Source of the DNA: Lachnospiraceae bacterium
GTDB taxonomy: Bacteria; Bacillota; Clostridia; Lachnospirales; Lachnospiraceae
Length of the DNA: 64,000 nt
Direction: 5' to 3'
Assembly (NCBI GenBank): GCA_017552985.1
Contig: JAFZNO010000093.1
Coordinates: 20,438-84,437 of the forward strand
Shown piece after piece: positions 1 to 64,000 of the stretch. The notes under the pieces were generated by a model. The model searched no databases and was not told the origin of the DNA. It saw only the letters and a program-made list of their open reading frames with translations. The translations under genes and the position numbers were made by a program. Each line of letters begins with the position of its first letter. Within the stretch, counting starts at the first letter, position 1.

Positions 1-758
1 ATATCGTCTGAATATTTGCTGTATTCCACGGAGAGCTTATTATCGTTCTCATCATATGCCAAATAACTGTCATCCGTCTCTTCCGCGTCTATCGAATAAC
101 CACATTCCTTACACTTTTTAACGTATTGGTCATAGTCCGCTTTTTTCGCGGAGAACGTCGCTGAGAATCCGCTCGTGGTTGAAGAAGTATATTTCAGCTT
201 TCCTTCCGGCTTCGGAAGATCGCTGCCAAGTCCCTGCGTCGGCCAGCTCGCATACTTGCTGGAACCACCGTCGAATTCATGCAATAACGCTCCAAACCAG
301 AAGAAAACAAGAATGCCCGTAAGAATGAGGCAAATCCTTTTTACCAACAGCTGCTTTGGATTCCTGCTCACCCGATGCTTTTTTTTCATGACAATGGCCG
401 TGATCATCAGAGCCAGCTGAAACAACGAGATAAAACCAACCGCCTTTTCATCCGTAAAGATCAAAAACGAAAAGAAACCTACAATAATGCAGAAAATGAT
501 TTGCAGGACAAGGATGATAACGTCCTTTGCCTTCTGCCCCGCAGAGTTTGCGTTCTTTTGGTTCGCTTGGTTTTGGAAATTTTTCTGCGCTTCCTGAATG
601 CTTTCCTTTCGCACGTCCCGGATGGCGTCATGCAACATTCCCTGCAACTCAGCCTTAGATACGCCGTCAAACGGCTCCGTAGCCTCGCAATAGGGACATA
701 CAAAAACCTTTCTCTCCTGATCTACGCGCATTACCGCGTTACAATTCTTACAATTCAT
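1..758 (-). CDS. Zinc-ribbon membrane protein, 3' part cut by window edge
   Basis: The ATG is at 758 and the frame is open to base 1, so the C-terminus is missing; 252 residues are visible. Residues 1-26 carry two CxxC pairs (C3/C6, C21/C24), a zinc-ribbon-like start. A Gln/Lys-rich linker leads to three hydrophobic segments near 79-101, 106-124 and 141-160. The outer domain after residue 180 begins LPKPEGK and contains a Tyr/Val/Cys/Gly pattern (YDQYVKKCKECGYSID). This resembles a small Clostridia family of unknown function (DUF6591-like, from memory). No upstream partner is in the same transcription unit; the cysK terminator lies just before it. The function is unknown and I do not assign one. 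Confidence 0.75.
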   Translation of the reverse strand, partial: MNCKNCNAVMRVDQERKVFVCPYCEATEPFDGVSKAELQGMLHDAIRDVRKESIQEAQKNFQNQANQKNANSAGQKAKDVIILVLQIIFCIIVGFFSFLIFTDEKAVGFISLFQLALMITAIVMKKKHRVSRNPKQLLVKRICLILTGILVFFWFGALLHEFDGGSSKYASWPTQGLGSDLPKPEGKLKYTSSTTSGFSATFSAKKADYDQYVKKCKECGYSIDAEETDDSYLAYDENDNKLSVEYSKYSDD

Positions 759-853
759 AACAAATTCTCCCAAACTTCGATATTACTGATAGAATTGTAA
801 CATTGAAATCGTATTTTTGCAATCGGTTCCGCACATTCTTTAAAATCGCGTAA

Positions 854-887
854 CAAAAAACGTGAGCCCGGATTGACCAGACTCACG
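854..887 (-). terminator. Rho-independent terminator after cysK
   Basis: On the minus strand a CGTGAGT...CTCACG stem with a GC-containing loop is followed directly by a run of six T. It begins 15 bases after the cysK stop, and separates cysK from the zinc-ribbon gene. Confidence 0.75.
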
Positions 888-902
888 CCATTTCTTTTCA
901 GA

Positions 903-1838
903 TTAGTCTTCCGTAAACAATGCGGTGGAATAATATCTGTCGCCGCTGTCAGGAAGAAGCGCCACGATCACCTTGCCCTTATTCTCAGGTCTCTTTGCAA
1001 GCTCGATCGCGCCATACAGGGACGCGCCGGAGGAAATGCCTACGGAGATGCCTTCCTTCTTTGCAAGAAGCTTTGCGGTTGCAAATGCAGCGTCATTGGG
1101 TGCCTTGATGATCTCATCATAGATCTTGGTATTCAGCACGTCAGGAACGAAACCTGCGCCGATGCCCTGGATCTTATGAGCGCCGGCCTTGCCCTCGGAA
1201 AGAACGGGGGAGCTCTCAGGCTCTAATGCCACGATTTTCACGTTCGGATTCTGCTCCTTCAAGTACTCACCGGTACCAGTTAAGGTTCCGCCAGTACCTA
1301 CGCCGGCGATAAATACGTCAACGTTACCGTCCGTGTCATTCCAGATCTCGGGACCAGTCGTTGCCCTGTGGATCGCAGGATTTGCGGGATTGACAAACTG
1401 TCCGGGAATAAAGCTGCCTGGAATTTCCTTTGCAAGCTCTTCCGCCTTTGCGATGGCACCCTTCATGCCCTTTGCGCCCTCGGTCAAAACGATCTCAGCG
1501 CCATATGCCTTCAGGATGTTTCTGCGCTCAACGCTCATGGTCTCAGGCATGGTCAGGATAATGCGATATCCCTTTGCGGCGGCAATGGCTGCAAGACCAA
1601 TTCCGGTATTGCCGCTAGTGGGCTCGATGATCACGGAATCTTTCTTCAAAAGCCCCTTCTCCTCAGCATCCTCGATCATGGCCTTCGCGATACGATCCTT
1701 AACGCTTCCTGCGGGATTGAAGTACTCCAGCTTTACAAGAATCGTTGCTTCCAGTCCAAGTTCCTTCTCAATATTCACAACCTCCACCAGGGGAGTGTTT
1801 CCGATCAGTCCTAACGTTCCTTTATAAATCTTAGCCAT
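903..1838 (-). CDS. cysK: Cysteine synthase (O-acetylserine sulfhydrylase)
   Basis: 311 residues, the usual length for CysK. It makes L-cysteine from O-acetylserine and sulfide using PLP, in the cytoplasm. The PLP lysine is K47 in GSVKDR; the substrate loop TSGNTG is at 74-79 and the phosphate-binding GTGGTLTG loop is near 180. The N-terminal GLIGNTPLV stretch is typical. GAGAGG sits 8 nt before the ATG. The gene follows metY after 129 bp that hold a palindromic repeat, so it may be read from the metY promoter or from its own. CysM-type enzymes share these motifs, but the overall sequence reads as CysK. Confidence 0.95.
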
Positions 1839-1915
1839 AATTCCATCCTCTCTTTCTTAGGGTCTCGCCCTATTATACACTTTTCTCTAATTTTTTTCTA
1901 CCCTTTTTGAGCTGT

Positions 1916-1962
1916 GGGGACGGGGTTTGCAGACCATTTTTTGCACCCTTAACCCCGTCCCT
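1916..1962. repeat. Imperfect palindromic intergenic repeat, copy 1
   Basis: GGGACGGGGTT and AACCCCGTCCC arms flank a core containing GCAAAAAATGG. A second copy with the same arms and a matching core (CAAAATAATGG) is at 27945-27991. It starts just after the metY stop codon. It could fold in metY mRNA, but no T-run follows, so it is not a standard terminator. Confidence 0.65.
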
Positions 1963-1967
1963 GGGGT

Positions 1968-3254
1968 TCATGCTCTTGCGCCTGCAAATCCGTTCTCGAG
2001 ATCTGCAATGATGTCATCGATATGCTCCGTGCCAATGGAAAGACGGATCGTATTCTGCTTGATGCCCTGATCTGCGAGCTCCTCGTCAGAAAGCTGGGAG
2101 TGGGTCGTGGATGCGGGATGGATCACAAGGCTCTTTACGTCAGCCACGTTAGCAAGCAGGGAGAAGATCTTCAGGTTGTCAATGAACTTCCAAGCTTCTT
2201 CACGGCCACCCTTGATCTCAAAGGTAAAGATGGAACCGCCGCCATTCGGGAAGAATTTCTTGTAGAGTTCATGATCGGGATGATCCTCCAGGGAAGGATG
2301 ATTTACCTTCTCTACCTGAGGGTGATTCTTTAAGAACTCTACAACCTTCTTCGTGTTCTCCACGTGTCTGTCCAGTCTCAGGGATAGGGTCTCAACGCCC
2401 TGCAGAAGCAGGAATGCGTTGAAGGGAGAAATGGTTGCACCCGTGTCGCGAAGGAGGATTGCGCGAATATAGGTTACGAATGCAGCCGGGCCTACAACGT
2501 CGTAAAAGCTTACGCCGTGATAGCTGGGGTTCGGTGCGGCAATGTTCGGATACTTTCCGCTTGCCTTCCAGTCAAACTTACCGGACTCAATGATAATGCC
2601 GCCGAGGGTCGTTCCGTGGCCGCCGATAAACTTCGTCGCGGAATGAACCACGATGTCTGCGCCATGCTCGATGGGTCTGAACAGATAAGGAGTTCCAAAG
2701 GTATTGTCAACTACCAGGGGAAGTCCGTGCTTGTGTGCGATCTCTGCAATGGCGTCAACGTTGGGGATATCGCTGTTGGGATTGCCAAGGGTCTCCAAAT
2801 AGATGGCTCTGGTATTCTCCTGAATGGCTCCCTCAACCTCTGCCAGATTATGTGCGTCTACGAAGGTCGTGGTGATGCCATACTGAGGAAGCGTATGGGA
2901 AAGAAGGTTGAAGCTTCCGCCGTAGATGGTCTTCTGTGCTACCACGTGACCGCCGTTTGCTGCCAGGGCCTCAATGGCATAGGAGATGGCTGCCGCGCCG
3001 GAGGCAAGTGCCAATGCAGCGCTGCCGCCCTCCAAAGCGGCGATTCTCTTCTCGAGAACGTCCTGGGTGCTATTGGTAAGTCTTCCGTAAATGTTACCTG
3101 CATCTGCAAGACCGAAACGGTCTGCCGCGTGCTTGCTGTTATGGAATACGTAAGAAGTGGTCTGATAAATGGGTACTGCCCTGGAATCGGTTGCGGGATC
3201 CGCCTGCTCCTGACCAACGTGTAACTGTAAGGTTTCAAATTTGTAATTGCTCAT
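1968..3254 (-). CDS. metY: O-acetylhomoserine sulfhydrylase (Cys/Met metabolism PLP enzyme)
   Basis: 428 residues, the length typical of MetY/Cys17-type O-acetylhomoserine aminocarboxypropyltransferases and longer than MetB/MetC (about 380-400). It joins sulfide or methanethiol to O-acetylhomoserine. The PLP lysine is K208 in HSATKFIGGHG; the N-terminal LQLHVGQE and the YGRLTNST motif are characteristic. AAAGGAG is 9 nt before the ATG. It lies behind an Rrf2-type operator, a Cys-rich leader peptide and a terminator/antiterminator, so its expression is very likely tied to cysteine supply. A cystathionine synthase role is less likely given the length and motifs. Confidence 0.92.
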   Translation of the reverse strand: MSNYKFETLQLHVGQEQADPATDSRAVPIYQTTSYVFHNSKHAADRFGLADAGNIYGRLTNSTQDVLEKRIAALEGGSAALALASGAAAISYAIEALAANGGHVVAQKTIYGGSFNLLSHTLPQYGITTTFVDAHNLAEVEGAIQENTRAIYLETLGNPNSDIPNVDAIAEIAHKHGLPLVVDNTFGTPYLFRPIEHGADIVVHSATKFIGGHGTTLGGIIIESGKFDWKASGKYPNIAAPNPSYHGVSFYDVVGPAAFVTYIRAILLRDTGATISPFNAFLLLQGVETLSLRLDRHVENTKKVVEFLKNHPQVEKVNHPSLEDHPDHELYKKFFPNGGGSIFTFEIKGGREEAWKFIDNLKIFSLLANVADVKSLVIHPASTTHSQLSDEELADQGIKQNTIRLSIGTEHIDDIIADLENGFAGARA

Positions 3255-3383
3255 AATCGTAATCTCCTTTTGTTTTCATTTCTATTTTCGCATTATTAAT
3301 ATTCAGTTGTTATGAAATTTCACTTGAGTTTCTTCCTCACTCATAAAACCCGTCTGCCTTCGGCATCCGTCATCGCTTCGCAA

Positions 3384-3414
3384 AAATGCCCGGGCTTTTT
3401 ACTCCCGGGCATTT
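3384..3414 (-). terminator. Attenuator terminator in metY leader
   Basis: On the minus strand the arms AAATGCCCGGG and CCCGGGCATTT form an 11-bp stem with a 9-nt loop, followed by a T-run (GCATTTTTG). The left arm is shared with a competing upstream pairing (3485-3505), so termination would be conditional. It lies between the leader peptide stop and metY. Confidence 0.8.
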
Positions 3415-3505
3415 GGCATTCTCTTCTGCTTAGCTTCTACATCGCAGTTCATCAAGGCGTGCTAACGGACAGCGCAGCGCCCCAGCCAAATTTAATGCCC
3501 GGGAG
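3401..3505 (-). promoter_or_regulatory. Competing antiterminator pairing in metY leader
   Basis: The segment at 3485-3505 (minus ACTCCCGGGCATT plus flanking AAATTTGGC) is complementary to 3401-3417 (minus GCCAAATGCCCGGGAGT), with only a short bulge. The second segment is also the left arm of the terminator at 3384-3414, so the two structures exclude each other. The upstream segment lies inside the leader peptide frame about 12 nt after three Cys codons. A ribosome stalled there would be placed to influence the choice. Confidence 0.7.
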
Positions 3506-3567
3506 TTTCGCATTCGCAGACAACAACACATGCCGTTATTCTTTTTGAGATTCTGAATTGTAAGCAT
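3430..3567 (-). CDS. Cys-rich leader peptide of metY
   Basis: A 45-codon frame with GGAGG 8 nt before its ATG. The peptide starts MLTIQNLKKNNGMCCCLRMR; residues 14-16 are three consecutive TGT Cys codons, and two further Cys codons follow. The stop is 16 bases before the attenuator hairpin. Transcription would start near 3622. The likely role is a sensor of charged tRNA-Cys through ribosome stalling, as in amino-acid leader attenuation; the peptide itself need not have a function. The rest of the peptide resembles nothing I know. Confidence 0.7.
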   Translation of the reverse strand: MLTIQNLKKNNGMCCCLRMRNSRALNLAGALRCPLARLDELRCRS

Positions 3568-3628
3568 ATCTCACGCCTCCTAACGAATTTGCTACACGAA
3601 ACTGTCTACCGTCAACTTCGATATTGTG

Positions 3629-3661
3629 ATCATATCACTATTAGCCTACTATGTCAATAGG
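3629..3661 (-). promoter_or_regulatory. metY promoter with Rrf2-type operator
   Basis: On the minus strand TTGACA, 17 nt, TATGAT. The -35 box lies within the inverted repeat CCTATTGACATAGTAGG (3645-3661). The same arrangement recurs before nifS and the second rrf2 gene. A bound Rrf2 protein would block RNA polymerase. Confidence 0.85.
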
Positions 3662-3681
3662 TTTTGTGAGATTTTTTTAAT

Positions 3682-4866
3682 TTATTCCTGAAACCCTTTT
3701 TTCAGTCTGTCTAAAGCCTCCTTTAGCGTGCTTCTGCCCGTTGCAAGATTGATGCGTTCAAAGCCAGTTCCCGTCTTTCCAAAAATGTGGCCGTCATCCA
3801 GCCAAAGCTTCGCCTTCTTGAGGATTCGCTCCGACAATTCCTCACCGCAAAGTCCAAAAGCACGGAAATCCAGCCATACAAGATACGTTCCCTCAGGTTC
3901 AACAACCTTTATCTCCGGGAGTTCCCTTTGCAGATACTCCTTCAGAAATTGGAGATTCTCCTGGATATACTTCCATGCGGCCCTGTACCATTCCTCACCA
4001 TGCTGATAGGCAACCTTGCATGCCTCCACGCCAAAGGCATTGAGCTGACTGTAGCCTGCTGCCTGGATCTGCTTTCGTAGTGCCCTCCTGAGCTTTTGAT
4101 CCGGCACGATGATGTTTGCGATCTGCAGTCCCGCAAGGTTGAAGGTCTTGCTGACGGAGGTGCAGGTGATGCAAAACTCCTTTGCCCGCTCGTCCGCATT
4201 CAGAAATGGCACGTGCTTGTGCCCCGGGTATATAAAATCCTCATGGATCTCGTCGCTCACAACGATCACGCCATGCCGTACGCAGATCTCCGCAAGCCTT
4301 TGCAGCTCCTCCTTCGTCCATACCCTGCCGACGGGATTGTGCGGACTGCAAAGCATAAAGAGCTTCACGCGATATTCCTTGATCTTGTTTTCAAAATCTT
4401 CGAAATCAACGTGATAGATTCCATTCTCCGGCACAAGATCACTGCTGATCACCTTACGGCCATTATCCTGCACAACCTCCGTCAGGGGATAATATACCGG
4501 CTGCTGGATCAGCACGTAATCCCCAGCCTCCGTATAGGCCTTCACCGCCATTGCCAAGGCAAAGACAACGCCCGGCGTCTTTAATACCCACTGGGGCTCC
4601 ACGTCCAGATCGTGATGGGATTTCATCCAATCCCGCAGAGCTTCAAAGTAATCCTCCCGCGTTTCCGTGTAACCAAAGATCCCGTGTCTCGCCCGCTCCT
4701 CCAAGGCATCCAAGATGAAGCTGGAGGTCTTAAAGTCCATGTCAGCGACCCAAAGCGGAAGCACGTCCGCAGGCTTCCCCCTGCGCACTGCAAAATCATA
4801 TTTCAGGCTGTCCGTATTCCGGCGCTCCACCACTTCGTCAAAATTCAAATTTCTTTCCTGCTCCAT
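3682..4866 (-). CDS. MalY/PatB-type PLP C-S lyase (cystathionine beta-lyase)
   Basis: 394 residues from the ATG at 4866, preferred over the in-frame GTG nine bases upstream because AAGG is then 8 nt away. It is a fold-type I aminotransferase-like enzyme: early PLWVADMDF, CSPHNPVGR and DEIHEDF motifs, and the PLP lysine in TSVSKTFNLAGL are those of MalY/PatB. Such enzymes cleave cystathionine or cysteine conjugates to a thiol, pyruvate and ammonia. It is the last gene of the thiol operon, 104 bp after the GNAT-cystathionine synthase fusion. Family members with regulatory roles (MalY) exist, but the setting favours catabolism or transsulfuration. Confidence 0.88.
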   Translation of the reverse strand: MEQERNLNFDEVVERRNTDSLKYDFAVRRGKPADVLPLWVADMDFKTSSFILDALEERARHGIFGYTETREDYFEALRDWMKSHHDLDVEPQWVLKTPGVVFALAMAVKAYTEAGDYVLIQQPVYYPLTEVVQDNGRKVISSDLVPENGIYHVDFEDFENKIKEYRVKLFMLCSPHNPVGRVWTKEELQRLAEICVRHGVIVVSDEIHEDFIYPGHKHVPFLNADERAKEFCITCTSVSKTFNLAGLQIANIIVPDQKLRRALRKQIQAAGYSQLNAFGVEACKVAYQHGEEWYRAAWKYIQENLQFLKEYLQRELPEIKVVEPEGTYLVWLDFRAFGLCGEELSERILKKAKLWLDDGHIFGKTGTGFERINLATGRSTLKEALDRLKKGFQE

Positions 4867-4970
4867 CTCGTCCACCTTCTTTCAAGTCGCCCTTGCGATT
4901 TCTTTGTTTCTTTCCTAATTCTCTTCCAAGCCTCTGGCTTGCCTCTTGATACCGCCTTATGACTTAACCG

Positions 4971-6767
4971 TCATTTGTCAAAACTGTCAAATGCCTGCTC
5001 CAGATCCGCGATCAAATCCTTCGTATCCTCAATACCCGCAGATAATCTCAACACGCGCTCCGTGATGCCGTTGGCAAGTCTTACTTCCTCCGGCACGTCC
5101 GCATGTGTCTGCGTCGTCGGATAGGTGAGCAGCGTCTCCACGCCGCCTAAGCTCTCCGCAAAAGGAATCAGCTTTGTATTCTTCAATACGTGATGCGCCA
5201 GTTCCTTGCTCTCCAACTCAAAGGTCAGCATGGAACCAAATCCGCTGGCCTGCGACTTACAGATCTCATGCGCTTCCGTCCCGGGAATTCCAGGGTAATA
5301 GACCTTCTTTACCTCAGGCCTCTGCAGAAGCCAGTTAGCGATTGCCTTTGCATTCGCCTGCGCTTTCTCCATGCGAAGCGGCAAGGTCTTGATGCCGCGC
5401 AGGATGAGCCAGCTGTCAAACGGCGCCAAACCCGATCCCACCGTTTTGATGAGGAATCTCATCCGCTCCGAGATCTCCTGCGATTTCGTTACGATAAAGC
5501 CTGCCAGGGTGTCATTATGTCCGCCAAGGAATTTCGTGCCGCTGTGGATCACGACGTCCGCTCCCAGTTCCAAAGGTTTCTGGAAATAGGGAGACAAGAA
5601 GGTATTGTCCACGATCAGCAGTAAGCCGTAACGCTTTGCGATCTCCGCTGCCTTCCTTACGTCCGTCACGTTCATCATGGGATTCGTCGGCGTTTCGATA
5701 AAGATGGCCTTCGTATTCTCCTTGACGAATGCCTCCAGATTCTCCTTGCTGCAATTTACGTGAGAGAAAGTGATCCCGTTCTTCACGCATACGTTGCGGA
5801 ACAAGCGGATGCTGCCGCCATAAAGGTCTGCATCTGCAATGATATGGTCTCCAGGCTTAAAAATCTCCATCAGCGCCGTGATGGCTGCCATGCCGGTGCT
5901 GAATGCCAGCGCGTCAATTCCGCCCTCCAAGGCTGCCACCACCTTTTCCACCTGCGCCCTGGTTGGATTCTGCAATCTACCGTAATCAAAGCCCGTGCTC
6001 TTGCCAACCTCAGGATGCTCAAAGGTAGCCGATTGATAAATGGGGAAGCTGATGGCACCAGTGACGTCAGCCACGGGACGCTCCTTGTTTCCGTATACGC
6101 ACTTCGTTGCGAAGCCAAAGCCCTTATCCGCGCCCGCAACGCTTCCGGTGCTCCCTGCCGCTTCCGCCGCGCTATTGACCGGCACACTTACCTTCGTCAA
6201 ATCTTCCGCCGCGCTCCCGGCCTGCTCCCGTACTCTCTCTTCGCCAGCCTTAAGCGCCGCCTCATCCAAGTACTTTTCCACGAGCACGCAAGTAAAGTTT
6301 GGATGAAATCCCGCCGGTCTGACGGGCTTTTCGCCCTCTTCCTTCTTCCGCGGCGCGTCATAGGCATGGGCGGAAACCTCTGGGTTATAAACGTAACCAC
6401 ACTTTTCGTAAAAGCCCTGCGCCCTGTCCTGGCTGGAAATAACAATGTGCGAAATGCCTTTCTCAGCGATCCACTGCTCTGCCGCCTCGATCATCACGCG
6501 GCCATAGCCACCCTTTTGCTTTTCGCGGACCGTGCAGACGCGTTCGATCTTCGCCACGTCCTTTTTGGGATAAGCGATGCGAAGTCCGGAAACGGGCTTA
6601 TGATCCTCCACCACGAGAATTCCCTGAAAGTCTTCCGTTCCCTTATCACCGTTAAATTCCATTTCTACCGGAATTCCCTGCCCCACGCAAAATGCGTCCG
6701 TCCTGATATAATTATATGCATGCAACTGCCAAATTGGAGAATCTCCCGTCACTCTGTAAACTTCCAT
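4971..6767 (-). CDS. GNAT acetyltransferase fused to cystathionine gamma-synthase/lyase
   Basis: 598 residues; AAAGGAG is 7 nt before the ATG. Residues 1-165 read as a GNAT domain, with an acetyl-CoA loop REKQKGGYGR at 81-90 and the usual FYEKCGY motif at 119-125. Residues 170-215 are an Ala/Glu/Gly-rich linker. Residues 216-598 are a complete transsulfuration PLP enzyme, with DYGRLQNPTR at 261-270, PLP lysine K412 in HSGTKFLGGHND and a conserved C-terminal LSAGIED. The PLP half would form or split cystathionine-type thioethers. The GNAT substrate is unknown; an amino group on a thiol amino acid is a reasonable guess. Frame and linker show no sign of an assembly join. Confidence 0.85.
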   Translation of the reverse strand: MEVYRVTGDSPIWQLHAYNYIRTDAFCVGQGIPVEMEFNGDKGTEDFQGILVVEDHKPVSGLRIAYPKKDVAKIERVCTVREKQKGGYGRVMIEAAEQWIAEKGISHIVISSQDRAQGFYEKCGYVYNPEVSAHAYDAPRKKEEGEKPVRPAGFHPNFTCVLVEKYLDEAALKAGEERVREQAGSAAEDLTKVSVPVNSAAEAAGSTGSVAGADKGFGFATKCVYGNKERPVADVTGAISFPIYQSATFEHPEVGKSTGFDYGRLQNPTRAQVEKVVAALEGGIDALAFSTGMAAITALMEIFKPGDHIIADADLYGGSIRLFRNVCVKNGITFSHVNCSKENLEAFVKENTKAIFIETPTNPMMNVTDVRKAAEIAKRYGLLLIVDNTFLSPYFQKPLELGADVVIHSGTKFLGGHNDTLAGFIVTKSQEISERMRFLIKTVGSGLAPFDSWLILRGIKTLPLRMEKAQANAKAIANWLLQRPEVKKVYYPGIPGTEAHEICKSQASGFGSMLTFELESKELAHHVLKNTKLIPFAESLGGVETLLTYPTTQTHADVPEEVRLANGITERVLRLSAGIEDTKDLIADLEQAFDSFDK

Positions 6768-6840
6768 CTTACGTCTCCTTTACGTCATCTATCAGCTTGC
6801 GTTCTCCGCACGCCTCTTCAGCTTTATAATCCTTGCGTCA

Positions 6841-7989
6841 CTAAAGACTCGTCATCAATCTCAGCGTCAGTTCAGCGGATCTCGTAAGCTCCGCCGCCGT
6901 CGTATACTCATCCGTACCATGACTGTTCTCCATGGCATTTGCAATGACGATGGTATCCACTCCGCCTTCATTTAACCTGTTAGCATCGCTTCCTCCGTAC
7001 GTCGTTATCGTCTCCGGATGCTCCAGCGTCGTCACCTCCTTTGCCGCCGCAAGAAAGCGTTTGACGACGTTCTTTCTTTTCGAAATGCCGTAGGACCTTA
7101 TGTGTTCCGTCAATCCAAACTCTATCGCTCCGCCGTATTTCTTGGCTGCCTTTTCAAAGATTTCCCTGATCAGGTCTGCCTCGCAGAGTGCTCTCTCATG
7201 CTCTAGGCATCGGATTTCCCCTTCGATCCAAATCTCTTCGGGAACAATGTTTCTTCCGCTTCCGCCGCTGATCGTTCCAAAGTTTACCGTGAGATTTTCA
7301 TAGACCCGTCCGGTCCTGATATTGGCCAAGGCATCCGCTGCAATGCTAAGTGCATTAATACCCTTCTCTGGATTAAATCCCGCGTGCGCTGCCCTGCCCT
7401 TCACCCCAATCTTTAGGGAGAGGATGGAAGGTGCCGCCGTCGCTGCCGTCCCGACAGGCCCCGTCAAATCCAGCACGTAGCCTTCCTTTGCCTTAATTTT
7501 CTTGTAATCCAGGAACCTGCTGCCGCTGCAGTAGGGTTCCTCCGCCACCGTAAAAAGAATTTCCAGGTCGGGATGGGGAAGCTTCTTTTCCTTGATGACC
7601 GTCAGGGCTTCTATAATGGAGACCAGCCCGGAAACGTCATCCGCGCCGAGCACCGTATTCCCTGCGGAAGTGATCCTCCCGTCATCATGAAGGATCGCTT
7701 TCTTTCCAGTCCCTGGATTTACCGTATCCATATGGGAGGAGAAAAGGATCGGATCACCAGTTCCTTTTAAGTATGCATAGAGATTCGACGCAGTCTTGGT
7801 TCTGGACGCATCTTCTTCCAATAGCTTACGTTTTGCGTCATCTTCCTCCACGCTAAGCCCCAGGCTCTCCAGCTTTTCCTTCAGATAGTTTGCGATCTCT
7901 TCTTCCTGATAAGAAGGGGCGTCGAAGGAGGTCAGTTTGAAGAATTCCTCTAGGATCCGATCCTTGTTTACGCTTACTTTATTTGCCAT
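6841..7989 (-). CDS. Peptidase T-like M20 metallopeptidase
   Basis: 382 residues, matching the PepT-like branch (YqjE/PepT2 type) of M20. Metal-binding elements are visible: SSHMDTV, GADDVSG and AEEPYCSG, with a late SHGTDEY carrying the last histidine. The middle part (residues near 180-290) is the dimerisation lid. It would remove N-terminal residues from small peptides or act as an amidohydrolase. It lies 33 bp after the ABC ATPase gene in a thiol operon, so Cys-containing peptides or conjugates are likely substrates, by inference. GAGAGGAAG precedes the ATG at proper distance. Confidence 0.85.
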   Translation of the reverse strand: MANKVSVNKDRILEEFFKLTSFDAPSYQEEEIANYLKEKLESLGLSVEEDDAKRKLLEEDASRTKTASNLYAYLKGTGDPILFSSHMDTVNPGTGKKAILHDDGRITSAGNTVLGADDVSGLVSIIEALTVIKEKKLPHPDLEILFTVAEEPYCSGSRFLDYKKIKAKEGYVLDLTGPVGTAATAAPSILSLKIGVKGRAAHAGFNPEKGINALSIAADALANIRTGRVYENLTVNFGTISGGSGRNIVPEEIWIEGEIRCLEHERALCEADLIREIFEKAAKKYGGAIEFGLTEHIRSYGISKRKNVVKRFLAAAKEVTTLEHPETITTYGGSDANRLNEGGVDTIVIANAMENSHGTDEYTTAAELTRSAELTLRLMTSL

Positions 7990-8022
7990 TCACTTCACTT
8001 CCTCTCTAGGGACTCATCTGAT

Positions 8023-8805
8023 TTAGATCACGTATTCCGGTTCCTCCAGAAGACTCATCTTCCTTAAGAAATCCCTTGTCCGCTCTTGTTTGGGAGCCGT
8101 AAACACTTCCTTGGGCGTGCCGTCCTCCACGATCTTTCCGTGGTCCAGGAAAATGCATCTGGTGGCAACCTTACGGATAAATGCCATCTCATGGGATACC
8201 AAGATCATGGTATGTCCCTCTTCTGCGAGTTGCTTGATCGTCTCCAGCACCTCACCCACAAGCTCTGGATCCAGCGCGGACGTTGGCTCATCCATCAAGA
8301 TCAGGTCCGGCTTCATTGCCAGTACTCTGGCGATGGCAACGCGCTGCTGCTGACCGCCGGAAAGATGTTTGGGATAATGGTTGGCCCACTGCGTCATGCC
8401 CACTCTGTCCAGTTCCTTCAGCGCGATCTCTCTCGCCTCTTCCTTGCTCTTTTTCTGTACGGTGATCAGTCCTTCCATTACATTTTCCAGCGCCGTCTTC
8501 TTTTGAAACAGGTTAAATCTCTGGAAGACCATGCCGGTTCTCTGGCGAAGCTGCGTCACGTTCTTCAGGTTTGACTTCTTCGCATTAGACAGATCGATCT
8601 GACTCTCCCCGATCTCAATGGATCCGCTCTCCGGAACCTCCAGTTGGTTGATGCAGCGAAGAAGCGTAGATTTTCCGGTGCCAGACGGTCCGATCACGCC
8701 CAACACGTCGCCCTCGTTGATGGTAAGGTCAATGCCATCCAAAACAACGTTATTGTTGAATTTCTTTTTCAGATCCTTTATGACAAACCTCTGTTTTTCT
8801 GCCAT
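8023..8805 (-). CDS. Polar amino-acid ABC transporter, ATP-binding protein
   Basis: 260 residues. Walker A GPSGTGKST, signature LSGGQQQR, Walker B LILMDEPTSALD and the switch histidine in LVSHEM are all intact. The length and GMVFQRFNLF Q-loop are typical of polar amino-acid uptake (GlnQ/TcyC type). Its start overlaps the permease end by 28 bp, pointing to translational coupling. With the Cys leader upstream of the operon, cystine or another thiol compound is the likely cargo. Confidence 0.93.
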   Translation of the reverse strand: MAEKQRFVIKDLKKKFNNNVVLDGIDLTINEGDVLGVIGPSGTGKSTLLRCINQLEVPESGSIEIGESQIDLSNAKKSNLKNVTQLRQRTGMVFQRFNLFQKKTALENVMEGLITVQKKSKEEAREIALKELDRVGMTQWANHYPKHLSGGQQQRVAIARVLAMKPDLILMDEPTSALDPELVGEVLETIKQLAEEGHTMILVSHEMAFIRKVATRCIFLDHGKIVEDGTPKEVFTAPKQERTRDFLRKMSLLEEPEYVI

Positions 8806-9611
8806 GCCAATTCACCTCCCAGCCTCTTATGGTTTGCGGCATATGCCTTTGCCTTGGATTTGGGGCTCCTAAGGCTTTCCAACTCCTCCGGACTGATCTG
8901 TTCCACCTGCTCCGGAATGGAAATCTTCTTTTCCACAAATTTCAAAATCTTTTCGAATAGAATCGTGATCGCCCAGTAAATGATCGCCAGGGATACGTAA
9001 ACCTCAAAGTATCTGTAATTTCTGCCGGACAAAATCTTTCCTTCCGCCGTCATCTCCACCACCGCACAGGTGAATGCAAGTGACGTTCCCTTGATGGCGT
9101 TGATAAAGGAATTTCCAAGGGACGGAAGTGCCACGGAGAGTGCTTCCGGGATAATGATCCTTCGGAGGGACTGCCATCCCGTCATGCCAATGGCTGCCGC
9201 CGCCTCATGCTGTCCCTTGTCTACGGAGAGAAGCGCTGCCCGGAACACCTCCGCGTCAAAGGCTGACTGGTTAAAGCCAAGCGCCAAAACCGCATATACA
9301 AAGCCCGGGATCGCAGCCACCTTTAGGTCGCTCCCCGTCTGCTGGTTGATATACTTTAACAGCATCGGCACGCCAAAGTAAGCAATGTATAACTGCACCA
9401 GCACGGGCGTGCCGCGCACCAGCGATACGTAAAAGGTTGCCAGCTTATCCAGCACCTTCACCTTCTTGATCTTGATGATGGCGATCAAAAGTCCCAAGAG
9501 CATTCCAAATACCGTGGAAGCGATCGCCAATTCCATGGTGATCGGGAGATATTTCAGCAGATCCGGGATCTGGGTGAATACTAACTTAAAATCGAATATT
9601 TTTCCTGTCAT
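8778..9611 (-). CDS. Polar amino-acid ABC transporter, permease
   Basis: 277 residues with hydrophobic spans near 20-45, 60-85, 95-115, 190-215 and the HisM/TcyB-type permease loop (EAAAAIGMTGWQSLRRIIIPEA) that docks on the ATPase. The N-terminal sequence PDLLKYLPITMELA is usual for the family. GGAGG precedes the ATG. The C-terminal 40 residues are charged and cytoplasmic. A single permease gene suggests a homodimer. Confidence 0.9.
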   Translation of the reverse strand: MTGKIFDFKLVFTQIPDLLKYLPITMELAIASTVFGMLLGLLIAIIKIKKVKVLDKLATFYVSLVRGTPVLVQLYIAYFGVPMLLKYINQQTGSDLKVAAIPGFVYAVLALGFNQSAFDAEVFRAALLSVDKGQHEAAAAIGMTGWQSLRRIIIPEALSVALPSLGNSFINAIKGTSLAFTCAVVEMTAEGKILSGRNYRYFEVYVSLAIIYWAITILFEKILKFVEKKISIPEQVEQISPEELESLRSPKSKAKAYAANHKRLGGELAWQKNRGLS

Positions 9612-9691
9612 TTTCTCACTCCCTCCTTTGCGTTTTCCGCAAGTCAGATATTGGAAAGGGCGGCACTTCTTGGCCGCCCGTATTCAAAGCT

Positions 9692-10615
9692 TTAGTTGAT
9701 GGTGCTTTCAAAATCCTCTGCCGCAGGAGTCGTGGTGTATCCAAAATACTGCTCAGACAGCTTCTCGAGGGTGCCGTCCTGATAGAGTTCCTTGATCGCC
9801 ACGTTAATGTCATCGCGGAGCTTCTTGCCCTTCTCGTCCTTTGCGTAGAGATAGTAGGTGTTTACGGTAGGCAGAATGTCTGCAAGTGCCTCTTCTTCAA
9901 GCGTTACCTTCTTGATTCCCTGGAACTGATACTCCTCAAAGTACGCAGAGATCATCGGACCGTCGTCGAGCGTAAAGTCTGCCGCGCCGTCTGCCACCTG
10001 CTGGTATCTAACGACAACGCCTGCATCGGAATAGATCAGCTTGATCTGCTCATCCGGATGCTCCTCATTCCACTGCTCGAGAGCCGCAGTATCGCCGCCG
10101 GATGCGCCAACGATCACGGAATATCCTCTTGCCGCCGCGTCATGCAGATCCTTTAAGGGCTCGTCATTCTCTCTCTGTACGAAAGCCTTGTCCGTGATCT
10201 TATAAGGATAGGAGAAGTAATAGGATTCGCCTCTCTGCTCGCGCCATACCCAGTTGCCTACGGTAACGTCATAGAGTCCGGAGAGAACGCCGGTAAGACC
10301 GTCCGTTGCGGAAACGTACTCTGCTTCATACTGAGGAAGTCTGTCGATCGCCTCCTTGAATACGGCATAGTCGAAGCCATCCGGCGTGCCGTCCTCATTT
10401 ACGTAAAGGTAGGGTGCGGGACCCTGGCTTACGTGAACCTTGATCTTAGTTACTTCTGCGTTGCCGGCGGCTTCACCTGCGGCCGAGCTCTCCGTCTTCT
10501 GCTCCGCCCCTGCCGCACTGGCCTTGGGGGCGGCATTGCCGCATCCCGCAAGGGTACCACTCAATAAAGAAACACTAAATGCTGCTGCCAATATGCTCAA
10601 AATTTTCTTTTTCAT
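9692..10615 (-). CDS. Amino-acid ABC transporter substrate-binding lipoprotein
   Basis: The ATG at 10615 is chosen because AGGAGG lies 8 nt upstream; the ATG two codons earlier leaves only 2 nt. A lipoprotein signal MKKKILSILAAAFSVSL is followed by the lipobox LAGC, then an Ala/Glu linker and a type II (SBP_3 family) domain with VNEDGTPDGFDYAVFKEA. About 307 residues. It would be lipid-anchored outside the membrane and feed the permease and ATPase genes just downstream. Cystine or a thiol amino acid is inferred as ligand from the operon only. Confidence 0.9.
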   Translation of the reverse strand: MKKKILSILAAAFSVSLLSGTLAGCGNAAPKASAAGAEQKTESSAAGEAAGNAEVTKIKVHVSQGPAPYLYVNEDGTPDGFDYAVFKEAIDRLPQYEAEYVSATDGLTGVLSGLYDVTVGNWVWREQRGESYYFSYPYKITDKAFVQRENDEPLKDLHDAAARGYSVIVGASGGDTAALEQWNEEHPDEQIKLIYSDAGVVVRYQQVADGAADFTLDDGPMISAYFEEYQFQGIKKVTLEEEALADILPTVNTYYLYAKDEKGKKLRDDINVAIKELYQDGTLEKLSEQYFGYTTTPAAEDFESTIN

Positions 10616-10642
10616 AATCATTTCCTCCTATGATCGCTCGTC

Positions 10643-11875
10643 TTATTTGTTGCTCAAAAGTCCCTTTAAGGGATTTACGGTTACGTCAAAATCAGGTCTG
10701 TAATTAGTGGGCTCTCTGTCCTCCCAAGAAGGAGAATTCCAGATGGTCTTGGAAATCTCGGACTGATAATCCTCAGGAGTCTCTCCTGCAGGATGCTTTA
10801 AGAACAGGTTCTCAGGATCTGCGGAAAGCTTTGCTCTCTCATGATCGGTCTTCCAAAGCTCCTCGAAGGGAATCAGGGGCACGATGCGCTCCTCATAACC
10901 CTTGAAGAATCCCTTGCCACCGCCAATGCCGCGGCCCTCGCGGAAGAAGGTATACTTTGCAAACTGAGGGATGGAATAAAGCTCTCTGATATATCCCCAA
11001 ATGTTCTTGTACTCCGTGATCCTCTTCTTCATGGGACCAATGGATCTAAAGTATCCGGTCTCCCATCTCACCAGGGATACGTAAGCCCGGATGTCAGAAT
11101 CCGTTACGTAATCGCCGAAGATGAAACGATTGGTCTCCAGTCTCTTGTCCAGCTTCTCAAGGGAATCAAAGAAATCTTCGTAGCCCTCGTTGTATGCTTC
11201 CCATGACACACCAAACGCCATGCGGTAATGACCGTTATTGATATGAGGGAAGAGCCAGTCATTGAACTCATCGATCTCTTTTCTGTACTTCTTGGGATAC
11301 AGGTCCGGTGCGTCCACTGGCTGGAACTTTCTGAACTGTACCTCAATGTAGTTGGATAATCTGTGGTAATCATTGTTGACTGCCTTCTTTTCAACAACGT
11401 CTACGAAAGTCGGCGTCGTTGCGCGTCCCTTGTAATCGGGATTTGCATTCTTATAAAATTCAGAGAGGAAGTGAACTCCCGTGATGGGATCCTTGTAATC
11501 CTTCTGGTCTGCGAAGCCATGACCATATTTGTTGGTCTCGCCGGAATGGCTCGTGGTCTGGTCTGCGATCACGTCCTGCAGTCCCAACAGATCTCTTGCG
11601 ATCACGGGGCGGTTGGACCAGTTGCATCCGTGTGCCCAATAAATGGCGAAGCGATTTGCCTCTGCCTTGTGCTCGCCCTCCTTGTCACCGAAGGGAACGA
11701 TGAAGGAGTTGGGCTGGCGTACGAAAACGCCTCTCTCATTGGTCTCATCCTTCTGCTCGTTCGGTCTGGGTGCCAGGCCTCCTGCCTCTGCCGCGAACTT
11801 CTCGGCAAGTTCATCCGTATAATCCGTTTTTACGTCCTGTGCTTTATGAAAACTTAAACTGCAACTATTTCCCAT
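10643..11875 (-). CDS. Glutathione S-transferase-like, ECM4/YqjG family oxidoreductase
   Basis: 410 residues from the ATG at 11875, which has AAGGAG 9 nt upstream; the frame extends 44 codons further but without a ribosome site. The sequence reads as a glutathionyl-hydroquinone reductase: an early thioredoxin-fold Cys motif in AHGCNWSNRP, the GVHFLSEFY stretch, and an all-alpha C-domain with RFIFGDYVTDSDIRAY. Family members usually have CPWAHR, so here the Cys is kept but its neighbours differ. Such enzymes reduce glutathionyl-quinones. Firmicutes often lack glutathione, so another thiol may be used. First large gene of the thiol operon. Confidence 0.85.
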   Translation of the reverse strand: MGNSCSLSFHKAQDVKTDYTDELAEKFAAEAGGLAPRPNEQKDETNERGVFVRQPNSFIVPFGDKEGEHKAEANRFAIYWAHGCNWSNRPVIARDLLGLQDVIADQTTSHSGETNKYGHGFADQKDYKDPITGVHFLSEFYKNANPDYKGRATTPTFVDVVEKKAVNNDYHRLSNYIEVQFRKFQPVDAPDLYPKKYRKEIDEFNDWLFPHINNGHYRMAFGVSWEAYNEGYEDFFDSLEKLDKRLETNRFIFGDYVTDSDIRAYVSLVRWETGYFRSIGPMKKRITEYKNIWGYIRELYSIPQFAKYTFFREGRGIGGGKGFFKGYEERIVPLIPFEELWKTDHERAKLSADPENLFLKHPAGETPEDYQSEISKTIWNSPSWEDREPTNYRPDFDVTVNPLKGLLSNK

Positions 11876-11962
11876 GGTTTTGATCTCCTTTTCGATTTTG
11901 ATTGTTATGTTAGAAAACATAAAACCGATTGCTTCGTGCTTCGCACTCTCGCATTTTGGCAA

Positions 11963-11999
11963 TAAAAATAGCAGCTCACGTTCCGTGAAACTGCCTGCT
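11963..11999 (-). terminator. Probable attenuator hairpin in thiol-operon leader
   Basis: On the minus strand GCAGTTTCACG pairs with CGTGAGCTGC (one bulge, one G-U) around a GAA loop, then TATTTTTATT. It lies between the Cys leader peptide and the GST-like gene. It is weaker than the metY hairpin, so conditional termination is plausible but unproven. Confidence 0.55.
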
Positions 12000-12029
12000 G
12001 ATCGCATTGCTTATTGTTTCATGGATACT

Positions 12030-12119
12030 CTAAGTAAACTGTATGAACCTACGCATCATGCAGCAACAGCAACACATCATCATCGTATTCTCCTTTACTC
12101 TTAATTCTGCTCTAGTCAT
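12030..12119 (-). CDS. Leader peptide with five consecutive Cys codons
   Basis: Read from the ATG at 12083 the peptide is MMMCCCCCMMRRFIQFT then stop; the Cys run is TGT TGC TGT TGC TGC. AAAGGAG lies 6 nt before this ATG. The frame also extends upstream to an ATG at 12119 with its own AAAGGAG 8 nt away, adding 12 residues. A hairpin with a T-rich tail follows about 35 bases after the stop. This fits a translational sensor of Cys-tRNA controlling the thiol operon. Neither start can be excluded. Confidence 0.7.
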   Translation of the reverse strand: MTRAELRVKENTMMMCCCCCMMRRFIQFT

Positions 12120-12198
12120 CGCCATTGCTCCTTTCTCCATGTTCTCTTTCATGGCTTTCATTTATTTCGTGCGACGTATCGTCGCTTGCGATGAATTG

Positions 12199-12227
12199 AT
12201 CATAATACTTTGCAAGCGAATTGTAAA
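12199..12227 (-). promoter_or_regulatory. Thiol operon promoter
   Basis: TTTACA, 17 nt, TATGAT on the minus strand. The start site would be near 12192, about 75-110 nt before the leader peptide. The -10 box is flanked by a 7-bp dyad, CGCTTGC and GCAAGCG. Confidence 0.7.
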
Positions 12228-12249
12228 TTACGTGACTTCTATCGCTCGT

Positions 12250-12266
12250 GATAAACTATGGTTATC
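12250..12266 (-). promoter_or_regulatory. Candidate LysR-type operator
   Basis: GATAAACTATGGTTATC is a 17-bp dyad centred about 66 bp upstream of the expected transcription start. That is the classic place for a LysR recognition site. A LysR gene ends 85 bp upstream. Confidence 0.5.
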
Positions 12267-12279
12267 GCGCAAGTCAAAA

Positions 12280-12314
12280 CAAAACCCCATTGACAAACGT
12301 GCCAATGGGGTTTA
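12280..12314 (-). terminator. Terminator after lysR
   Basis: On the minus strand AAACCCCATTGGC pairs with GTCAATGGGGTTT (a G-T and the loop ACGTTT within), followed by TTTGTTTT. It begins about 20 bases after the lysR stop codon. Confidence 0.8.
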
Positions 12315-12334
12315 CTTTCAACGCATTGCGAAGC

Positions 12335-13240
12335 TTACAGTTCCCGATAGCTAAGGAGTTCTTCCACGTAGGCCTTGCCATAGGCGGAAAGCTTGCTGCC
12401 CTTTCTCGTAATGTATCCGATGGTCAACGGATCCTCTTCCTTCAATTTGATGGACACAAGCCCCTGCAGGATCGCGTCATCCTCGGAAAGCATGCCGGAA
12501 CCAATGGAATATCCCTTTAAGCCGGCGATCAGCTCCATGGTGGTTGCCCTGTCGTCCGACTTGATCAGCTTTGTAAAATCATAGTCTGCCATCGCTTCCT
12601 CAGTTAGATAAAAATTACTGTCATCCGTCTGATCAAAGACCACGCATGGATACTCCCGGAGTTCTTCCAGTGAGATCTCCTTCCAGCCTGCGAAGGGATG
12701 TCCCTTCCAAACGTACGCATATGTCTCCCTCTGCATCAACGGCACAAATTCCAGCTGATATTCCTTTAGCAGCTTTTTCAAAACCTTTTCATTATTTCCG
12801 GAATACGAAACAACGCCAACCTCACTCTTTAAGTCCCTGACGTTTTCCAAAACTTCCCGCGTCTTCGTCTCATGAATGGAGAAGGAATATTTCTCCGGCT
12901 GAAATCTGCTGATCACGTTGGAAAAAGAACGGATGGCAAAATTATAATGCTGCGTCGACACGGAAAAACGTTCCTTCTCCTTGTCAGAGGACAGATAGCG
13001 CTCCTCCAGGATCTCATACTGGCCAAGCACCTTCTTTGCATAGGTGACAAACTCCCTGCCATCCTGCGTCAGGGCAATGCCCTTATTGGAGCGTTCAAAG
13101 ATCATGATGCCCAGCTCCGTTTCGAGATCCGTGATGGAACTCGAGAGCGCCGGCTGCGACACGTAGAGCTTCGTCGCCGCCTCACGCATGGAAGGCGACG
13201 CCGCAACCGTAAGCACGTATTTTAGTTGATTTAAATTCAT
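12335..13240 (-). CDS. LysR-family transcriptional regulator
   Basis: 301 residues. The N-terminal winged helix-turn-helix is clear: MNLNQLKYVLTVA, then SMREAATKLYVSQPALSSSI. The remainder is the two-lobed ligand-binding domain. GGAGGAGG precedes the ATG. It sits directly upstream of the thiol operon in the same direction, with its own terminator, and a dyad suited to LysR proteins lies before the operon promoter. CysB, CmbR and YtlI are LysR regulators of sulfur genes, so a thiol or O-acetylserine-like effector is likely, by inference. Confidence 0.92.
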   Translation of the reverse strand: MNLNQLKYVLTVAASPSMREAATKLYVSQPALSSSITDLETELGIMIFERSNKGIALTQDGREFVTYAKKVLGQYEILEERYLSSDKEKERFSVSTQHYNFAIRSFSNVISRFQPEKYSFSIHETKTREVLENVRDLKSEVGVVSYSGNNEKVLKKLLKEYQLEFVPLMQRETYAYVWKGHPFAGWKEISLEELREYPCVVFDQTDDSNFYLTEEAMADYDFTKLIKSDDRATTMELIAGLKGYSIGSGMLSEDDAILQGLVSIKLKEEDPLTIGYITRKGSKLSAYGKAYVEELLSYREL

Positions 13241-13324
13241 GACGGCACCTCCTCCCCACTTTCTTCCGTAAGACCATAAAGCATTCCGTAAAGTCTGCGA
13301 TCTATCCCTTCAAGGGTTGTGCGC

Positions 13325-13705
13325 TTAATTCTCTGCCTTTTTCTTGTAATAGTCATTTAACGCGGAGCGGATGGCCTCCTCCGCAAGGACGGAGCAGTGC
13401 ATCTTATAATCCGGCAGTCCGTCCAATGCCTCCGCAACGGCCTTGTTCGTCAGCTGCATTGCTTCTGACACAGGTTTTCCCTTGATGAGCTCAGTTGCCA
13501 TGGAGCTTGACGCGATCGCGCTGCCGCATCCAAAGGTCTCGAATTTTACGTCCGAAATAATGTCATCATCAATCTTCAAATACATCTTCATGATGTCGCC
13601 ACATTTTGCATTGCCAACCTCGCCGACGCCGTCCGCATTTTCGATCACGCCCACGTTGCGCGGATTGCGGAAATGATCCATTACCTTTTCACTGTATAAT
13701 GCCAT
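13325..13705 (-). CDS. Fe-S cluster scaffold, NifU/IscU N-terminal type
   Basis: 126 residues, a single IscU/NifU-N domain. The three conserved ligand cysteines are seen in NAKCGD, TFGCGSA and MHCSVL. It receives sulfur from the cysteine desulfurase and passes on Fe-S clusters. AGGAGG is 8 nt from the ATG and the gene follows nifS by 37 bp, a standard pair in anaerobic Firmicutes. The SufU zinc-binding insertion is absent. Confidence 0.95.
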   Translation of the reverse strand: MALYSEKVMDHFRNPRNVGVIENADGVGEVGNAKCGDIMKMYLKIDDDIISDVKFETFGCGSAIASSSMATELIKGKPVSEAMQLTNKAVAEALDGLPDYKMHCSVLAEEAIRSALNDYYKKKAEN

Positions 13706-13742
13706 GATACGTTCCTCCTAAATCCATTCTCTTTTTTTCATA

Positions 13743-14927
13743 TTACAGAATAAACGGTTTCTTCCCAGCCATGAGATCTCTCCAGATTGGCGAGAAGCTC
13801 CTAAGATATTCCACAACCTCTTTTACGGACTGGATGATCTCATCAACCTGTTCTTCCGTCACGTCCTCGCCTAAGGTCAATCTGAGGGACCCGTGTGCCA
13901 CGTCGTGTACCCTTCCGATGGCAAGAAGCACGTGGGAAGGATCCAAAGATCCTGAGGTGCAGGCACTGCCGGAGGACGCGGAAATTCCCTTGTCGTCCAA
14001 AAGAAGCAGCAGGGACTCTCCCTCAATTCCCTCAAAACAGAAATTCACGTTGCCCGGTAGTCTCTTTGTCTCATGGCCATTCAGCGCGGAATGAGGGATC
14101 TCACGAAGTCCCGCGATCAACTGGTCGCGTCTTTTCTTAAGCTTCTCACTGTTTTCCTCCAGATGCTCCGCCGCTTCCTTTAACGCGGCAGCCATGGCCG
14201 CAATGCCGGGAACATTCTCCGTGCCGGCCCTCTTTCCGCGTTCCTGCGCGCCGCCCTCGATCAGATTGGAAAGCAGAACGCCCTTCTTTGCATATAAGAA
14301 GCCTACGCCCTTGGGCCCATGGAATTTATGCGCCGAGGAAGAAAGCAGGTCAATATTGTCATCCGCCACGTTTACGGGAACGTGTGCGATGGCCTGAACC
14401 GCATCCGTGTGGAAAAGCACGCCGTGCTTTCTGCAAATTGCCCCGATCTCCCGGATCGGCTGAATCGTTCCGATCTCGTTATTCGCGTACATAATGGTCA
14501 CCAGGCAGGTATCCTCGCGGATGGCAGCCTCAAGCTCCTCCGGGCGGACCAATCCGTCCTCGTGCACGTCAAGAAGCGTGACGTCGTACCCTTCCTTCTT
14601 TAATTTCTCCAAGGTATGAAGCACTGCGTGATGCTCAAAGGCAGAGGAAATAATATGCTTCTTTCCCTTTCTCGCTCCAATCTTTGCGGCAGAGATGATC
14701 GCCTGGTTATCCGCCTCGCTTCCCCCGGAGGTAAACAAAATCTCCTTGGGATCTGCCCCGATCACTTCAGCCACGTCCTTTCTCGCCTGTTCCAAAACCT
14801 CCTTGGCTCTCTGTCCGATGGTATAGAGGCTCGAGGGATTTCCAAAGGTTTCATTCATGAGGGAAACCATGGTCTCGATCGCGCGGGGACTCATTTTTGT
14901 AGTTGCGGCATTATCAGCATATATCAC
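13743..14927 (-). CDS. nifS: Cysteine desulfurase (NifS/IscS)
   Basis: 394 residues starting from GTG, with AAGGAG 8 nt before. It removes sulfur from cysteine as an enzyme persulfide for Fe-S assembly. PLP lysine lies in SSAHKFHGPKG; the mobile loop with the active cysteine reads SGSACTSGSL. N-terminal DNAATTK is the family start. Paired with the scaffold gene downstream. Its promoter carries the Rrf2-type operator, and an IscR-like Rrf2 gene is divergently placed, so feedback by Fe-S status is expected. Confidence 0.95.
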   Translation of the reverse strand: MIYADNAATTKMSPRAIETMVSLMNETFGNPSSLYTIGQRAKEVLEQARKDVAEVIGADPKEILFTSGGSEADNQAIISAAKIGARKGKKHIISSAFEHHAVLHTLEKLKKEGYDVTLLDVHEDGLVRPEELEAAIREDTCLVTIMYANNEIGTIQPIREIGAICRKHGVLFHTDAVQAIAHVPVNVADDNIDLLSSSAHKFHGPKGVGFLYAKKGVLLSNLIEGGAQERGKRAGTENVPGIAAMAAALKEAAEHLEENSEKLKKRRDQLIAGLREIPHSALNGHETKRLPGNVNFCFEGIEGESLLLLLDDKGISASSGSACTSGSLDPSHVLLAIGRVHDVAHGSLRLTLGEDVTEEQVDEIIQSVKEVVEYLRSFSPIWRDLMAGKKPFIL

Positions 14928-14984
14928 GATATGATCTCCTTTTCTTGTTCTTTTGAATAAATATTATCCTTGTAACGTATTTGA

Positions 14985-15017
14985 ATTATATTCCTATTTA
15001 CCTACCGTGTCAATAGG
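14985..15017 (-). promoter_or_regulatory. nifS promoter with Rrf2-type operator
   Basis: TTGACA, 17 nt, TATAAT on the minus strand. The -35 box lies in CCTATTGACACGGTAGG (15001-15017), the same dyad as at metY and the second rrf2. Confidence 0.85.
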
Positions 15018-15032
15018 TTTATGAAAAATGAC

Positions 15033-15061
15033 TTGATTTACCTACTTACCCGAGGTATAAT
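15033..15061 (+). promoter_or_regulatory. Promoter of first Rrf2 gene
   Basis: TTGATT, 17 nt, TATAAT on the plus strand. It starts 16 bp from the operator of the divergent nifS promoter. An inverted ATTTACC...GGTAAAT spans it and may be another regulator site. Confidence 0.75.
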
Positions 15062-15097
15062 AGGGTAAATAATAATCCTTGTAAAGGCGGTGATTCC

Positions 15098-15544
15098 ATG
15101 ATTACAACCAAAGGACGCTATGCCCTGCGCGTCATGATCGATCTGGCTGAGAATAACGGACATGAAGTGTTTGTTCCCCTAAAAGACATTGCGGAAAGAC
15201 AAGAGATTTCGAAAAAGTATCTCGAGATCATCGTAAAAGACATGGTGACGGGTGATCTGCTCATCGGTGCCAGCGGAAAAGGCGGTGGCTACAAATTATG
15301 TCGCAAGCCTGAAGAATACAGCGTTGGCGAAATTCTGGAGGTCATGGAAGGAAAGCTCTCTTCCGTCAGCTGTCTGTCGGGCGACTTTAATGACTGCCCG
15401 AGAAAAAACAGCTGTCACACTCTGCCCATGTGGACTGAGTACGACAACATGGTTCATGATTTCTTCTACAAGAAAAAACTTACGGACCTATTGAAACCCT
15501 CAGCAAAAGCCCCATCCCAGAAAACAAAGAAGGCCAAGGCGTAA
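15098..15544 (+). CDS. Rrf2-family regulator, IscR-like
   Basis: 148 residues. The N-terminal winged helix (TKGRYALRVMIDLAE, then DIAERQEISKKYLE) and GGGYKL wing are standard for Rrf2. The cluster-binding region contains C-x7-C-x5-C followed by H (SCLSGDFNDCPRKNSCHTL), close to IscR ligands. It therefore probably binds a [2Fe-2S] cluster. The tail is Lys-rich. It diverges from nifS-nifU, whose promoter carries the dyad operator. The only gene clearly on the plus strand in this window. Confidence 0.92.
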   Translation: MITTKGRYALRVMIDLAENNGHEVFVPLKDIAERQEISKKYLEIIVKDMVTGDLLIGASGKGGGYKLCRKPEEYSVGEILEVMEGKLSSVSCLSGDFNDCPRKNSCHTLPMWTEYDNMVHDFFYKKKLTDLLKPSAKAPSQKTKKAKA

Positions 15545-15570
15545 CCGCCTGGCCTTTTCTTTTTCTTTTT
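15530..15570 (+). terminator. Terminator overlapping rrf2 stop codon
   Basis: AAGGCC-A-AGGCG pairs with CGCCT-GGCCTT, followed by TTCTTTTTCTTTTTT. The left arm lies in the last codons of the gene. It also separates the converging serine hydrolase gene. Confidence 0.85.
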
Positions 15571-15581
15571 TACAAGCGCGT

Positions 15582-16751
15582 TTATAGCATGATTCCGTTT
15601 ACCACCGCGCGCACTCTGTGATGATGATAAAGCTCCTCGTTCGGACGCATGTTGTGCATGTATGCGACGGAGAATTTTGCAACGGGATCCGCTTCCACCC
15701 AAATGCCCGTGCCGCCAGTCCAGCCAAAGTTGCCAAGATGTCCGTTATGACCATACTTCTGCGTAAGAAGCGTCCGAAAGCCCAATCCGTAACCATAGCC
15801 AGCCAGATAGTCATTCTCAAAATCAGCCATCTGAACGGGACCAAGCTGGTTTTCATGAAGCATTGCCACCGTGCCGCTGCCCAGGAATTTCTTTCCCTTA
15901 TAAGTGCCGCCGTTCGCCAGCATCTGCATGAATACCGCAAAGTCATGGGCGCTGATGAGAAGATTCGGGCGGGCACCCGCGGGCACGCTCTCAGGATTCA
16001 GTGCCGAGAAGTCCGTTGCCCTCTCAAACTGTCCCGGTCCCTTCTTTGCGTAATTCGTTACGATGCGGTCCTGATTCCAAGGGCGGGCAAACGTATCTGC
16101 ATCCTCAAGCTCCAAAGGATCGATAAGGCGATCCTTAAAGACCTCCCGCAAGGGCTTTCCCTCAAACGTCTCGACGAGAACACCCGTAATTTCAGAGCCA
16201 AAACCGTACTGCCAGTGAGAACCCGGCTCAAACATCACGGGAACGTTGGCCATGACGCGCACTTCCTCAGCGATGGTGCTGGGTCCCTTCTTCAGAAGCT
16301 CCGCCATCTGTCTGCTCATGGCAGCCAGCGTCGGCGTCGTCGGATTTGCTGACGGCACCATGCAATACGGAAGCCCACACGACATGGCAACCGCATCCCG
16401 GATGGTGATCGGTTTCTCCAACGGTTCCACTACGATCTCCCCGTTTGGACGCATGACGTATTTCTGCGTATTCTTCCACTCCGGCAGATAGTAATACAGC
16501 GGATCGCTGAAAAGGAACTTTCCTTCTTCGTAGATCATGCCAAGAATGGCGTAAGTAAACAGCTTCGTCGTGGAAGCCTGGCTGAACATGCTGTGGACGT
16601 CCACCTTCTTCCCGGATTCAACGTCCGCGTATCCGGCCTCGCCGTGGTAGATCATTTCATCCCCCTGCATGATTGCTACCGCGCAGCCTGGATTCGTTCC
16701 CTGCTCAACAAAACCCTTTAACAAATTGTCCAATCTTGAGAAATCCTTCAT
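15582..16751 (-). CDS. Serine hydrolase, class C beta-lactamase/esterase family
   Basis: 389 residues from the ATG at 16751, 6 nt after GGGAGG; an in-frame GTG five codons earlier would overlap that site. The active serine and lysine are in ASTTKLFTYAI (SxxK), with a YGFGSEITG segment in the Tyr position and a late GHLGNFGWTGG motif replacing KTG. No signal peptide is visible, so it is probably cytoplasmic. This broad family contains esterases, peptidases and penicillin-binding-like proteins, so the substrate cannot be told. It has its own promoter. Confidence 0.85.
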   Translation of the reverse strand: MKDFSRLDNLLKGFVEQGTNPGCAVAIMQGDEMIYHGEAGYADVESGKKVDVHSMFSQASTTKLFTYAILGMIYEEGKFLFSDPLYYYLPEWKNTQKYVMRPNGEIVVEPLEKPITIRDAVAMSCGLPYCMVPSANPTTPTLAAMSRQMAELLKKGPSTIAEEVRVMANVPVMFEPGSHWQYGFGSEITGVLVETFEGKPLREVFKDRLIDPLELEDADTFARPWNQDRIVTNYAKKGPGQFERATDFSALNPESVPAGARPNLLISAHDFAVFMQMLANGGTYKGKKFLGSGTVAMLHENQLGPVQMADFENDYLAGYGYGLGFRTLLTQKYGHNGHLGNFGWTGGTGIWVEADPVAKFSVAYMHNMRPNEELYHHHRVRAVVNGIML

Positions 16752-16805
16752 AAAACGCCTCCCCACAATGATGATTTTTTGAAAGAAACACCTGAATCTA
16801 TTGTA

Positions 16806-16834
16806 AGTATAACGTTTTACCTAATTCCCGTCAA
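16806..16834 (-). promoter_or_regulatory. Promoter of serine hydrolase gene
   Basis: TTGACG, 17 nt, TATACT on the minus strand, about 50 bp before the ATG. Confidence 0.75.
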
Positions 16835-16877
16835 CGCGTCATTAAGACCTGTTTCTTAGTCAAATCCCTTGCTGAAA

Positions 16878-16919
16878 CAGAAGGCATCTTCCCAGCCTTC
16901 GGCCGGGCCCCTCCTTCTG
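16878..16919 (-). terminator. Possible terminator after second rrf2
   Basis: CAGAAGG and CCTTCTG arms enclose a GC-rich inner stem, five bases after the stop codon. The tail has only TTT, so termination may be partial. Confidence 0.45.
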
Positions 16920-16923
16920 TATA

Positions 16924-17370
16924 TTAGATCACGTACATGTCCCATGCGCCGGAAGTTTTACCTTTGCATTCCGCAAGGAATTCCGCCAGCGTTACTTTCT
17001 CCGCATACTCGCGAAGCAGGCCGTTTAATCTCATCCAGAGACATTCATTGATGCAACAGCGCAGCGCGCCCGCGCGCCCCTCTTCCACGGGTTCCATGTC
17101 TGCAAGAATGTCAGCATCCAACGCATTGATCACGTCGGAAAGCTTTACGTTTGCGGCAGGACGTGACAGACGATAACCTCCCCGCAAGCCCTTTTGTGCA
17201 CGGATCAAACCCGCCTGACGCAGGAGCGGCAGAATCTGTTCCAAATATTTCTGGGAAACGTTTTGTCTCTCTGAGATCTCTGCAGTTGACACGCTGATTC
17301 CGTTTTCCGAATGGATCGCAATGTCCAAAAGCGCCATGACGCCATATTCTACTCTAGTTGAAACGATCAT
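16924..17370 (-). CDS. Second Rrf2-family regulator (CymR/IscR-like)
   Basis: 148 residues. The N-terminal winged helix (TRVEYGVMALLDIAI and SERQNVSQKYLEQIL) and GLRGGYRL wing are clear. The cysteine pattern RCCINECLW differs from the IscR spacing of the other Rrf2 gene; a cluster may still form, or the protein may work through a partner as CymR does with CysK. Its own promoter carries the dyad operator, so it is probably autoregulated. A single regulator for metY-cysK, nifS and itself would be the simplest model. Confidence 0.9.
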   Translation of the reverse strand: MIVSTRVEYGVMALLDIAIHSENGISVSTAEISERQNVSQKYLEQILPLLRQAGLIRAQKGLRGGYRLSRPAANVKLSDVINALDADILADMEPVEEGRAGALRCCINECLWMRLNGLLREYAEKVTLAEFLAECKGKTSGAWDMYVI

Positions 17371-17399
17371 GATCCGTCCCTCCTTTCCAGAATATAAAC

Positions 17400-17432
17400 A
17401 TCATATATCCATTTTCCTACTATGTCAATAGG
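17400..17432 (-). promoter_or_regulatory. Promoter of second rrf2 with Rrf2-type operator
   Basis: TTGACA, 17 nt, TATGAT on the minus strand; the -35 box lies in CCTATTGACATAGTAGG (17416-17432), identical to the metY operator. Confidence 0.85.
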
Positions 17433-17459
17433 TATTATGGTATTTGTAGGAATTTTGTA

Positions 17460-18794
17460 TTATGGTCTGCCATATCCGCCGCCAGGGAAACTCCATCCGC
17501 CCTGGGCATCATTTTTCTGGGTCACGGGTGCGGAGCCCAGCGTGATCTCCACGCTCTTTTCAACATATTCATTTCCTTCCAAAACCTGAAGGGTAACCTC
17601 TACGGTCTCTCCTGCCGCATAATACTCCAATCTTTCCTGAAGCCCGGTAAGGCTTGTGATGCGAACGCCGTCAAACTTGGTGATAATGCTCTTCGCGGTG
17701 ATCCCTGCCTCACTTGCGGGAGAATCCTCTGCAACGTAAGTTACGTATATGCCCTGCGGAATTCCGTATGCAGCAGAGATCTGTTCCGTAACGTCCTCTC
17801 CGTTGATTCCCACGTAGGATGCATTCTCAGAGGAAACCTTTTCTCTGGTGGTACGGTTCATAAGATCTTCAATGATCGGCGTGGCCGTGGTGATGGAGAT
17901 GGCATATCCCATGCCTTCCACCTCCGTGGAGCTAAACTTCGCGGAATTAATTCCAACCACTTCTCCGTTCATGTTAAGAAGTGCGCCGCCGGAATTGCCG
18001 GGATTGATCGCTGCATCCGTCTGGATCATGATCGCATCCGTCGTGTCGATCTGGCGGTTCAGTGCGCTGACGATTCCCGTCGTCACGGATTGGCCGTAAC
18101 CAAGCGCGTTACCGATTGCCACAACCTGCTCTCCAACCTTAAGCGCATCAGAGTTGCCAATTTTTGCCACCTTGATCACGTCAGCGGTTTCTTCCTTTAC
18201 GTCAGAAAGCTTTACTGCGATGACTGCCAGATCATTGTCAGGATCCGTTCCCTTGATGATCGCCTCGCAAACCTCTTCATCCACGAAACATACGGAAAGC
18301 GTTGTCGCATCTTCCACCACGTGATTGTTGGTCACGATCAAAAGCTCATTTTCGTTTTGTCCAATAATGATGCCCGTTCCGCTGCTCTTCAGTTCCTGGG
18401 TCTGACCTCTGCCAAACCTTCCAAAATAGTTCTGCACTTCCTGAACGCTGACGTTGGTGATGGATACCATGGCCGGCATCATTCCCTCAGCAATGTCGCT
18501 GACGTCAAGATTCAATGAGGACTGTCCGTCTCCAGCGGAGAAAGATACGTTGGAAAGGGTGACCGAAGGTTTCGATTCCGTAGTTTCTTCCGTCTCCTGC
18601 TTTGCTTCCTCAAGAATGCTGCCAAGGCTCTTCTCTTCCGAGACGTACGCAACGGTTTCCGATGCTCCCGTCCCTTGATTCAGATACGTATTTACTCCAT
18701 AAAAGGCTGCCGCGGATGATCCTCCGAATAGCACGCCGCACAGCGTCGTAACGCAGATTCTTTTTACTATTGTTCCTCTTTTCTTTTCACTCAT
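17460..18794 (-). CDS. htrA: HtrA/DegP-type serine protease with PDZ domain
   Basis: 444 residues; the ATG at 18794 is 8 nt after GGGAGG and preferred over an in-frame GTG three codons earlier. A membrane anchor lies near residues 10-33, so the protease is outside the membrane. The catalytic triad is H158 (TNNHVV), D188 (PDNDLAV) and S268 (GNSGGAL). A PDZ domain follows (about 330-430), then a Gly/Pro-rich tail. It degrades misfolded extracytoplasmic proteins. The sequence shows no two-component partner beside it. Confidence 0.93.
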   Translation of the reverse strand: MSEKKRGTIVKRICVTTLCGVLFGGSSAAAFYGVNTYLNQGTGASETVAYVSEEKSLGSILEEAKQETEETTESKPSVTLSNVSFSAGDGQSSLNLDVSDIAEGMMPAMVSITNVSVQEVQNYFGRFGRGQTQELKSSGTGIIIGQNENELLIVTNNHVVEDATTLSVCFVDEEVCEAIIKGTDPDNDLAVIAVKLSDVKEETADVIKVAKIGNSDALKVGEQVVAIGNALGYGQSVTTGIVSALNRQIDTTDAIMIQTDAAINPGNSGGALLNMNGEVVGINSAKFSSTEVEGMGYAISITTATPIIEDLMNRTTREKVSSENASYVGINGEDVTEQISAAYGIPQGIYVTYVAEDSPASEAGITAKSIITKFDGVRITSLTGLQERLEYYAAGETVEVTLQVLEGNEYVEKSVEITLGSAPVTQKNDAQGGWSFPGGGYGRP

Positions 18795-18873
18795 TTGTAA
18801 CACCTCCCGTGCTTGACTTCTCTTACAATATATCCCCCCAATCTTAAGTGAACCTTAAAAGGAAAAAAATGTG

Positions 18874-18908
18874 CAAAAAAATTTGGGTCAGGGGGAACCT
18901 GACCCAAA
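18874..18908 (-). terminator. Terminator after EAL gene
   Basis: A perfect TTTGGGTCAGG / CCTGACCCAAA stem with a short loop and then TTTTTTT on the minus strand, 15 bases after the stop. Confidence 0.9.
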
Positions 18909-18922
18909 TAAACCATATGCTT

Positions 18923-20839
18923 TTATTTCCATGCGCGTTTTGTAAAGTAATTACGCAGTTCCGAGATCGGGATGGGACGGGAATATTTATATCCCTGCAG
19001 ATAGGACGCGCACATGTCCGTACAGCGTTTCTCATCGCCCTCCGTCTCCACGCCTTCATATAATACGGAAAAATCTAAGGAAGAGAACATGCATGCAAGG
19101 CTGCCAACCATCTTTTCGGACCTTTCGTCTCCTTCCGACGCAACGACAAGAGACTTATCAAACTTGATAATGTCGAAGGGAAGCTCCAAAATTCTCTCCA
19201 CGTTGGAATAACCCGTTCCAAAATCGTCCAGATAAATCCGGATGCCCCGCTCGCGAAGCTCGTTGATCTTGTTCTTTACCACGACAAAATCATGCTCCGT
19301 CTGTGATTCCGTGATCTCGATCGCAATCTTGTCATCCGGCACGCTGCTGTCACGGATGATCGCAAATACGTCATCCACAAAGGACAAGTCATGCATTTCC
19401 GTGATGGACACGTTGACGGACACACGGTTCACTTCATATCCTTCATGGATCAGCTTGCCGATCTCCTCACAGGTCTTATAAAGCATGATCTTCGTAAGGC
19501 CATGGATCAAGCCATTTTCCTCCGCAATGGGAATAAACTGCTCGGGATAAATGATCCCTCGCTTGGGAACGTCCAACCGCATCAGCGCTTCCGCGGTGTC
19601 GTATTTCTCCTCCTTTAGGTTATAGACTGGCTGACAATAAGCAAGTACCCGCTTGTCCTTCAGATCCCCCTTCTTGCATATGTCATTCAGTTCATCCAAA
19701 AGGTTCTCGTACTCTTCGTATTCGCTGACGTCCTTTTCCTTGATCACGTGAATGTCATTCATCTTCATGTGCTGTTGAATGTTTTTGATGAAGCGGACGT
19801 ATTCATTCTTTCTGCTGATCTTCTCAACGGAATCTCCCACAATGATCTTGTAATCATAGCGAAACTTTTCATATTCCAAGTGAAATGCCTCGATCATTGC
19901 TTTCAGTTTTTGCTTGTAATCAGCGTTCAGACTCCTTTTGGCAATAAAGATCACGTGACCGTTACTTATCTGGAACAATACGCAACCCCTGAAATACGCG
20001 CTAGCAAACTTGCGGATCGTTTCCTGCAGCTCCTTCGAAAGCTTCTTCCCGTCCACCTCAAAGTCAGGAAGGTAAAGGCTCACCACGATCATGGGAATTC
20101 CCTTTTCGTAGTAATAACTGACCGTGTCCTCAAGGCCCTTGGAATTGATGGAACCAATCTCAAGATCATAGGGATTGGAATGGATCAAATACAGCATGGC
20201 AATGGATGGCAGCAAAAACGTGCCAACCGTAAAGGAAGTATTGCCAAACCGTCCCTGCACGTACAAAAGCAAAAAAGAGATTGCCATGGTTCCGTAAAAA
20301 CCCATCATGACTCTTTTGTAGATTCTTTTCCTATAGATCATGAGCAAGGCAATGATCAGAATGATAAAGGATAAATATCCGTACGTGAAAATGTTTTTTC
20401 CATTGATGGCCACGCCTGACTCATTCACGCGAAACCCGTCGCCCATTAAGGAGGATACGACGTCAGCGATTATTACAACGAAGAACAAGCCAAAACCAAC
20501 GCTGACCGTCAAACGTTTTTTGTCACTCTCAAGCCGCATGACCTCCGTGACGTAAATCACGTACAGCAATAAAATGGCAAACAGCGTTGCATGATATACC
20601 ATGCGCAGTCCATAGATCACCGAATAGTTGCCATCCTTGATGAACGGAAATATATTATGATAGGCCATGTTCGTAAGTGCCGCAAAAAACGTGAAAACAA
20701 CAATGCTTAGATACACTCCAAACACTTTTGTGCGATTCACGTAGGAGGCCGAAAGCAACACAAAGATCACGAGACTGATGGCCATCACCAAAATGTCTCC
20801 TACCGGAGTATAGTTGTCAAAATAGATTTGTAAACCCAT
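18923..20839 (-). CDS. Membrane EAL-domain c-di-GMP phosphodiesterase
   Basis: 638 residues. Residues 10-225 contain about seven or eight hydrophobic segments, a likely membrane sensor. Residues 245-370 look like a degenerate GGDEF-type domain without the active motif. The EAL domain begins near 395: EAL at 417-419, SVNVSITE, EITES, YLDDFGTGYSN, FDKS, YEGVETE and LQGYKYSRP are all present, so the metal and catalytic residues look intact. It should hydrolyse c-di-GMP to pGpG. A PilZ protein at 60345 offers a possible downstream effector. A terminator follows and a good promoter precedes. Confidence 0.92.
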   Translation of the reverse strand: MGLQIYFDNYTPVGDILVMAISLVIFVLLSASYVNRTKVFGVYLSIVVFTFFAALTNMAYHNIFPFIKDGNYSVIYGLRMVYHATLFAILLLYVIYVTEVMRLESDKKRLTVSVGFGLFFVVIIADVVSSLMGDGFRVNESGVAINGKNIFTYGYLSFIILIIALLMIYRKRIYKRVMMGFYGTMAISFLLLYVQGRFGNTSFTVGTFLLPSIAMLYLIHSNPYDLEIGSINSKGLEDTVSYYYEKGIPMIVVSLYLPDFEVDGKKLSKELQETIRKFASAYFRGCVLFQISNGHVIFIAKRSLNADYKQKLKAMIEAFHLEYEKFRYDYKIIVGDSVEKISRKNEYVRFIKNIQQHMKMNDIHVIKEKDVSEYEEYENLLDELNDICKKGDLKDKRVLAYCQPVYNLKEEKYDTAEALMRLDVPKRGIIYPEQFIPIAEENGLIHGLTKIMLYKTCEEIGKLIHEGYEVNRVSVNVSITEMHDLSFVDDVFAIIRDSSVPDDKIAIEITESQTEHDFVVVKNKINELRERGIRIYLDDFGTGYSNVERILELPFDIIKFDKSLVVASEGDERSEKMVGSLACMFSSLDFSVLYEGVETEGDEKRCTDMCASYLQGYKYSRPIPISELRNYFTKRAWK

Positions 20840-20888
20840 AGCTCTTCCGCTTCTCTCAACTCGCTTATTTTTCTGTCCGCAATAATAT

Positions 20889-20917
20889 ATTATAACATTT
20901 TTACACTTGTTTGTATA
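20889..20917 (-). promoter_or_regulatory. Promoter of EAL gene
   Basis: TATACA, 17 nt, TATAAT on the minus strand, 50 bp before the start codon and immediately after the metallophosphoesterase stop. Confidence 0.65.
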
Positions 20918-20920
20918 GTA

Positions 20921-22012
20921 TTAGTTCCCTTCCACGGTAATGATCACGTATTCCGACCACGTGCCCGTCTTAAAAGGAATCTCCCAGTCTGAGATGCCGG
21001 AGGTCACGATGAAATCCACGTTCCCCCGCCTTACGTGACCGTAAACGAGATCATCCACGCGCACTATCCTGCTCAGGATTGTCCACGGCACCAGTTGTCC
21101 GCCGTGGGTATGCCCGGAAACCACAAGATCCGCCGCCGACGTCTCCTCTCTCTCGTAATCGTTGGGTTCATGATTGATGACGATGACGTATTTGCTCTCG
21201 TCAATGCCTGCCAAAAACTCATTTACGTCCTTTCGCTGGGAGTCATAGCAGTCGCGCCGTCCTGCAACGTAGTATCTGTCATCGACGAGGACGTACTCAT
21301 CTTCCAAGACGTAAACGCCATTTTTTTCCAGAATTTGCCGTATGTCTTTCTTATTAAAATCCCGTCCCCCGTGATAGCCGGGATCATGATTTCCATAGGC
21401 ATACCAAACGCCATGCCGCAGGTTTATCCTTCCAAGGGCTTCACATGCCTTTTCAAAATCATCCCTCTTCGTGGAGTCATCGACAAAATCTCCCGCGATC
21501 AAAAGGAGGTCCGGATCTTGTTTTTGGATCGTTTGCAAGTGCTTTTCGAAGCCTTCCGCGTCAAACGTCGTCCCCAAATGAACGTCGGCGATCATGGCGA
21601 TCTTAATCCCGCCAACCTGCTTCTTGGTCTGCAGCACGTAATCCTTCTGCCATACGTGATTACACAAGAAGTATCCAATGACGAGATAGATCACGGCAGT
21701 GAGAACTGCAAGCCATCCCTGCCAATAAACCCTCGTTTTGGGAATGCGCTTCCCAAAGATCTTTCCCAATGCGTTAAACAGCAGGAAGAAAAAAACAAAA
21801 TGAAGGCCAATGATCACGGCATTGATCGCAGAAAAAACAAAGCCTGCCAAAACCGTCAGTAAAGCCAGGATCAGGAAGGAAATACAGTAGCTTAGGAATT
21901 TCCTCTTGCCTGCCATCTTTTTGATCAAGCCAAATCTCGCCACGGCTACCGTAAGGTATGCGATCCCGACGAGAAAGCCCAGCGCAAAAGCGCTCATGAC
22001 CATCATCCACAT
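20921..22012 (-). CDS. Membrane-anchored metallophosphoesterase
   Basis: 363 residues. Residues 1-130 contain four hydrophobic spans. The rest is a calcineurin-like phosphoesterase with all metal motifs: IADVHLG, AGDFVDD, YGNHDPG, INHEPND and SGHTHGGQ. This resembles YkuE/YaeI-type membrane phosphoesterases that act on phospholipid-like headgroups, though the substrate is not defined by sequence. GGGGGAAG lies just before the ATG. It is 22 bp after the VanY-type gene, suggesting co-transcription. Confidence 0.9.
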   Translation of the reverse strand: MWMMVMSAFALGFLVGIAYLTVAVARFGLIKKMAGKRKFLSYCISFLILALLTVLAGFVFSAINAVIIGLHFVFFFLLFNALGKIFGKRIPKTRVYWQGWLAVLTAVIYLVIGYFLCNHVWQKDYVLQTKKQVGGIKIAMIADVHLGTTFDAEGFEKHLQTIQKQDPDLLLIAGDFVDDSTKRDDFEKACEALGRINLRHGVWYAYGNHDPGYHGGRDFNKKDIRQILEKNGVYVLEDEYVLVDDRYYVAGRRDCYDSQRKDVNEFLAGIDESKYVIVINHEPNDYEREETSAADLVVSGHTHGGQLVPWTILSRIVRVDDLVYGHVRRGNVDFIVTSGISDWEIPFKTGTWSEYVIITVEGN

Positions 22013-22034
22013 AAGCTTCCCCCGTTAAAGTCCT

Positions 22035-23216
22035 CTAACGCGCCGCCAGCCAGTCTTCAAAAGAAAAGGCCGGCATTGCCATGATCTCTTTTGCCGCTTC
22101 TGCGCTGCCAACGTAACGAACGTGCCATGGCTCATAAGTATAATCAACGGTTCCGTCCGTTCTCCCGGGATACCGGAGAATAAACCCATGATCCGCAAGC
22201 CTTGCGTGAATCTTTTTCCACACCTCCGGATACTTTACCAGATCCTCGTTCTCATATACCTCCACGCCGTCCAAACGAAAATACAGATCGAGCGCAAGTC
22301 CCGTGTGATGCTCGGAATACCCCGGCGTCGCCACGGTTCTCTTGGCATAGGCCGCGCCGTACTTTTCCGTGAAGCGGTCCATGATCTCCTGCTGGTAGGC
22401 AACGCTTCTGTATGCGGAATCCAGATCCACGTCAATGCCTTCGTTTTCCAAAAGATCATCCTTTAGCTCCAAATATGCCTTGTATGCCGTCCGCTCGGTC
22501 CAGACCGTATCTCCGACGGAGTTGACCATGGAAACCAGGTCCAGATCCTCCTCCCATCCCTCCGGCAGGGCATGCTTTTTATCGATCAGTACGTAATAAT
22601 CAATCTCCTTAGAAGAAATGCTTTCCGTCTGCACGCTCTCCTCTCCCTTTGGCACGTTCTGAATGCTACAGATACTCTCTTCCATCTGCTTCACTTTCCA
22701 ATATACGTCCGGATCCCGCATCACGTACGGCGTGATCCAAAGTACGTAAGCGTCGCCGTTCTCCGATAGCAGATAATAATTTACCTCGCCATGCGGCCAA
22801 TCCACCTTGACAAGCTCTCGTCCACCGCAATTTACGATTTCCGTCTTTTGACCATTATTCTTCGTGATCAGTTCCGCAAGGGCCTTTGTATCGGGCTTGC
22901 TAACCTGGTCCCATCTTTGCAATGACATCGAAAGGGAATCACTGTTTCCCTCAAATACGTAATTGAGCTCCCCTTCCTTCTTAGGCTCCGCCGCCAATTC
23001 CTTAGGAATCTGCATGGCAAAGTCCAGCGTCTCAGCGCAAAGCCAAACTGTTTCCATGCGCCGTTCCTCCTCTGGCTCCGGCGTAATGGTAACGCCCTCA
23101 AAGGGAGCCGTCGCATCGGTACTATCCAAATTATCAGGCTGTTTTTCCTTGGCTTCGCATGCCGCCAGCAAAAACAGAAGGCAGACCAAAAGCCACGCAT
23201 AAATCCTTTTTTTCAT
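22035..23216 (-). CDS. D,D-carboxypeptidase-like lipoprotein (VanY/LAS family)
   Basis: 393 residues from the ATG at 23216. A lipoprotein signal MKKRIYAWLLVCLLFL and lipobox LAAC place it on the outer face of the membrane. Residues 30-190 are a domain I cannot name. The C-terminal VanY domain has SAYRSVAYQQEIM, YSEHHTGLALD with zinc ligands, and PWHVRYVG. It should trim the terminal D-Ala or D-Ala-like residue from peptidoglycan stems. Neighbouring genes are GNAT upstream and phosphoesterase downstream. No van regulators are nearby, so a resistance role is not suggested. Confidence 0.9.
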   Translation of the reverse strand: MKKRIYAWLLVCLLFLLAACEAKEKQPDNLDSTDATAPFEGVTITPEPEEERRMETVWLCAETLDFAMQIPKELAAEPKKEGELNYVFEGNSDSLSMSLQRWDQVSKPDTKALAELITKNNGQKTEIVNCGGRELVKVDWPHGEVNYYLLSENGDAYVLWITPYVMRDPDVYWKVKQMEESICSIQNVPKGEESVQTESISSKEIDYYVLIDKKHALPEGWEEDLDLVSMVNSVGDTVWTERTAYKAYLELKDDLLENEGIDVDLDSAYRSVAYQQEIMDRFTEKYGAAYAKRTVATPGYSEHHTGLALDLYFRLDGVEVYENEDLVKYPEVWKKIHARLADHGFILRYPGRTDGTVDYTYEPWHVRYVGSAEAAKEIMAMPAFSFEDWLAAR

Positions 23217-23258
23217 GTGTTCCCCCATCCTTCCGCCTCGGCATCCATACGTGCCGCG

Positions 23259-23732
23259 TTACAGGATCAGTTCCATGCCAACCTTTTGGGGTTTCAACCC
23301 CATCGCCTCATAGAATTTCATGGCAGAAGGATTGCAGGTCCAGACGTTCAGCGTCACGTTGTAAAAGCCCTGTGCCTTCGCAAATTCCACCACGTGTTCA
23401 TACAATGCCCTTCCTACGCCCTGACCGCGCGCCGCCTCGTCAACGCATATGTCGTCAACGTATAGCGTTCTTACGTCCGTGAGCACGCTGTCATTCAAAA
23501 TCTGCTTATAGATCGTGAAGGCATGTCCCAGGACGACGCCCTGCTCATCCTCGCAGACAAACACCGGCGTCTCGTCACTTGCGAAGATCTCTTTCAGTTC
23601 CTCCGCATTGTATTTCGTCGCCGGCCCCTTAAACAGATCCGGGCGTCCATTATGATGCACCATGTCCACCTGCACCAGTAGTTCCAATACTCTAGGTACG
23701 TCTTTCTCTTCTGCCCTTCTTACGTGCGTCAA
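23259..23732 (-). CDS. GNAT-family N-acetyltransferase
   Basis: 157 residues, starting at TTG with AGGAGG 8 nt upstream. A complete GNAT domain: ICVDEAARGQGVGRALYEHV is split here across the acetyl-CoA loop (RGQGVG), and a late NPSAMKFYEAMG matches motif B. Length and pattern match small-molecule or protein N-acetyltransferases; the substrate is unknown. It is 36 bp after the DMT exporter gene, probably in one transcript. Confidence 0.88.
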   Translation of the reverse strand: MTHVRRAEEKDVPRVLELLVQVDMVHHNGRPDLFKGPATKYNAEELKEIFASDETPVFVCEDEQGVVLGHAFTIYKQILNDSVLTDVRTLYVDDICVDEAARGQGVGRALYEHVVEFAKAQGFYNVTLNVWTCNPSAMKFYEAMGLKPQKVGMELIL

Positions 23733-23768
23733 ATTCTTATCCTCCTGCGCCAGCCGTGCGCATAATCT

Positions 23769-24656
23769 TTATTTCTCAAGTTCCGCTTCCTGATGCGATT
23801 TTTTTAATGCGTGGTGCCAGCGGATGAATGCCGTGCCAATAATGATCACGTAACCGACAACGCTCCATGCATTGGGCGTTTCATTTAAGAACAGCATGCC
23901 CAAGATCGCCGCAAAAATAACCTGCGTGTAATCAAATACGGAAATCTCCTTTGCCGGCGCAAATTTATAGGCCGACGTAATGCCAAACTGCCCAAGGGAT
24001 GCCGCCACTCCTGCCATGATCAGGCAGAGCCACTGTCTTCCCGTCATGGGATGATAGTCAAAGAGCAAAAACGGCGCCGTGACCAGACAAGAAAACAGGG
24101 AAAAGCACAGTACGATGATGGAAGTGCGTTCTCCCTTGCCGCCCAGCCGTCTTACGAATACGTAGGCCGTGCCCGCGCCAAATCCGCCATATAAGCCGAT
24201 CAGTGCCGGCACGACGGACACGTCACCGCCCGGCCGGATAATGAACAGCGCACCGATAAATGCGATCACCGTTGCCGCCACGTCCATCAGCTTCGGTTTT
24301 TCCTTCAAAACGGGAATGGAGATCAAAATGGCAAAGAAGGGGGACAGCTTGTTCAGCATGTTGGCATCCGCGATCCCAAGTCTGTCGATCGCATAAAAAT
24401 TACAGATCAGACCGCTGGTGCCGAACAGGCAACGGAGCGCTATATCTCCCCAACTGCCCTTTTTTACGTGAAATTTTTCTTCGCTCCTAAGCAGCAAGAT
24501 GACGGTGATCACCGCCGCAAACGCATTCCGGAAAAAGGCCTTTTGCATGGTCGGCACGTCGCCGGAAAGCCTGACAAAAAACGTCATCAGCGAAAACCCG
24601 AACGCCGCCGCCAAGATGCACAATATTCCCTTGATCCTCGAATTGTATTGTTTCAT
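23769..24656 (-). CDS. DMT-superfamily (EamA) transporter
   Basis: 295 residues with about ten hydrophobic helices in two EamA repeats, each ending in a Gly/Pro-rich helix (PALIGLYGGFGAG; TPNAWSVVGYVIIIG). Members export amino acids or metabolites. The cytoplasmic tail is short and charged. It is the first gene after a strong promoter and leads the GNAT, VanY and phosphoesterase genes. Nothing in the sequence defines the cargo. Confidence 0.88.
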   Translation of the reverse strand: MKQYNSRIKGILCILAAAFGFSLMTFFVRLSGDVPTMQKAFFRNAFAAVITVILLLRSEEKFHVKKGSWGDIALRCLFGTSGLICNFYAIDRLGIADANMLNKLSPFFAILISIPVLKEKPKLMDVAATVIAFIGALFIIRPGGDVSVVPALIGLYGGFGAGTAYVFVRRLGGKGERTSIIVLCFSLFSCLVTAPFLLFDYHPMTGRQWLCLIMAGVAASLGQFGITSAYKFAPAKEISVFDYTQVIFAAILGMLFLNETPNAWSVVGYVIIIGTAFIRWHHALKKSHQEAELEK

Positions 24657-24702
24657 TACTTTCTACCCAAGTCCATTCGCCTTTAATTCGCATCCATTTT
24701 TC

Positions 24703-24731
24703 ATTATATGATGAACAAAGGGGGACTTCAA
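24703..24731 (-). promoter_or_regulatory. Promoter of EamA operon
   Basis: TTGAAG, 17 nt, TATAAT on the minus strand, placed immediately behind the purF terminator. Confidence 0.8.
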
Positions 24732-24740
24732 CTATTTTCG

Positions 24741-24791
24741 CCATAAAATTAGGTCACGGGAGCATGTCTCATGACACGTTCCCATGACCTA
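24741..24791 (-). terminator. Terminator after purF
   Basis: TTAGGTCATGGGAACGTGTC pairs with a near-perfect complement around ATGA, about 18 bp, followed by AATTTTATGG on the minus strand. The stem starts 12 bases after the purF stop. Confidence 0.8.
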
Positions 24792-24803
24792 AACCACGGC
24801 CTG

Positions 24804-27925
<3,122 letters not shown>

Positions 27926-27944
27926 TCAACTAAAAGTAACCTCC

Positions 27945-27991
27945 GGGACGGAGTTAGCAGTCCATTATTTTGATCCATGAACCCCGTCCCC
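27945..27991. repeat. Imperfect palindromic intergenic repeat, copy 2
   Basis: Same arms as 1916-1962 (GGGACGG...CCGTCCC) and the same kind of core (CAAAATAATGGACTGC). Here it sits between the asnB stop and pyrG. No T-run follows it on either strand. Confidence 0.6.
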
Positions 27992-27997
27992 ATGGTC

Positions 27998-29614
27998 CTA
28001 CTTGCCGCTGTCACCGTAGTTCGAAAGAACTCTGGCGGAAGGATCATTCACGTTACAGCCTTCCCAACTCTTATTGGGCATCCAGAAGTCGACGATCATC
28101 TCTGCCTGGCCGGGATAGTACTTCTCGAAAATGTCACGATACAGCAGAGATTCTTTGGTGAAGGGTCTTGCGTGATCATATTTAAGGCAACCCTTCTCGA
28201 ACTCTTCCTGGGTATATTTCTTCTCCGCATATTCCTTCAGGTAATCCACCATGGAATGTCCAACCGCATCGGAGAACGCTGCCTTCTCACGCCACAGGAT
28301 CTCATAAGGCAGGTAATCGCCCTCCTCAAATGCATGACGGAGCAAATACTTTCCCTTGCCATAGGTGTTGATCTTCTTCGCAGGATCAATGCTCATCACG
28401 TACTGCACGAAATCAAGATCGCCAAAGGGTACGCGGGCTTCAAGGGAGTTTACGGAGATGCAGCGGTCCGCACGCAACACGTCGTACACGTGGAGCTCAT
28501 GCAATCTCTTGACTGCCTCCTCCTGGAAGGCCTCCGCTGAAGGAGCAAAGTCCGTATATTTATAACCAAAAAGTTCATCCGAAATCTCGCCGGTAAGCAG
28601 CACGCGCACGTCCGTCTGCTCGTGAATTGCCTTGCAGACCAGGTACATTCCCATGCTGGCACGGATCGTCGTGATGTCGAACGTGCCAAGGAGCTTGATC
28701 ACCTTTTCCAGACTGGAGATGACGTCCTCGGGCGTCATGAAGACTTCTTTGTGATCACTGCCAATGTAATCCGCAACCTGCTTTGCATATTTCAGATCGA
28801 TGGCATCCTCGCTCATGCCGATGGCGAAGGTTCTGATCGGCTTATCCGATTTCTTCGCCGCAATGGCGCATACCAAAGAGGAATCCAGACCTCCGGAAAG
28901 AAGGAATCCAACCTTCGCATCCGCGATCAGTCTCTTCTCAACGCCGGCCACCAATTTATCATGAATGTTTTTGCAAACCGTCTCCAGGTCATCCTTGCAA
29001 ACCTGATCTACCTTCGTTATGTCTCTGTAGCAATGGAATTTCTCTGCCTCATGCTCCGGATCGTAAGTAGTGTCGCTGCTCACGTAATAATAGCCGGGCG
29101 GGAACGGCATAACGCGCTTTACAAGCTTCACCAGGTTCTTGGCTTCGCTGGCAAACACGATCGTTCCCTTGTCATCATAGCCATAGTACAGAGGGCGGAT
29201 CCCGATGGGATCTCTTGCGGCAAGATACCGTCCATTCTCTCCGTCATAGATCACGCATGCAAATTCCGCATCCAGCTTTGCAAACATGTCCGTTCCATAT
29301 TCTTTATACATGGGAAGCAGGATCTCGCAATCACTGTCGCTGGCAAACGTATATCCCTTTTGCTTCAGCGCTTCCCTCTCTTTTTCGAATCCGTATAATT
29401 CGCCGTTGCATACGACGTAATTCTTTCCCAGCGAAAAGGGCTGCATGCCTTCCGGCGTAAGTCCCATGATCGCCAATCTGTGAAATCCTAAAAGTCCGGC
29501 TCCCGTATCCACGATCCGGCTGTCATCCGGGCCCCTGGAGATGGTCTCCTGAAAGCCCTCCCTAAACTTTTGAAGGCTGACGCCTTTTCCACAATAACCC
29601 ATAATCGAACACAT
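27998..29614 (-). CDS. asnB: Asparagine synthase (glutamine-hydrolysing)
   Basis: 538 residues. It amidates aspartate with glutamine and ATP. The Ntn nucleophile is C2 (MCSIMGYCG). The glutaminase half has CNGELYG and SDCEILL. The synthetase half has the PP-loop LLSGGLDSSL and the SDELFGYKY motif. GGAGG is 10 nt before the ATG. It follows the ammonium transporter gene by 101 bp, with a strong hairpin in between, and precedes pyrG. Confidence 0.96.
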   Translation of the reverse strand: MCSIMGYCGKGVSLQKFREGFQETISRGPDDSRIVDTGAGLLGFHRLAIMGLTPEGMQPFSLGKNYVVCNGELYGFEKEREALKQKGYTFASDSDCEILLPMYKEYGTDMFAKLDAEFACVIYDGENGRYLAARDPIGIRPLYYGYDDKGTIVFASEAKNLVKLVKRVMPFPPGYYYVSSDTTYDPEHEAEKFHCYRDITKVDQVCKDDLETVCKNIHDKLVAGVEKRLIADAKVGFLLSGGLDSSLVCAIAAKKSDKPIRTFAIGMSEDAIDLKYAKQVADYIGSDHKEVFMTPEDVISSLEKVIKLLGTFDITTIRASMGMYLVCKAIHEQTDVRVLLTGEISDELFGYKYTDFAPSAEAFQEEAVKRLHELHVYDVLRADRCISVNSLEARVPFGDLDFVQYVMSIDPAKKINTYGKGKYLLRHAFEEGDYLPYEILWREKAAFSDAVGHSMVDYLKEYAEKKYTQEEFEKGCLKYDHARPFTKESLLYRDIFEKYYPGQAEMIVDFWMPNKSWEGCNVNDPSARVLSNYGDSGK

Positions 29615-29641
29615 ATCTATGAAACCTCCACAAACTGCATC

Positions 29642-29683
29642 GCCGGCAGCACCGAAGCATTTTGAAACACTCCGTCTGCCGGC
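29642..29683 (-). promoter_or_regulatory. Hairpin between amt and asnB
   Basis: Perfect 8-bp arms GCCGGCAG and CTGCCGGC enclose a 26-nt loop. No T-run follows, so it may act in mRNA processing or stability, not as a terminator. It ends 28 bases before the asnB start. Confidence 0.5.
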
Positions 29684-29715
29684 TCTTGCATTATTATTTT
29701 TTATGTTTAATTGAT

Positions 29716-31518
29716 TTACTCTACGTCTTGAAGCGCTGCAAATCCTTCTTCTCCGGTACGAACCTTGATAACGTTCTCCACGCCGTATACAAAGATCTTA
29801 CCATCGCCGATGTGTCCTGTATAAAGGGCCTTCTTCGCTGCCTCGATCACCTTATCTACGGGGATCTCGCTGACTACGACTTCAACCTTTACCTTAGGAA
29901 GGAGCGTTGCATCCATCTCGACGCCACGGTACTTCTCGCCTGCACCCTTCTGGATGCCGCAACCCATGACGTTGACAACGGTCATGCCGGTAACGCCCAG
30001 GTCATTCAATGCCTTCTTTAATACTTCGTAACGGGTCATCTTCGCAATGATGACAACCTTATGGATTCCGGTATCCACAACCTCAGGAAGCTTGGTAACG
30101 CTGACTGCTGCTTTCTTCTTTGCCTCGCTGGCTTCTTCGTAAACGTCGCTGCCGAGGTTCGTGTTCTCGTTGATCTCCATGGTCATGGTGTTGGAAACGT
30201 CCATGATAGCGAATCCGGAGTATGCACTTGCCAAGCCATGCTCGGTTGCATCCAGACCGGTGATCTCCTCTTCCTCAGTAACTCTCAGACCAAAGATGGC
30301 CTTGATGACAACAAAGGTAATGGTGATGGATACTACCGTCCAACCTGCCGTTGCAAACAAACCTAAGAACTGAATGCCCAACTGCTGGAAACCGCCGCCG
30401 TAGAAGAGGCCGGCACCTGCGATCTGGTTTGCGCCAAAGCTTACGCCGTCGCCAAGTCCTCTTGCAAATGCAGGAGCAGAAGGCGTTGCAAACAGACCAA
30501 CTGCGATCGTACCCCAGATACCGTTCAGCATGTGAACTGCAACTGCACCAACGGGATCATCCACGCGAAGCTTGTAATCCAGGAACCAAACACCAAAACA
30601 TACCAGAAGTCCGGCAACTGCGCCGATCACGATCGCACCAAAGGCATCACATACGTCACAAGGAGCGGTGATTGCCACAAGACCTGCAAGAGATGCGTTC
30701 AAACACATGGACACGTCGGGCTTGCCATATTTGATCCAGGTGAAGATCATGCAGACAACCGTTGCGATCGCAGGTGCGATGGTGGTCGTTACAAAAATGG
30801 CACCGAGCTCATCGATGGTTACTGCTGCCGCGCCGTTGAATCCATACCAGCCAAGCCACAGAATAAATACGCCAAGGCATCCAATGGGAAGGTTGTGTCC
30901 GGGGAAAGCATTGACCTTTGTGATCTTTCCTGCTTTGTCCTTTACGAACTTACCAATACGGGGACCAACCATCATGGCACCGATGAAAGCACAGATACCG
31001 CCAACCATGTGGATACAGTTGGAACCTGCGAAATCATGGAATCCCATCTGTGCAAGGAATCCGCCGCCCCAGGTCCAGTGTGCCTCAATGGGGTAAATGA
31101 TTGCGGAAATGATTGCAGAATACACGCAGTAGCTTAAGAACTTGGTTCTTTCTGCCATGGCTCCGGAAACGATCGTCGCCGTGGTAGCACAGAATACTAA
31201 GTTAAAAATGAAGTTCGACCAGTCAAAGTGAGCGAAATCTGTAAACACGTCAAATCCGGGTTTTCCGATAATGCCCATCAGGTCTTCGCCTAAAAACAAT
31301 CCAAAACCGATCAGGATAAAGGTACAGGTACCAATACAAAAATCCATCAGGTTCTTCATTAAGATGTTGCCGGAGTTCTTTGCCCTTGCAAAACCGGCCT
31401 CCACCATTGCAAATCCAGCCTGCATCCAGAACACCAATGCAGCACCGATCAAAAACCATACTCCAAATACTTCGGAAGAAGTCACTTCTTGAACTAAAGA
31501 ACGAATCTCCTCACTCAT
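29716..31518 (-). CDS. Ammonium transporter fused to a PII signal domain
   Basis: 600 residues. Residues 1-425 are an Amt channel with about 11 membrane helices; FWMQAGFAMVEAGF, the twin-His region and GFHDFAGSNCIHMVGG are characteristic. After a linker, residues about 484-600 are a complete PII (GlnB/GlnK) domain: HKVVIIAK, a T-loop ending EKYRGVEMDATLLPKVK and a B-loop TGHIGDGKIFVY. Position 51 of a canonical PII, usually Tyr, reads as Met here. Instead of a free GlnK docking on Amt, the gate and sensor are one chain. AAGGAG precedes the ATG. asnB follows. Confidence 0.95.
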   Translation of the reverse strand: MSEEIRSLVQEVTSSEVFGVWFLIGAALVFWMQAGFAMVEAGFARAKNSGNILMKNLMDFCIGTCTFILIGFGLFLGEDLMGIIGKPGFDVFTDFAHFDWSNFIFNLVFCATTATIVSGAMAERTKFLSYCVYSAIISAIIYPIEAHWTWGGGFLAQMGFHDFAGSNCIHMVGGICAFIGAMMVGPRIGKFVKDKAGKITKVNAFPGHNLPIGCLGVFILWLGWYGFNGAAAVTIDELGAIFVTTTIAPAIATVVCMIFTWIKYGKPDVSMCLNASLAGLVAITAPCDVCDAFGAIVIGAVAGLLVCFGVWFLDYKLRVDDPVGAVAVHMLNGIWGTIAVGLFATPSAPAFARGLGDGVSFGANQIAGAGLFYGGGFQQLGIQFLGLFATAGWTVVSITITFVVIKAIFGLRVTEEEEITGLDATEHGLASAYSGFAIMDVSNTMTMEINENTNLGSDVYEEASEAKKKAAVSVTKLPEVVDTGIHKVVIIAKMTRYEVLKKALNDLGVTGMTVVNVMGCGIQKGAGEKYRGVEMDATLLPKVKVEVVVSEIPVDKVIEAAKKALYTGHIGDGKIFVYGVENVIKVRTGEEGFAALQDVE

Positions 31519-31546
31519 AATCTTCTCTCCTTGTCTACTCCCGTCT

Positions 31547-31590
31547 CGTCGTGAGGACTCTCGTTTTACTTACCATAAGAGCACACGACG
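31547..31590 (-). promoter_or_regulatory. Stem-loop before amt start
   Basis: CGTCGTG and CACGACG arms with an inner GCTCT/AGAGT pairing. It lies between the leader peptide stop and the amt ribosome site, with no T-run. Possible translational control. Confidence 0.45.
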
Positions 31591-31591
31591 G

Positions 31592-31654
31592 CTATTTCTT
31601 GTCATCCCCAATTACATTCCAATTATTGCCATTCTCACTCTCATTATCGTTCAT
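31592..31654 (-). CDS. Small Asn-rich leader peptide upstream of amt
   Basis: A 20-codon frame, MNDNESENGNNWNVIGDDKK, with AGGGAG 8 nt before its ATG. Six of the 20 codons are Asn and five more are Asp or Glu. The stop lies just before a stem-loop that precedes the ammonium transporter gene. As asnB is downstream in the same direction, a link between Asn-tRNA and the operon is conceivable. There is no clear terminator, so the role is uncertain. Confidence 0.45.
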   Translation of the reverse strand: MNDNESENGNNWNVIGDDKK

Positions 31655-31716
31655 TTTCTTTTCTCCCTAATCATTTCAAACAACACTTACTAATCAACTT
31701 ATTACTTACTTTCAAA

Positions 31717-31852
31717 CTCCCTTGCCCTGCAAGCTATCACCGTCAATTCTTACGGTGCTTCCTCTCGCCAAGCAATTCAATGTCACTTCTTAAGATAACT
31801 CTCTCTTGCCCTACGAATCACCAATAACACTTCTTACGGGCTTCCTTCTTGG
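31717..31852 (-). repeat. Two tandem copies of a ~55-nt motif in the amt 5' region
   Basis: Plus-strand copies at about 31717-31771 and 31799-31852 share CTCyCTTGCCCT, ATCACC, TTCTTACGG and GCTTCCT in the same order. No open frame explains this. It lies 200-330 bp before the amt start codon. Confidence 0.5.
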
Positions 31853-31874
31853 CTTTCAAGTATCTCGAGGGGAC

Positions 31875-32033
31875 GGTTTGAACTCTCCTCCTCAGGCATG
31901 TGTCCCAAGCGTCGGTACTTAGTTGACGTATGCGGATGAATCCATTTTACTTAATGGATTCATCCAGCGGCAACTTAGTACCGCTACGCTGGACTCATAG
32001 CGCGAGCGTGCCTGGGGAGGATGGGTTCAAACC
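31875..32033. repeat. ~160-bp imperfect inverted repeat between amt and glnN
   Basis: Arms GGTTTGAAC/GTTCAAACC, TCCTCAGGCA/TGCCTGGGGAGGA, GGTACTTAGTTG/CAACTTAGTACC and a perfect 13-bp tip (GGATGAATCCATT) are nested around TTACTT. It may be a miniature mobile element or a large 3' structure of glnN, whose stop is 14 bp away. No coding content seen. Confidence 0.65.
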
Positions 32034-32046
32034 AAGCCCCGAGTCC

Positions 32047-34143
32047 TTACTTAACCCCAAACAGAAGATCACCGTAAGAAGGATAAGGCCAGTAGTCCTT
32101 GGCGGTGATGGTCTCGGCTTCGTCGACGGGCTTTCTCAGCTCTGCCATCTTAGGTAATACCTTGTCGCGGATCAGCTCGGATTCCTTGATGGTATCCTTT
32201 GCTTTGGAAAGTCCTGCAACTGCCTTCTCAAGCTCTCCGATCTTTCCATAGATCTCATCCGTCAATCCGGACAGCTTGCTAACCAGCTCGGTCTCGTACT
32301 TGCATGCCAGCTTGCTGTTGAGTGCCTTCTTCGTTGCGGCGCTGCCTGCAACGTCTGCGGTAAAGCTCTCGATTGCCGGAACGATCTGGGTCTTTGCCAT
32401 CTCGATCATGGTGTTTGCCTCGATGGTTACAGTCTTGTTGTAGTTCTCCAGCATGATCTCGCATCTGGACTTCAGTTCTGCCTCGGAGAATACCTTGTGG
32501 CTGGTGAGCATCTTTACGTTCTTCGCATCCAGCAGATGAGGCATGCAGTCTGCGGTAGTTCTGTAGTTCAGAAGTCCTCTCTTCTCGGTTGCTTCCTTGA
32601 TCCAGCTGTCATCATAACCGTTGCCGTTGAAGATGATGTGCTTGTGATCCTTGATGGTCTTGCGGATCATTTCATGCAGTGCGCTCTCGAAATCTTTTGC
32701 CTTCTCAAGGCGGTCTGCGTAGATCTTTAAGGATTCAGCAACTGCTGCGTTCAGCATGATGTTTGCACATGCGATGCTGTTGGAGGAACCAAGCATTCTG
32801 AACTCAAATTTGTTTCCGGTGAATGCAAAAGGTGAAGTTCTGTTTCTGTCGGTCGTGTCTCTGTTGAACTTCGGAAGCACGTCTACGCCGAGCTTCATAA
32901 CGGTCTTTTCCGTTCCCTTATAAGGCTTGCCGGTCTCAATTGCATCCATGACTGCGCTCAGCTCATCGCCAAGGAAGATGGAAATAACTGCGGGCGGTGC
33001 CTCGTTCGCGCCAAGTCTGTGATCGTTTCCCGCGGTTGCAACGGAAAGTCTCAGCAGATCCTGATAATCATCCACTGCCTTGATGACTGCACAACAGAAC
33101 AGTAAGAACTGTGCGTTTTCATAAGGCGTGTCGCCAGGCGAAAGAAGATTGATGCCGGTATCGGTTGCGATGGACCAGTTGTTGTGCTTACCGCTTCCGT
33201 TTACGCCTGCGAAAGGCTTCTCATGAAGGAGGCATACCAGACCGTGCTTTGCAGCAACCTTCTGCATGATCTCCATGGTCAACTGGTTGTGATCCGTTGC
33301 AATGTTCGTGGTGCTGTAGATGGGTGCCAGCTCATGCTGTGCAGGTGCCACCTCGTTGTGCTCCGTCTTTGCAAGGATGCCGAGCTTCCAAAGCTCCTGG
33401 TTCAGATCCTCCATGTATGCCTGAACTCTGGGCTTGATCACGCCGAAGTAATGGTCATCCATCTCCTGTCCCTTAGGAGGCTTTGCTCCGAAAAGGGTTC
33501 TGCCGGTGAACCGGAGGTCAGGACGAAGATCATACATTTCCTTGGTGATCAGGAAGTACTCCTGCTCGGGACCTACGGAAGATCTCACGCACTTAGCGGT
33601 GTCATTTCCGAAGAGTCTTAAAATTCTCAGTGCCTGCTTGTTCAATGCTTCCATGGAACGAAGCAGCGGTGTTTTCTTATCCAGCGCCTCACCGCCGTAT
33701 GAACAGAATGCGGTGGGAATGCAAAGCGTCTTGCCTTTAATGAATGCATAGGAGGTAGGATCCCATGCGGTATATCCTCTAGCCTCGAAGGTAGCTCTAA
33801 GACCTCCGCTCGGGAAGGAAGATGCATCAGGCTCGCCCTGAATGAGTTCCTTTCCTGAAAACTCCATCAGCACGCCGCCGTCGGGTGCGGGTGAGATAAA
33901 GCTGTCATGCTTCTCAGCAGTAATTCCGGTCAGAGGCTGGAACCAATGGGTATAATGGGTGGCGCCGTTTGCTACCGCCCAATCCCTCATGGCGACCGCA
34001 ACTGCATTTGCTACGCTCTCATCCAGCTTTGCGCCTTCATCGATCGTCTTCTTCAGCGAATTATAAACCTTTGCGGACAAATTCGCTTTCATCACCCTGT
34101 CATCAAAAACCAAACTGCCAAAATAATCTAAAACTGTTCCCAT
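32047..34143 (-). CDS. glnN: Glutamine synthetase type III
   Basis: 698 residues, typical of GSIII and much longer than GSI (about 450). It makes glutamine from glutamate, ammonia and ATP. Motifs [27 protein letters not shown] and NRTSPFAF are present in order. AGGGAGG is 8 nt before the ATG. The gene has its own strong promoter and a 230-nt leader with two hairpins that is shared in design with the gltB leader. With gltBD it completes the GS-GOGAT cycle. Confidence 0.96.
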
Positions 34144-34247
34144 GGTTATTTCCTCCCTAATTTTTTCTTGAACCCTGCTCTTCCATGCTGTCGGAAATCA
34201 GTTGAAGAATTGCATGCCTTTCGTTCACTTGATTTCTCGGCATTAGT

Positions 34248-34287
34248 AAAGGCGCCGGGGGTGATTTTACACACCTGCGGCGCCTTT
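34248..34287 (-). promoter_or_regulatory. glnN leader hairpin 2
   Basis: AAAGGCGCCG and CGGCGCCTTT arms with inner AGGTG/CACCC pairing. The outer arms match those at 46836-46875 before gltB. Its right arm could also pair with AAAGGCG of hairpin 1. Confidence 0.7.
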
Positions 34288-34321
34288 GCCTCTGCCTATG
34301 TTGATTAGGGTTTTTGTATAA

Positions 34322-34357
34322 AGAAAAAGCGTCTGGGAACATATCGTTCGCAGACGC
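34322..34357 (-). terminator. glnN leader hairpin 1, terminator-like
   Basis: On the minus strand GCGTCTGCGAAC pairs with GTTCCCAGACGC (one C-C mismatch), followed by TTTTTCTT. The sequence is nearly the same as at 46887-46924. It begins about 20 nt after the expected transcription start. Confidence 0.7.
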
Positions 34358-34376
34358 CTTTGTCTTTATGTAGCGA

Positions 34377-34405
34377 ATCATACGCCACTTTTTTCCGTTT
34401 GTCAA
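34377..34405 (-). promoter_or_regulatory. glnN promoter
   Basis: TTGACA, 17 nt, TATGAT on the minus strand, preceded by AAGGGA as at the gltB promoter. Confidence 0.85.
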
Positions 34406-34532
34406 TCCCTTTTTTCAAATTTTTTGTCCTTTTTTCATTTGTGTCGCTAACTTGATAAAACACGGGCCTTCCGGAATGTTTTGCTTTCATAAATCGATGG
34501 GGTGTCGCGATACGTTTCCGCCATGGAAAAGC

Positions 34533-35432
34533 TTATAAAAAAATGATCCGAATCTCAAAATCACCATTTTCATTGATGCTTGCGCTGATTTTTCCGTTAT
34601 ACTTTTCCACAATGCGTTTTACGACGTATAGCCCAAGGCCGCTTCCCGGCTGATCTCCTGAAGCACTGCGATAAAAAGGCTGAAATATAGAATTCACGTC
34701 CATCTCAGTAAGAAGTTCCCCATCATTCGAAAAGACTAGTTCGATGCCATTTTCTTCCATCTTTGTGAGCCTGATCGAGATCCGGCCACGTGCATACTTT
34801 TTTGCATTGGAATATAGATTCTCCAGCAGACGCAATATGTCCACCTCAACCGCAGATAATTCACAACCATCCTCTGCCACGTCCGCATGAAATTCGATCC
34901 CTGCTTCCTCAATCCATTCATACTGTGCAAGCGTTACTTCTTCAAGCATGCGCTTTAATGAGAGTTTGGAAAGCTCCTCTGTTTTTCCTTCCACAAGTGA
35001 CAGGGCAAAGAATTCATCGGAAAGCTCTTTTAAGTACGTTGTCTTTGCCATGGCCTTTTCCAGATATGAGCAGCTGCGCGGGGACAGTCCCTGATCCTGC
35101 GCGATCATCTGCATGTATCCGCTGGCAGCGGTGAGCGGCGTTCGAAAGTCATGGGAGATGCCGGCAACCATGGTTTTCACGGCCTGTCTCTCCTCCTCCG
35201 CCTTCTTGATCAAGGTCTGCTCCTCATCAACATAGGCCTGCAATTCCTTTGCGAGTTCCACCGTTCCCTTGTCGAACTGTTCCACGCGGATCAGACGATT
35301 TTGTTTTTGTTCCCGGATTTCCTTAAGTTGCCTTGTAAAAAGCGCAAGCTGGCGCCTGCGTCGCACTAACCTGATGACTAGCACGGCACACGCGCCCAGC
35401 AATATGAAGCATAAAGGCATCCAAATTGTCAT
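34533..35432 (-). CDS. Sensor histidine kinase
   Basis: 299 residues. One or two N-terminal hydrophobic segments (3-22), a charged coiled linker, then the H-box GISHDFRTPL near residue 93 and an ATP-binding domain with NLYSNAKKYA and GSGLGLYVV. There is no sizeable outer domain, so it may sense through the membrane or the ABC permease. Its start overlaps the permease end by 4 nt. Last gene of a regulator-ABC-permease-kinase operon. Confidence 0.92.
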   Translation of the reverse strand: MTIWMPLCFILLGACAVLVIRLVRRRRQLALFTRQLKEIREQKQNRLIRVEQFDKGTVELAKELQAYVDEEQTLIKKAEEERQAVKTMVAGISHDFRTPLTAASGYMQMIAQDQGLSPRSCSYLEKAMAKTTYLKELSDEFFALSLVEGKTEELSKLSLKRMLEEVTLAQYEWIEEAGIEFHADVAEDGCELSAVEVDILRLLENLYSNAKKYARGRISIRLTKMEENGIELVFSNDGELLTEMDVNSIFQPFYRSASGDQPGSGLGLYVVKRIVEKYNGKISASINENGDFEIRIIFL

Positions 35433-36172
35433 GCGATCTTTCTCTTTCTGATCCCCAAATCAATGATAAAATACCAAAGTGCAAACTCAATAACAAATCC
35501 AAGCAATACGTGCACGATCATCATGCCGTCGATGGGCTCCGTGATAATGATCATCAACTGATTCGTCAGACTCATATAACTGAAATGGAGTCCCAATTCC
35601 GGCATTTTCATGATCGTTCCAAACAGCCACGTAAAGAACGGGAAAACCATAATATCTACAATCCAAAATCTCATGAAGCAGGTAACGATGCCCGTTTTGG
35701 ACTTTCTGACAACCAGTAGAATCAGTACGCTGCAAAAAGCAACGCGTGCCAGCGCAACGATCAGTAATAACAATCTGCCAACCACATGGTCAAAGCTTCC
35801 AAGGCCCCATCTGAAGCCTGCAAAAATATAGTATCCGCAGCCCGTAACAAACGTCAACGCAAGGAATAAGATTCCGTCCGTCAGGATCTTGCTAAACACG
35901 ATCGAAAACGGGCTATTTCCAGCCATGATCTCATAGTATCCAAGCTTTCCCTGATCATAAAGCGTTCCCGCAACGCTCGCAAAAAGCGGCGGATACAGCA
36001 TCATGATCGCCATGATCATCATACCGCTTTGTTGCAACTGCGTTCCAAGATCCGCCCCAACATAATTAATAGCCGTAATGACTGGGATCAAGCCACAAAT
36101 GACAGTGCAAATAACTAAAAAACTAATGTGTTTTCCCAAACGATAGCTTTCCGCTTTTATTAATCGATTCAT
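35429..36172 (-). CDS. ABC-2-type transporter permease
   Basis: 247 residues with six predicted membrane helices. It overlaps its ATPase partner by 4 nt at the start and the kinase by 4 nt at the end. The sequence resembles lantibiotic/bacitracin-immunity style permeases (around 250 residues), but no motif fixes the substrate. Expected role is export or removal of a membrane-active compound. Confidence 0.85.
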   Translation of the reverse strand: MNRLIKAESYRLGKHISFLVICTVICGLIPVITAINYVGADLGTQLQQSGMMIMAIMMLYPPLFASVAGTLYDQGKLGYYEIMAGNSPFSIVFSKILTDGILFLALTFVTGCGYYIFAGFRWGLGSFDHVVGRLLLLIVALARVAFCSVLILLVVRKSKTGIVTCFMRFWIVDIMVFPFFTWLFGTIMKMPELGLHFSYMSLTNQLMIIITEPIDGMMIVHVLLGFVIEFALWYFIIDLGIRKRKIA

Positions 36173-37074
36173 GATTTTTCACCCACCTTCCCGATGTAGT
36201 ACTCCTCCAATGACTCCCCTTCCAGATTGAAACGGGTGATGATCAGTCCCTGATCCGTAACGGTCTTGGATATCTTTTTGAGTTCGTCCAGACGCTCATA
36301 GATCATGATCTCGTTATCATGGGTGATCTTGTAATCGTGAATGTTCAATTTTTCTTCAATGACCGTCGCCGTCCGCGTGACGTCATCCGTCTGCAGCGCA
36401 AGGCGCGTGTGCGTCTTTTGTAAAAGCTCCTCGTGAGAAAGCTCCTCAACCAGCTTTCCCTCCCTGATGATCGCATAATCCGTGCAGAGCTCAGACAGCT
36501 CCTTCAGGATGTGGCTGGAGATCAGGATGGTCACTTTTCTTGTCCTTACCAGCTCCATTAACATGTTACGGATGTCAATGATGCCCTCAGGATCCAGTCC
36601 GTTAATCGGCTCATCCAATACCATGATCTCAGGCCCCGGCAGCATAGACATCGCCAGGCCAAGGCGCTGCCTCATGCCCAGTGAAAATTGTCCTGCAATC
36701 TTTTTTCCCGTGTTTTCCAGTCCCACAAAGGCCAGCAGTTCATCTATTCGACCTTGGTCAGGAATGCCGCGAAGCCTCCGGATATACTCCATGTTCTGCC
36801 TTGCAGTCATGCTCAGATCCATATAGGGTTCCTCAATGATGAAACTAACCCGGTCCCGCATCTTATCGAGATTCTCCGATCCGAAAAACCGGATCTTACC
36901 CGAATCTGCTCCCGTCAGTCCCGCCATCATCTTCATCACCGTGGTTTTACCGGCTCCGTTCGGCCCGATGAGTCCATACACGTGACCCTTTTCCATTTTC
37001 AGTGAAAAGCCGTCCACAACTTTTTTTCTGCCGTAGCTTTTGGACAGCTGATCTAGTTCCATTACGTATTCCAT
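36169..37074 (-). CDS. ABC transporter ATP-binding protein, drug/antibiotic export type
   Basis: 301 residues from the ATG at 37074, 8 nt after AGGAGG; the open frame extends 12 codons upstream over that site. Walker A GPNGAGKTT, signature FSLGMRQRL, Walker B IMVLDEPINGLDPEG and ISSHILKEL are present, followed by a BcrA-like C-terminal extension. It partners with the downstream permease. With the response regulator and kinase genes it looks like a peptide-antibiotic detoxification or sensing module. Confidence 0.92.
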   Translation of the reverse strand: MEYVMELDQLSKSYGRKKVVDGFSLKMEKGHVYGLIGPNGAGKTTVMKMMAGLTGADSGKIRFFGSENLDKMRDRVSFIIEEPYMDLSMTARQNMEYIRRLRGIPDQGRIDELLAFVGLENTGKKIAGQFSLGMRQRLGLAMSMLPGPEIMVLDEPINGLDPEGIIDIRNMLMELVRTRKVTILISSHILKELSELCTDYAIIREGKLVEELSHEELLQKTHTRLALQTDDVTRTATVIEEKLNIHDYKITHDNEIMIYERLDELKKISKTVTDQGLIITRFNLEGESLEEYYIGKVGEKS

Positions 37075-37126
37075 GGTTTCTTCCTCCTTTTCTGAAGTCA
37101 GTTTATCCAAGAAACGTTCAGAAAAG

Positions 37127-37144
37127 GTTAAGATAATACTTAAC
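37127..37144. promoter_or_regulatory. Candidate response-regulator site
   Basis: GTTAAG-6 nt-CTTAAC, with another GGTTAA nine bases further, in the short gap between the regulator stop and the ABC gene. OmpR-type regulators bind such repeated TTAA sites. Confidence 0.35.
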
Positions 37145-37149
37145 GTTGG

Positions 37150-37845
37150 TTAATTTGCAAGCCTGTAACCCATTCCCCATACGGTTTCGATATATTCCTC
37201 AGAATCGTTTGCGGCAAGCTTGCTGCGCAAGTTACTTACGTGAACCTTTACTGCATTATCATCATAGTTTCCGCTGTCCTCATCCCATAAGGAATCAAAA
37301 ATGTTCGAGCGTGAAAAGATTTTATTCGGATTGGAAAGCAATAGCTTTAAGATCTCATATTCTTTCACCGTGAGCGTCAATTCCTTCCCGCATACGTAGG
37401 CCCTGCCTTCCTTTACGTGAAGGCTCAGGTTCTTATGCGTAAGAACGTCCTGATCATCACTTCGCCTGCCGCTCCTTCGAAGGAGCGCCTCGATGCGCAC
37501 AAGCACTTCTCCCAGGTCGAAGGGTTTTGTGACGTAATCGTCCGCGCCGATGCGGATCACGTCGATCTTTGTCTGTACCATGTCCTTTGCAGACAAAACC
37601 ATTACCGGAACGTCCGAGTGCTCCCGAAGCTCCTTAAGCACCTGATCACCGCTTTTGTACGGCAACATGATGTCCAAAAGGATCAGATCGCTCTGTGAAT
37701 CCAATGCCTTCCTAAGCCCTTCCATGCCATTCGATGCCGTTTCCACCGCATATCCGTTATCGGTCAGAAACGAGCTCAAAAGCTCACTTATTTCATTGTC
37801 GTCCTCTACCAAAAGAATCTTTTTTGAGCCATTCCGTTCAGCCAT
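37150..37845 (-). CDS. OmpR-family response regulator
   Basis: 231 residues from the ATG at 37845. The receiver domain has the acidic pair VEDD, the phosphorylated Asp in LILLDIMLP and Lys in LSAKD. The winged-helix output domain ends ETVWGMGYRL. It should be activated by the kinase encoded three genes downstream and control the ABC pair. Confidence 0.94.
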   Translation of the reverse strand: MAERNGSKKILLVEDDNEISELLSSFLTDNGYAVETASNGMEGLRKALDSQSDLILLDIMLPYKSGDQVLKELREHSDVPVMVLSAKDMVQTKIDVIRIGADDYVTKPFDLGEVLVRIEALLRRSGRRSDDQDVLTHKNLSLHVKEGRAYVCGKELTLTVKEYEILKLLLSNPNKIFSRSNIFDSLWDEDSGNYDDNAVKVHVSNLRSKLAANDSEEYIETVWGMGYRLAN

Positions 37846-37864
37846 CAAGGTTCCCTCTCACTCA

Positions 37865-38440
37865 TTATTTAATCAGGATAAACATAAGTAAATTAATGAC
37901 AAGCGCGATTGCGGCATACGCGATTGTGATCAGCGTTTTCTGGTAAGGACGTTTCGCTTCCTCCTTCACCGCTTCCATCTCATCCAGTCGTTTTCCTTCC
38001 ATAAAGGCCACGATTTCCCGATATGTCTGTATGTTTAGCTCTTTTTTCTTCTTTTCCACGACCACGGCCACTGCCATGGTGATGACGGCCAGGCACAGCC
38101 AAATGCCAACGCCCCAGAATCGCAGCAATTTGACCAAAAGAACCGGCGTGATAATCATAAGCATGCTCAGGCAGGAAAATACTCGCCCCAGGCGATCAAA
38201 TTCCTTCTGATCCTCCATCTTGATCATTTCCTTGATCTCCTCCACGTCGCCCTTTAGCAGGGCATCGACGGAAACGCCGAAGACCTCGCTCATGCGAAGA
38301 AGGCTGTTAATGTCCGGATAATTCTTGCCGGTCTCCCAGTTGGAAATGGTCTGTCTGGAGACAAAAATCTTTTCCGCAAGCGCATCCTGCGATAGCCCCG
38401 CTTCCGTCCTGTATTTTTTCATCTGATTGCTCAGTTCCAT
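37865..38440 (-). CDS. XRE-family regulator with C-terminal membrane helices
   Basis: 191 residues from the ATG at 38440 (AGGAGAG 7 nt upstream; the frame extends 11 codons further). Residues 1-60 form a helix-turn-helix (LSQDALAEKIFVSRQTISNWETGKNYP). Three hydrophobic helices follow near 95-115, 118-137 and 168-190. DNA-binding proteins anchored this way often sense the membrane or a bound peptide. It lies directly before the response regulator operon and after two metalloprotease-like genes; all run in the same direction. Confidence 0.9.
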   Translation of the reverse strand: MELSNQMKKYRTEAGLSQDALAEKIFVSRQTISNWETGKNYPDINSLLRMSEVFGVSVDALLKGDVEEIKEMIKMEDQKEFDRLGRVFSCLSMLMIITPVLLVKLLRFWGVGIWLCLAVITMAVAVVVEKKKKELNIQTYREIVAFMEGKRLDEMEAVKEEAKRPYQKTLITIAYAAIALVINLLMFILIK

Positions 38441-38511
38441 GTTGCAACTCTCCTCTGGTAATTGATTCCTCAATCATTCTACCATGAGGAGCATTATTTG
38501 AAAAGCACCGT

Positions 38512-39243
38512 TTAGTCTTCCATGACGCACATGTCCGTGACAGCCTTTGGAACGTCCTTTTTGATCTGCTCCATGTTGCCCCGCCGGAGTTTCATTTCCT
38601 CTTCGTTTTGATCCTTCTTGGCATTCAACCATGCATAGTAGTGACCCAGGAACTGAAACGCAACGTCATCCGAGGAAGTCATGGCCTGAATACCCTGTTC
38701 GTCGTAGCGGCCGTTCGGGTTCATCTTCTCCAAAAATCCTGCTTCAAACACGGCCTTCTCTTCTTCAGCCGTTTTCCCGCCCTTCATGATCCTAAGGAAC
38801 CTTCCGCCGTCGGAATAAAGGATTCCGGTCTTCGTCTTGGGATTTAGGCAAAAGAATCCCATGCCGATCGGTATGAAGGTCATCATTGCCCGGAAAACGG
38901 TAACGCCCCAAAATAAGGAAATGCCACAGAGCATTCCGAACAAAATGGAAGCTAACGGACCTGCAAGCAGCGTCCTGGCAAACTTTTTGAGATTCGCCTC
39001 ACTCTGCTCCGTGGGAGCGGCCCCGCCAATGCCACACCACAGCAGGATATTCTTTTCGATCCCCAAACGTAACTTGCCATTTTCGCCCCAATATAATTTT
39101 AACGGACCCACCACCAGGAGTTCAAATTTCCAGCCCTGCGCCAAGCCGGCAACCACGTGACCGCCCTCGTGCACGATCCCCGAAACAAAATATGCAACGA
39201 TCCAACTTCCAATACATTCCAGAACGGTCTTCATAACTTCCAT
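38512..39243 (-). CDS. HEGGH membrane metalloprotease-like protein A
   Basis: 243 residues. The first helix ends in VHEGGHVVAGL, an HExxH zinc motif at the membrane as in site-2 (M50) proteases. LLAGPLAS follows near residue 93 in a second helix, and a third and fourth helix are near 105 and 125. The C-terminal 110 residues are soluble. It is 45% or more similar by eye to the next gene upstream, and both end in DVPxAxxDMCVxE. GGAGG is 8 nt before the ATG. Substrate unknown; a regulator or peptide precursor is possible. Confidence 0.75.
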   Translation of the reverse strand: MEVMKTVLECIGSWIVAYFVSGIVHEGGHVVAGLAQGWKFELLVVGPLKLYWGENGKLRLGIEKNILLWCGIGGAAPTEQSEANLKKFARTLLAGPLASILFGMLCGISLFWGVTVFRAMMTFIPIGMGFFCLNPKTKTGILYSDGGRFLRIMKGGKTAEEEKAVFEAGFLEKMNPNGRYDEQGIQAMTSSDDVAFQFLGHYYAWLNAKKDQNEEEMKLRRGNMEQIKKDVPKAVTDMCVMED

Positions 39244-39258
39244 CTTTTCTTCCTCCGA

Positions 39259-39993
39259 TTAATTCTCTACCACGCACATGTCTGCGATTGCCTGGGGAAC
39301 GTCTTTCCTAAGAGTCTCCATCACGGCGATCTGCTCCTTCATTTCCTCTGCATCGTCTTCCTTCTTTGCATTCAGGTATGCATAATAGTGACCCATGTAG
39401 CTAAAAGACTTATCCTCGGAAGCAATCAGGGTTTCAATGCCCTTCACGTCATATTTCTCTTCTGGAGAAAATGTTGCGTGCATGGCAGCATCAAAAAGTG
39501 CCTTCTCCTCTTCATATGTTTTTCCGCCCTTAACGATCCTAAGGTATCTTCCTCCGTCCGTATAAAAAAGTCCCGTCTTTGCATTCGGAAGCAGGCAGGC
39601 AGATCCCATGGAGATCGGCATAAAGGTCATCAGCATCACGAAAAGACTCGGATGAAAAATCAGGCATATTCCGCTAATTCCTCCCAAAACGAACGAAGCA
39701 ATGGGACCCGCCAATAAAATCTTCGCATATGCCTTGAGATTTTCATCTGATTTCTCCCTGGGAATTGTACCGCCAAGGCCACCCCAAAGAGCCGGGTTCT
39801 TTTCGATTCCAATCTTAACTTTATCATCTTTCTCATCGCGATAGATTTTTATCGGTCCAATCACCATAATCGCGAATTTCCATCCCTGTACCAGACCTGC
39901 AATCACGTGTCCGCCTTCATGAATGATCGTGGATGCCATCATTGCAACAAATCCAAATCCGATTACTTTCAAAATTAAAACGATAAGTTCCAT
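39259..39993 (-). CDS. HEGGH membrane metalloprotease-like protein B
   Basis: 244 residues from the ATG at 39993, with GGAGG 8 nt upstream; the open frame extends further upstream without a ribosome site. It matches its downstream neighbour throughout: IIHEGGHVIAGLVQGWKF, LLAGPIASF, TDGGRYLRIVKGGKT and a shared C-terminus. A tandem duplication is the likely origin. The M50-like layout (HExxH in helix 1, conserved GP in helix 3) suggests intramembrane proteolysis, but an NPDG-type third ligand is not obvious, so activity is not assured. Gap to the next gene is 15 bp. Confidence 0.75.
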   Translation of the reverse strand: MELIVLILKVIGFGFVAMMASTIIHEGGHVIAGLVQGWKFAIMVIGPIKIYRDEKDDKVKIGIEKNPALWGGLGGTIPREKSDENLKAYAKILLAGPIASFVLGGISGICLIFHPSLFVMLMTFMPISMGSACLLPNAKTGLFYTDGGRYLRIVKGGKTYEEEKALFDAAMHATFSPEEKYDVKGIETLIASEDKSFSYMGHYYAYLNAKKEDDAEEMKEQIAVMETLRKDVPQAIADMCVVEN

Positions 39994-40075
39994 TTTTCTT
40001 TCCTCCAAGATTGTATTTTTTTTGTATTTTTGATTTTTGTTTTTGCTCGGTTTTGTTTCCCCCTCGCTTGATCTC

Positions 40076-40104
40076 ACCATATCGTTTTCCCGGCTTTTTG
40101 TCTA
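40076..40104 (-). promoter_or_regulatory. Promoter of metalloprotease-like pair
   Basis: TAGACA, 17 nt, TATGGT on the minus strand, about 80 bp before the first start. Confidence 0.55.
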
Positions 40105-40133
40105 TCAAAGGTCTTTGTCATTTGGCAAAAACG

Positions 40134-40176
40134 CACAAAAAAAGGACGTCAAAAGTTTTTGACGTCCCCTTTTTTC
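40134..40176 (-). terminator. Terminator after gltD (both strands)
   Basis: GGACGTCAAAA pairs with TTTTGACGTCC around a short loop, with T-runs on both sides. On the minus strand it ends gltD transcription before the protease-like pair. Confidence 0.85.
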
Positions 40177-40240
40177 GGGCTTTTTCGGGCATTTTTACCA
40201 AAATGCCCCTATTCAATAACTATCGATATTTATTTTAGGA

Positions 40241-41812
40241 TTACAAGTTCGTATACCCCATCAATGCCGCGTCAACTTCCTTTGCCGCACCTCTGCCTTC
40301 CGCGATTGCCCACACAACGAGGGACTGTCCCCGGTGCATGTCGCCTGCCGTGAAGATTTTCTTCTTGGAGGTGTGATATCCGCAGGGCGAGGTTTTTACG
40401 TTCGTCCGTCCGTCAACTTCCACCCCAAAGGCTTCCGTGACGTAGGATTCACTTCCAAGGAATCCTGCGGCAATGAGAACGAGCTGGGCGGGTACCGTCT
40501 TCTCAGAACCTGCCACGGGAACCATGTTCATTCTTCCCGTTTTCTCATCCTTCTTCGCCTCGAGGGAAACTAAAACCACTTCTTTCAGGTTCCCCTTCTC
40601 GTCCTTCACAAATTCTTTTACGGTCGTCTGGTAGACTCTGGGATCCTCACCAAACTTCCAGATGGCCTCCTCCTGGCCGTAATCCACTTTCAGGATCCTG
40701 GGCCACTCGGGCCATGGATTCGACGGTAATCTCGTCTCTGAAGGCTTCGGCATCATCTCAAGCTGCGTCACGGACCTTGCTCCAAGTCTGATGCAACTGC
40801 CGACACAGTCATTTCCCGTGTCACCGCCGCCGATCACGATCACGTCCTTATCCTTTGCCAACTCATAAGGAACCTTCTTAAAATCAGAATCCAAAAGACT
40901 CTTCGTCACTTGTCCTAGGAAGTCAACTGCAAAATAGATGCCCTTTGCATCTCTTCCGGGTGCGTTGATGTCTCTGGGATGCGATGCGCCGCACGCCAAA
41001 ATGATGGCGTCATATTCCTTTTCCAGCTCTGCGGGATCAATCCGTACCGTTCCGTCTTCCCACGTCTCAGCGCTTGTTGCTTCTCCTTTTTTACCAGTCT
41101 TGGATGGTTGCACGGCATCACTTTTCGCTGCCGCGCCTACGTTCGCATTCACGACGAACTTGACTCCAGCCTCCTCCATGAGTTTCACGCGTCTGTCGAT
41201 CACGGACTTTTCCAGCTTCATGTTGGGAATGCCGTAGCGGAGAAGTCCGCCCACGCGGTCCTTTCTCTCATATACCGTCACTTCATGACCGCGTCTGTTC
41301 AGAAGCTGCGCTGCAGCAAGTCCGGAAGGACCGCTTCCGATGACTGCGACCTTCTTTCCCGTGCGAACCTTCGGTGCTACCTCCTTCACAAGATCATGCT
41401 CATAGGCATATTCGATCACGGTCTTCTCATTTTCTTTCGTCGATACCGGTGCGTCATGCAATCCGCAGGTACATGCAGCCTCGCACAGGGCGGGACACAC
41501 CCTGCAGGTGAATTCCGGAAAGCTGTGGGTCACGGAGAGACGGTCATATGCCTGCTCCAAACGCCCCCGGAACACCAAGTCATTCACCTCCGGCACCAGA
41601 TTGTGCAAAGGACATCCTGAAGCCATGCCCGCGATCATCACTCCCGCCTGACAAAAAGGCACGCCGCAGTCCATGCACCTCGCTGCCTGCTTCTTCTGCT
41701 CCTCCAGTGAAAGCCTTCCATGAAACTCATGGAAATCCTTCACCCTTTCTTTTTCCTGTATCACCGGTCCGTCAACTCTCTCATATTCCAAAAAACCTGT
41801 CGCCTTACCCAT
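40241..41812 (-). CDS. gltD: Glutamate synthase small subunit (NADPH-type)
   Basis: 523 residues from the ATG at 41812, 7 nt after GGGAGG. The N-terminal Cys clusters for two [4Fe-4S] centres are present (ARCMDCGVPFC, SGCPLHN, CRVCPALCEAACTC). FAD motif GSGPSGLAAAQLL and NADPH motif GGGDTGNDCVGS follow. An inserted Lys/Ser-rich loop lies near residue 250. It passes electrons to GltB. It is read after gltB but separated by a 424-bp dyad array. Confidence 0.95.
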   Translation of the reverse strand: MGKATGFLEYERVDGPVIQEKERVKDFHEFHGRLSLEEQKKQAARCMDCGVPFCQAGVMIAGMASGCPLHNLVPEVNDLVFRGRLEQAYDRLSVTHSFPEFTCRVCPALCEAACTCGLHDAPVSTKENEKTVIEYAYEHDLVKEVAPKVRTGKKVAVIGSGPSGLAAAQLLNRRGHEVTVYERKDRVGGLLRYGIPNMKLEKSVIDRRVKLMEEAGVKFVVNANVGAAAKSDAVQPSKTGKKGEATSAETWEDGTVRIDPAELEKEYDAIILACGASHPRDINAPGRDAKGIYFAVDFLGQVTKSLLDSDFKKVPYELAKDKDVIVIGGGDTGNDCVGSCIRLGARSVTQLEMMPKPSETRLPSNPWPEWPRILKVDYGQEEAIWKFGEDPRVYQTTVKEFVKDEKGNLKEVVLVSLEAKKDEKTGRMNMVPVAGSEKTVPAQLVLIAAGFLGSESYVTEAFGVEVDGRTNVKTSPCGYHTSKKKIFTAGDMHRGQSLVVWAIAEGRGAAKEVDAALMGYTNL

Positions 41813-41859
41813 TGCCGCTCCTCCCTTATCAACATATATCATCAACTTTCGTTTCTGAT

Positions 41860-42226
41860 TACCCGCGTTTCTCTGGCCTTCCTGGGTATATTGCTTCTTT
41901 ATTTGCTAAAATTACCCGCGTTTCTCTGGCCTTCGTGGGTATTTTGCTTTTTACTTCACATATTTACCCACACTCATAAAACCTCTGGGTATATACTCAA
42001 CTTCTGCCACTTTATACCCACGCATTTCCATCATCCGTGGGTATAATCAAGCTTTCTACTACATTTTTACCCAATATCTTCCAATATCTCTGGGTAATCT
42101 TATCCGATTAATATATTTTTACCCAAACGACCTCAACATTATGGGTAAATTATCATCAAAATTGTTTATATACCCAGCCATTCCCATCTAAGCGGGTATT
42201 TACTCAGCTTTTTAGGCCATATACCC
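41860..42226. repeat. Array of seven TACCC...GGGTA dyads with 50-53 bp period
   Basis: Complete dyads start at 41860, 41913, 41965, 42015, 42068, 42120 and 42171, each 27-29 bp; a lone half-site is at 42222. Start-to-start spacing is 53, 52, 50, 53, 52, 51 and 51 bp. The arms are constant (TACCCA/TGGGTA), but the inner 17-19 bp and the connectors diverge, apart from the first two units, which are nearly identical. The connectors are AT-rich. It fills the gltB-gltD gap. It is not CRISPR: there is no conserved unit beyond the arms. Confidence 0.9.
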
Positions 42227-42236
42227 AACATAACGT

Positions 42237-45200
42237 TTATTTCATCATTTCCGTGAAGGCTTCGATCTGCGCTTCCTCGTGGCTCATTCCCTGCTCCTCA
42301 TTCTTTGCGGTGAGTCTAAGCATCTCTTTGTAGTCCGAAGGAATGATCTTCTTGAAGTGAGCAACCTGTTGATCGAAATCAGCCAGGATCTTCTGCGCCT
42401 TCTTCGAACCCGTCGCCGCAACGTGCTTCTCCAGAATCCTGTGGAGCTCCTCACGGTCTGCCTTCGTGTCCACGACTTCCATGTTTACGAGTTGCTTATT
42501 GAGGTTACGATAGAGCTTATTTCCTTCATCGAGCACGTATGCCACGCCGCCGCTCATGCCTGCCGCAAAGTTCTTGCCGGTCGGTCCAAGGATGACAACG
42601 CGTCCGCCGGTCATGTACTCACAGCCATGCTCTCCAACGCCTTCGGCGACTGCCGTTACGCCAGAGTTACGGATGCAGAAACGCTCGCCTGCCATACCTG
42701 CGATATAAGCTTCACCGGAGGTTGCGCCATAGAGTGCCACGTTGCCGATGATAATGTTTTCAGAAGGATCATACTTTGCCTCTTCCGGCACTTTGACGAT
42801 GAGCTTGCCGCCGGATAAGCCCTTTCCAAAGTAATCATTACCGTCGCCAGTCAGTCTCAAGGTCAGGCCCTTGGGCAAGAATGCGCCAAAGCTCTGTCCG
42901 CCTGCGCCCTCGCAATCGATCACGATCGTATCCTCGGGAAGTCCCTCAGGATGCTTTCTGGTGATCTCCGCGCCAAGAAGCGTGCCAAACGTTCTGTCAA
43001 CGTTGGTGATCTTAATGGATTTCTCGCATGCCGTGCCCTTCTCAAGCGCCGCCTTGATCTCCTTTGCCTTAAGCAGTACGCTTTCATCCTTTGTCTGCGC
43101 CAGCTTGAAATCATATCTCTTATCAGGCTGGAAGGTCTGCTGGTCTCTTGCCACGCCGCTCATGTCCATCAAGATCCTGCTAAGATCCATCTTGTCATCC
43201 GCATCCAAGGAGTTGCCTTTCTTGGCTTCCAAAAGATCCGTGCGGCCAACCAGCTCGCTCAAGCGACGAACGCCGAGCTTTGCCATGTATTCGCGAACCT
43301 GTCTCGCGATGAATCTCATGAAGTTTTCAACGTATTCCGGCTTACCTGCGAAACGCTTTCTGAGCTCAGGGTTCTGCGTTGCGATGCCCATGGGGCAGGT
43401 ATCCTGATGACACACTCTCATCATCACGCAGCCCAGCGTCACCAGGGGAGCGGTTGCGAAACCAAATTCCTCCGCGCCAAGGATCGCTGCGATCGCCACG
43501 TCGCGACCGGTCATCAGCTTACCGTCCGTCTCGATCACGACCTGATTACGAAGGCCGTTTGCTACCAGCGTCTGATGGGCCTCCGCAAGGCCAAGCTCCC
43601 AGGGAAGTCCTGCATTGTGAATGGAGCTCAATGGTGCCGCACCGGTACCTCCGTCGTATCCGGATACCAGGACCACCTCTGCGCCTGCCTTGGCAACGCC
43701 TGCTGCCACGGTACCAACGCCTGCCTCAGATACCAATTTTACGGAAATTCTTGCATTCTTATTTGCATTCTTTAAGTCATAGATCAGCTGTGCCAGATCC
43801 TCGATCGAATAAATGTCATGATGAGGCGGAGGCGAGATCAGGCTCACGCCAGGTGTTGAATGTCTCGTCTTTGCGATCCAGGGATAAACCTTCTTTCCGG
43901 GAAGGTGGCCGCCCTCACCAGGCTTTGCGCCCTGTGCCATCTTGATCTGGATTTCTTTTGCACTCACCAGATACTGGCTGGTCACGCCAAAACGTCCGCT
44001 CGCCACCTGTTTGATGGCGGAGGATCTGTCATTTGCGGTGCCTGCGGAAGCAATTCTCTCATCGCTCTCACCGCCCTCACCACTGTTGGACTTACCGTGT
44101 AGCCGGTTCATGGCGATGGCCAGTGCCGTATGTGCCTCCTCAGAGATGGAACCATAGGACATGGCACCCGTCTTAAAGCGCTTTACGATCTCGTCCTCGC
44201 TCTCAACCTCTTCCAGGGGAATGCCCTCAGCTGGGAACTTGAACTCCATAAGGCTCCTAAGATACCCCGTCTCCTCGGCATCCGCCATCTTTGTGTATTC
44301 CACAAACTTATCGTAATTTCCATCCCTCGTTGCCAGTTGGAGCATGTGAATGGTCTGGGGATTATATCTGTGATTCTCACCCTGGCTTCTGGACTTATGT
44401 CTGCCTGCTGCCGTCAGTTCAAGATCTACGGGCAGTCCTAAGGGATCAAAGGCGAGACTGTGCTGTTTATCCACTGCCTTGCCGATGTCTTCAAGCGTGA
44501 TGCCTCCAACGCGGCTTACGGTGCCAGGGAAATACTTCTGGGTAACACTCTCGGAAATGCCGATGGCCTCAAAGATCTTACTGCCCTGATAAGACTGTAT
44601 CGTGGAGATGCCCATCTTCGACGCGATCTTTACAATGCCCTGAAGCACTGCCTTGTCATAGTCCTCCACTGCAGCGTAGAAATCTTTTTCCAGAAGGCCC
44701 TCTTCCACGAGTTCGCCGATCGTTGCATGCGCAAGGTATGGATTGACTGCGGAAGCACCAAAACCAAGGAGCGTTGCAAAATGATGTACCTCCCTGGGCT
44801 CGCCGGATTCCAGGATCAGCGAGATTGCCGTACATTTCTTCGTCTCAACCAAATGGGTGTGCACTGCGGAAACGGCAAGAAGCGAAGGGATCGCCACGTG
44901 ATTCTCGTCCACGCCCCTGTCGGACAGGATGAGGATCGTCGCACCTTCCTGATATGCCTTATCCACTTCCACGTAAAGGTGCTTCAGTACCTGCTTCATG
45001 GGCGTACCCTTATAGAACAGGATGGATACCTTGGCTACATGGAAACCGTCCTTCTTCAGATGCTCGATCTTCAAAAGGTCGAGATCGGAAAGGATCGGGT
45101 TATTGATCTTAAGTACGTGACAGTTCTCCGGCTTCTCTTCAAGGAGGTTACCATTCTTTCCAAGGTAAACCGTGCCGGCAGTCACAATCTTTTCTCTCTC

Positions 45201-46790
45201 AGCGTCAATGGGCGGGTTGGTTACCTGTGCAAAGAGCTGTTTGAAATAATAAAACAGTGGCTGATGCTTTTGGGAAAGCGCTGCGATCGGAGTATCGACG
45301 CCCATTGCGCCGATCTGCTCCGAGCCGTTCAACGCCATTGTGCGGATGGAATCATGATAGTTCTCATAAGTATATCCAAAGGCCTTCTGCAGGCGCGCAC
45401 GCTCGGTCTTCGTATAGGAAGGCACAAGTAGATTCGGGATCTTTACGTCATGCAGTTCCAACAGATTGCTGTCCAGCCACTCTCCGTAAGGCTCCTTATG
45501 GGCATATTTCGCCTTGATCTCCTCATCCTCATAGATCTTGCCGGCAATCGTATCTACCAGCAGCATCTTTCCGGGATGGAGACGCTCTTTCTTCAACACG
45601 TGCTTCTCATCCAGGGGCAAAACGCCAACCTCTGAACTTAGGATTAGTCTTCCGTCGTCCATCACGTAATATCTCGAAGGTCTCAGACCGTTTCTGTCAA
45701 GAATGGCGCCCATCACGTCGCCGTCTGAGAACAAAATGGATGCAGGACCGTCCCAGGGCTCCATCATCGTCGCATAATACTGATAGAAGTCTCTCTCCTC
45801 CTGGGAGATGGTGTCATTGTGCTGCCAAGGCTCGGGAATGGCGATCATGGCCGCAAGAGGCAGCTCCATGCCGCTCATCATAAGGAATTCCAAAGTATTA
45901 TCCAGCATCGCGGAATCCGATCCGCTCTGAGAGATCACGGGGAACACGCTCGTCTCGTCCTCACGGGAGAAGGCGGAAGTATGCATGGTCTCCTCGCGTG
46001 CAAGCATCTTATCCGCATTGCCCTTAATGGTGTTGATCTCACCATTGTGTACCATGAGACGGTTAGGATGCGCGCGATTCCAGCTCGGCGTCGTGTTCGT
46101 GGAAAAACGCGAATGCACCATGGCAATGGCAGATTTATAATCCTTATCCTGAAGGTCCAAGAAGAAGGTGCGAAGCTGTCCCACCAGGAACATGCCCTTG
46201 TATACGATGGTACGGCAGGACAGGGACGGAATGTAAGTACTGACGCTGCTCTGCTCAAACTCTCTTCTGATGACGTAAAGCTTTCTGTCAAAGGCAAGAT
46301 CCGTCTTGGCCTGCTCCGGGCGCTCAATAAACACCTGGCTGATCCAAGGCATGCACTCACGCGCACGGGTGCCAAGTACGTCCGGCGCCGTCTCCACGTC
46401 TCTCCAAGCCAGGATCTTTAATCCTGCCTTCCTTACAATGATCTCGAACAAAGACTTTGCCTGTCTGCGCTCCAATTCACCCTGCGGGAAAAAGAACGTG
46501 CCGACGCCATATCCGCGTCTTTCCGGAAGGGTAACTCCCTGCTCCTTTAATTTCTTCACAAAAAAATCATGCGGGATCTGAGTTAAGATACCAACGCCGT
46601 CGCCCGTCTTTCCTTCCGCATCCTTACCAGCGCGATGCTCTAGGTTTTCTACGATGGAAAGTGCGTCTGCCACCAGAGCGTGGCTGGCCTTTCCCTTTAC
46701 GTCGATGATCGCGCCGATACCACAGTTGTCATGCTCAAACTGCGGATCGTACAAGCCTTTTTCCCTGATTTCTTTGAATCCGTCTTTCAT
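42237..46790 (-). CDS. gltB: Glutamate synthase large subunit
   Basis: 1517 residues, the normal GltB length. After a 22-residue propeptide the Ntn nucleophile Cys heads NCGIGAIIDVKG. The order is glutaminase (to about 430), central domain, FMN-binding synthase domain (EGGESDERI, PGEGGHLPG, SGYDGGTGAAP) with the [3Fe-4S] ligands in CVMMRVCHQDTCPMG, and the C-terminal beta-helix GxGxG repeat. It forms two glutamates from glutamine and 2-oxoglutarate. AAGGAGG precedes the ATG. The leader and promoter match those of glnN. Confidence 0.97.
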   Translation of the reverse strand: MKDGFKEIREKGLYDPQFEHDNCGIGAIIDVKGKASHALVADALSIVENLEHRAGKDAEGKTGDGVGILTQIPHDFFVKKLKEQGVTLPERRGYGVGTFFFPQGELERRQAKSLFEIIVRKAGLKILAWRDVETAPDVLGTRARECMPWISQVFIERPEQAKTDLAFDRKLYVIRREFEQSSVSTYIPSLSCRTIVYKGMFLVGQLRTFFLDLQDKDYKSAIAMVHSRFSTNTTPSWNRAHPNRLMVHNGEINTIKGNADKMLAREETMHTSAFSREDETSVFPVISQSGSDSAMLDNTLEFLMMSGMELPLAAMIAIPEPWQHNDTISQEERDFYQYYATMMEPWDGPASILFSDGDVMGAILDRNGLRPSRYYVMDDGRLILSSEVGVLPLDEKHVLKKERLHPGKMLLVDTIAGKIYEDEEIKAKYAHKEPYGEWLDSNLLELHDVKIPNLLVPSYTKTERARLQKAFGYTYENYHDSIRTMALNGSEQIGAMGVDTPIAALSQKHQPLFYYFKQLFAQVTNPPIDAEREKIVTAGTVYLGKNGNLLEEKPENCHVLKINNPILSDLDLLKIEHLKKDGFHVAKVSILFYKGTPMKQVLKHLYVEVDKAYQEGATILILSDRGVDENHVAIPSLLAVSAVHTHLVETKKCTAISLILESGEPREVHHFATLLGFGASAVNPYLAHATIGELVEEGLLEKDFYAAVEDYDKAVLQGIVKIASKMGISTIQSYQGSKIFEAIGISESVTQKYFPGTVSRVGGITLEDIGKAVDKQHSLAFDPLGLPVDLELTAAGRHKSRSQGENHRYNPQTIHMLQLATRDGNYDKFVEYTKMADAEETGYLRSLMEFKFPAEGIPLEEVESEDEIVKRFKTGAMSYGSISEEAHTALAIAMNRLHGKSNSGEGGESDERIASAGTANDRSSAIKQVASGRFGVTSQYLVSAKEIQIKMAQGAKPGEGGHLPGKKVYPWIAKTRHSTPGVSLISPPPHHDIYSIEDLAQLIYDLKNANKNARISVKLVSEAGVGTVAAGVAKAGAEVVLVSGYDGGTGAAPLSSIHNAGLPWELGLAEAHQTLVANGLRNQVVIETDGKLMTGRDVAIAAILGAEEFGFATAPLVTLGCVMMRVCHQDTCPMGIATQNPELRKRFAGKPEYVENFMRFIARQVREYMAKLGVRRLSELVGRTDLLEAKKGNSLDADDKMDLSRILMDMSGVARDQQTFQPDKRYDFKLAQTKDESVLLKAKEIKAALEKGTACEKSIKITNVDRTFGTLLGAEITRKHPEGLPEDTIVIDCEGAGGQSFGAFLPKGLTLRLTGDGNDYFGKGLSGGKLIVKVPEEAKYDPSENIIIGNVALYGATSGEAYIAGMAGERFCIRNSGVTAVAEGVGEHGCEYMTGGRVVILGPTGKNFAAGMSGGVAYVLDEGNKLYRNLNKQLVNMEVVDTKADREELHRILEKHVAATGSKKAQKILADFDQQVAHFKKIIPSDYKEMLRLTAKNEEQGMSHEEAQIEAFTEMMK

Positions 46791-46835
46791 TGCCTGACCT
46801 CCTTAACCCTAATCAACCCTTATTTCCATAAAGAG

Positions 46836-46875
46836 AAAGGCGCCAAGGTTACTTCTTCTAACCCTTGGCGCCTTT
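46836..46875 (-). promoter_or_regulatory. gltB leader hairpin 2
   Basis: AAAGGCGCCAAGG pairs with a matching CCTTGGCGCCTTT arm, loop GAAGAAG. Counterpart of 34248-34287. Confidence 0.75.
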
Positions 46876-46886
46876 GCCTATACATT

Positions 46887-46924
46887 ATAAAAAAAGCGTC
46901 TGGGAACGAACCGTTCTCAGACGC
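46887..46924 (-). terminator. gltB leader hairpin 1, terminator-like
   Basis: GCGTCTGAGAACG pairs with CGTTCCCAGACGC, then TTTTTTTAT. Counterpart of 34322-34357; it begins about 15 nt after the expected start of transcription. Confidence 0.75.
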
Positions 46925-46943
46925 CTTTGTCTTTATGTGTGAA

Positions 46944-46972
46944 ATAATACGCTTTTCGTCAGCGTTTGTCAA
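46944..46972 (-). promoter_or_regulatory. gltB promoter
   Basis: TTGACA, 17 nt, TATTAT on the minus strand, preceded by AAGGGA as at glnN. Confidence 0.85.
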
Positions 46973-46998
46973 TCCCTTTTTTACAGTTTTTGCATGCT

Positions 46999-49900
46999 TC
47001 AATCAAGTTCGTCGGGGCTTTCGTTATCCACGCTGATTTCTTGCAGTTCTTCGGACTGTTCGGAATCTTTTTGTTCCTGATCCGGTATTTCGAACACTTC
47101 TTCCGGCTTAGCCTCCTCAATGCCAGCTTCTACGGGAGTCTCTTCCGTGTTGTCTTCCGTAGTCTCTTCCGTATCGTTCTCAGGATTCTCTCCTACGCTG
47201 TCTTCCGTACCATTCTCAGGATTTTCTTCCGCGCCGTCTTCCGTACTGTTCTCAGGATTTTCTTCCGCGCCGTCTTCCTGCGCTTCTTCCGAACCATCCT
47301 CTGGATTCTCGTCCGTGCCGTCTTCCTGCGCTTCTTCCGAATCATCCTCTGGATTCTCGTCCGTGCCGTCTTCCTGCGCTTCTTCCGAACCATCCTCCGG
47401 ATTCTCTTCCGTCACGTCTTCCGCGTCAGTCACAGCCTTCAAACGAAATGCATTCCATTCCGGCTCGTAGGTTAATTCCATTTGCTCTCCACTGTCAGAG
47501 ATCACCCAAATTTCATTTTGTCCGGCTACTTCCGACTTTTGGGATACAATGGTAACACCTTCAATAGGCATTTGAAGCTGATCCGTCTGAACGTCCAGAT
47601 AACTAAACTGACCGCTTGCTTCGTCATACGTTACGAGGATCGGCTGGTCTGCACCCAAAGGGAAATAATAGAATTCGTACAGATCCTTTTCTTCGTCATA
47701 GTTGATTTGGAAATCATCGCTCTCTTCCGGCTGTCCGTCGTCGAATTCATTCGGCTGGAGTTCGCTTTCCACAGGCTTTTCTTCAGTCTGTTCGCTTACT
47801 TGCTCCTCTTCCAACGGATCTTGTTTTGGCAACGGCAGAACGGGCTTTCCGTTTTCATCCACGCTCAGATCAACTCGTTCACCCGTATCGCAATCAATCA
47901 CGTAGTATCCGGCAACCTTTCCTGCATTGTATATAAAGTATACCGTAATTCCCGTATTATGATCTACGTAACAAATGGGAGGAACGTAGGCCGATTGCAC
48001 CATCACTTGATTCTTAGTCGTTTTAGTGGATTCCTCTACCGGCTTTACCAGATCTCCGGTTTCACCCTTCGTATCAACCGTCTGTTTTTCACCGCTTAAG
48101 CCCGCCGTCAGCTTTCTGCCGCCCTTTGTCGTCGACAACGTCATTGCCCTAGTCGCCGCAACGTTCACGGTTGTCTTTGTCGCAGCTATGGAAGTGCCAT
48201 TTACCTGCATGGTGTAATTGTTATTATACAGCCAGCCATAAATCTGAAGCGCTGCCGTGCTGGTTGCACTCACTGCGTAATCCCCGCCAACCGTTCTTGG
48301 CGTAAAGGCAAAGTTAAGGTTCACCGTCGCGTCTCCAGGCAAGTACTGAAGCTTAGCAAGGGCTGCTCCCGAAGTAATATCATGGGTTTCGTACCAAGTG
48401 CGGTCATCCGTCTCCACGCCATTGATCGTGCGGACAATTACGGGCGTCGATTGATTTCCGTTTTCATCTATGTCTACCGTAGTTGTCGTGATGATCGTAT
48501 CCGTAGTCTTTGTCGTCGTATTGTAATCCACGAAGGTGATCCGTTCCACAATGCTCTGGACCGTCCTCACGGGGATGCCTCCGACGCCGCTTACCCCGTT
48601 GGCGCTGGTTCCGTCAGGTATGTAAGTAGCCGTTCCCTGCCCGTAAGTAAAGGCCGTGCCGGATTTGGAGATTGCGGTGGTACCGCTATTGCCCGTACCC
48701 AGTTTTACGGTCAAAGACTGCGATGCGTCAACTGCTTCATTTCCCGTCGTGATGGCTACGCCTTCCGGATACTCATAGGTGTCCGTAGTCGTCGTAATGG
48801 TTTCCGTATAGATCTTGCGTTCCACTTCCTGCTTATTTGCGGAGATGTCCAAGTAGATCAGGTAAGCTCCATAAGCATTCTCCACGGACCCCAATGCATA
48901 TTCCCCTGAATTCACGGGAATTTCATAATAGTATACTGCATTGTCTACCAGCGTCTGGCTCTTGATCCAAGAAAGGTCAAACATCAGCTCGTATCCCGCA
49001 TCCGATATGGTATCCGTAGCATTATACGTATACTTATATGGTTTGGAATCATCATTGGGATCCCCGTAAACCTTATAAATCTCACGAATCGTCCGGATGG
49101 GATTCTCTGTTTCCCCATAATTACGCTCAATTTCATACAGGGAGAAGAAACTATTATTCCTCACCGTTTGATTATTGACCGTAGTACTGTAATAGGAACC
49201 TGCAAAGAAGTTGATTTTACCTTTATCCTTCAAAGTAAAATCGATACTGTCCTGCGGAAGCTCATAGTTTAAGTATTCATCTCCATTCAGCACTGCCACC
49301 GGCGCCACAACCGTGTAATCCTTATTGATCACGGCATCCATGAAATGTAAGCCATAAATTCTTGGCGCAGCGCTGCCGTTCGGTGCCAAAACGTCTTCCA
49401 AATTGTCTCTTGCGTCTTCGTATTTCGTCAAGCCCAATTGTTCTATGGTCCGATAGGAAATACCATTTAAAGCAGTGCCAGCAGCTGCGGTTCCGTTATT
49501 ATAGGAATCTGCAATTCTCACAACACCGCCGGAATTAACGGTCCTGGTAAGCACCTGAAGCCTTGAACCGGAATAGGTGGTGTTTCCACCCAAGGATGCA
49601 CTTATGGACGACATCTTAAACCAGGAAACACGGATGTCTCCGTAAATATGCTGCATCGTTGCCCTAGCACCACTCACCACGTAACCCGTGTTCTCATTCA
49701 AAACGTTAAAAGGAGCCGTATTCTGTGCTTTCAGCGGAAAATACGTGGGGTTTCCGGAGGGCTTTGTCTCTACCGTCTTGACAACGTTTTGCATGGTGGT
49801 CGATTCCGATGCGTTCGCAAAGGTATCCGCCACTTCCTGCGTGTCAACGGTATGGCTAACGTCACTCACGTCCATTTCTAATACGATCACGCCTTCGGGC

Positions 49901-52476
49901 GATTCGTAACACGGCGTGAAAGTTAAAACACTGCTAGACGTATTAATTGACCATCCATTATTATATCTCAGATATCGAGTAGTCGTAAACACTGTGCCTG
50001 TTGTATAAGATAACGTAGCTCCAGCGCCGCTGGCAGTATAAGTCCAAACATTGTTCGAATCCTGAGTTGAGATTCCCACTGAGGTGTTAGTTGGATGCCT
50101 TAAATAATATCTATCGCCATTGTCATATGCAAATTTGTAACCAGAACCACTTGAAATAGCCATCCACACGGTTGGAGTTCCAGTGGTTGTAACACCATTA
50201 TTATTTCCATTGGCATTCAAGTAGTACGTACCGTTATTGTTACTATACGAAATAGTGTATCCTTCAAACGCAGCCTGCTTTGTTGTCCACCCGTTATCAT
50301 ATGCAAGGTACTGTCTATTATCATTACCATCGACACAATACCAGTTTCCATTATCATACGTCCACGTCGCAGGAGTGCCACTTATCGTCAATCCGCCATT
50401 GGCATATCCCAAATAATACAGCGTTCCGTTAACGTTCGCAGAAATTGTTCCAGACGCAGCATTTCCGCCAGAAAATCCCCAGCTTATTGCATTTTGCGCA
50501 TCTGAATTGATAATATTACCATTCTGGTCAAGCGAAAGGTAATGTCCACTGCCGTCCGTAATGAAATGCATTGTAATAAATTCCGGAACAAGGCTCCAGG
50601 AACCATTCTGATAAGTCAGGAAATATCTTAAATTACCGGAATCATAATAGATCTTCTTTTGATTCCCTTCCCCGTTTTCAATGGTCCATCCGGCATTTGT
50701 AGTACTTGTCGACAATGCCAGCGAATTGTTTGTATGAATCAGATAATAAACCTGTCCGTTTCGCACCGTAAACACGTATTGATTGCTTCCGGTCCCGCTC
50801 AGATACCACTTGGAAAGACCCGTCGTGGAGACAGAATTTCCAACCGCCGTGTTGGACGTTGCGGTAAGATAGTTGCTTCCATCAAAGATTCTGTAATAGG
50901 TTGCATGACTGGTAACCAGCCACGTACTTCCATCAAAATATAAATAGTAATCCGTGCCGCCCACGTTTGCGACCAATGCATCCTCCGCATTCTTGGTCCA
51001 GGTAACGCTACGATTGGTCGTAACCGCAGCCTTGATTCCGTCATTCGCTATTCCAAGATAATACCGCACACCATCAATAATGGTAAACAAATATCCGTCA
51101 CCATCAAAAGCCCATCTTCCATAATCCGTTTGGGAATTACCATTTGCGATTCCATTTGTCGCACTCGTACTGGCAACAAGATAGGTCTGTTGATCCTTGA
51201 TATAATAGGCAGTATAAAATTGATCATCATAAAGCATCGTTGTTACGGTCTTTGGATATCTGGCGCTTTCACCATACAGACAGATGTAATGGTAATACAC
51301 GTTTCCATCTGGCTGATCCGTCTTACTGTCCTGACCAAAGTTAAAGGATCCTCCTCTTGGGGAGTCATAGTAATAGTAATAGTAATTTTCATTATTTCCC
51401 CTGTTGGCATATACCGCTTGCGATCCCGTTGTAACCGTCGTAGTGGTTCCATTCACTTTGTCGATCGTGACGGTTTCAGCAGTAACGTAAGTCGGAGTCG
51501 TAGTGTAGTTCGAACCTGGATCAGCCGCATCAAAGATGTTAGCCAATCTTCCGTGCAGGCTATACATGTCAATACTTCCGCCCCAAGTATTTCCATCGTC
51601 TTCCTTGATGTAAGTAGTCTCCTGTCTTTCCTTTTCCGCGATCTCCACGTTCACTGCGTCAACCTGTCCGCGATAAGTTTCCGTCGCATATCCGACGGTG
51701 CCGTAATCAGACAGATTCGCCGTATATGCACTCGCGTCAACGGCGCCCGTTCCGCTCTTGATCTTCACGGTTCCGCCAACCACTGCCACGTTGCTCACGG
51801 GCCCGTTAACGTAACCGGCTGCCAGGCCGATCAGAGCCGTGCTAGTTTCCGTATTGACCGTAATGTTTTGGATCGTCAAATCCTTCAGCGCATCTGTTCC
51901 ACTGGCATAGGTGCCAGAACCGGTAAGAGGTCCCACCACTCCCATAAAGCCAATGATCTCAACGCCGGATACGTTCGTACCTTCCAGATACTTTACGTTC
52001 TGCGGAACGTCGAAAATTTTAGCTGCTTCGCTCGCGTCCTGCGTCGTCACGTTCGCCACGGTCAGGTTTGCAACGGTGTTTCCCTGTCCGTCGAGATAAC
52101 CGATGAACGGATACGTCTGCGTTCCGATGGGCGGCAAAACAAATCTCGTCATGTCCAGCACGTCGGAATACTTGTCAGAAATATAGAAATGGAACGGCGT
52201 AAAATCAGGCTCGCCCGTCTGATTGAATGCCCCAAGATACTGAAGCCATGCGAGATTGTACAGCTGTTCAGGCTTTGCGATCTCATATGGCTGTTCCGCC
52301 GAACCGTTGCCGGATTCAAAATAATTCGCCAGATAACTTACGCCGCCCGAAACGGAACCCATTTCAAGCTTCGTCGCGGTAAAATACCACGCCACGGAAG
52401 CGCCCACGAAAAGAAGAGCGACAAAAAGCGCTGCGATAAGGGCGATATATTGAGTTTTAGCACGAGTCTTTCTCAT
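46999..52476 (-). CDS. Large surface repeat protein with acidic tail
   Basis: 1825 residues. AAGGAAGGAG is 7 nt before the ATG. One membrane helix lies at 9-31, ending in ASVAWY, a SipW-like signal. Residues 55-85 hold AEQPYEIAKPEQLYNLAWLQ, a motif seen in bacterial surface proteins. The middle region (about 400-890) has many short Tyr/Gly/Asn-rich units with YYL strands, like sugar- or ricin-type beta repeats. Thr/Ser-rich domains follow. The C-terminus has acidic tandem repeats and no LPxTG motif. Probably a secreted or fibre-associated giant protein. Function unknown; adhesion or matrix is a guess. Confidence 0.8.
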   Translation of the reverse strand: MRKTRAKTQYIALIAALFVALLFVGASVAWYFTATKLEMGSVSGGVSYLANYFESGNGSAEQPYEIAKPEQLYNLAWLQYLGAFNQTGEPDFTPFHFYISDKYSDVLDMTRFVLPPIGTQTYPFIGYLDGQGNTVANLTVANVTTQDASEAAKIFDVPQNVKYLEGTNVSGVEIIGFMGVVGPLTGSGTYASGTDALKDLTIQNITVNTETSTALIGLAAGYVNGPVSNVAVVGGTVKIKSGTGAVDASAYTANLSDYGTVGYATETYRGQVDAVNVEIAEKERQETTYIKEDDGNTWGGSIDMYSLHGRLANIFDAADPGSNYTTTPTYVTAETVTIDKVNGTTTTVTTGSQAVYANRGNNENYYYYYYDSPRGGSFNFGQDSKTDQPDGNVYYHYICLYGESARYPKTVTTMLYDDQFYTAYYIKDQQTYLVASTSATNGIANGNSQTDYGRWAFDGDGYLFTIIDGVRYYLGIANDGIKAAVTTNRSVTWTKNAEDALVANVGGTDYYLYFDGSTWLVTSHATYYRIFDGSNYLTATSNTAVGNSVSTTGLSKWYLSGTGSNQYVFTVRNGQVYYLIHTNNSLALSTSTTNAGWTIENGEGNQKKIYYDSGNLRYFLTYQNGSWSLVPEFITMHFITDGSGHYLSLDQNGNIINSDAQNAISWGFSGGNAASGTISANVNGTLYYLGYANGGLTISGTPATWTYDNGNWYCVDGNDNRQYLAYDNGWTTKQAAFEGYTISYSNNNGTYYLNANGNNNGVTTTGTPTVWMAISSGSGYKFAYDNGDRYYLRHPTNTSVGISTQDSNNVWTYTASGAGATLSYTTGTVFTTTRYLRYNNGWSINTSSSVLTFTPCYESPEGVIVLEMDVSDVSHTVDTQEVADTFANASESTTMQNVVKTVETKPSGNPTYFPLKAQNTAPFNVLNENTGYVVSGARATMQHIYGDIRVSWFKMSSISASLGGNTTYSGSRLQVLTRTVNSGGVVRIADSYNNGTAAAGTALNGISYRTIEQLGLTKYEDARDNLEDVLAPNGSAAPRIYGLHFMDAVINKDYTVVAPVAVLNGDEYLNYELPQDSIDFTLKDKGKINFFAGSYYSTTVNNQTVRNNSFFSLYEIERNYGETENPIRTIREIYKVYGDPNDDSKPYKYTYNATDTISDAGYELMFDLSWIKSQTLVDNAVYYYEIPVNSGEYALGSVENAYGAYLIYLDISANKQEVERKIYTETITTTTDTYEYPEGVAITTGNEAVDASQSLTVKLGTGNSGTTAISKSGTAFTYGQGTATYIPDGTSANGVSGVGGIPVRTVQSIVERITFVDYNTTTKTTDTIITTTTVDIDENGNQSTPVIVRTINGVETDDRTWYETHDITSGAALAKLQYLPGDATVNLNFAFTPRTVGGDYAVSATSTAALQIYGWLYNNNYTMQVNGTSIAATKTTVNVAATRAMTLSTTKGGRKLTAGLSGEKQTVDTKGETGDLVKPVEESTKTTKNQVMVQSAYVPPICYVDHNTGITVYFIYNAGKVAGYYVIDCDTGERVDLSVDENGKPVLPLPKQDPLEEEQVSEQTEEKPVESELQPNEFDDGQPEESDDFQINYDEEKDLYEFYYFPLGADQPILVTYDEASGQFSYLDVQTDQLQMPIEGVTIVSQKSEVAGQNEIWVISDSGEQMELTYEPEWNAFRLKAVTDAEDVTEENPEDGSEEAQEDGTDENPEDDSEEAQEDGTDENPEDGSEEAQEDGAEENPENSTEDGAEENPENGTEDSVGENPENDTEETTEDNTEETPVEAGIEEAKPEEVFEIPDQEQKDSEQSEELQEISVDNESPDELD
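47155..47406 (-). repeat. Acidic tandem repeats in giant surface protein
   Basis: Three 48-bp units (ENPEDGSEEAQEDGTD type) followed by three 36-bp units (ENPENSTEDGAE type); 252 bp in all. Such tracts can slip and change in length between strains. Confidence 0.85.
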
Positions 52477-52497
52477 CGCTGCGCTCCTTCCTTAAGT

Positions 52498-53418
52498 CTA
52501 ATCCAAAACCGTGATCGTTACGTCCTGAAGATCATAGGTTATCGTATTTCCATCGGTGATGGTTCCTGCGAAGCCATCCGCCGCCGTCTCGCCAATCTTA
52601 AATCCGCCCTTTCCCCAAAGGGAATTCCGGATGTAATGGTAGACCAGATCCTCGTTATAATCTATCTTAAAATATATGTATGCCTTGTCATTCGTCATTT
52701 GTATCTGGCTGCTTGGAATCGTAAAGGAAATGCCCTTCTCCGTTCCTTCCATCTTCTTCCCGGTAACGTTAGCATTCTTTACGCCATTCACGGTTGTCAC
52801 CGTATAATCCACAAAGGACTTCGGCGTAAGACTTGCCGCATTGTTCTGGAAATACGTCAGTGCTCCCACGTAGATTTCCGTTGAATTTGCATTCTCGGGG
52901 ATCACGCTGGTGGGGATCACGGCGCAGCTTACTTGAATGACGTTGGAAATGTATCTTGCAATGCTCCCTTGCGCATCCAGGTAATCCGCCTGGCACGTAA
53001 CCGTCAGCTTCAGGTCCTTCCCCGACGGAATCCCGTAAACCGGCATCCTGACGTAAGCCGAAGTATACATATTATGGTCACCGCCAAAAATCGCATCATA
53101 GGTATTCAGAACCGCCTGCGACGTATTGGTATACACGTCAACGTGATCAATCTGCGTAATGGCATCCGTCCTCGGCCTGGCGACATACAGCACGTATGGC
53201 ATCGCGCCCATGTTTACGCCTGCCGAAGTCACTCCCTCGCCATTACTTTGATTCTCCGTGACGCGCACGTACCAGGTACGTGTTGCAGGAATCATTGCAA
53301 TGAAAACAAAAGACAATAGCAATGCATATGCCGGCAACCGGAATCGCCGCCACAAAGTCATTGCCTTTAACATGCGATCAGATATGGAGTTGTTATTGGA
53401 TTCTTCTGATCTGTTCAA
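52498..53418 (-). CDS. Membrane-anchored surface protein in SipW cluster
   Basis: 306 residues, starting at TTG with AGGGGAA 6 nt before. A cytoplasmic start of about 28 residues is followed by one helix (LPAYALLLSFVFIAMIPATR) and TWYVRVTEN, the SipW-like signal form. The rest is beta-rich with Asn/Thr-rich stretches. Only 21 bp before the giant protein gene, so they are probably made together. I do not recognise a named family. Confidence 0.7.
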   Translation of the reverse strand: MNRSEESNNNSISDRMLKAMTLWRRFRLPAYALLLSFVFIAMIPATRTWYVRVTENQSNGEGVTSAGVNMGAMPYVLYVARPRTDAITQIDHVDVYTNTSQAVLNTYDAIFGGDHNMYTSAYVRMPVYGIPSGKDLKLTVTCQADYLDAQGSIARYISNVIQVSCAVIPTSVIPENANSTEIYVGALTYFQNNAASLTPKSFVDYTVTTVNGVKNANVTGKKMEGTEKGISFTIPSSQIQMTNDKAYIYFKIDYNEDLVYHYIRNSLWGKGGFKIGETAADGFAGTITDGNTITYDLQDVTITVLD

Positions 53419-53508
53419 TATCCGTTCCCCTTAAATCCATTTTCAACAAGCTTTCAAAATTTACGTTCCACTTATAGTTTCCATATAAACGAAGGGACGC
53501 AGGTCATC

Positions 53509-54480
53509 CTACTCCTGCGTCACCCCCACAAAATTCACGTTTACGTTCAATCCCTTGGTATCCAGGTCAGATACTCCGATCAAAGCCTGCGCATCCGTTC
53601 CTTCCAGCCATACGTACATCCGTACCTGAAGACCCGTCGGCGTTGCCGTTCCAAGAGAGGTCTTTCCCGTTCCGGCAGAAAACGTATTCTCATCCGCACC
53701 CGCCACGGCCTGATAGGTACTAAGATTCGTCATGGTAAATGCTTCCACCGTGCTGGCATCCTTTACGTTCGAGTAACCCGTAACTGCGCCGGAGCTGTTT
53801 CCGGCTGTCGTCTCCGAGGTAGGCGCGTAAAAGATTTTCACGTCCCCAACTACGATCGCCACCCGGATGGCCTCATTCAGACTCTTTGCCGTGATGGCAT
53901 TGTCCTGATACGTTACCGTTATGGGATTCGTCGGATGTAAGTAAACGTCCATGCTCTGATTATTCGTATAGAGGACGTAATCCTCATAGAGATAAGCCAC
54001 TCTCTGACTGCTTCCCTCCAAGGAATTCAAATACGTTCCAACGTTATTTTCTTCCTTGACTGTCGTGGTTGACATCGTATTCCCTGCCGTCAGTTGGGTA
54101 TATCCCGTGGCTACCAACGAAACGTTTCCGTTATTTATCACGTTGCTGAACTGGCTGGCATACCACCAATTCGTACAATTCTTTGTCGAAGCGGGGTAAA
54201 GCGCCGCATTGCTTTGCCATTCATGTGACACCGCCACGTAATAATTCTTCTGGGCCGGCAACGTCGTTCCCCTTTCGATGAACAGGGATGCCGTCGTCGT
54301 ACTGGTGACCGTACTGGCTTGCTCTTCAACCTTCTCATTTTTTACAAACCATGCTTTCGTTACGTACGCGACCACTGCAGCGGTAAATATGATCAGTGCC
54401 AGCGCACATTCGAGCATTTGTAACGCGAGCATTTGCTTTTGCTTCTTTATCTGGTCTTTTTTGTTCGTATCACCCGGCAC
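53509..54480 (-). CDS. TasA/CalY-like surface protein
   Basis: 323 residues, starting at GTG with GGGAGG 8 nt before. A membrane signal at 20-43 ends VTKAWFVKNE, close to the TYAWF motif of SipW substrates. The mature part has ALYPASTKNCTNWW, similar in place to ATLSPASTDNLTDWY in the protein at 56856; both end with a predicted beta strand (VNVNFVGVTQE versus VTVKFAGVAN). Probably a fibre subunit. First gene of the 54.5-47.0 kb unit. Confidence 0.75.
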   Translation of the reverse strand: MPGDTNKKDQIKKQKQMLALQMLECALALIIFTAAVVAYVTKAWFVKNEKVEEQASTVTSTTTASLFIERGTTLPAQKNYYVAVSHEWQSNAALYPASTKNCTNWWYASQFSNVINNGNVSLVATGYTQLTAGNTMSTTTVKEENNVGTYLNSLEGSSQRVAYLYEDYVLYTNNQSMDVYLHPTNPITVTYQDNAITAKSLNEAIRVAIVVGDVKIFYAPTSETTAGNSSGAVTGYSNVKDASTVEAFTMTNLSTYQAVAGADENTFSAGTGKTSLGTATPTGLQVRMYVWLEGTDAQALIGVSDLDTKGLNVNVNFVGVTQE

Positions 54481-54566
54481 TTATCACACCTCCCTGCTTC
54501 TTTGGATTATGATGCTATAACCATTTTGAGTGGGGGTTTTCGCAATGGGTATAGTTATACATAAAT

Positions 54567-54612
54567 AATATCGGCAAGAATCCTCGAATTGTTTAGACTC
54601 TTGCCGATATTT
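54567..54612 (-). terminator. Terminator after yqeY
   Basis: AATATCGGCAAGA pairs with TCTTGCCGATATT around a 19-nt loop, then ATTTAT on the minus strand, 50 bases after the stop. Confidence 0.7.
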
Positions 54613-54660
54613 TATCGTTTTTCCATATTTTTACATCTTTGTCTCATAAATTGTCAGAAT

Positions 54661-55098
54661 CTATTTGCAAAACTCTGCAACCACCGCACCAATCTCTTTT
54701 CCGTCGGCCTTACCCTTCAATTCCGGCATTACGGCCTTCATGATCGCGCCCTTATTCTTCGTCGCAACCACGTCCGCAAATTTCTCCTGAAGGAATGCCT
54801 TGATCTGCTCAGCATCCATCATCTTCGGCGCAAACTCCTCAAATACGGCAAGTCTCGCCTGATATTCTGCCAAGAGCTCTGCTCTCTCCTTCGGGCAAGT
54901 CTCCACCTGCTCCTTCACGGCCTTCAGTTCCTTCAGAATCGCCTGATCTACCATCTCCTCAGGGATCGCCTCGCGGCAGCCCGCGTCAATGCCCGCCTTC
55001 TTCGCTGCGGAAACAAGCGTGGCAATGGAATCCTTTCTCGCCTTGTCGCGAGCCTTCATTGCCTCGATCATGGCACTTTGTAACGTTTCTAACTTCAT
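54661..55098 (-). CDS. yqeY: YqeY/GatB-tail domain protein
   Basis: 145 residues, the full YqeY length. It contains the helical GatB_Yqey domain: LVSAAKKAGIDAG, PEEMVDQAILKELK and GAIMKAVMPELKGKADGK. Related domains bind tRNA in amidotransferases, but the role of free YqeY is not settled. It sits between the NSS transporter and the surface genes without an evident functional link. Confidence 0.92.
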   Translation of the reverse strand: MKLETLQSAMIEAMKARDKARKDSIATLVSAAKKAGIDAGCREAIPEEMVDQAILKELKAVKEQVETCPKERAELLAEYQARLAVFEEFAPKMMDAEQIKAFLQEKFADVVATKNKGAIMKAVMPELKGKADGKEIGAVVAEFCK

Positions 55099-55258
55099 AA
55101 TGTCTCCCTACCTTTCCAACAATATTTCCATAAATTTATTTAATGCTTAGTATACCACTTTGCAGTCATGATTCGCAATAACCCGCAGGTAGAATCCCCG
55201 GGCTTCCGTCCATGGCATCTGTCCACGGGCTTCCGTTCCTGGCCTCTGCGTCCTAAGA

Positions 55259-56653
55259 TCAGATCACTCCAAGCGCCTTCAGCAAAAGAACCGCAAGTAG
55301 TACCGGCGCAACAAACTTGATCATGACGATGAAGAGACCTTTCCGTCCAAACTTTTCACCATTCTTTGTCACCTCGTTGATAATGACGTCAGGCTTTAAG
55401 ATCCAACCGATCAAAATACAGGTACCAATGGCCACAACAGGCATCATCAGGTTATTCGATACGTAATCCATGATGTCAAGAATCTGCGCGTCAACACCGT
55501 TTGGAAGCTTTACGTTGAAGAGCAATTTGTTATATCCCATGCAAACTATGATTCCAAGGATCAGCGCAATCACGCCCTCGCTCAGCACTGCCGTCTTACG
55601 CGTTACGTGGAACTGATCCATAAAGCTTGCCACGACTGCTTCCAGAATGGATACCGCGCTGGTCGTTGCCGCAAAAAGCACCATGGCAAAGAAGAGACAC
55701 CCTACGTATCCGCCAAAGGGTCCCATCTGCTGGAACACTCTCGGCAGCGATACAAACATCAGTCCCGGTCCTGCCTGCATGCCATCCTTGCCCATGAACA
55801 CAAACACCGCAGGGATGATCATTGCACCAGCAAGGAATGCAATGCCCGTGTCAAACACTTCGATCTGACCGATCGCCTTTGAGAGATTCGTGTCATCGCG
55901 CATGTAGGAACCATACGCGATCATAATGCCCATGGCCACGCTCAGGCTGTAAAAGAGCTGCCCCATGGCATCCATCATCGTTCCGGCAAAGCTCTTGAGC
56001 GAAAAGTCCGTGAAGTCCGGCACAAAGAGAATCTTTAAGCCTTCCATGCCCGTTCTCGTCACGCCGTCTGCATCCGTATAAGACAGCGTCAGCGAAAAGA
56101 TGGAAATGATGAGAATCAAAATGACCAACGCGGGCATCACGATCTTTGAGAACTTTTCAATTCCCTTATCCACGCCGCCAAGTACGATGATCATGGAAAG
56201 GAACAGGAATACGATGGTCATGCCGATGGGCGACGAACTGTCCGAAATGAACTCACCAAAGTATCCTTCCGCTGCCGTCTGCGCGCCGGATCCGGTCAGA
56301 AATGCCAGAAAATACTTTACGACCCAGCCGCCAATGACACAATAATACGGCATGATGATCATGGGCACCAGGCATGCCAGAATGCCAAGCGGCTTCCATC
56401 TCTTGCGAAGCTCTCCGTAGGCCGTCAAAGGGCTCTGCTTGGTCTTTCTTCCGATCGCCACCTCCGTGATCAAAAGAGTAAAGCCAAACGTCAGCGCCAG
56501 CACCAAATATACCACAAGGAACATGCCGCCCCCGTCTCTCGCCGCCAAATAGGGAAATCTCCAGATATTCCCCAGTCCTACGGCACTTCCTGCCGCCGCC
56601 AGTACAAATCCGATCGATCCAGTAAATGAATTCCGCTTTGTTTCGTTTTCCAT
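55259..56653 (-). CDS. Sodium-dependent (NSS/SNF) transporter
   Basis: 464 residues from the ATG at 56653, with AGGGGA 4 nt upstream. The first helix has GSAVGLGNIWRFPYLA, the sodium and substrate site of the NSS family. About 11 or 12 hydrophobic helices follow. MhsT- and TnaT-type members import amino acids with sodium; the substrate is not predictable here. A possible start 18 codons earlier lacks a ribosome site. Confidence 0.92.
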   Translation of the reverse strand: MENETKRNSFTGSIGFVLAAAGSAVGLGNIWRFPYLAARDGGGMFLVVYLVLALTFGFTLLITEVAIGRKTKQSPLTAYGELRKRWKPLGILACLVPMIIMPYYCVIGGWVVKYFLAFLTGSGAQTAAEGYFGEFISDSSSPIGMTIVFLFLSMIIVLGGVDKGIEKFSKIVMPALVILILIISIFSLTLSYTDADGVTRTGMEGLKILFVPDFTDFSLKSFAGTMMDAMGQLFYSLSVAMGIMIAYGSYMRDDTNLSKAIGQIEVFDTGIAFLAGAMIIPAVFVFMGKDGMQAGPGLMFVSLPRVFQQMGPFGGYVGCLFFAMVLFAATTSAVSILEAVVASFMDQFHVTRKTAVLSEGVIALILGIIVCMGYNKLLFNVKLPNGVDAQILDIMDYVSNNLMMPVVAIGTCILIGWILKPDVIINEVTKNGEKFGRKGLFIVMIKFVAPVLLAVLLLKALGVI

Positions 56654-56773
56654 GTCGTCCCCTAACCATTTTTGCATTATTATGCCCCAACGCTTTACGT
56701 TGATCACACTATATAAAATAACACTTTTTCATGTTTTTTTCAAACCTTTCTAATGCCTATCGACACTTTTTCC

Positions 56774-56805
56774 CAAAAGAAAAGCCCTCGTCGAAGCGAG
56801 GGCTT
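56774..56805 (-). terminator. Terminator after CalY-like gene 2
   Basis: AAGCCCTCG and CGAGGGCTT arms with loop CTTCGA region and TTTTCTTTT on the minus strand. Confidence 0.85.
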
Positions 56806-56855
56806 AATAATCGTTCAAATTAAGTAATCACGTGATGATAAAATACGAAAACAAA

Positions 56856-57827
56856 TTAATTAGCAACGCCGGCAAACTTCACCGTTACGTCATATACCGA
56901 ATCGTCTTCTTCTACGGATTGTCCGTTGACGCAATCCGCATCCGTTCCCTCCATCCAAACGTAAACGTGAATGATAACGCCGTCATAACCTACGTTCGTT
57001 GCGATAGGCATCGTATTACTTGTAGCGGTAAAGTTGTCTCCGTTCCGTACGACCGTCCAGTTTTTGCCATTCTGGTCTACGTAGGGATCACCTGCCGTAT
57101 GAGGCAAACCATAAATATGAGGATAAGTTGATTCAACAAGTGCGTCACCACTTATGCTGGTCCATCCGTCTATACCCGTAATATCGTTTCCTTTTCCCGT
57201 TTCATTTTTGGGAGAAAATACGACCTTCAGAGTTTCTTCTCCTTCCGGATCCCCGTTCGAATCAACGGCCTGCGTGGTAATGGCGACTCTTAGCGAATCC
57301 GTTACCGCTGTCACTCCATCTCCTCCTCTTGTGGTAACAACGATTGGAGGCTCCGTGCCATCATCCTCGAGATACACGTCCGCAGTACCGGTAGCAGTGA
57401 TCGTGTAGACTAAATAGTCACTTTTTACGAAAGCGTGATAATCTTTCCCTGCTATCTTATAATGCCCCGGAACGGCATCAGCACCTGTTTCAAAGCTCGG
57501 TTCAACGTAACTTGTTACGTACCCTTGACTATCCCACGCCTGACACACATACCAATCCGTAAGATTATCCGTTGAAGCCGGGCTCAACGTGGCGCCGGTC
57601 GTCATGGCTTCCAGGGATTTCTGCTCACCACCGTGTTGCGCGCCTTCTTCCAATGTAGCAATCTGAAGAATAAAACCATTCGTCTTTGCACTAATGGTTG
57701 ACGTCTTCATGGCCACGGAATTATTTGCAACGTACCACGCATAGGTTGATGATCCAAGTGCCACTAATGATACGCATACGGATAACAGAGATGCTGCCAT
57801 CTGTTTCTTTAGCTTTTTAACAGTCAC
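56856..57827 (-). CDS. TasA/CalY-like surface protein with SipW signal
   Basis: 323 residues. The N-terminus MTVKKLKKQMAASLLSVC, then a helix ending ALGSSTYAWYV, is the classic SipW-dependent signal. The mature domain is beta-rich and Thr/Asp-rich with DWYVCQAWDSQGY and a C-terminal VYVWMEGTDADCVNG, similar to VIWMEGEDPECVD in the 59324 protein. It follows the 57989 gene by 161 bp with two hairpins between. Likely a structural fibre or accessory subunit. Confidence 0.85.
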   Translation of the reverse strand: MTVKKLKKQMAASLLSVCVSLVALGSSTYAWYVANNSVAMKTSTISAKTNGFILQIATLEEGAQHGGEQKSLEAMTTGATLSPASTDNLTDWYVCQAWDSQGYVTSYVEPSFETGADAVPGHYKIAGKDYHAFVKSDYLVYTITATGTADVYLEDDGTEPPIVVTTRGGDGVTAVTDSLRVAITTQAVDSNGDPEGEETLKVVFSPKNETGKGNDITGIDGWTSISGDALVESTYPHIYGLPHTAGDPYVDQNGKNWTVVRNGDNFTATSNTMPIATNVGYDGVIIHVYVWMEGTDADCVNGQSVEEDDSVYDVTVKFAGVAN

Positions 57828-57866
57828 TGAATCACCTCCCTTTAATTTATTAGTGTCCTAATCTTT

Positions 57867-57895
57867 AAAAAGACAGAACCACATATTACGTTCTG
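57867..57895 (-). terminator. Hairpin with T-run before CalY-like gene 2
   Basis: CAGAAC and GTTCTG arms with a 10-nt loop, then TCTTTTT on the minus strand. A second hairpin lies just before it, so partial termination between the two fibre genes is likely. Confidence 0.6.
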
Positions 57896-57906
57896 CCCTT
57901 TTAAAG

Positions 57907-57934
57907 CCTCCCCTCCACCACTATGGAGGGGAGG
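57907..57934 (-). promoter_or_regulatory. GC-rich hairpin after CalY-like gene 1
   Basis: Perfect 10-bp arms CCTCCCCTCC and GGAGGGGAGG with an 8-nt loop. The tail is not T-rich (CTTTAAAA). It could protect the upstream message from decay. Confidence 0.6.
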
Positions 57935-57988
57935 AACATTTTTTAATTCACGCTTTTAGTCTACCGTCATTTTCTCACTAGCAGACAC

Positions 57989-58822
57989 TTACGGATTCAT
58001 GCTCATGCCGTTCGTACTTACGGGAGTAGCAGTGAAGGCAATCGTCGCACCAATGGCCGTAAGATTCTCAAGGTTGGTGGTATATACGCTATCTTCAGAT
58101 CCATCATAGAAAACATATACGTCTACGTCAACGCTATCACCTGCAGGAATCGTATCAGCTAATACGCCACTCGTATTAACGCCGACAGCGGAAGTGCCGT
58201 CATTGTAAGCCGTAAGAACTGCACCATTGGCATCTGCCTTGTAAACTGCCCAGTTATCGCCACACGTTACCAAAACGCAAAGCGCATCCGTTAACTCAGA
58301 ATCAGAATTATTTACCAACGTAACGCTGGCAACCTTCAGGTCTGCAAAGGAACCAGCCTTATCATCATAGGTACCAATTACAAAGGATTCATGAATGGCA
58401 TATTCGCCCTCTACGGCATCATCCGCCGTACCAACGTTAAAACGAGAACCAGCTAAAATCGTAGTCTCCGTTTTTAATTGGGCATATGCGGATTGGAATA
58501 AAGGCTGTTCTGCAGTCATCTCAGCATCATCGCCACTAGCATCCTTATAAGCTTCACCTCCTGCTGCCTTCACCACTTGCGCGGGATAGAGTGCAGTATC
58601 CGCATCCGTAAACGTAATCTCGGTTAAAGAATCTTCCGTGATTGCATCTTCGTCAATCATAAGGAATGGAGCATTACTCTGCGCCGAAATGGTTGCCGTC
58701 GTAGCGGTTACTTGGCTGTTACTAACAAACCATGCATACGTACTGGATCCGAGAGCTACCGTTGCAACTAAGGTCATGGCAATTGCTGCCGCCAGTTGCT
58801 TTCTTAATGATTTAACTGTCAT
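57989..58822 (-). CDS. TasA/CalY-like major surface protein with SipW signal
   Basis: 277 residues. MTVKSLRKQLAAAIAMTL, then VATVALGSSTYAWFVSN, gives a textbook SipW signal with cleavage expected soon after. The mature domain is rich in Ala, Thr and Asp, with two Cys near residue 200. It starts the pair 58822-56856 and is preceded by a long structured leader and a promoter at 59191. Its place and length (TasA is about 260) suggest a main fibre subunit. Confidence 0.88.
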   Translation of the reverse strand: MTVKSLRKQLAAAIAMTLVATVALGSSTYAWFVSNSQVTATTATISAQSNAPFLMIDEDAITEDSLTEITFTDADTALYPAQVVKAAGGEAYKDASGDDAEMTAEQPLFQSAYAQLKTETTILAGSRFNVGTADDAVEGEYAIHESFVIGTYDDKAGSFADLKVASVTLVNNSDSELTDALCVLVTCGDNWAVYKADANGAVLTAYNDGTSAVGVNTSGVLADTIPAGDSVDVDVYVFYDGSEDSVYTTNLENLTAIGATIAFTATPVSTNGMSMNP

Positions 58823-58869
58823 AATATTGTCCTCCTTTTTACGTATTCCGCTTCAGTTGATTCTGCCGC

Positions 58870-59090
58870 GGTAGACAGCCGATCGTAAGGGATTGGGGCT
58901 TAAGTTTTAGCTCCTCTCCTTCCAAAGCGAAGTTGATCGGGCTTCGCTCCGTCGTCCTTACGTTCCGATACCATCGTTCGGATCCGTCCTGTTAACAGAT
59001 CATACTCCCACCGGGCCCGGTTAAAAGAGTACATCTCCTTCACCCGCCGGTGAGGATACCATCTTTTAATAGGAGGGACCGAGTTCATAG
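58870..59090 (-). promoter_or_regulatory. Structured GC-rich leader of CalY-like operon
   Basis: In the RNA strand I find nested stems: TCACC/GGTGA; TACTC-ACCGG/CCGGT-GAGTA; AGCGAAG/CTTCGCT; and a long-range CGTAAGG/CCTTACG closing the last. The region is much more GC-rich than the flanking AT-rich sequence. It does not match the c-di-GMP-I, SAM, T-box, lysine or cobalamin consensus that I know. It would lie in the 5' untranslated part of the fibre mRNA. A 62-codon frame within it is probably incidental. Confidence 0.6.
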
Positions 59091-59190
59091 ATTCTGGAAC
59101 AAAGGACCGATATTTAATTTTTATACTAAACGATGCATAGCATCGAAAGTACCAATGGGTAGAGTATCTCTTGTTTTATATATCGACTTC

Positions 59191-59219
59191 ATTTTACAAT
59201 AGTTTAGAAGATTTTTCAA
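59191..59219 (-). promoter_or_regulatory. Promoter of CalY-like operon
   Basis: TTGAAA, 17 nt, TAAAAT on the minus strand. The leader would be about 360 nt long. A CGATGC-TAT-GCATCG hairpin lies near its 5' end. Confidence 0.5.
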
Positions 59220-59323
59220 GTATTTTTTACATATTCGTACAAAAATCGCCATTTGTAAATCGATTTTTTATGAAATGTGCCGAATTTCAAGGAACTGTTT
59301 TGTGCATTTTAGTTTCTATTTTC

Positions 59324-60295
59324 CTACTGGTTTCTTCGATTCTCCCATGTTACGTCGCCTGAATTGTAGTAGCTGGGCGCTTCGTTTCCTGCCGCGCTGA
59401 TAGGTTTGTCTCCAGACAAGGTATCCTTTACGTCACGGATAAATTTCGCAAGCAGGCTTGTTTCCTCCTGATCCATGGCGTCGATGGTCATGCTAAACTG
59501 AACGCTTCCGCCGACGATGGAGTCAACGCATTCCGGATCCTCGCCTTCCATCCAGATGACGATGGTGTACTTGTCCACGTTACCAACGAGGAAATTCTCC
59601 TCCGCGTAGGAACAAACGATCTTGTTGCTTTCAAAATTCACGCATCCGTCTTCCGGGCCGCCATCCTTCGCAGGCATCGCGTAAACCGTTCTCTCGCCGT
59701 TTCTCCAGATTGCGATGCGCACCGCTTCCTCCGCGCCTTTTGCACAAGCATCCAAATGCACCCTCGCAAGATACTTTACGTCTTCCTTTCCGGCATTTCT
59801 CACGTAATAGGTATACGCCATGTAGTTATATCCATTGTGGTTACCGTCAATCTCATCAATGTCTTCCGGCAGGTCGCTGATGGTGATGTTCGTTGCATCC
59901 TGCACGGTCTTTACGACAAGACGCGCCGTGGGATCTTCAAACGTCCCCTTGTCATCGATCGCAATACCTTTCCGATACAGCTCCAGACGGTTCAGGTTGA
60001 TGGTGAAGTTACCCATCTTCTCCTGCATAAATGCCAGAATAAACAGAAATGCGATCAGGAGCAGCAACACTAACAGTATGATCCGCATTTTGTCCAAGCG
60101 AAGTAAGGCCGCACCGAGCTTCTTGATCCGGCGTCCCGGCATGTACATGGAGACGATGGCATCATCATCCAGTTCATCGCCGTTCTCCGCCAGGATTTGC
60201 TCCAGCTTCTCAATGCGGACCAGCTGATCCTTGGAACCTCTCGGCTTCTTCTCAGTATTCTCTTGTGTCCCAGCCTTCTTTTTTCCCAGTTTCAA
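59324..60295 (-). CDS. Membrane protein with TasA-like outer domain
   Basis: 323 residues. A charged cytoplasmic part (1-68) with an EKLEQILAENGDELDDDA helix precedes one membrane helix near 70-90. The outer domain includes YVRNAGKEDVKYLARVHLDA and VIWMEGEDPECVD, similar to the 56856 protein. Unlike the other fibre proteins it has no TYAWF signal, so it probably stays anchored and could nucleate or tether the fibre. It follows the PilZ gene by 49 bp. Confidence 0.7.
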   Translation of the reverse strand: MKLGKKKAGTQENTEKKPRGSKDQLVRIEKLEQILAENGDELDDDAIVSMYMPGRRIKKLGAALLRLDKMRIILLVLLLLIAFLFILAFMQEKMGNFTINLNRLELYRKGIAIDDKGTFEDPTARLVVKTVQDATNITISDLPEDIDEIDGNHNGYNYMAYTYYVRNAGKEDVKYLARVHLDACAKGAEEAVRIAIWRNGERTVYAMPAKDGGPEDGCVNFESNKIVCSYAEENFLVGNVDKYTIVIWMEGEDPECVDSIVGGSVQFSMTIDAMDQEETSLLAKFIRDVKDTLSGDKPISAAGNEAPSYYNSGDVTWENRRNQ

Positions 60296-60344
60296 GTTTT
60301 GTTTCCTTCTTCTTGTCTAAAATTACGTTTATCGTGCCAGCATC

Positions 60345-61025
60345 TTATAATTTATACTTTTCCTTTACGTTAGACAGATAATCCTGCAACTGCTCCTTCT
60401 CGGAGGAATCGCTGAATCTAAATTGCAGACCGCAAAGGAGTCTGTACATGCTTCCCTTAGGAGCCTCACGCACCCAGCAGACGTTTCCGATCTCGGTCAG
60501 GGCCTGGCCTTTCACGCTGGTACCAACGCGGGGAAGATCCAGCGTCACGATCTCTCCAACGTCGAAGTGTCTGTTCATAAATACTGCGGCACCACCGGCA
60601 GATACGTCGAGGGTCATGCCGTCTTCCTTCGGGATCTCACCGTCAGCATTAAGCTCCCAAGTCTCCTGGCTGTACTCTATGCGAAGCGTAACCTTAACAC
60701 GCTCGTCAGCACGCTGGAAGAACTGCCTCTGCTCGGAAACCCTTCTGATCTTCCAGTATCTTCTTACGCCTTCCTTTACGGTGTCATCCACGTAACCCGC
60801 AAAGATCATGGCATCGCTTCCGCTTCCATACTGAATAAGAAGCTTCTGGCTCTCATCCACCTCCAGTGGCTTCCCGTTGACCACGGGAATGGAGATCAAG
60901 AATGCGGATTCGTTGAGTGACTTGTTAAAGGTACATATCATATTGAAATTAGGTTCCTTACCTAATTCCGCGTCATATGCCATCCTAAGCTTTGTGCCGG
61001 CCTTAATCTTTAATGCTCCTGCCAT
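60345..61025 (-). CDS. PilZ-domain c-di-GMP receptor (YcgR-like)
   Basis: 226 residues. Residues 1-98 resemble the YcgR N-terminal domain. The PilZ domain from about 100 has the binding pair R105/R109 (QRADERV) and D140-x-S142-x-x-G145 (DVSAGG), both intact. It should bind c-di-GMP. It lies between the SipW and membrane fibre genes, with gaps of 21 and 49 bp, so fibre assembly or placement is likely under c-di-GMP control. Confidence 0.9.
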   Translation of the reverse strand: MAGALKIKAGTKLRMAYDAELGKEPNFNMICTFNKSLNESAFLISIPVVNGKPLEVDESQKLLIQYGSGSDAMIFAGYVDDTVKEGVRRYWKIRRVSEQRQFFQRADERVKVTLRIEYSQETWELNADGEIPKEDGMTLDVSAGGAAVFMNRHFDVGEIVTLDLPRVGTSVKGQALTEIGNVCWVREAPKGSMYRLLCGLQFRFSDSSEKEQLQDYLSNVKEKYKL

Positions 61026-61046
61026 AGTTTTCTCCTTTTACGGATC

Positions 61047-61778
61047 TTAGTTTTTCTCGTCTTCCTCCTGAGGTTCTGCGTCTTTTCCGCCGTCTTCCTC
61101 CTGAGGTTCTTCGTCCTTCCCGCCGTCTTCCTCTGGCGTTTCCGTGCTTTCCTGTCCTTCCTTCGCCTGCGCCGCCTTCTTCTCCCGGAGCGCCGCCAGG
61201 GCTTCCCGCACTGCCGCTTCCTCTTCTTCCTTTACCAGCTTCTTTGCTGCCGAAATGCCGTCAAAAACGCTTCGGAGCAACATCACAACTAGTGGGATCA
61301 GGATCAACGGGATGAAGACAAGCGGATTGGAAATCAGCTTTACCAACCTTCCCAAAAAGAGGGAAGAAAAAACAACCTTACCGATCAAGTCCTCCGCCCG
61401 CGTCGGAAAACGGTCCTCAATGTTATTGGCATCGCCTTTGGTGATGATCAGCTGCCTTCCCTCATCCTCTTCGAACCGGATAATGCGGTGCGTGTTCGGT
61501 TCTCCCAAAAGGGACGGATCCCTGGAATAAAACGTGATCACGTCGCCTATGGCCAGTTCCTGCGCCTCCACGCGCTTTACCACGATCAGCGAGTTTGTGG
61601 AGATCGTTGGCTCCATGCTCCCCGTCATCACGCGGAACAGGGAATACCCAAAGAAGTTGGGCGCCTCTCCCGGTTTTGCCATTACGACGCTAAGGAGCGC
61701 CAGGACGGAAACCACGATGACGAGGATGGAGACCACGTTCATGAGCTTTAGCAATATGTCTTTAATGCGTTTTCCCAT
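61047..61778 (-). CDS. sipW: Signal peptidase I, SipW/ER type
   Basis: 243 residues. A membrane helix lies at 12-33; the nucleophile is S54 in MTGSMEPTI, H97 (THRII) replaces the bacterial Lys, and D116 (KGDANN) completes the ER-type site. A second helix is near 150-175. The cytoplasmic tail has two EEDGGKDxEPQ units. It should cut the TYAW-type signals of the neighbouring fibre proteins. It starts 5 bp after the long coiled-coil gene ends. Confidence 0.93.
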   Translation of the reverse strand: MGKRIKDILLKLMNVVSILVIVVSVLALLSVVMAKPGEAPNFFGYSLFRVMTGSMEPTISTNSLIVVKRVEAQELAIGDVITFYSRDPSLLGEPNTHRIIRFEEDEGRQLIITKGDANNIEDRFPTRAEDLIGKVVFSSLFLGRLVKLISNPLVFIPLILIPLVVMLLRSVFDGISAAKKLVKEEEEAAVREALAALREKKAAQAKEGQESTETPEEDGGKDEEPQEEDGGKDAEPQEEDEKN

Positions 61779-61783
61779 GCGCC

Positions 61784-64000
61784 TTACTTATTGTCCTCAT
61801 TTCTGTCATAATCACTATAATGCTTCTTTGCCTTACGGCTAGCGAAAATATATTGCGAAAGCGAGGTTGCGTCAGCCTTATCCTGCGCGAGCTTCGCCTT
61901 TTCAAGAGCTCTGTCTCTCTCGTCCTCCAGCATGGTCACGCGCTTTTCAGCGTCCTTCCAGGAAGCGGAAGCGTCGTCAAGCTGCGCGCGCAGATCGTCG
62001 ATCTTCTTTTGGGAAACGGCCAGCATTTCCTTGTTCTTTTTTTCCTTTTCCGCATACTGGGCTTGGAATTTCTCGACCTGTATCTGAACCTCTTCCTGAA
62101 TGAAATTGTTGTGACGGTCAAGTTCACGCTGCATCTGCTCGATCTTGGCATCGGCTTCCTGCTTGGTTCTCGCCGCCTTATCATCTCCTCGCTTTTCAGC
62201 AAGAGCGATCTGCTCCTGAGCTGCCTTACGTACTCTGGCAAGCTGGTTCTCGAGATCAGCCCTCTCCTTTGCTGCAGCCTCGCGGATCTCCTGCTTCGTT
62301 TGCTCAAGCCGCTCTTTTGCTGCTTCCTCGGCCATGGCAAGGCGTTCGTCTGCCTCTGCCTTCGCCTGTGCAATCTCTTCTTCGGCCTTGGCATTCGCCT
62401 GTTCCTGAACCTCGGTAACCTGACGTTCTGCCTGTTCCCGTGCCTCGGTAACCTGGGCGTTTGCCTGTTCCTTTATCTCGGCGATCTGGGTCTTTGCCTT
62501 TTCTTCCGCTTCCGCGATTCTTGCGTCTGCCTGGGACTTCGCCTCGGCCACCTGAGCCTGCGCCTGCTCCTTTGCTTCCGCAATCTGGGCGTCTGCCTGC
62601 TTCTTTGCCTCGGCCGTCTCCGTCTGGGACTTCTTCTCGGCTTCCGCTATGCGGGCATTTGCCTGTGCCTGTGCTGCGTCAACCTCTTTCTGGGCCTTTT
62701 CCTTGGCTTCCGCTATGCGGGCATCCACCTGGGCAATCTTTTCGTTCGCTTCCTTCTCAGCTGCGGCAACCCTGTTCTCCGCATCCTGCTTCGTCTTTGC
62801 GATCAGGCCAACCGCCTCTCGCTTTGTCTGCGAAAGTTGCTCGCTTGCTTCCTGCTTGGCGGTCTCCAATTCAGCCTCTTTTTCAGCAAGCTTCTTGGAA
62901 AGATCGTCCTCCATAAACTTCGACTGCTCGACAAGGAGATCCTTCTCCTGCTTGAGCATATTCTTTTCCTGCTTCAGGGAATTGTTTTCCTCGAAGAGTT
63001 CGTCTGCACGTTTTACTGCTTCCTGCGCCTGTGCGTTTGCCGCCGCGATCCTGCTCTCGGCTTGTGCGATCTGCTCGTCGGCACGCTTCTTTTCCTCGGC
63101 GATGGATTCCTCGGCAAGGTGCATTGCTTCCGTCACGTCAGTCTCTGCCTTCTGCTTAGCATCCTCAGCTGCGGCATTTGCGGCTGCGATCTCTTCGTTA
63201 GCCTTGCTTCTCGTCTCAGCGATCTGAGCTTCGGCTGCCTGCTTCGTCTTTTCAGCGTTCTCGTTTGCTTCCGATACGGCCAAGTCAGCCAGTTCCTTCG
63301 CCTCTGCGATCTCGGCCTCTGCCTTCTGCTTCGCCTCTGCGATCTCTGCTGCTGCCTGCTCCTTCGCCTGCGCGATCTCGGCCTCTGCCTTCTGCTTCAT
63401 CTCGGCGATCTCTGCTGCTGCCTGCTCCTTCGCCTGCGCGATCTCGGCCTCTGCCTTCTGCTTCTCGCTTGCGACGGTCTCTTCTGCAAGACGCATTGCT
63501 TCGCTTACGTCATTCTCAGCCTTCTGCCTTGCTTCCTCTGCCGCGGCATTCGCTGCAGCGATCTCCTCATCGGCCTTGCTTCTCGCGTCAGCAATGGTCT
63601 CGTTAGCCATTTGCTTCGTTTCTTCGACGGCAATGTCTGCCATCTGCTTCGTCTCTGCAATCTGGGCGTCAGCCTGCTGCCTTACCTGTTCTGCATTTGT
63701 ATTTGCTGCAAGCACGGCTGCTTCTGCCGCCTGCTTGATCTGAAGAACCTGTGTTTCGGCATTCTGCTTGATCTGCATGATCTGCGCTTCTGCCATTTGT
63801 TTTGTCTCGGCAATCTGAGCCTGTGCCTCTGCCGCCTGTGCCCGTGCTTCGGTTACCTGCGCATCCGCCTGCTCCTTCGTCTCAGCAATTTCTGCCGCTG
63901 CCTGTTCCTTCGTTTGGGCGATCTCAGCTTCTGCCTGTTCCTTCGTCTGCGCGATCTCTGCGTCAGCCTGCTGTCTTACCTGCTCTGCGTTTGCCGTTGC
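61784..64000 (-). CDS. Very long Ala/Glu/Lys coiled-coil protein, 5' part cut by window edge
   Basis: The frame is open to base 64000, giving at least 738 residues; the true start lies outside. Most of it is Ala-rich with an 11-residue period (AEIAQTKEQA-type units), suited to a long right-handed coiled coil. A block of about 50 residues starting SKADEEIAAANAAAEEA recurs as SKANEEIAAANAAAEDA about 115 residues later. The last 120 residues are more complex and end with a basic/acidic tail (SRKAKKHYSDYDRNEDNK). No membrane segment is seen here. Position before sipW suggests a scaffold for the surface apparatus. Confidence 0.8.
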   Translation of the reverse strand, partial: ATANAEQVRQQADAEIAQTKEQAEAEIAQTKEQAAAEIAETKEQADAQVTEARAQAAEAQAQIAETKQMAEAQIMQIKQNAETQVLQIKQAAEAAVLAANTNAEQVRQQADAQIAETKQMADIAVEETKQMANETIADARSKADEEIAAANAAAEEARQKAENDVSEAMRLAEETVASEKQKAEAEIAQAKEQAAAEIAEMKQKAEAEIAQAKEQAAAEIAEAKQKAEAEIAEAKELADLAVSEANENAEKTKQAAEAQIAETRSKANEEIAAANAAAEDAKQKAETDVTEAMHLAEESIAEEKKRADEQIAQAESRIAAANAQAQEAVKRADELFEENNSLKQEKNMLKQEKDLLVEQSKFMEDDLSKKLAEKEAELETAKQEASEQLSQTKREAVGLIAKTKQDAENRVAAAEKEANEKIAQVDARIAEAKEKAQKEVDAAQAQANARIAEAEKKSQTETAEAKKQADAQIAEAKEQAQAQVAEAKSQADARIAEAEEKAKTQIAEIKEQANAQVTEAREQAERQVTEVQEQANAKAEEEIAQAKAEADERLAMAEEAAKERLEQTKQEIREAAAKERADLENQLARVRKAAQEQIALAEKRGDDKAARTKQEADAKIEQMQRELDRHNNFIQEEVQIQVEKFQAQYAEKEKKNKEMLAVSQKKIDDLRAQLDDASASWKDAEKRVTMLEDERDRALEKAKLAQDKADATSLSQYIFASRKAKKHYSDYDRNEDNK

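Follow-up and report, generated by a model that had tools for sequence, protein, structure and literature searches.

In the 64,000-nt stretch of DNA analysed here (the window), an array of 15 alternating TACCC/GGGTA half-sites with a period of 50-53 bp occupies positions 41860..42226. It lies between two genes of the minus strand that we take, following the initial annotation and general knowledge, to be gltB (glutamate synthase large subunit, 42237..46790) as the upstream neighbour and gltD (small subunit, 40241..41812) as the downstream neighbour. The gltB stop codon stands at 42237-42239, and the array begins 10 nt past it and fills most of the gap between the two genes. The start of gltD is likely the ATG at 41812, since the alignments of many relatives begin at residue 12 of the called frame and GGGAGGAG stands just upstream; 47 nt separate this start from the end of the array. 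No consensus terminator or promoter was found in the gltB-gltD gap. Other tandem repeats in the window are those upstream of gltB (47135-47422), which measure 12, 24, 36, and 48 bp, all multiples of three, and are possibly coding, and several of 33 and 66 bp at 62386-63970 that possibly belong to a single repetitive protein.

The seven exact TACCC-N17-19-GGGTA dyads reported in the initial annotation were recovered with starts at 41860, 41913, 41965, 42015, 42068, 42120, and 42171, and the reported steps of 53, 52, 50, 53, 52, 51, and 51 bp were reproduced exactly, the last of them leading to a lone TACCC at 42222-42226. On average, 0.13 such dyads occurred per shuffle of the whole window, and 0 of 100 shuffles reached seven. 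The recent duplication proposed for units 1 and 2 was confirmed at 93% identity over 42 bp. The better unit register is GGGTA-N23/24-TACCC, complementary to the TACCC...GGGTA unit first described. As this register is the steadier one across the family, the window is described as seven such units (41884-42226) and an orphan half-site TACCC (41860..41864), whose partner position is degenerate. Units with an interior of 24 nt are located at 41884..41917 and 42039..42072, while those with 23 nt are located at 41937..41969, 41987..42019, 42092..42124, 42143..42175, and 42194..42226.

The gltB-gltD gaps of 29 relatives, measuring 7-394 nt between protein matches, contained no such dyad and no lattice. 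Since the array is absent from these gaps and present at many unrelated loci, it is not tied to gltBD and is not a gltBD element. Inserts of other kinds were seen in this gap, namely an imperfect palindrome of ~110 bp in the sister species G011 and G018 (loci L017 and L018) and, by eye, longer hairpin-like inserts in relatives including L032, L034, L037, L039, and L040. The gltB-gltD gap may be a repeated landing place.

Dispersal and geometry of the GGGTA family

Copies of the GGGTA family are scattered through the genome and are found across Lachnospiraceae. In the genome that contains the window (G000; L- and C-numbers denote loci and contigs throughout), the dyad pattern gave 64 matches per strand compared to 31 for the reversed control, with most of the excess in clusters sharing a step of ~51 bp. 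When three half-sites were required, 44 matches were obtained and the control gave 0. GGGTA array loci in this genome number 13, comprising gltBD and twelve others with at least one dyad that has a lattice neighbour. Within the genus, at least one match to the three-half-site pattern occurred in 19 of 101 genomes, many of the remaining single matches being at control level; strong match sets were found in G000, G011, G072, G082, G091, G107, and G113, and a weaker one in G103. A stricter pattern matched in 6 among 299 genomes of the family. Two consecutive units were found in 67 stretches among 84,980 named species genomes, 64 of which are titled Lachnospiraceae, Acetatifactor, Butyrivibrio, or Roseburia, and the other three Trichococcus, Clostridium, and Ruminiclostridium. 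The Trichococcus match (L170, 1180-1264) lies outside Lachnospiraceae and is due to chance or transfer.

The genes beside the arrays are varied. Eight neighbours scanned in G000 had no common function, encoding a GDSL lipase, an aminotransferase, SpoVAD, TraX, GH67, an FAD synthetase, a U32 peptidase, and GcpE. Among the 56 arrays that were classed by placement, 40 were co-directional, 12 convergent, and 4 divergent, compared to 87, 17, and 32 of 136 other gaps at the same loci; these classes derive from simple ORF calling, which left 33 of 89 arrays unclassed, and L170 and L200 were set aside.

Interiors of GGGTA..TACCC units measured 23 or 24 nt in 161 of 172 matches (L126 excluded). Gaps between units (n = 182, counting L170 but not the -8 gaps of L200) were 16-20 nt in 125, 36-39 nt in 36, and 47-49 nt in 12 cases, with 9 others; the search patterns favoured the 17-19 nt class, which cannot count as its own evidence, while the 36-39 and 47-49 nt classes were unselected. 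The TACCC...GGGTA gap in other genomes takes several lengths of about 18, 37, or 48 nt, usually arranged as long runs of 18-19 or as sets like 38/19/38 and 48/19/48. Such spacing classes suggest steps of whole helical turns. Array periods (55 values from 46 arrays) fell mostly near 51-54, 60-64, 70-74, and 81-83 bp, with further values of 42, 45, and 95 bp, and their pooled vector length was 0.83 at 10.1 bp, a value that carries no null. A conservative test of helical quantisation on the seven cluster centres of the periods, with spacings entered by hand, failed (p 0.82). The steps of 50-53 bp initially reported stand, while helical phasing of the arrays is a hint and suggestive at most.

Arm conservation and the DNA and RNA readings

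Five orthologous array pairs could be compared between G000 and its sister species G011, and whole units were gained or lost between them. Arms had changed at 5 of 115 positions and the rest at 97 of 424 (Fisher p 8e-7), which bears out the earlier statement that arms are conserved while loops and connectors have diverged. As the arms changed far less than the rest, they are either constrained or homogenised. A plain minisatellite without function, its arms kept by recent homogenisation alone, is scarcely credible. The recent duplication of units 1 and 2 and the appearance and disappearance of entire units agree with it, but the arms are kept while other array positions differ by 23%, the identical half-site and spacing recur across genera, and the arrays are linked to a particular gene (gene X, below).

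The initial annotation had offered two functional readings, a DNA-binding array and a set of RNA hairpins controlling the gltB/gltD ratio. Arm-adjacent pairing in the GGGTA..TACCC register scored 271, below the 295.9 +/- 9.1 of re-paired units, whereas the TACCC..GGGTA register showed a mild excess (190 vs 177.4 +/- 6.5) that was reached by 59 of 2000 re-pairings and came mainly from G107. Fifty damaged units held 89 changed pair positions, of which 62 were broken on one side, 24 were G-T, 1 was unpaired through changes on both sides, and 2 were fully compensated; three arm positions are altered in 16 of these units, which could be chance matches, and L170 and L200 were left out. G-T pairs could be tolerated by RNA on one strand. 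A recurring arm variant, GGGCA/TGCCC, carries the identical change in either arm, as expected for a half-site read by a protein.

Because damaged arms are rarely compensated, DNA recognition fits the arrays better than RNA hairpins, and the DNA-binding array is the better of the two earlier readings. Hairpins in the gltBD messenger are accordingly very improbable as the means of setting the gltB/gltD ratio. In favour of hairpins, the array region gives a more stable fold than its shuffles (z -7.5), the flanking genes at most G000 loci, L080 apparently excepted, are read with the purine-rich strand as sense, and the mild excess in one register points the same way. Against this, the fold score would be expected from repeated complementary arms alone, the other register shows a pairing deficit, only 2 of 89 changed positions are compensated, arrays sit at unrelated genes and are missing from gltBD in 29 relatives, and Rfam gave no match near the gathering score on 41500-42500.

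Gene X, a protein family beside the arrays

When the 403 ORFs located up to 2.5 kb from an array (L170 and L200 left out) were compared all-vs-all, the largest cluster was one protein, here called gene X, at seven array loci; the next-largest clusters were HTH regulators and comEC. The seven loci with gene X beside a GGGTA array, L087 in the window's own genome, L097, L130, L160, L181, L188, and L199 (B. proteoclasticus P6B7), represent at least 6 genomes. Gene X of G000 encodes 263 aa (G000:C137:50191-50973) and directly follows its own GGGTA array at a site downstream of comEC.

NCBIfam gave no match in any of the seven members, and Pfam gave none at E 0.001 in six members scanned or in a second scan of seven (best E 0.012). 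Among PDB sequences the single match was insignificant (E 0.7). The C-terminus profile of PADLOC PDC-S68 matched 7 of 7 members (E 6.7e-32) and the HEAT_CxxC_PDDEXK profile 4 of 7 (E 6.7e-7). The alignment displays RSKSE...IPFxYE...PDF...G..YYWEHFG, which we read as the site of a PD-(D/E)XK-type nuclease. RSKSE, E176, PDF, and E204-H205-x-G were invariant in 69 of 69 aligned copies, as were E159, D189, and E204, while K221 occurred in 65 copies and R in the other 4; the copies had been found with a profile that contains these very motifs. In our reading these residues would make up an active site with the superfamily motif, and a PD-(D/E)XK-like fold is predicted from the motifs together with the profile matches. 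The N-terminal half is more variable, with conservation of 0.32-0.48 compared to 0.46-0.60, and it probably holds the residues that determine specificity.

The family has many paralogues. Matches occurred in 43 of 101 genus genomes, some of them helicases or fragments, and, at the level of the order, in 83 of 392 genomes and 38 of 173 genera. Two proteins with an SF1 helicase domain, at L294 2290-4851 (G023) and L292 2645-5500 (G073), contain the nuclease-like domain of gene X, either as a C-terminal part or within the helicase. Internal stop codons in the copies L271 (G091:C17) and L282 (G006:C1) of the GGGTA-type clade indicate that some members are decaying. In G000, six further gene X loci on contigs C14, C32, C11, C42, C56, and C69 (L252-L257) each have a different upstream array, with half-sites ATATGAC, CTTGCC, GGCGGT, TACGGG, GACTACC, and ACGGCG, respectively.

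PHROGs matches were all weak and pointed to an endonuclease family (3 of 7 members, best E 0.0016), a viral search gave one weak locus at 27% identity, and phage records gave two weak matches, one of which (L370) has no lattice. Plasmid records held seven partial matches covering 23-43% of the protein, five to AAA family ATPases, one to a helicase, and one unannotated. Viral contigs had 0 matches to two consecutive units, and with gene X matches in viral and phage data being weak, a viral origin was rejected.

A lattice of at least 3 inverted half-site pairs was found within 1 kb on either flank of 36 of 69 gene X copies and at 0 of 76 control flanks. The 69 copies correspond to 72 rows minus three that repeated a place already present, and they include orthologues; they cover part of the genus copies and few of the order-wide ones. 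Because the rule accepts pairs separated by 22-39 bp and steps of 40-110 bp, a similar geometry is partly built in, while the period peaks at 52-54 and 61-63 bp are not. Applied to 63 tiles of the window, it gave one positive, the gltB-gltD array itself. In other genera, fetched later, the same rule found a lattice at 12 of 27 gene X loci and at 0 of 280 shuffled flanks, so that copies with no detectable lattice amounted to 33 of 69 and 15 of 27, respectively. Close gene X co-occurred with arrays in 7 of 8 array genomes of the genus compared to 12 of 93 others (p 2e-5), with cut-offs (at least 2 array matches; gene X E below 1e-69) that were picked after the tables had been seen; the 12 genomes with the close gene-X clade and no GGGTA arrays have a variant half-site in only some cases. 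That gene X is linked to the arrays is, in our judgement, hardly in doubt.

Among the 36 arrays, 30 lie upstream and 6 downstream of gene X; for the upstream ones, the median distance between the last unit and the point where the profile match starts is 107.5 nt. Their position would also suit an operator or decoy that silences gene X as a harmful or defence nuclease, with dispersed arrays as its remnants or titration sites, and the nuclease domain does occur in candidate defence proteins of PADLOC. Such self-control is nevertheless distinctly improbable as the explanation of the arrays, given the six downstream arrays, the many solo arrays of three families on contigs or at places where gene X was not found, and the roughly half of gene X copies that have no array.

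Half-sites beside gene X include GGGTA, GGGCA, CTTGCC, TACGGG, GGCGGT, ACGGCG, GCATC, TTAGGTAT, and more. In a tree of the 69 copies, CTTGCC corresponds to one four-genome clade (100/100) and TACGGG to a G000/G011 pair (100/100), while GGGTA/GGGCA-type sites all fall inside one clade of 24 rows. A tight six-row clade has the differing half-sites GACTACC, ATGTT, GCAAC, and AAGCT. With labels assigned by hand and agreement judged by inspection, the half-site appears largely to follow the gene X clade, in a rough co-variation.

Two further half-site families are dispersed. TACGGG..CCCGTA had 38 matches in G000 and 117 in G011 (controls 4 and 0, respectively). CTTGCC..GGCAAG had 70 matches in G011, 22 in G018, and 22 in G070 (controls 2, 2, and 5), compared to only 13 in G000, 11 of which lie in the array of its own CTTGCC gene X. 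As these counts differ across four genomes that all have the gene, amplification differs by lineage. The site downstream of comEC shows turnover: it is occupied by the GGGTA array with gene X in G000 and by a CTTGCC array in G011, and G018 lacks both a GGGTA unit and gene X there. The G011 flank past its CTTGCC array is 81% alike to G000, and the likeness begins slightly before the gene-X stop; the shared bases may be either a gene X remnant or old flank. Another CTTGCC-family array of G011 occupies part of a 1.2-kb insert, the corresponding stretch of G000 being about 75 bp long. In this single filled/empty pair (L329/L337) the insert exceeds the array and its junction is indistinct; a clean insertion bounded by a target-site duplication, which would be expected of a MITE along with terminal inverted repeats, was not seen. 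A tandem repeat of ~28 bp (GGAACTAGGGTACTGCCACGGGTAGAAT) stands behind a G011 CTTGCC array at L319 1540-1750, with about one copy in G000.

G011 has GGGTA arrays with conserved arms while a close gene X is absent (best E 2.3e-45), so that arm upkeep is independent of the presence of gene X, at least temporarily. This observation favours the main rival to a dispersing nuclease, in which gene X is a domesticated, sequence-specific DNA-binding protein and the arrays are useful to the host, in chromosome architecture, insulation, or a regulon, and are kept by host selection. The recurring spacing classes and the mostly tandem or convergent, rarely divergent placement of arrays also agree with it. 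Pure binding, however, would not need the active-site motif that is invariant in all 69 copies (though the profile that found them contains it). The eight scanned neighbour genes share no function, sister species differ strongly in how many arrays they carry, and no array is present in the sister's gltBD gap. A domesticated role is for these reasons regarded as unlikely.

Proposed mechanism and known systems

The reading preferred here, with slightly better than even confidence, is a repeat-dispersing nuclease system that would work like RAYT/REP with an unrelated enzyme and in which gene X is most likely the cognate enzyme of the gltBD array copy; its binding, cutting, and dispersal are what we infer. 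Gene X would bind the inverted half-sites of the 33/34-bp unit as a dimer, and neighbouring units may cooperate on one DNA face. The conserved PD-(D/E)XK-like site would then cut or nick array DNA, and recombination repair of the breaks would expand, contract, and copy arrays, sometimes taking gene X along. Array copies would land in intergenic sites, mostly behind genes. The gltBD array would be a tolerated insert between cistrons, selfish or nearly neutral, rather than a dedicated operon regulator. In this reading the array is one of the scattered members of the GGGTA family, and the chain of argument as a whole is on balance probable. The wider proposal appears evenly balanced, namely a large selfish system of Lachnospirales with several stand-alone PD-(D/E)XK nucleases per genome, each reading, amplifying, and scattering arrays of its own half-site by cut and repair, and with new paralogues bringing new specificities.

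Several known nuclease systems resemble parts of this one. The helicase-nucleases PDC-S68/S69 of PADLOC have in common with gene X a homologous C-terminal nuclease-like domain, whereas gene X stands alone at about 250-300 aa, has no helicase, and has arrays beside about half of its copies. Restriction endonucleases of the multi-site PD-(D/E)XK type need several target sites; by analogy, gene X is likewise proposed to need several inverted sites, but its targets would be arrays on the host's own chromosome. Rpn (recombination-promoting nuclease) proteins are multi-copy bacterial nucleases of PD-(D/E)XK type with variable parts, and to our knowledge no cognate repeat arrays have been described for them. 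Gene X is like the Rpn proteins (PMC10327210) in its many copies, type, and variable parts, and differs in having no Pfam match at E 0.001. CRISPR arrays have identical repeats together with foreign spacers and cas genes, while the dispersed GGGTA arrays conserve short arms only. A literature search, whose coverage excluded most subscription papers, found no description of such a nuclease-linked repeat system. Gene X and its arrays thus appear to be an undescribed, many-membered nuclease family marked by its arrays.

REPtrons can hold several enzyme-repeat pairs in one genome and show lineage-specific amplification. In PMC3733652 and PMC6006769, REP, RAYT, and REPtron refer to short inverted repeats between genes and to an enzyme gene that has copies of its own repeat on its flanks. 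Gene X shares with RAYT/REP an enzyme gene flanked by its own dispersed repeat family, in about half of its copies, with dispersal tested for three half-site families. The RAYT enzyme is of the HUH/tyrosine type, whereas gene X is PD-(D/E)XK-like as judged from its motifs. REP hairpins are tagged by GTAG (or CGTC) at the foot of the palindrome, according to PMC3733652, while the gene X half-sites GGGTA, CTTGCC, TACGGG, GGCGGT, and others do not carry this tag. The repeats of gene X pair two short half-sites in inverted orientation, separated by roughly 22-36 bp, and these pairs form regular arrays whose period is often about 52 or 62 bp. REP hairpins are kept by compensation, whereas the gene X arrays have no consistent pairing signal beyond the mild one-register excess, mainly of G107.

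The HUH/Y1 transposase domain PF01797 was absent from G000, G082, G113, G344, and G209 and present in G011, G072, G091, G107, and G103, that is, in 5 of 10 array-bearing genomes compared to 8 of 20 of all tested. A RAYT as the general driver was rejected, as PF01797 is missing in half of the array genomes, the window's own included; where it is present, in the other five of ten, an enzyme other than gene X could be at work. As an HUH enzyme in its own genome, a compensated hairpin, and the GTAG tag are all lacking, the system is not classed as a REPtron. If the proposal is true, it would account for a class of intergenic arrays that resemble regulatory elements, and the many pairs of paralogue and half-site would form a natural series for learning how the DNA specificity of a nuclease changes. 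It would then also constitute a second, independent enzyme-driven route to interspersed repeats in bacteria besides RAYT/REP, in a common group of the gut and rumen.
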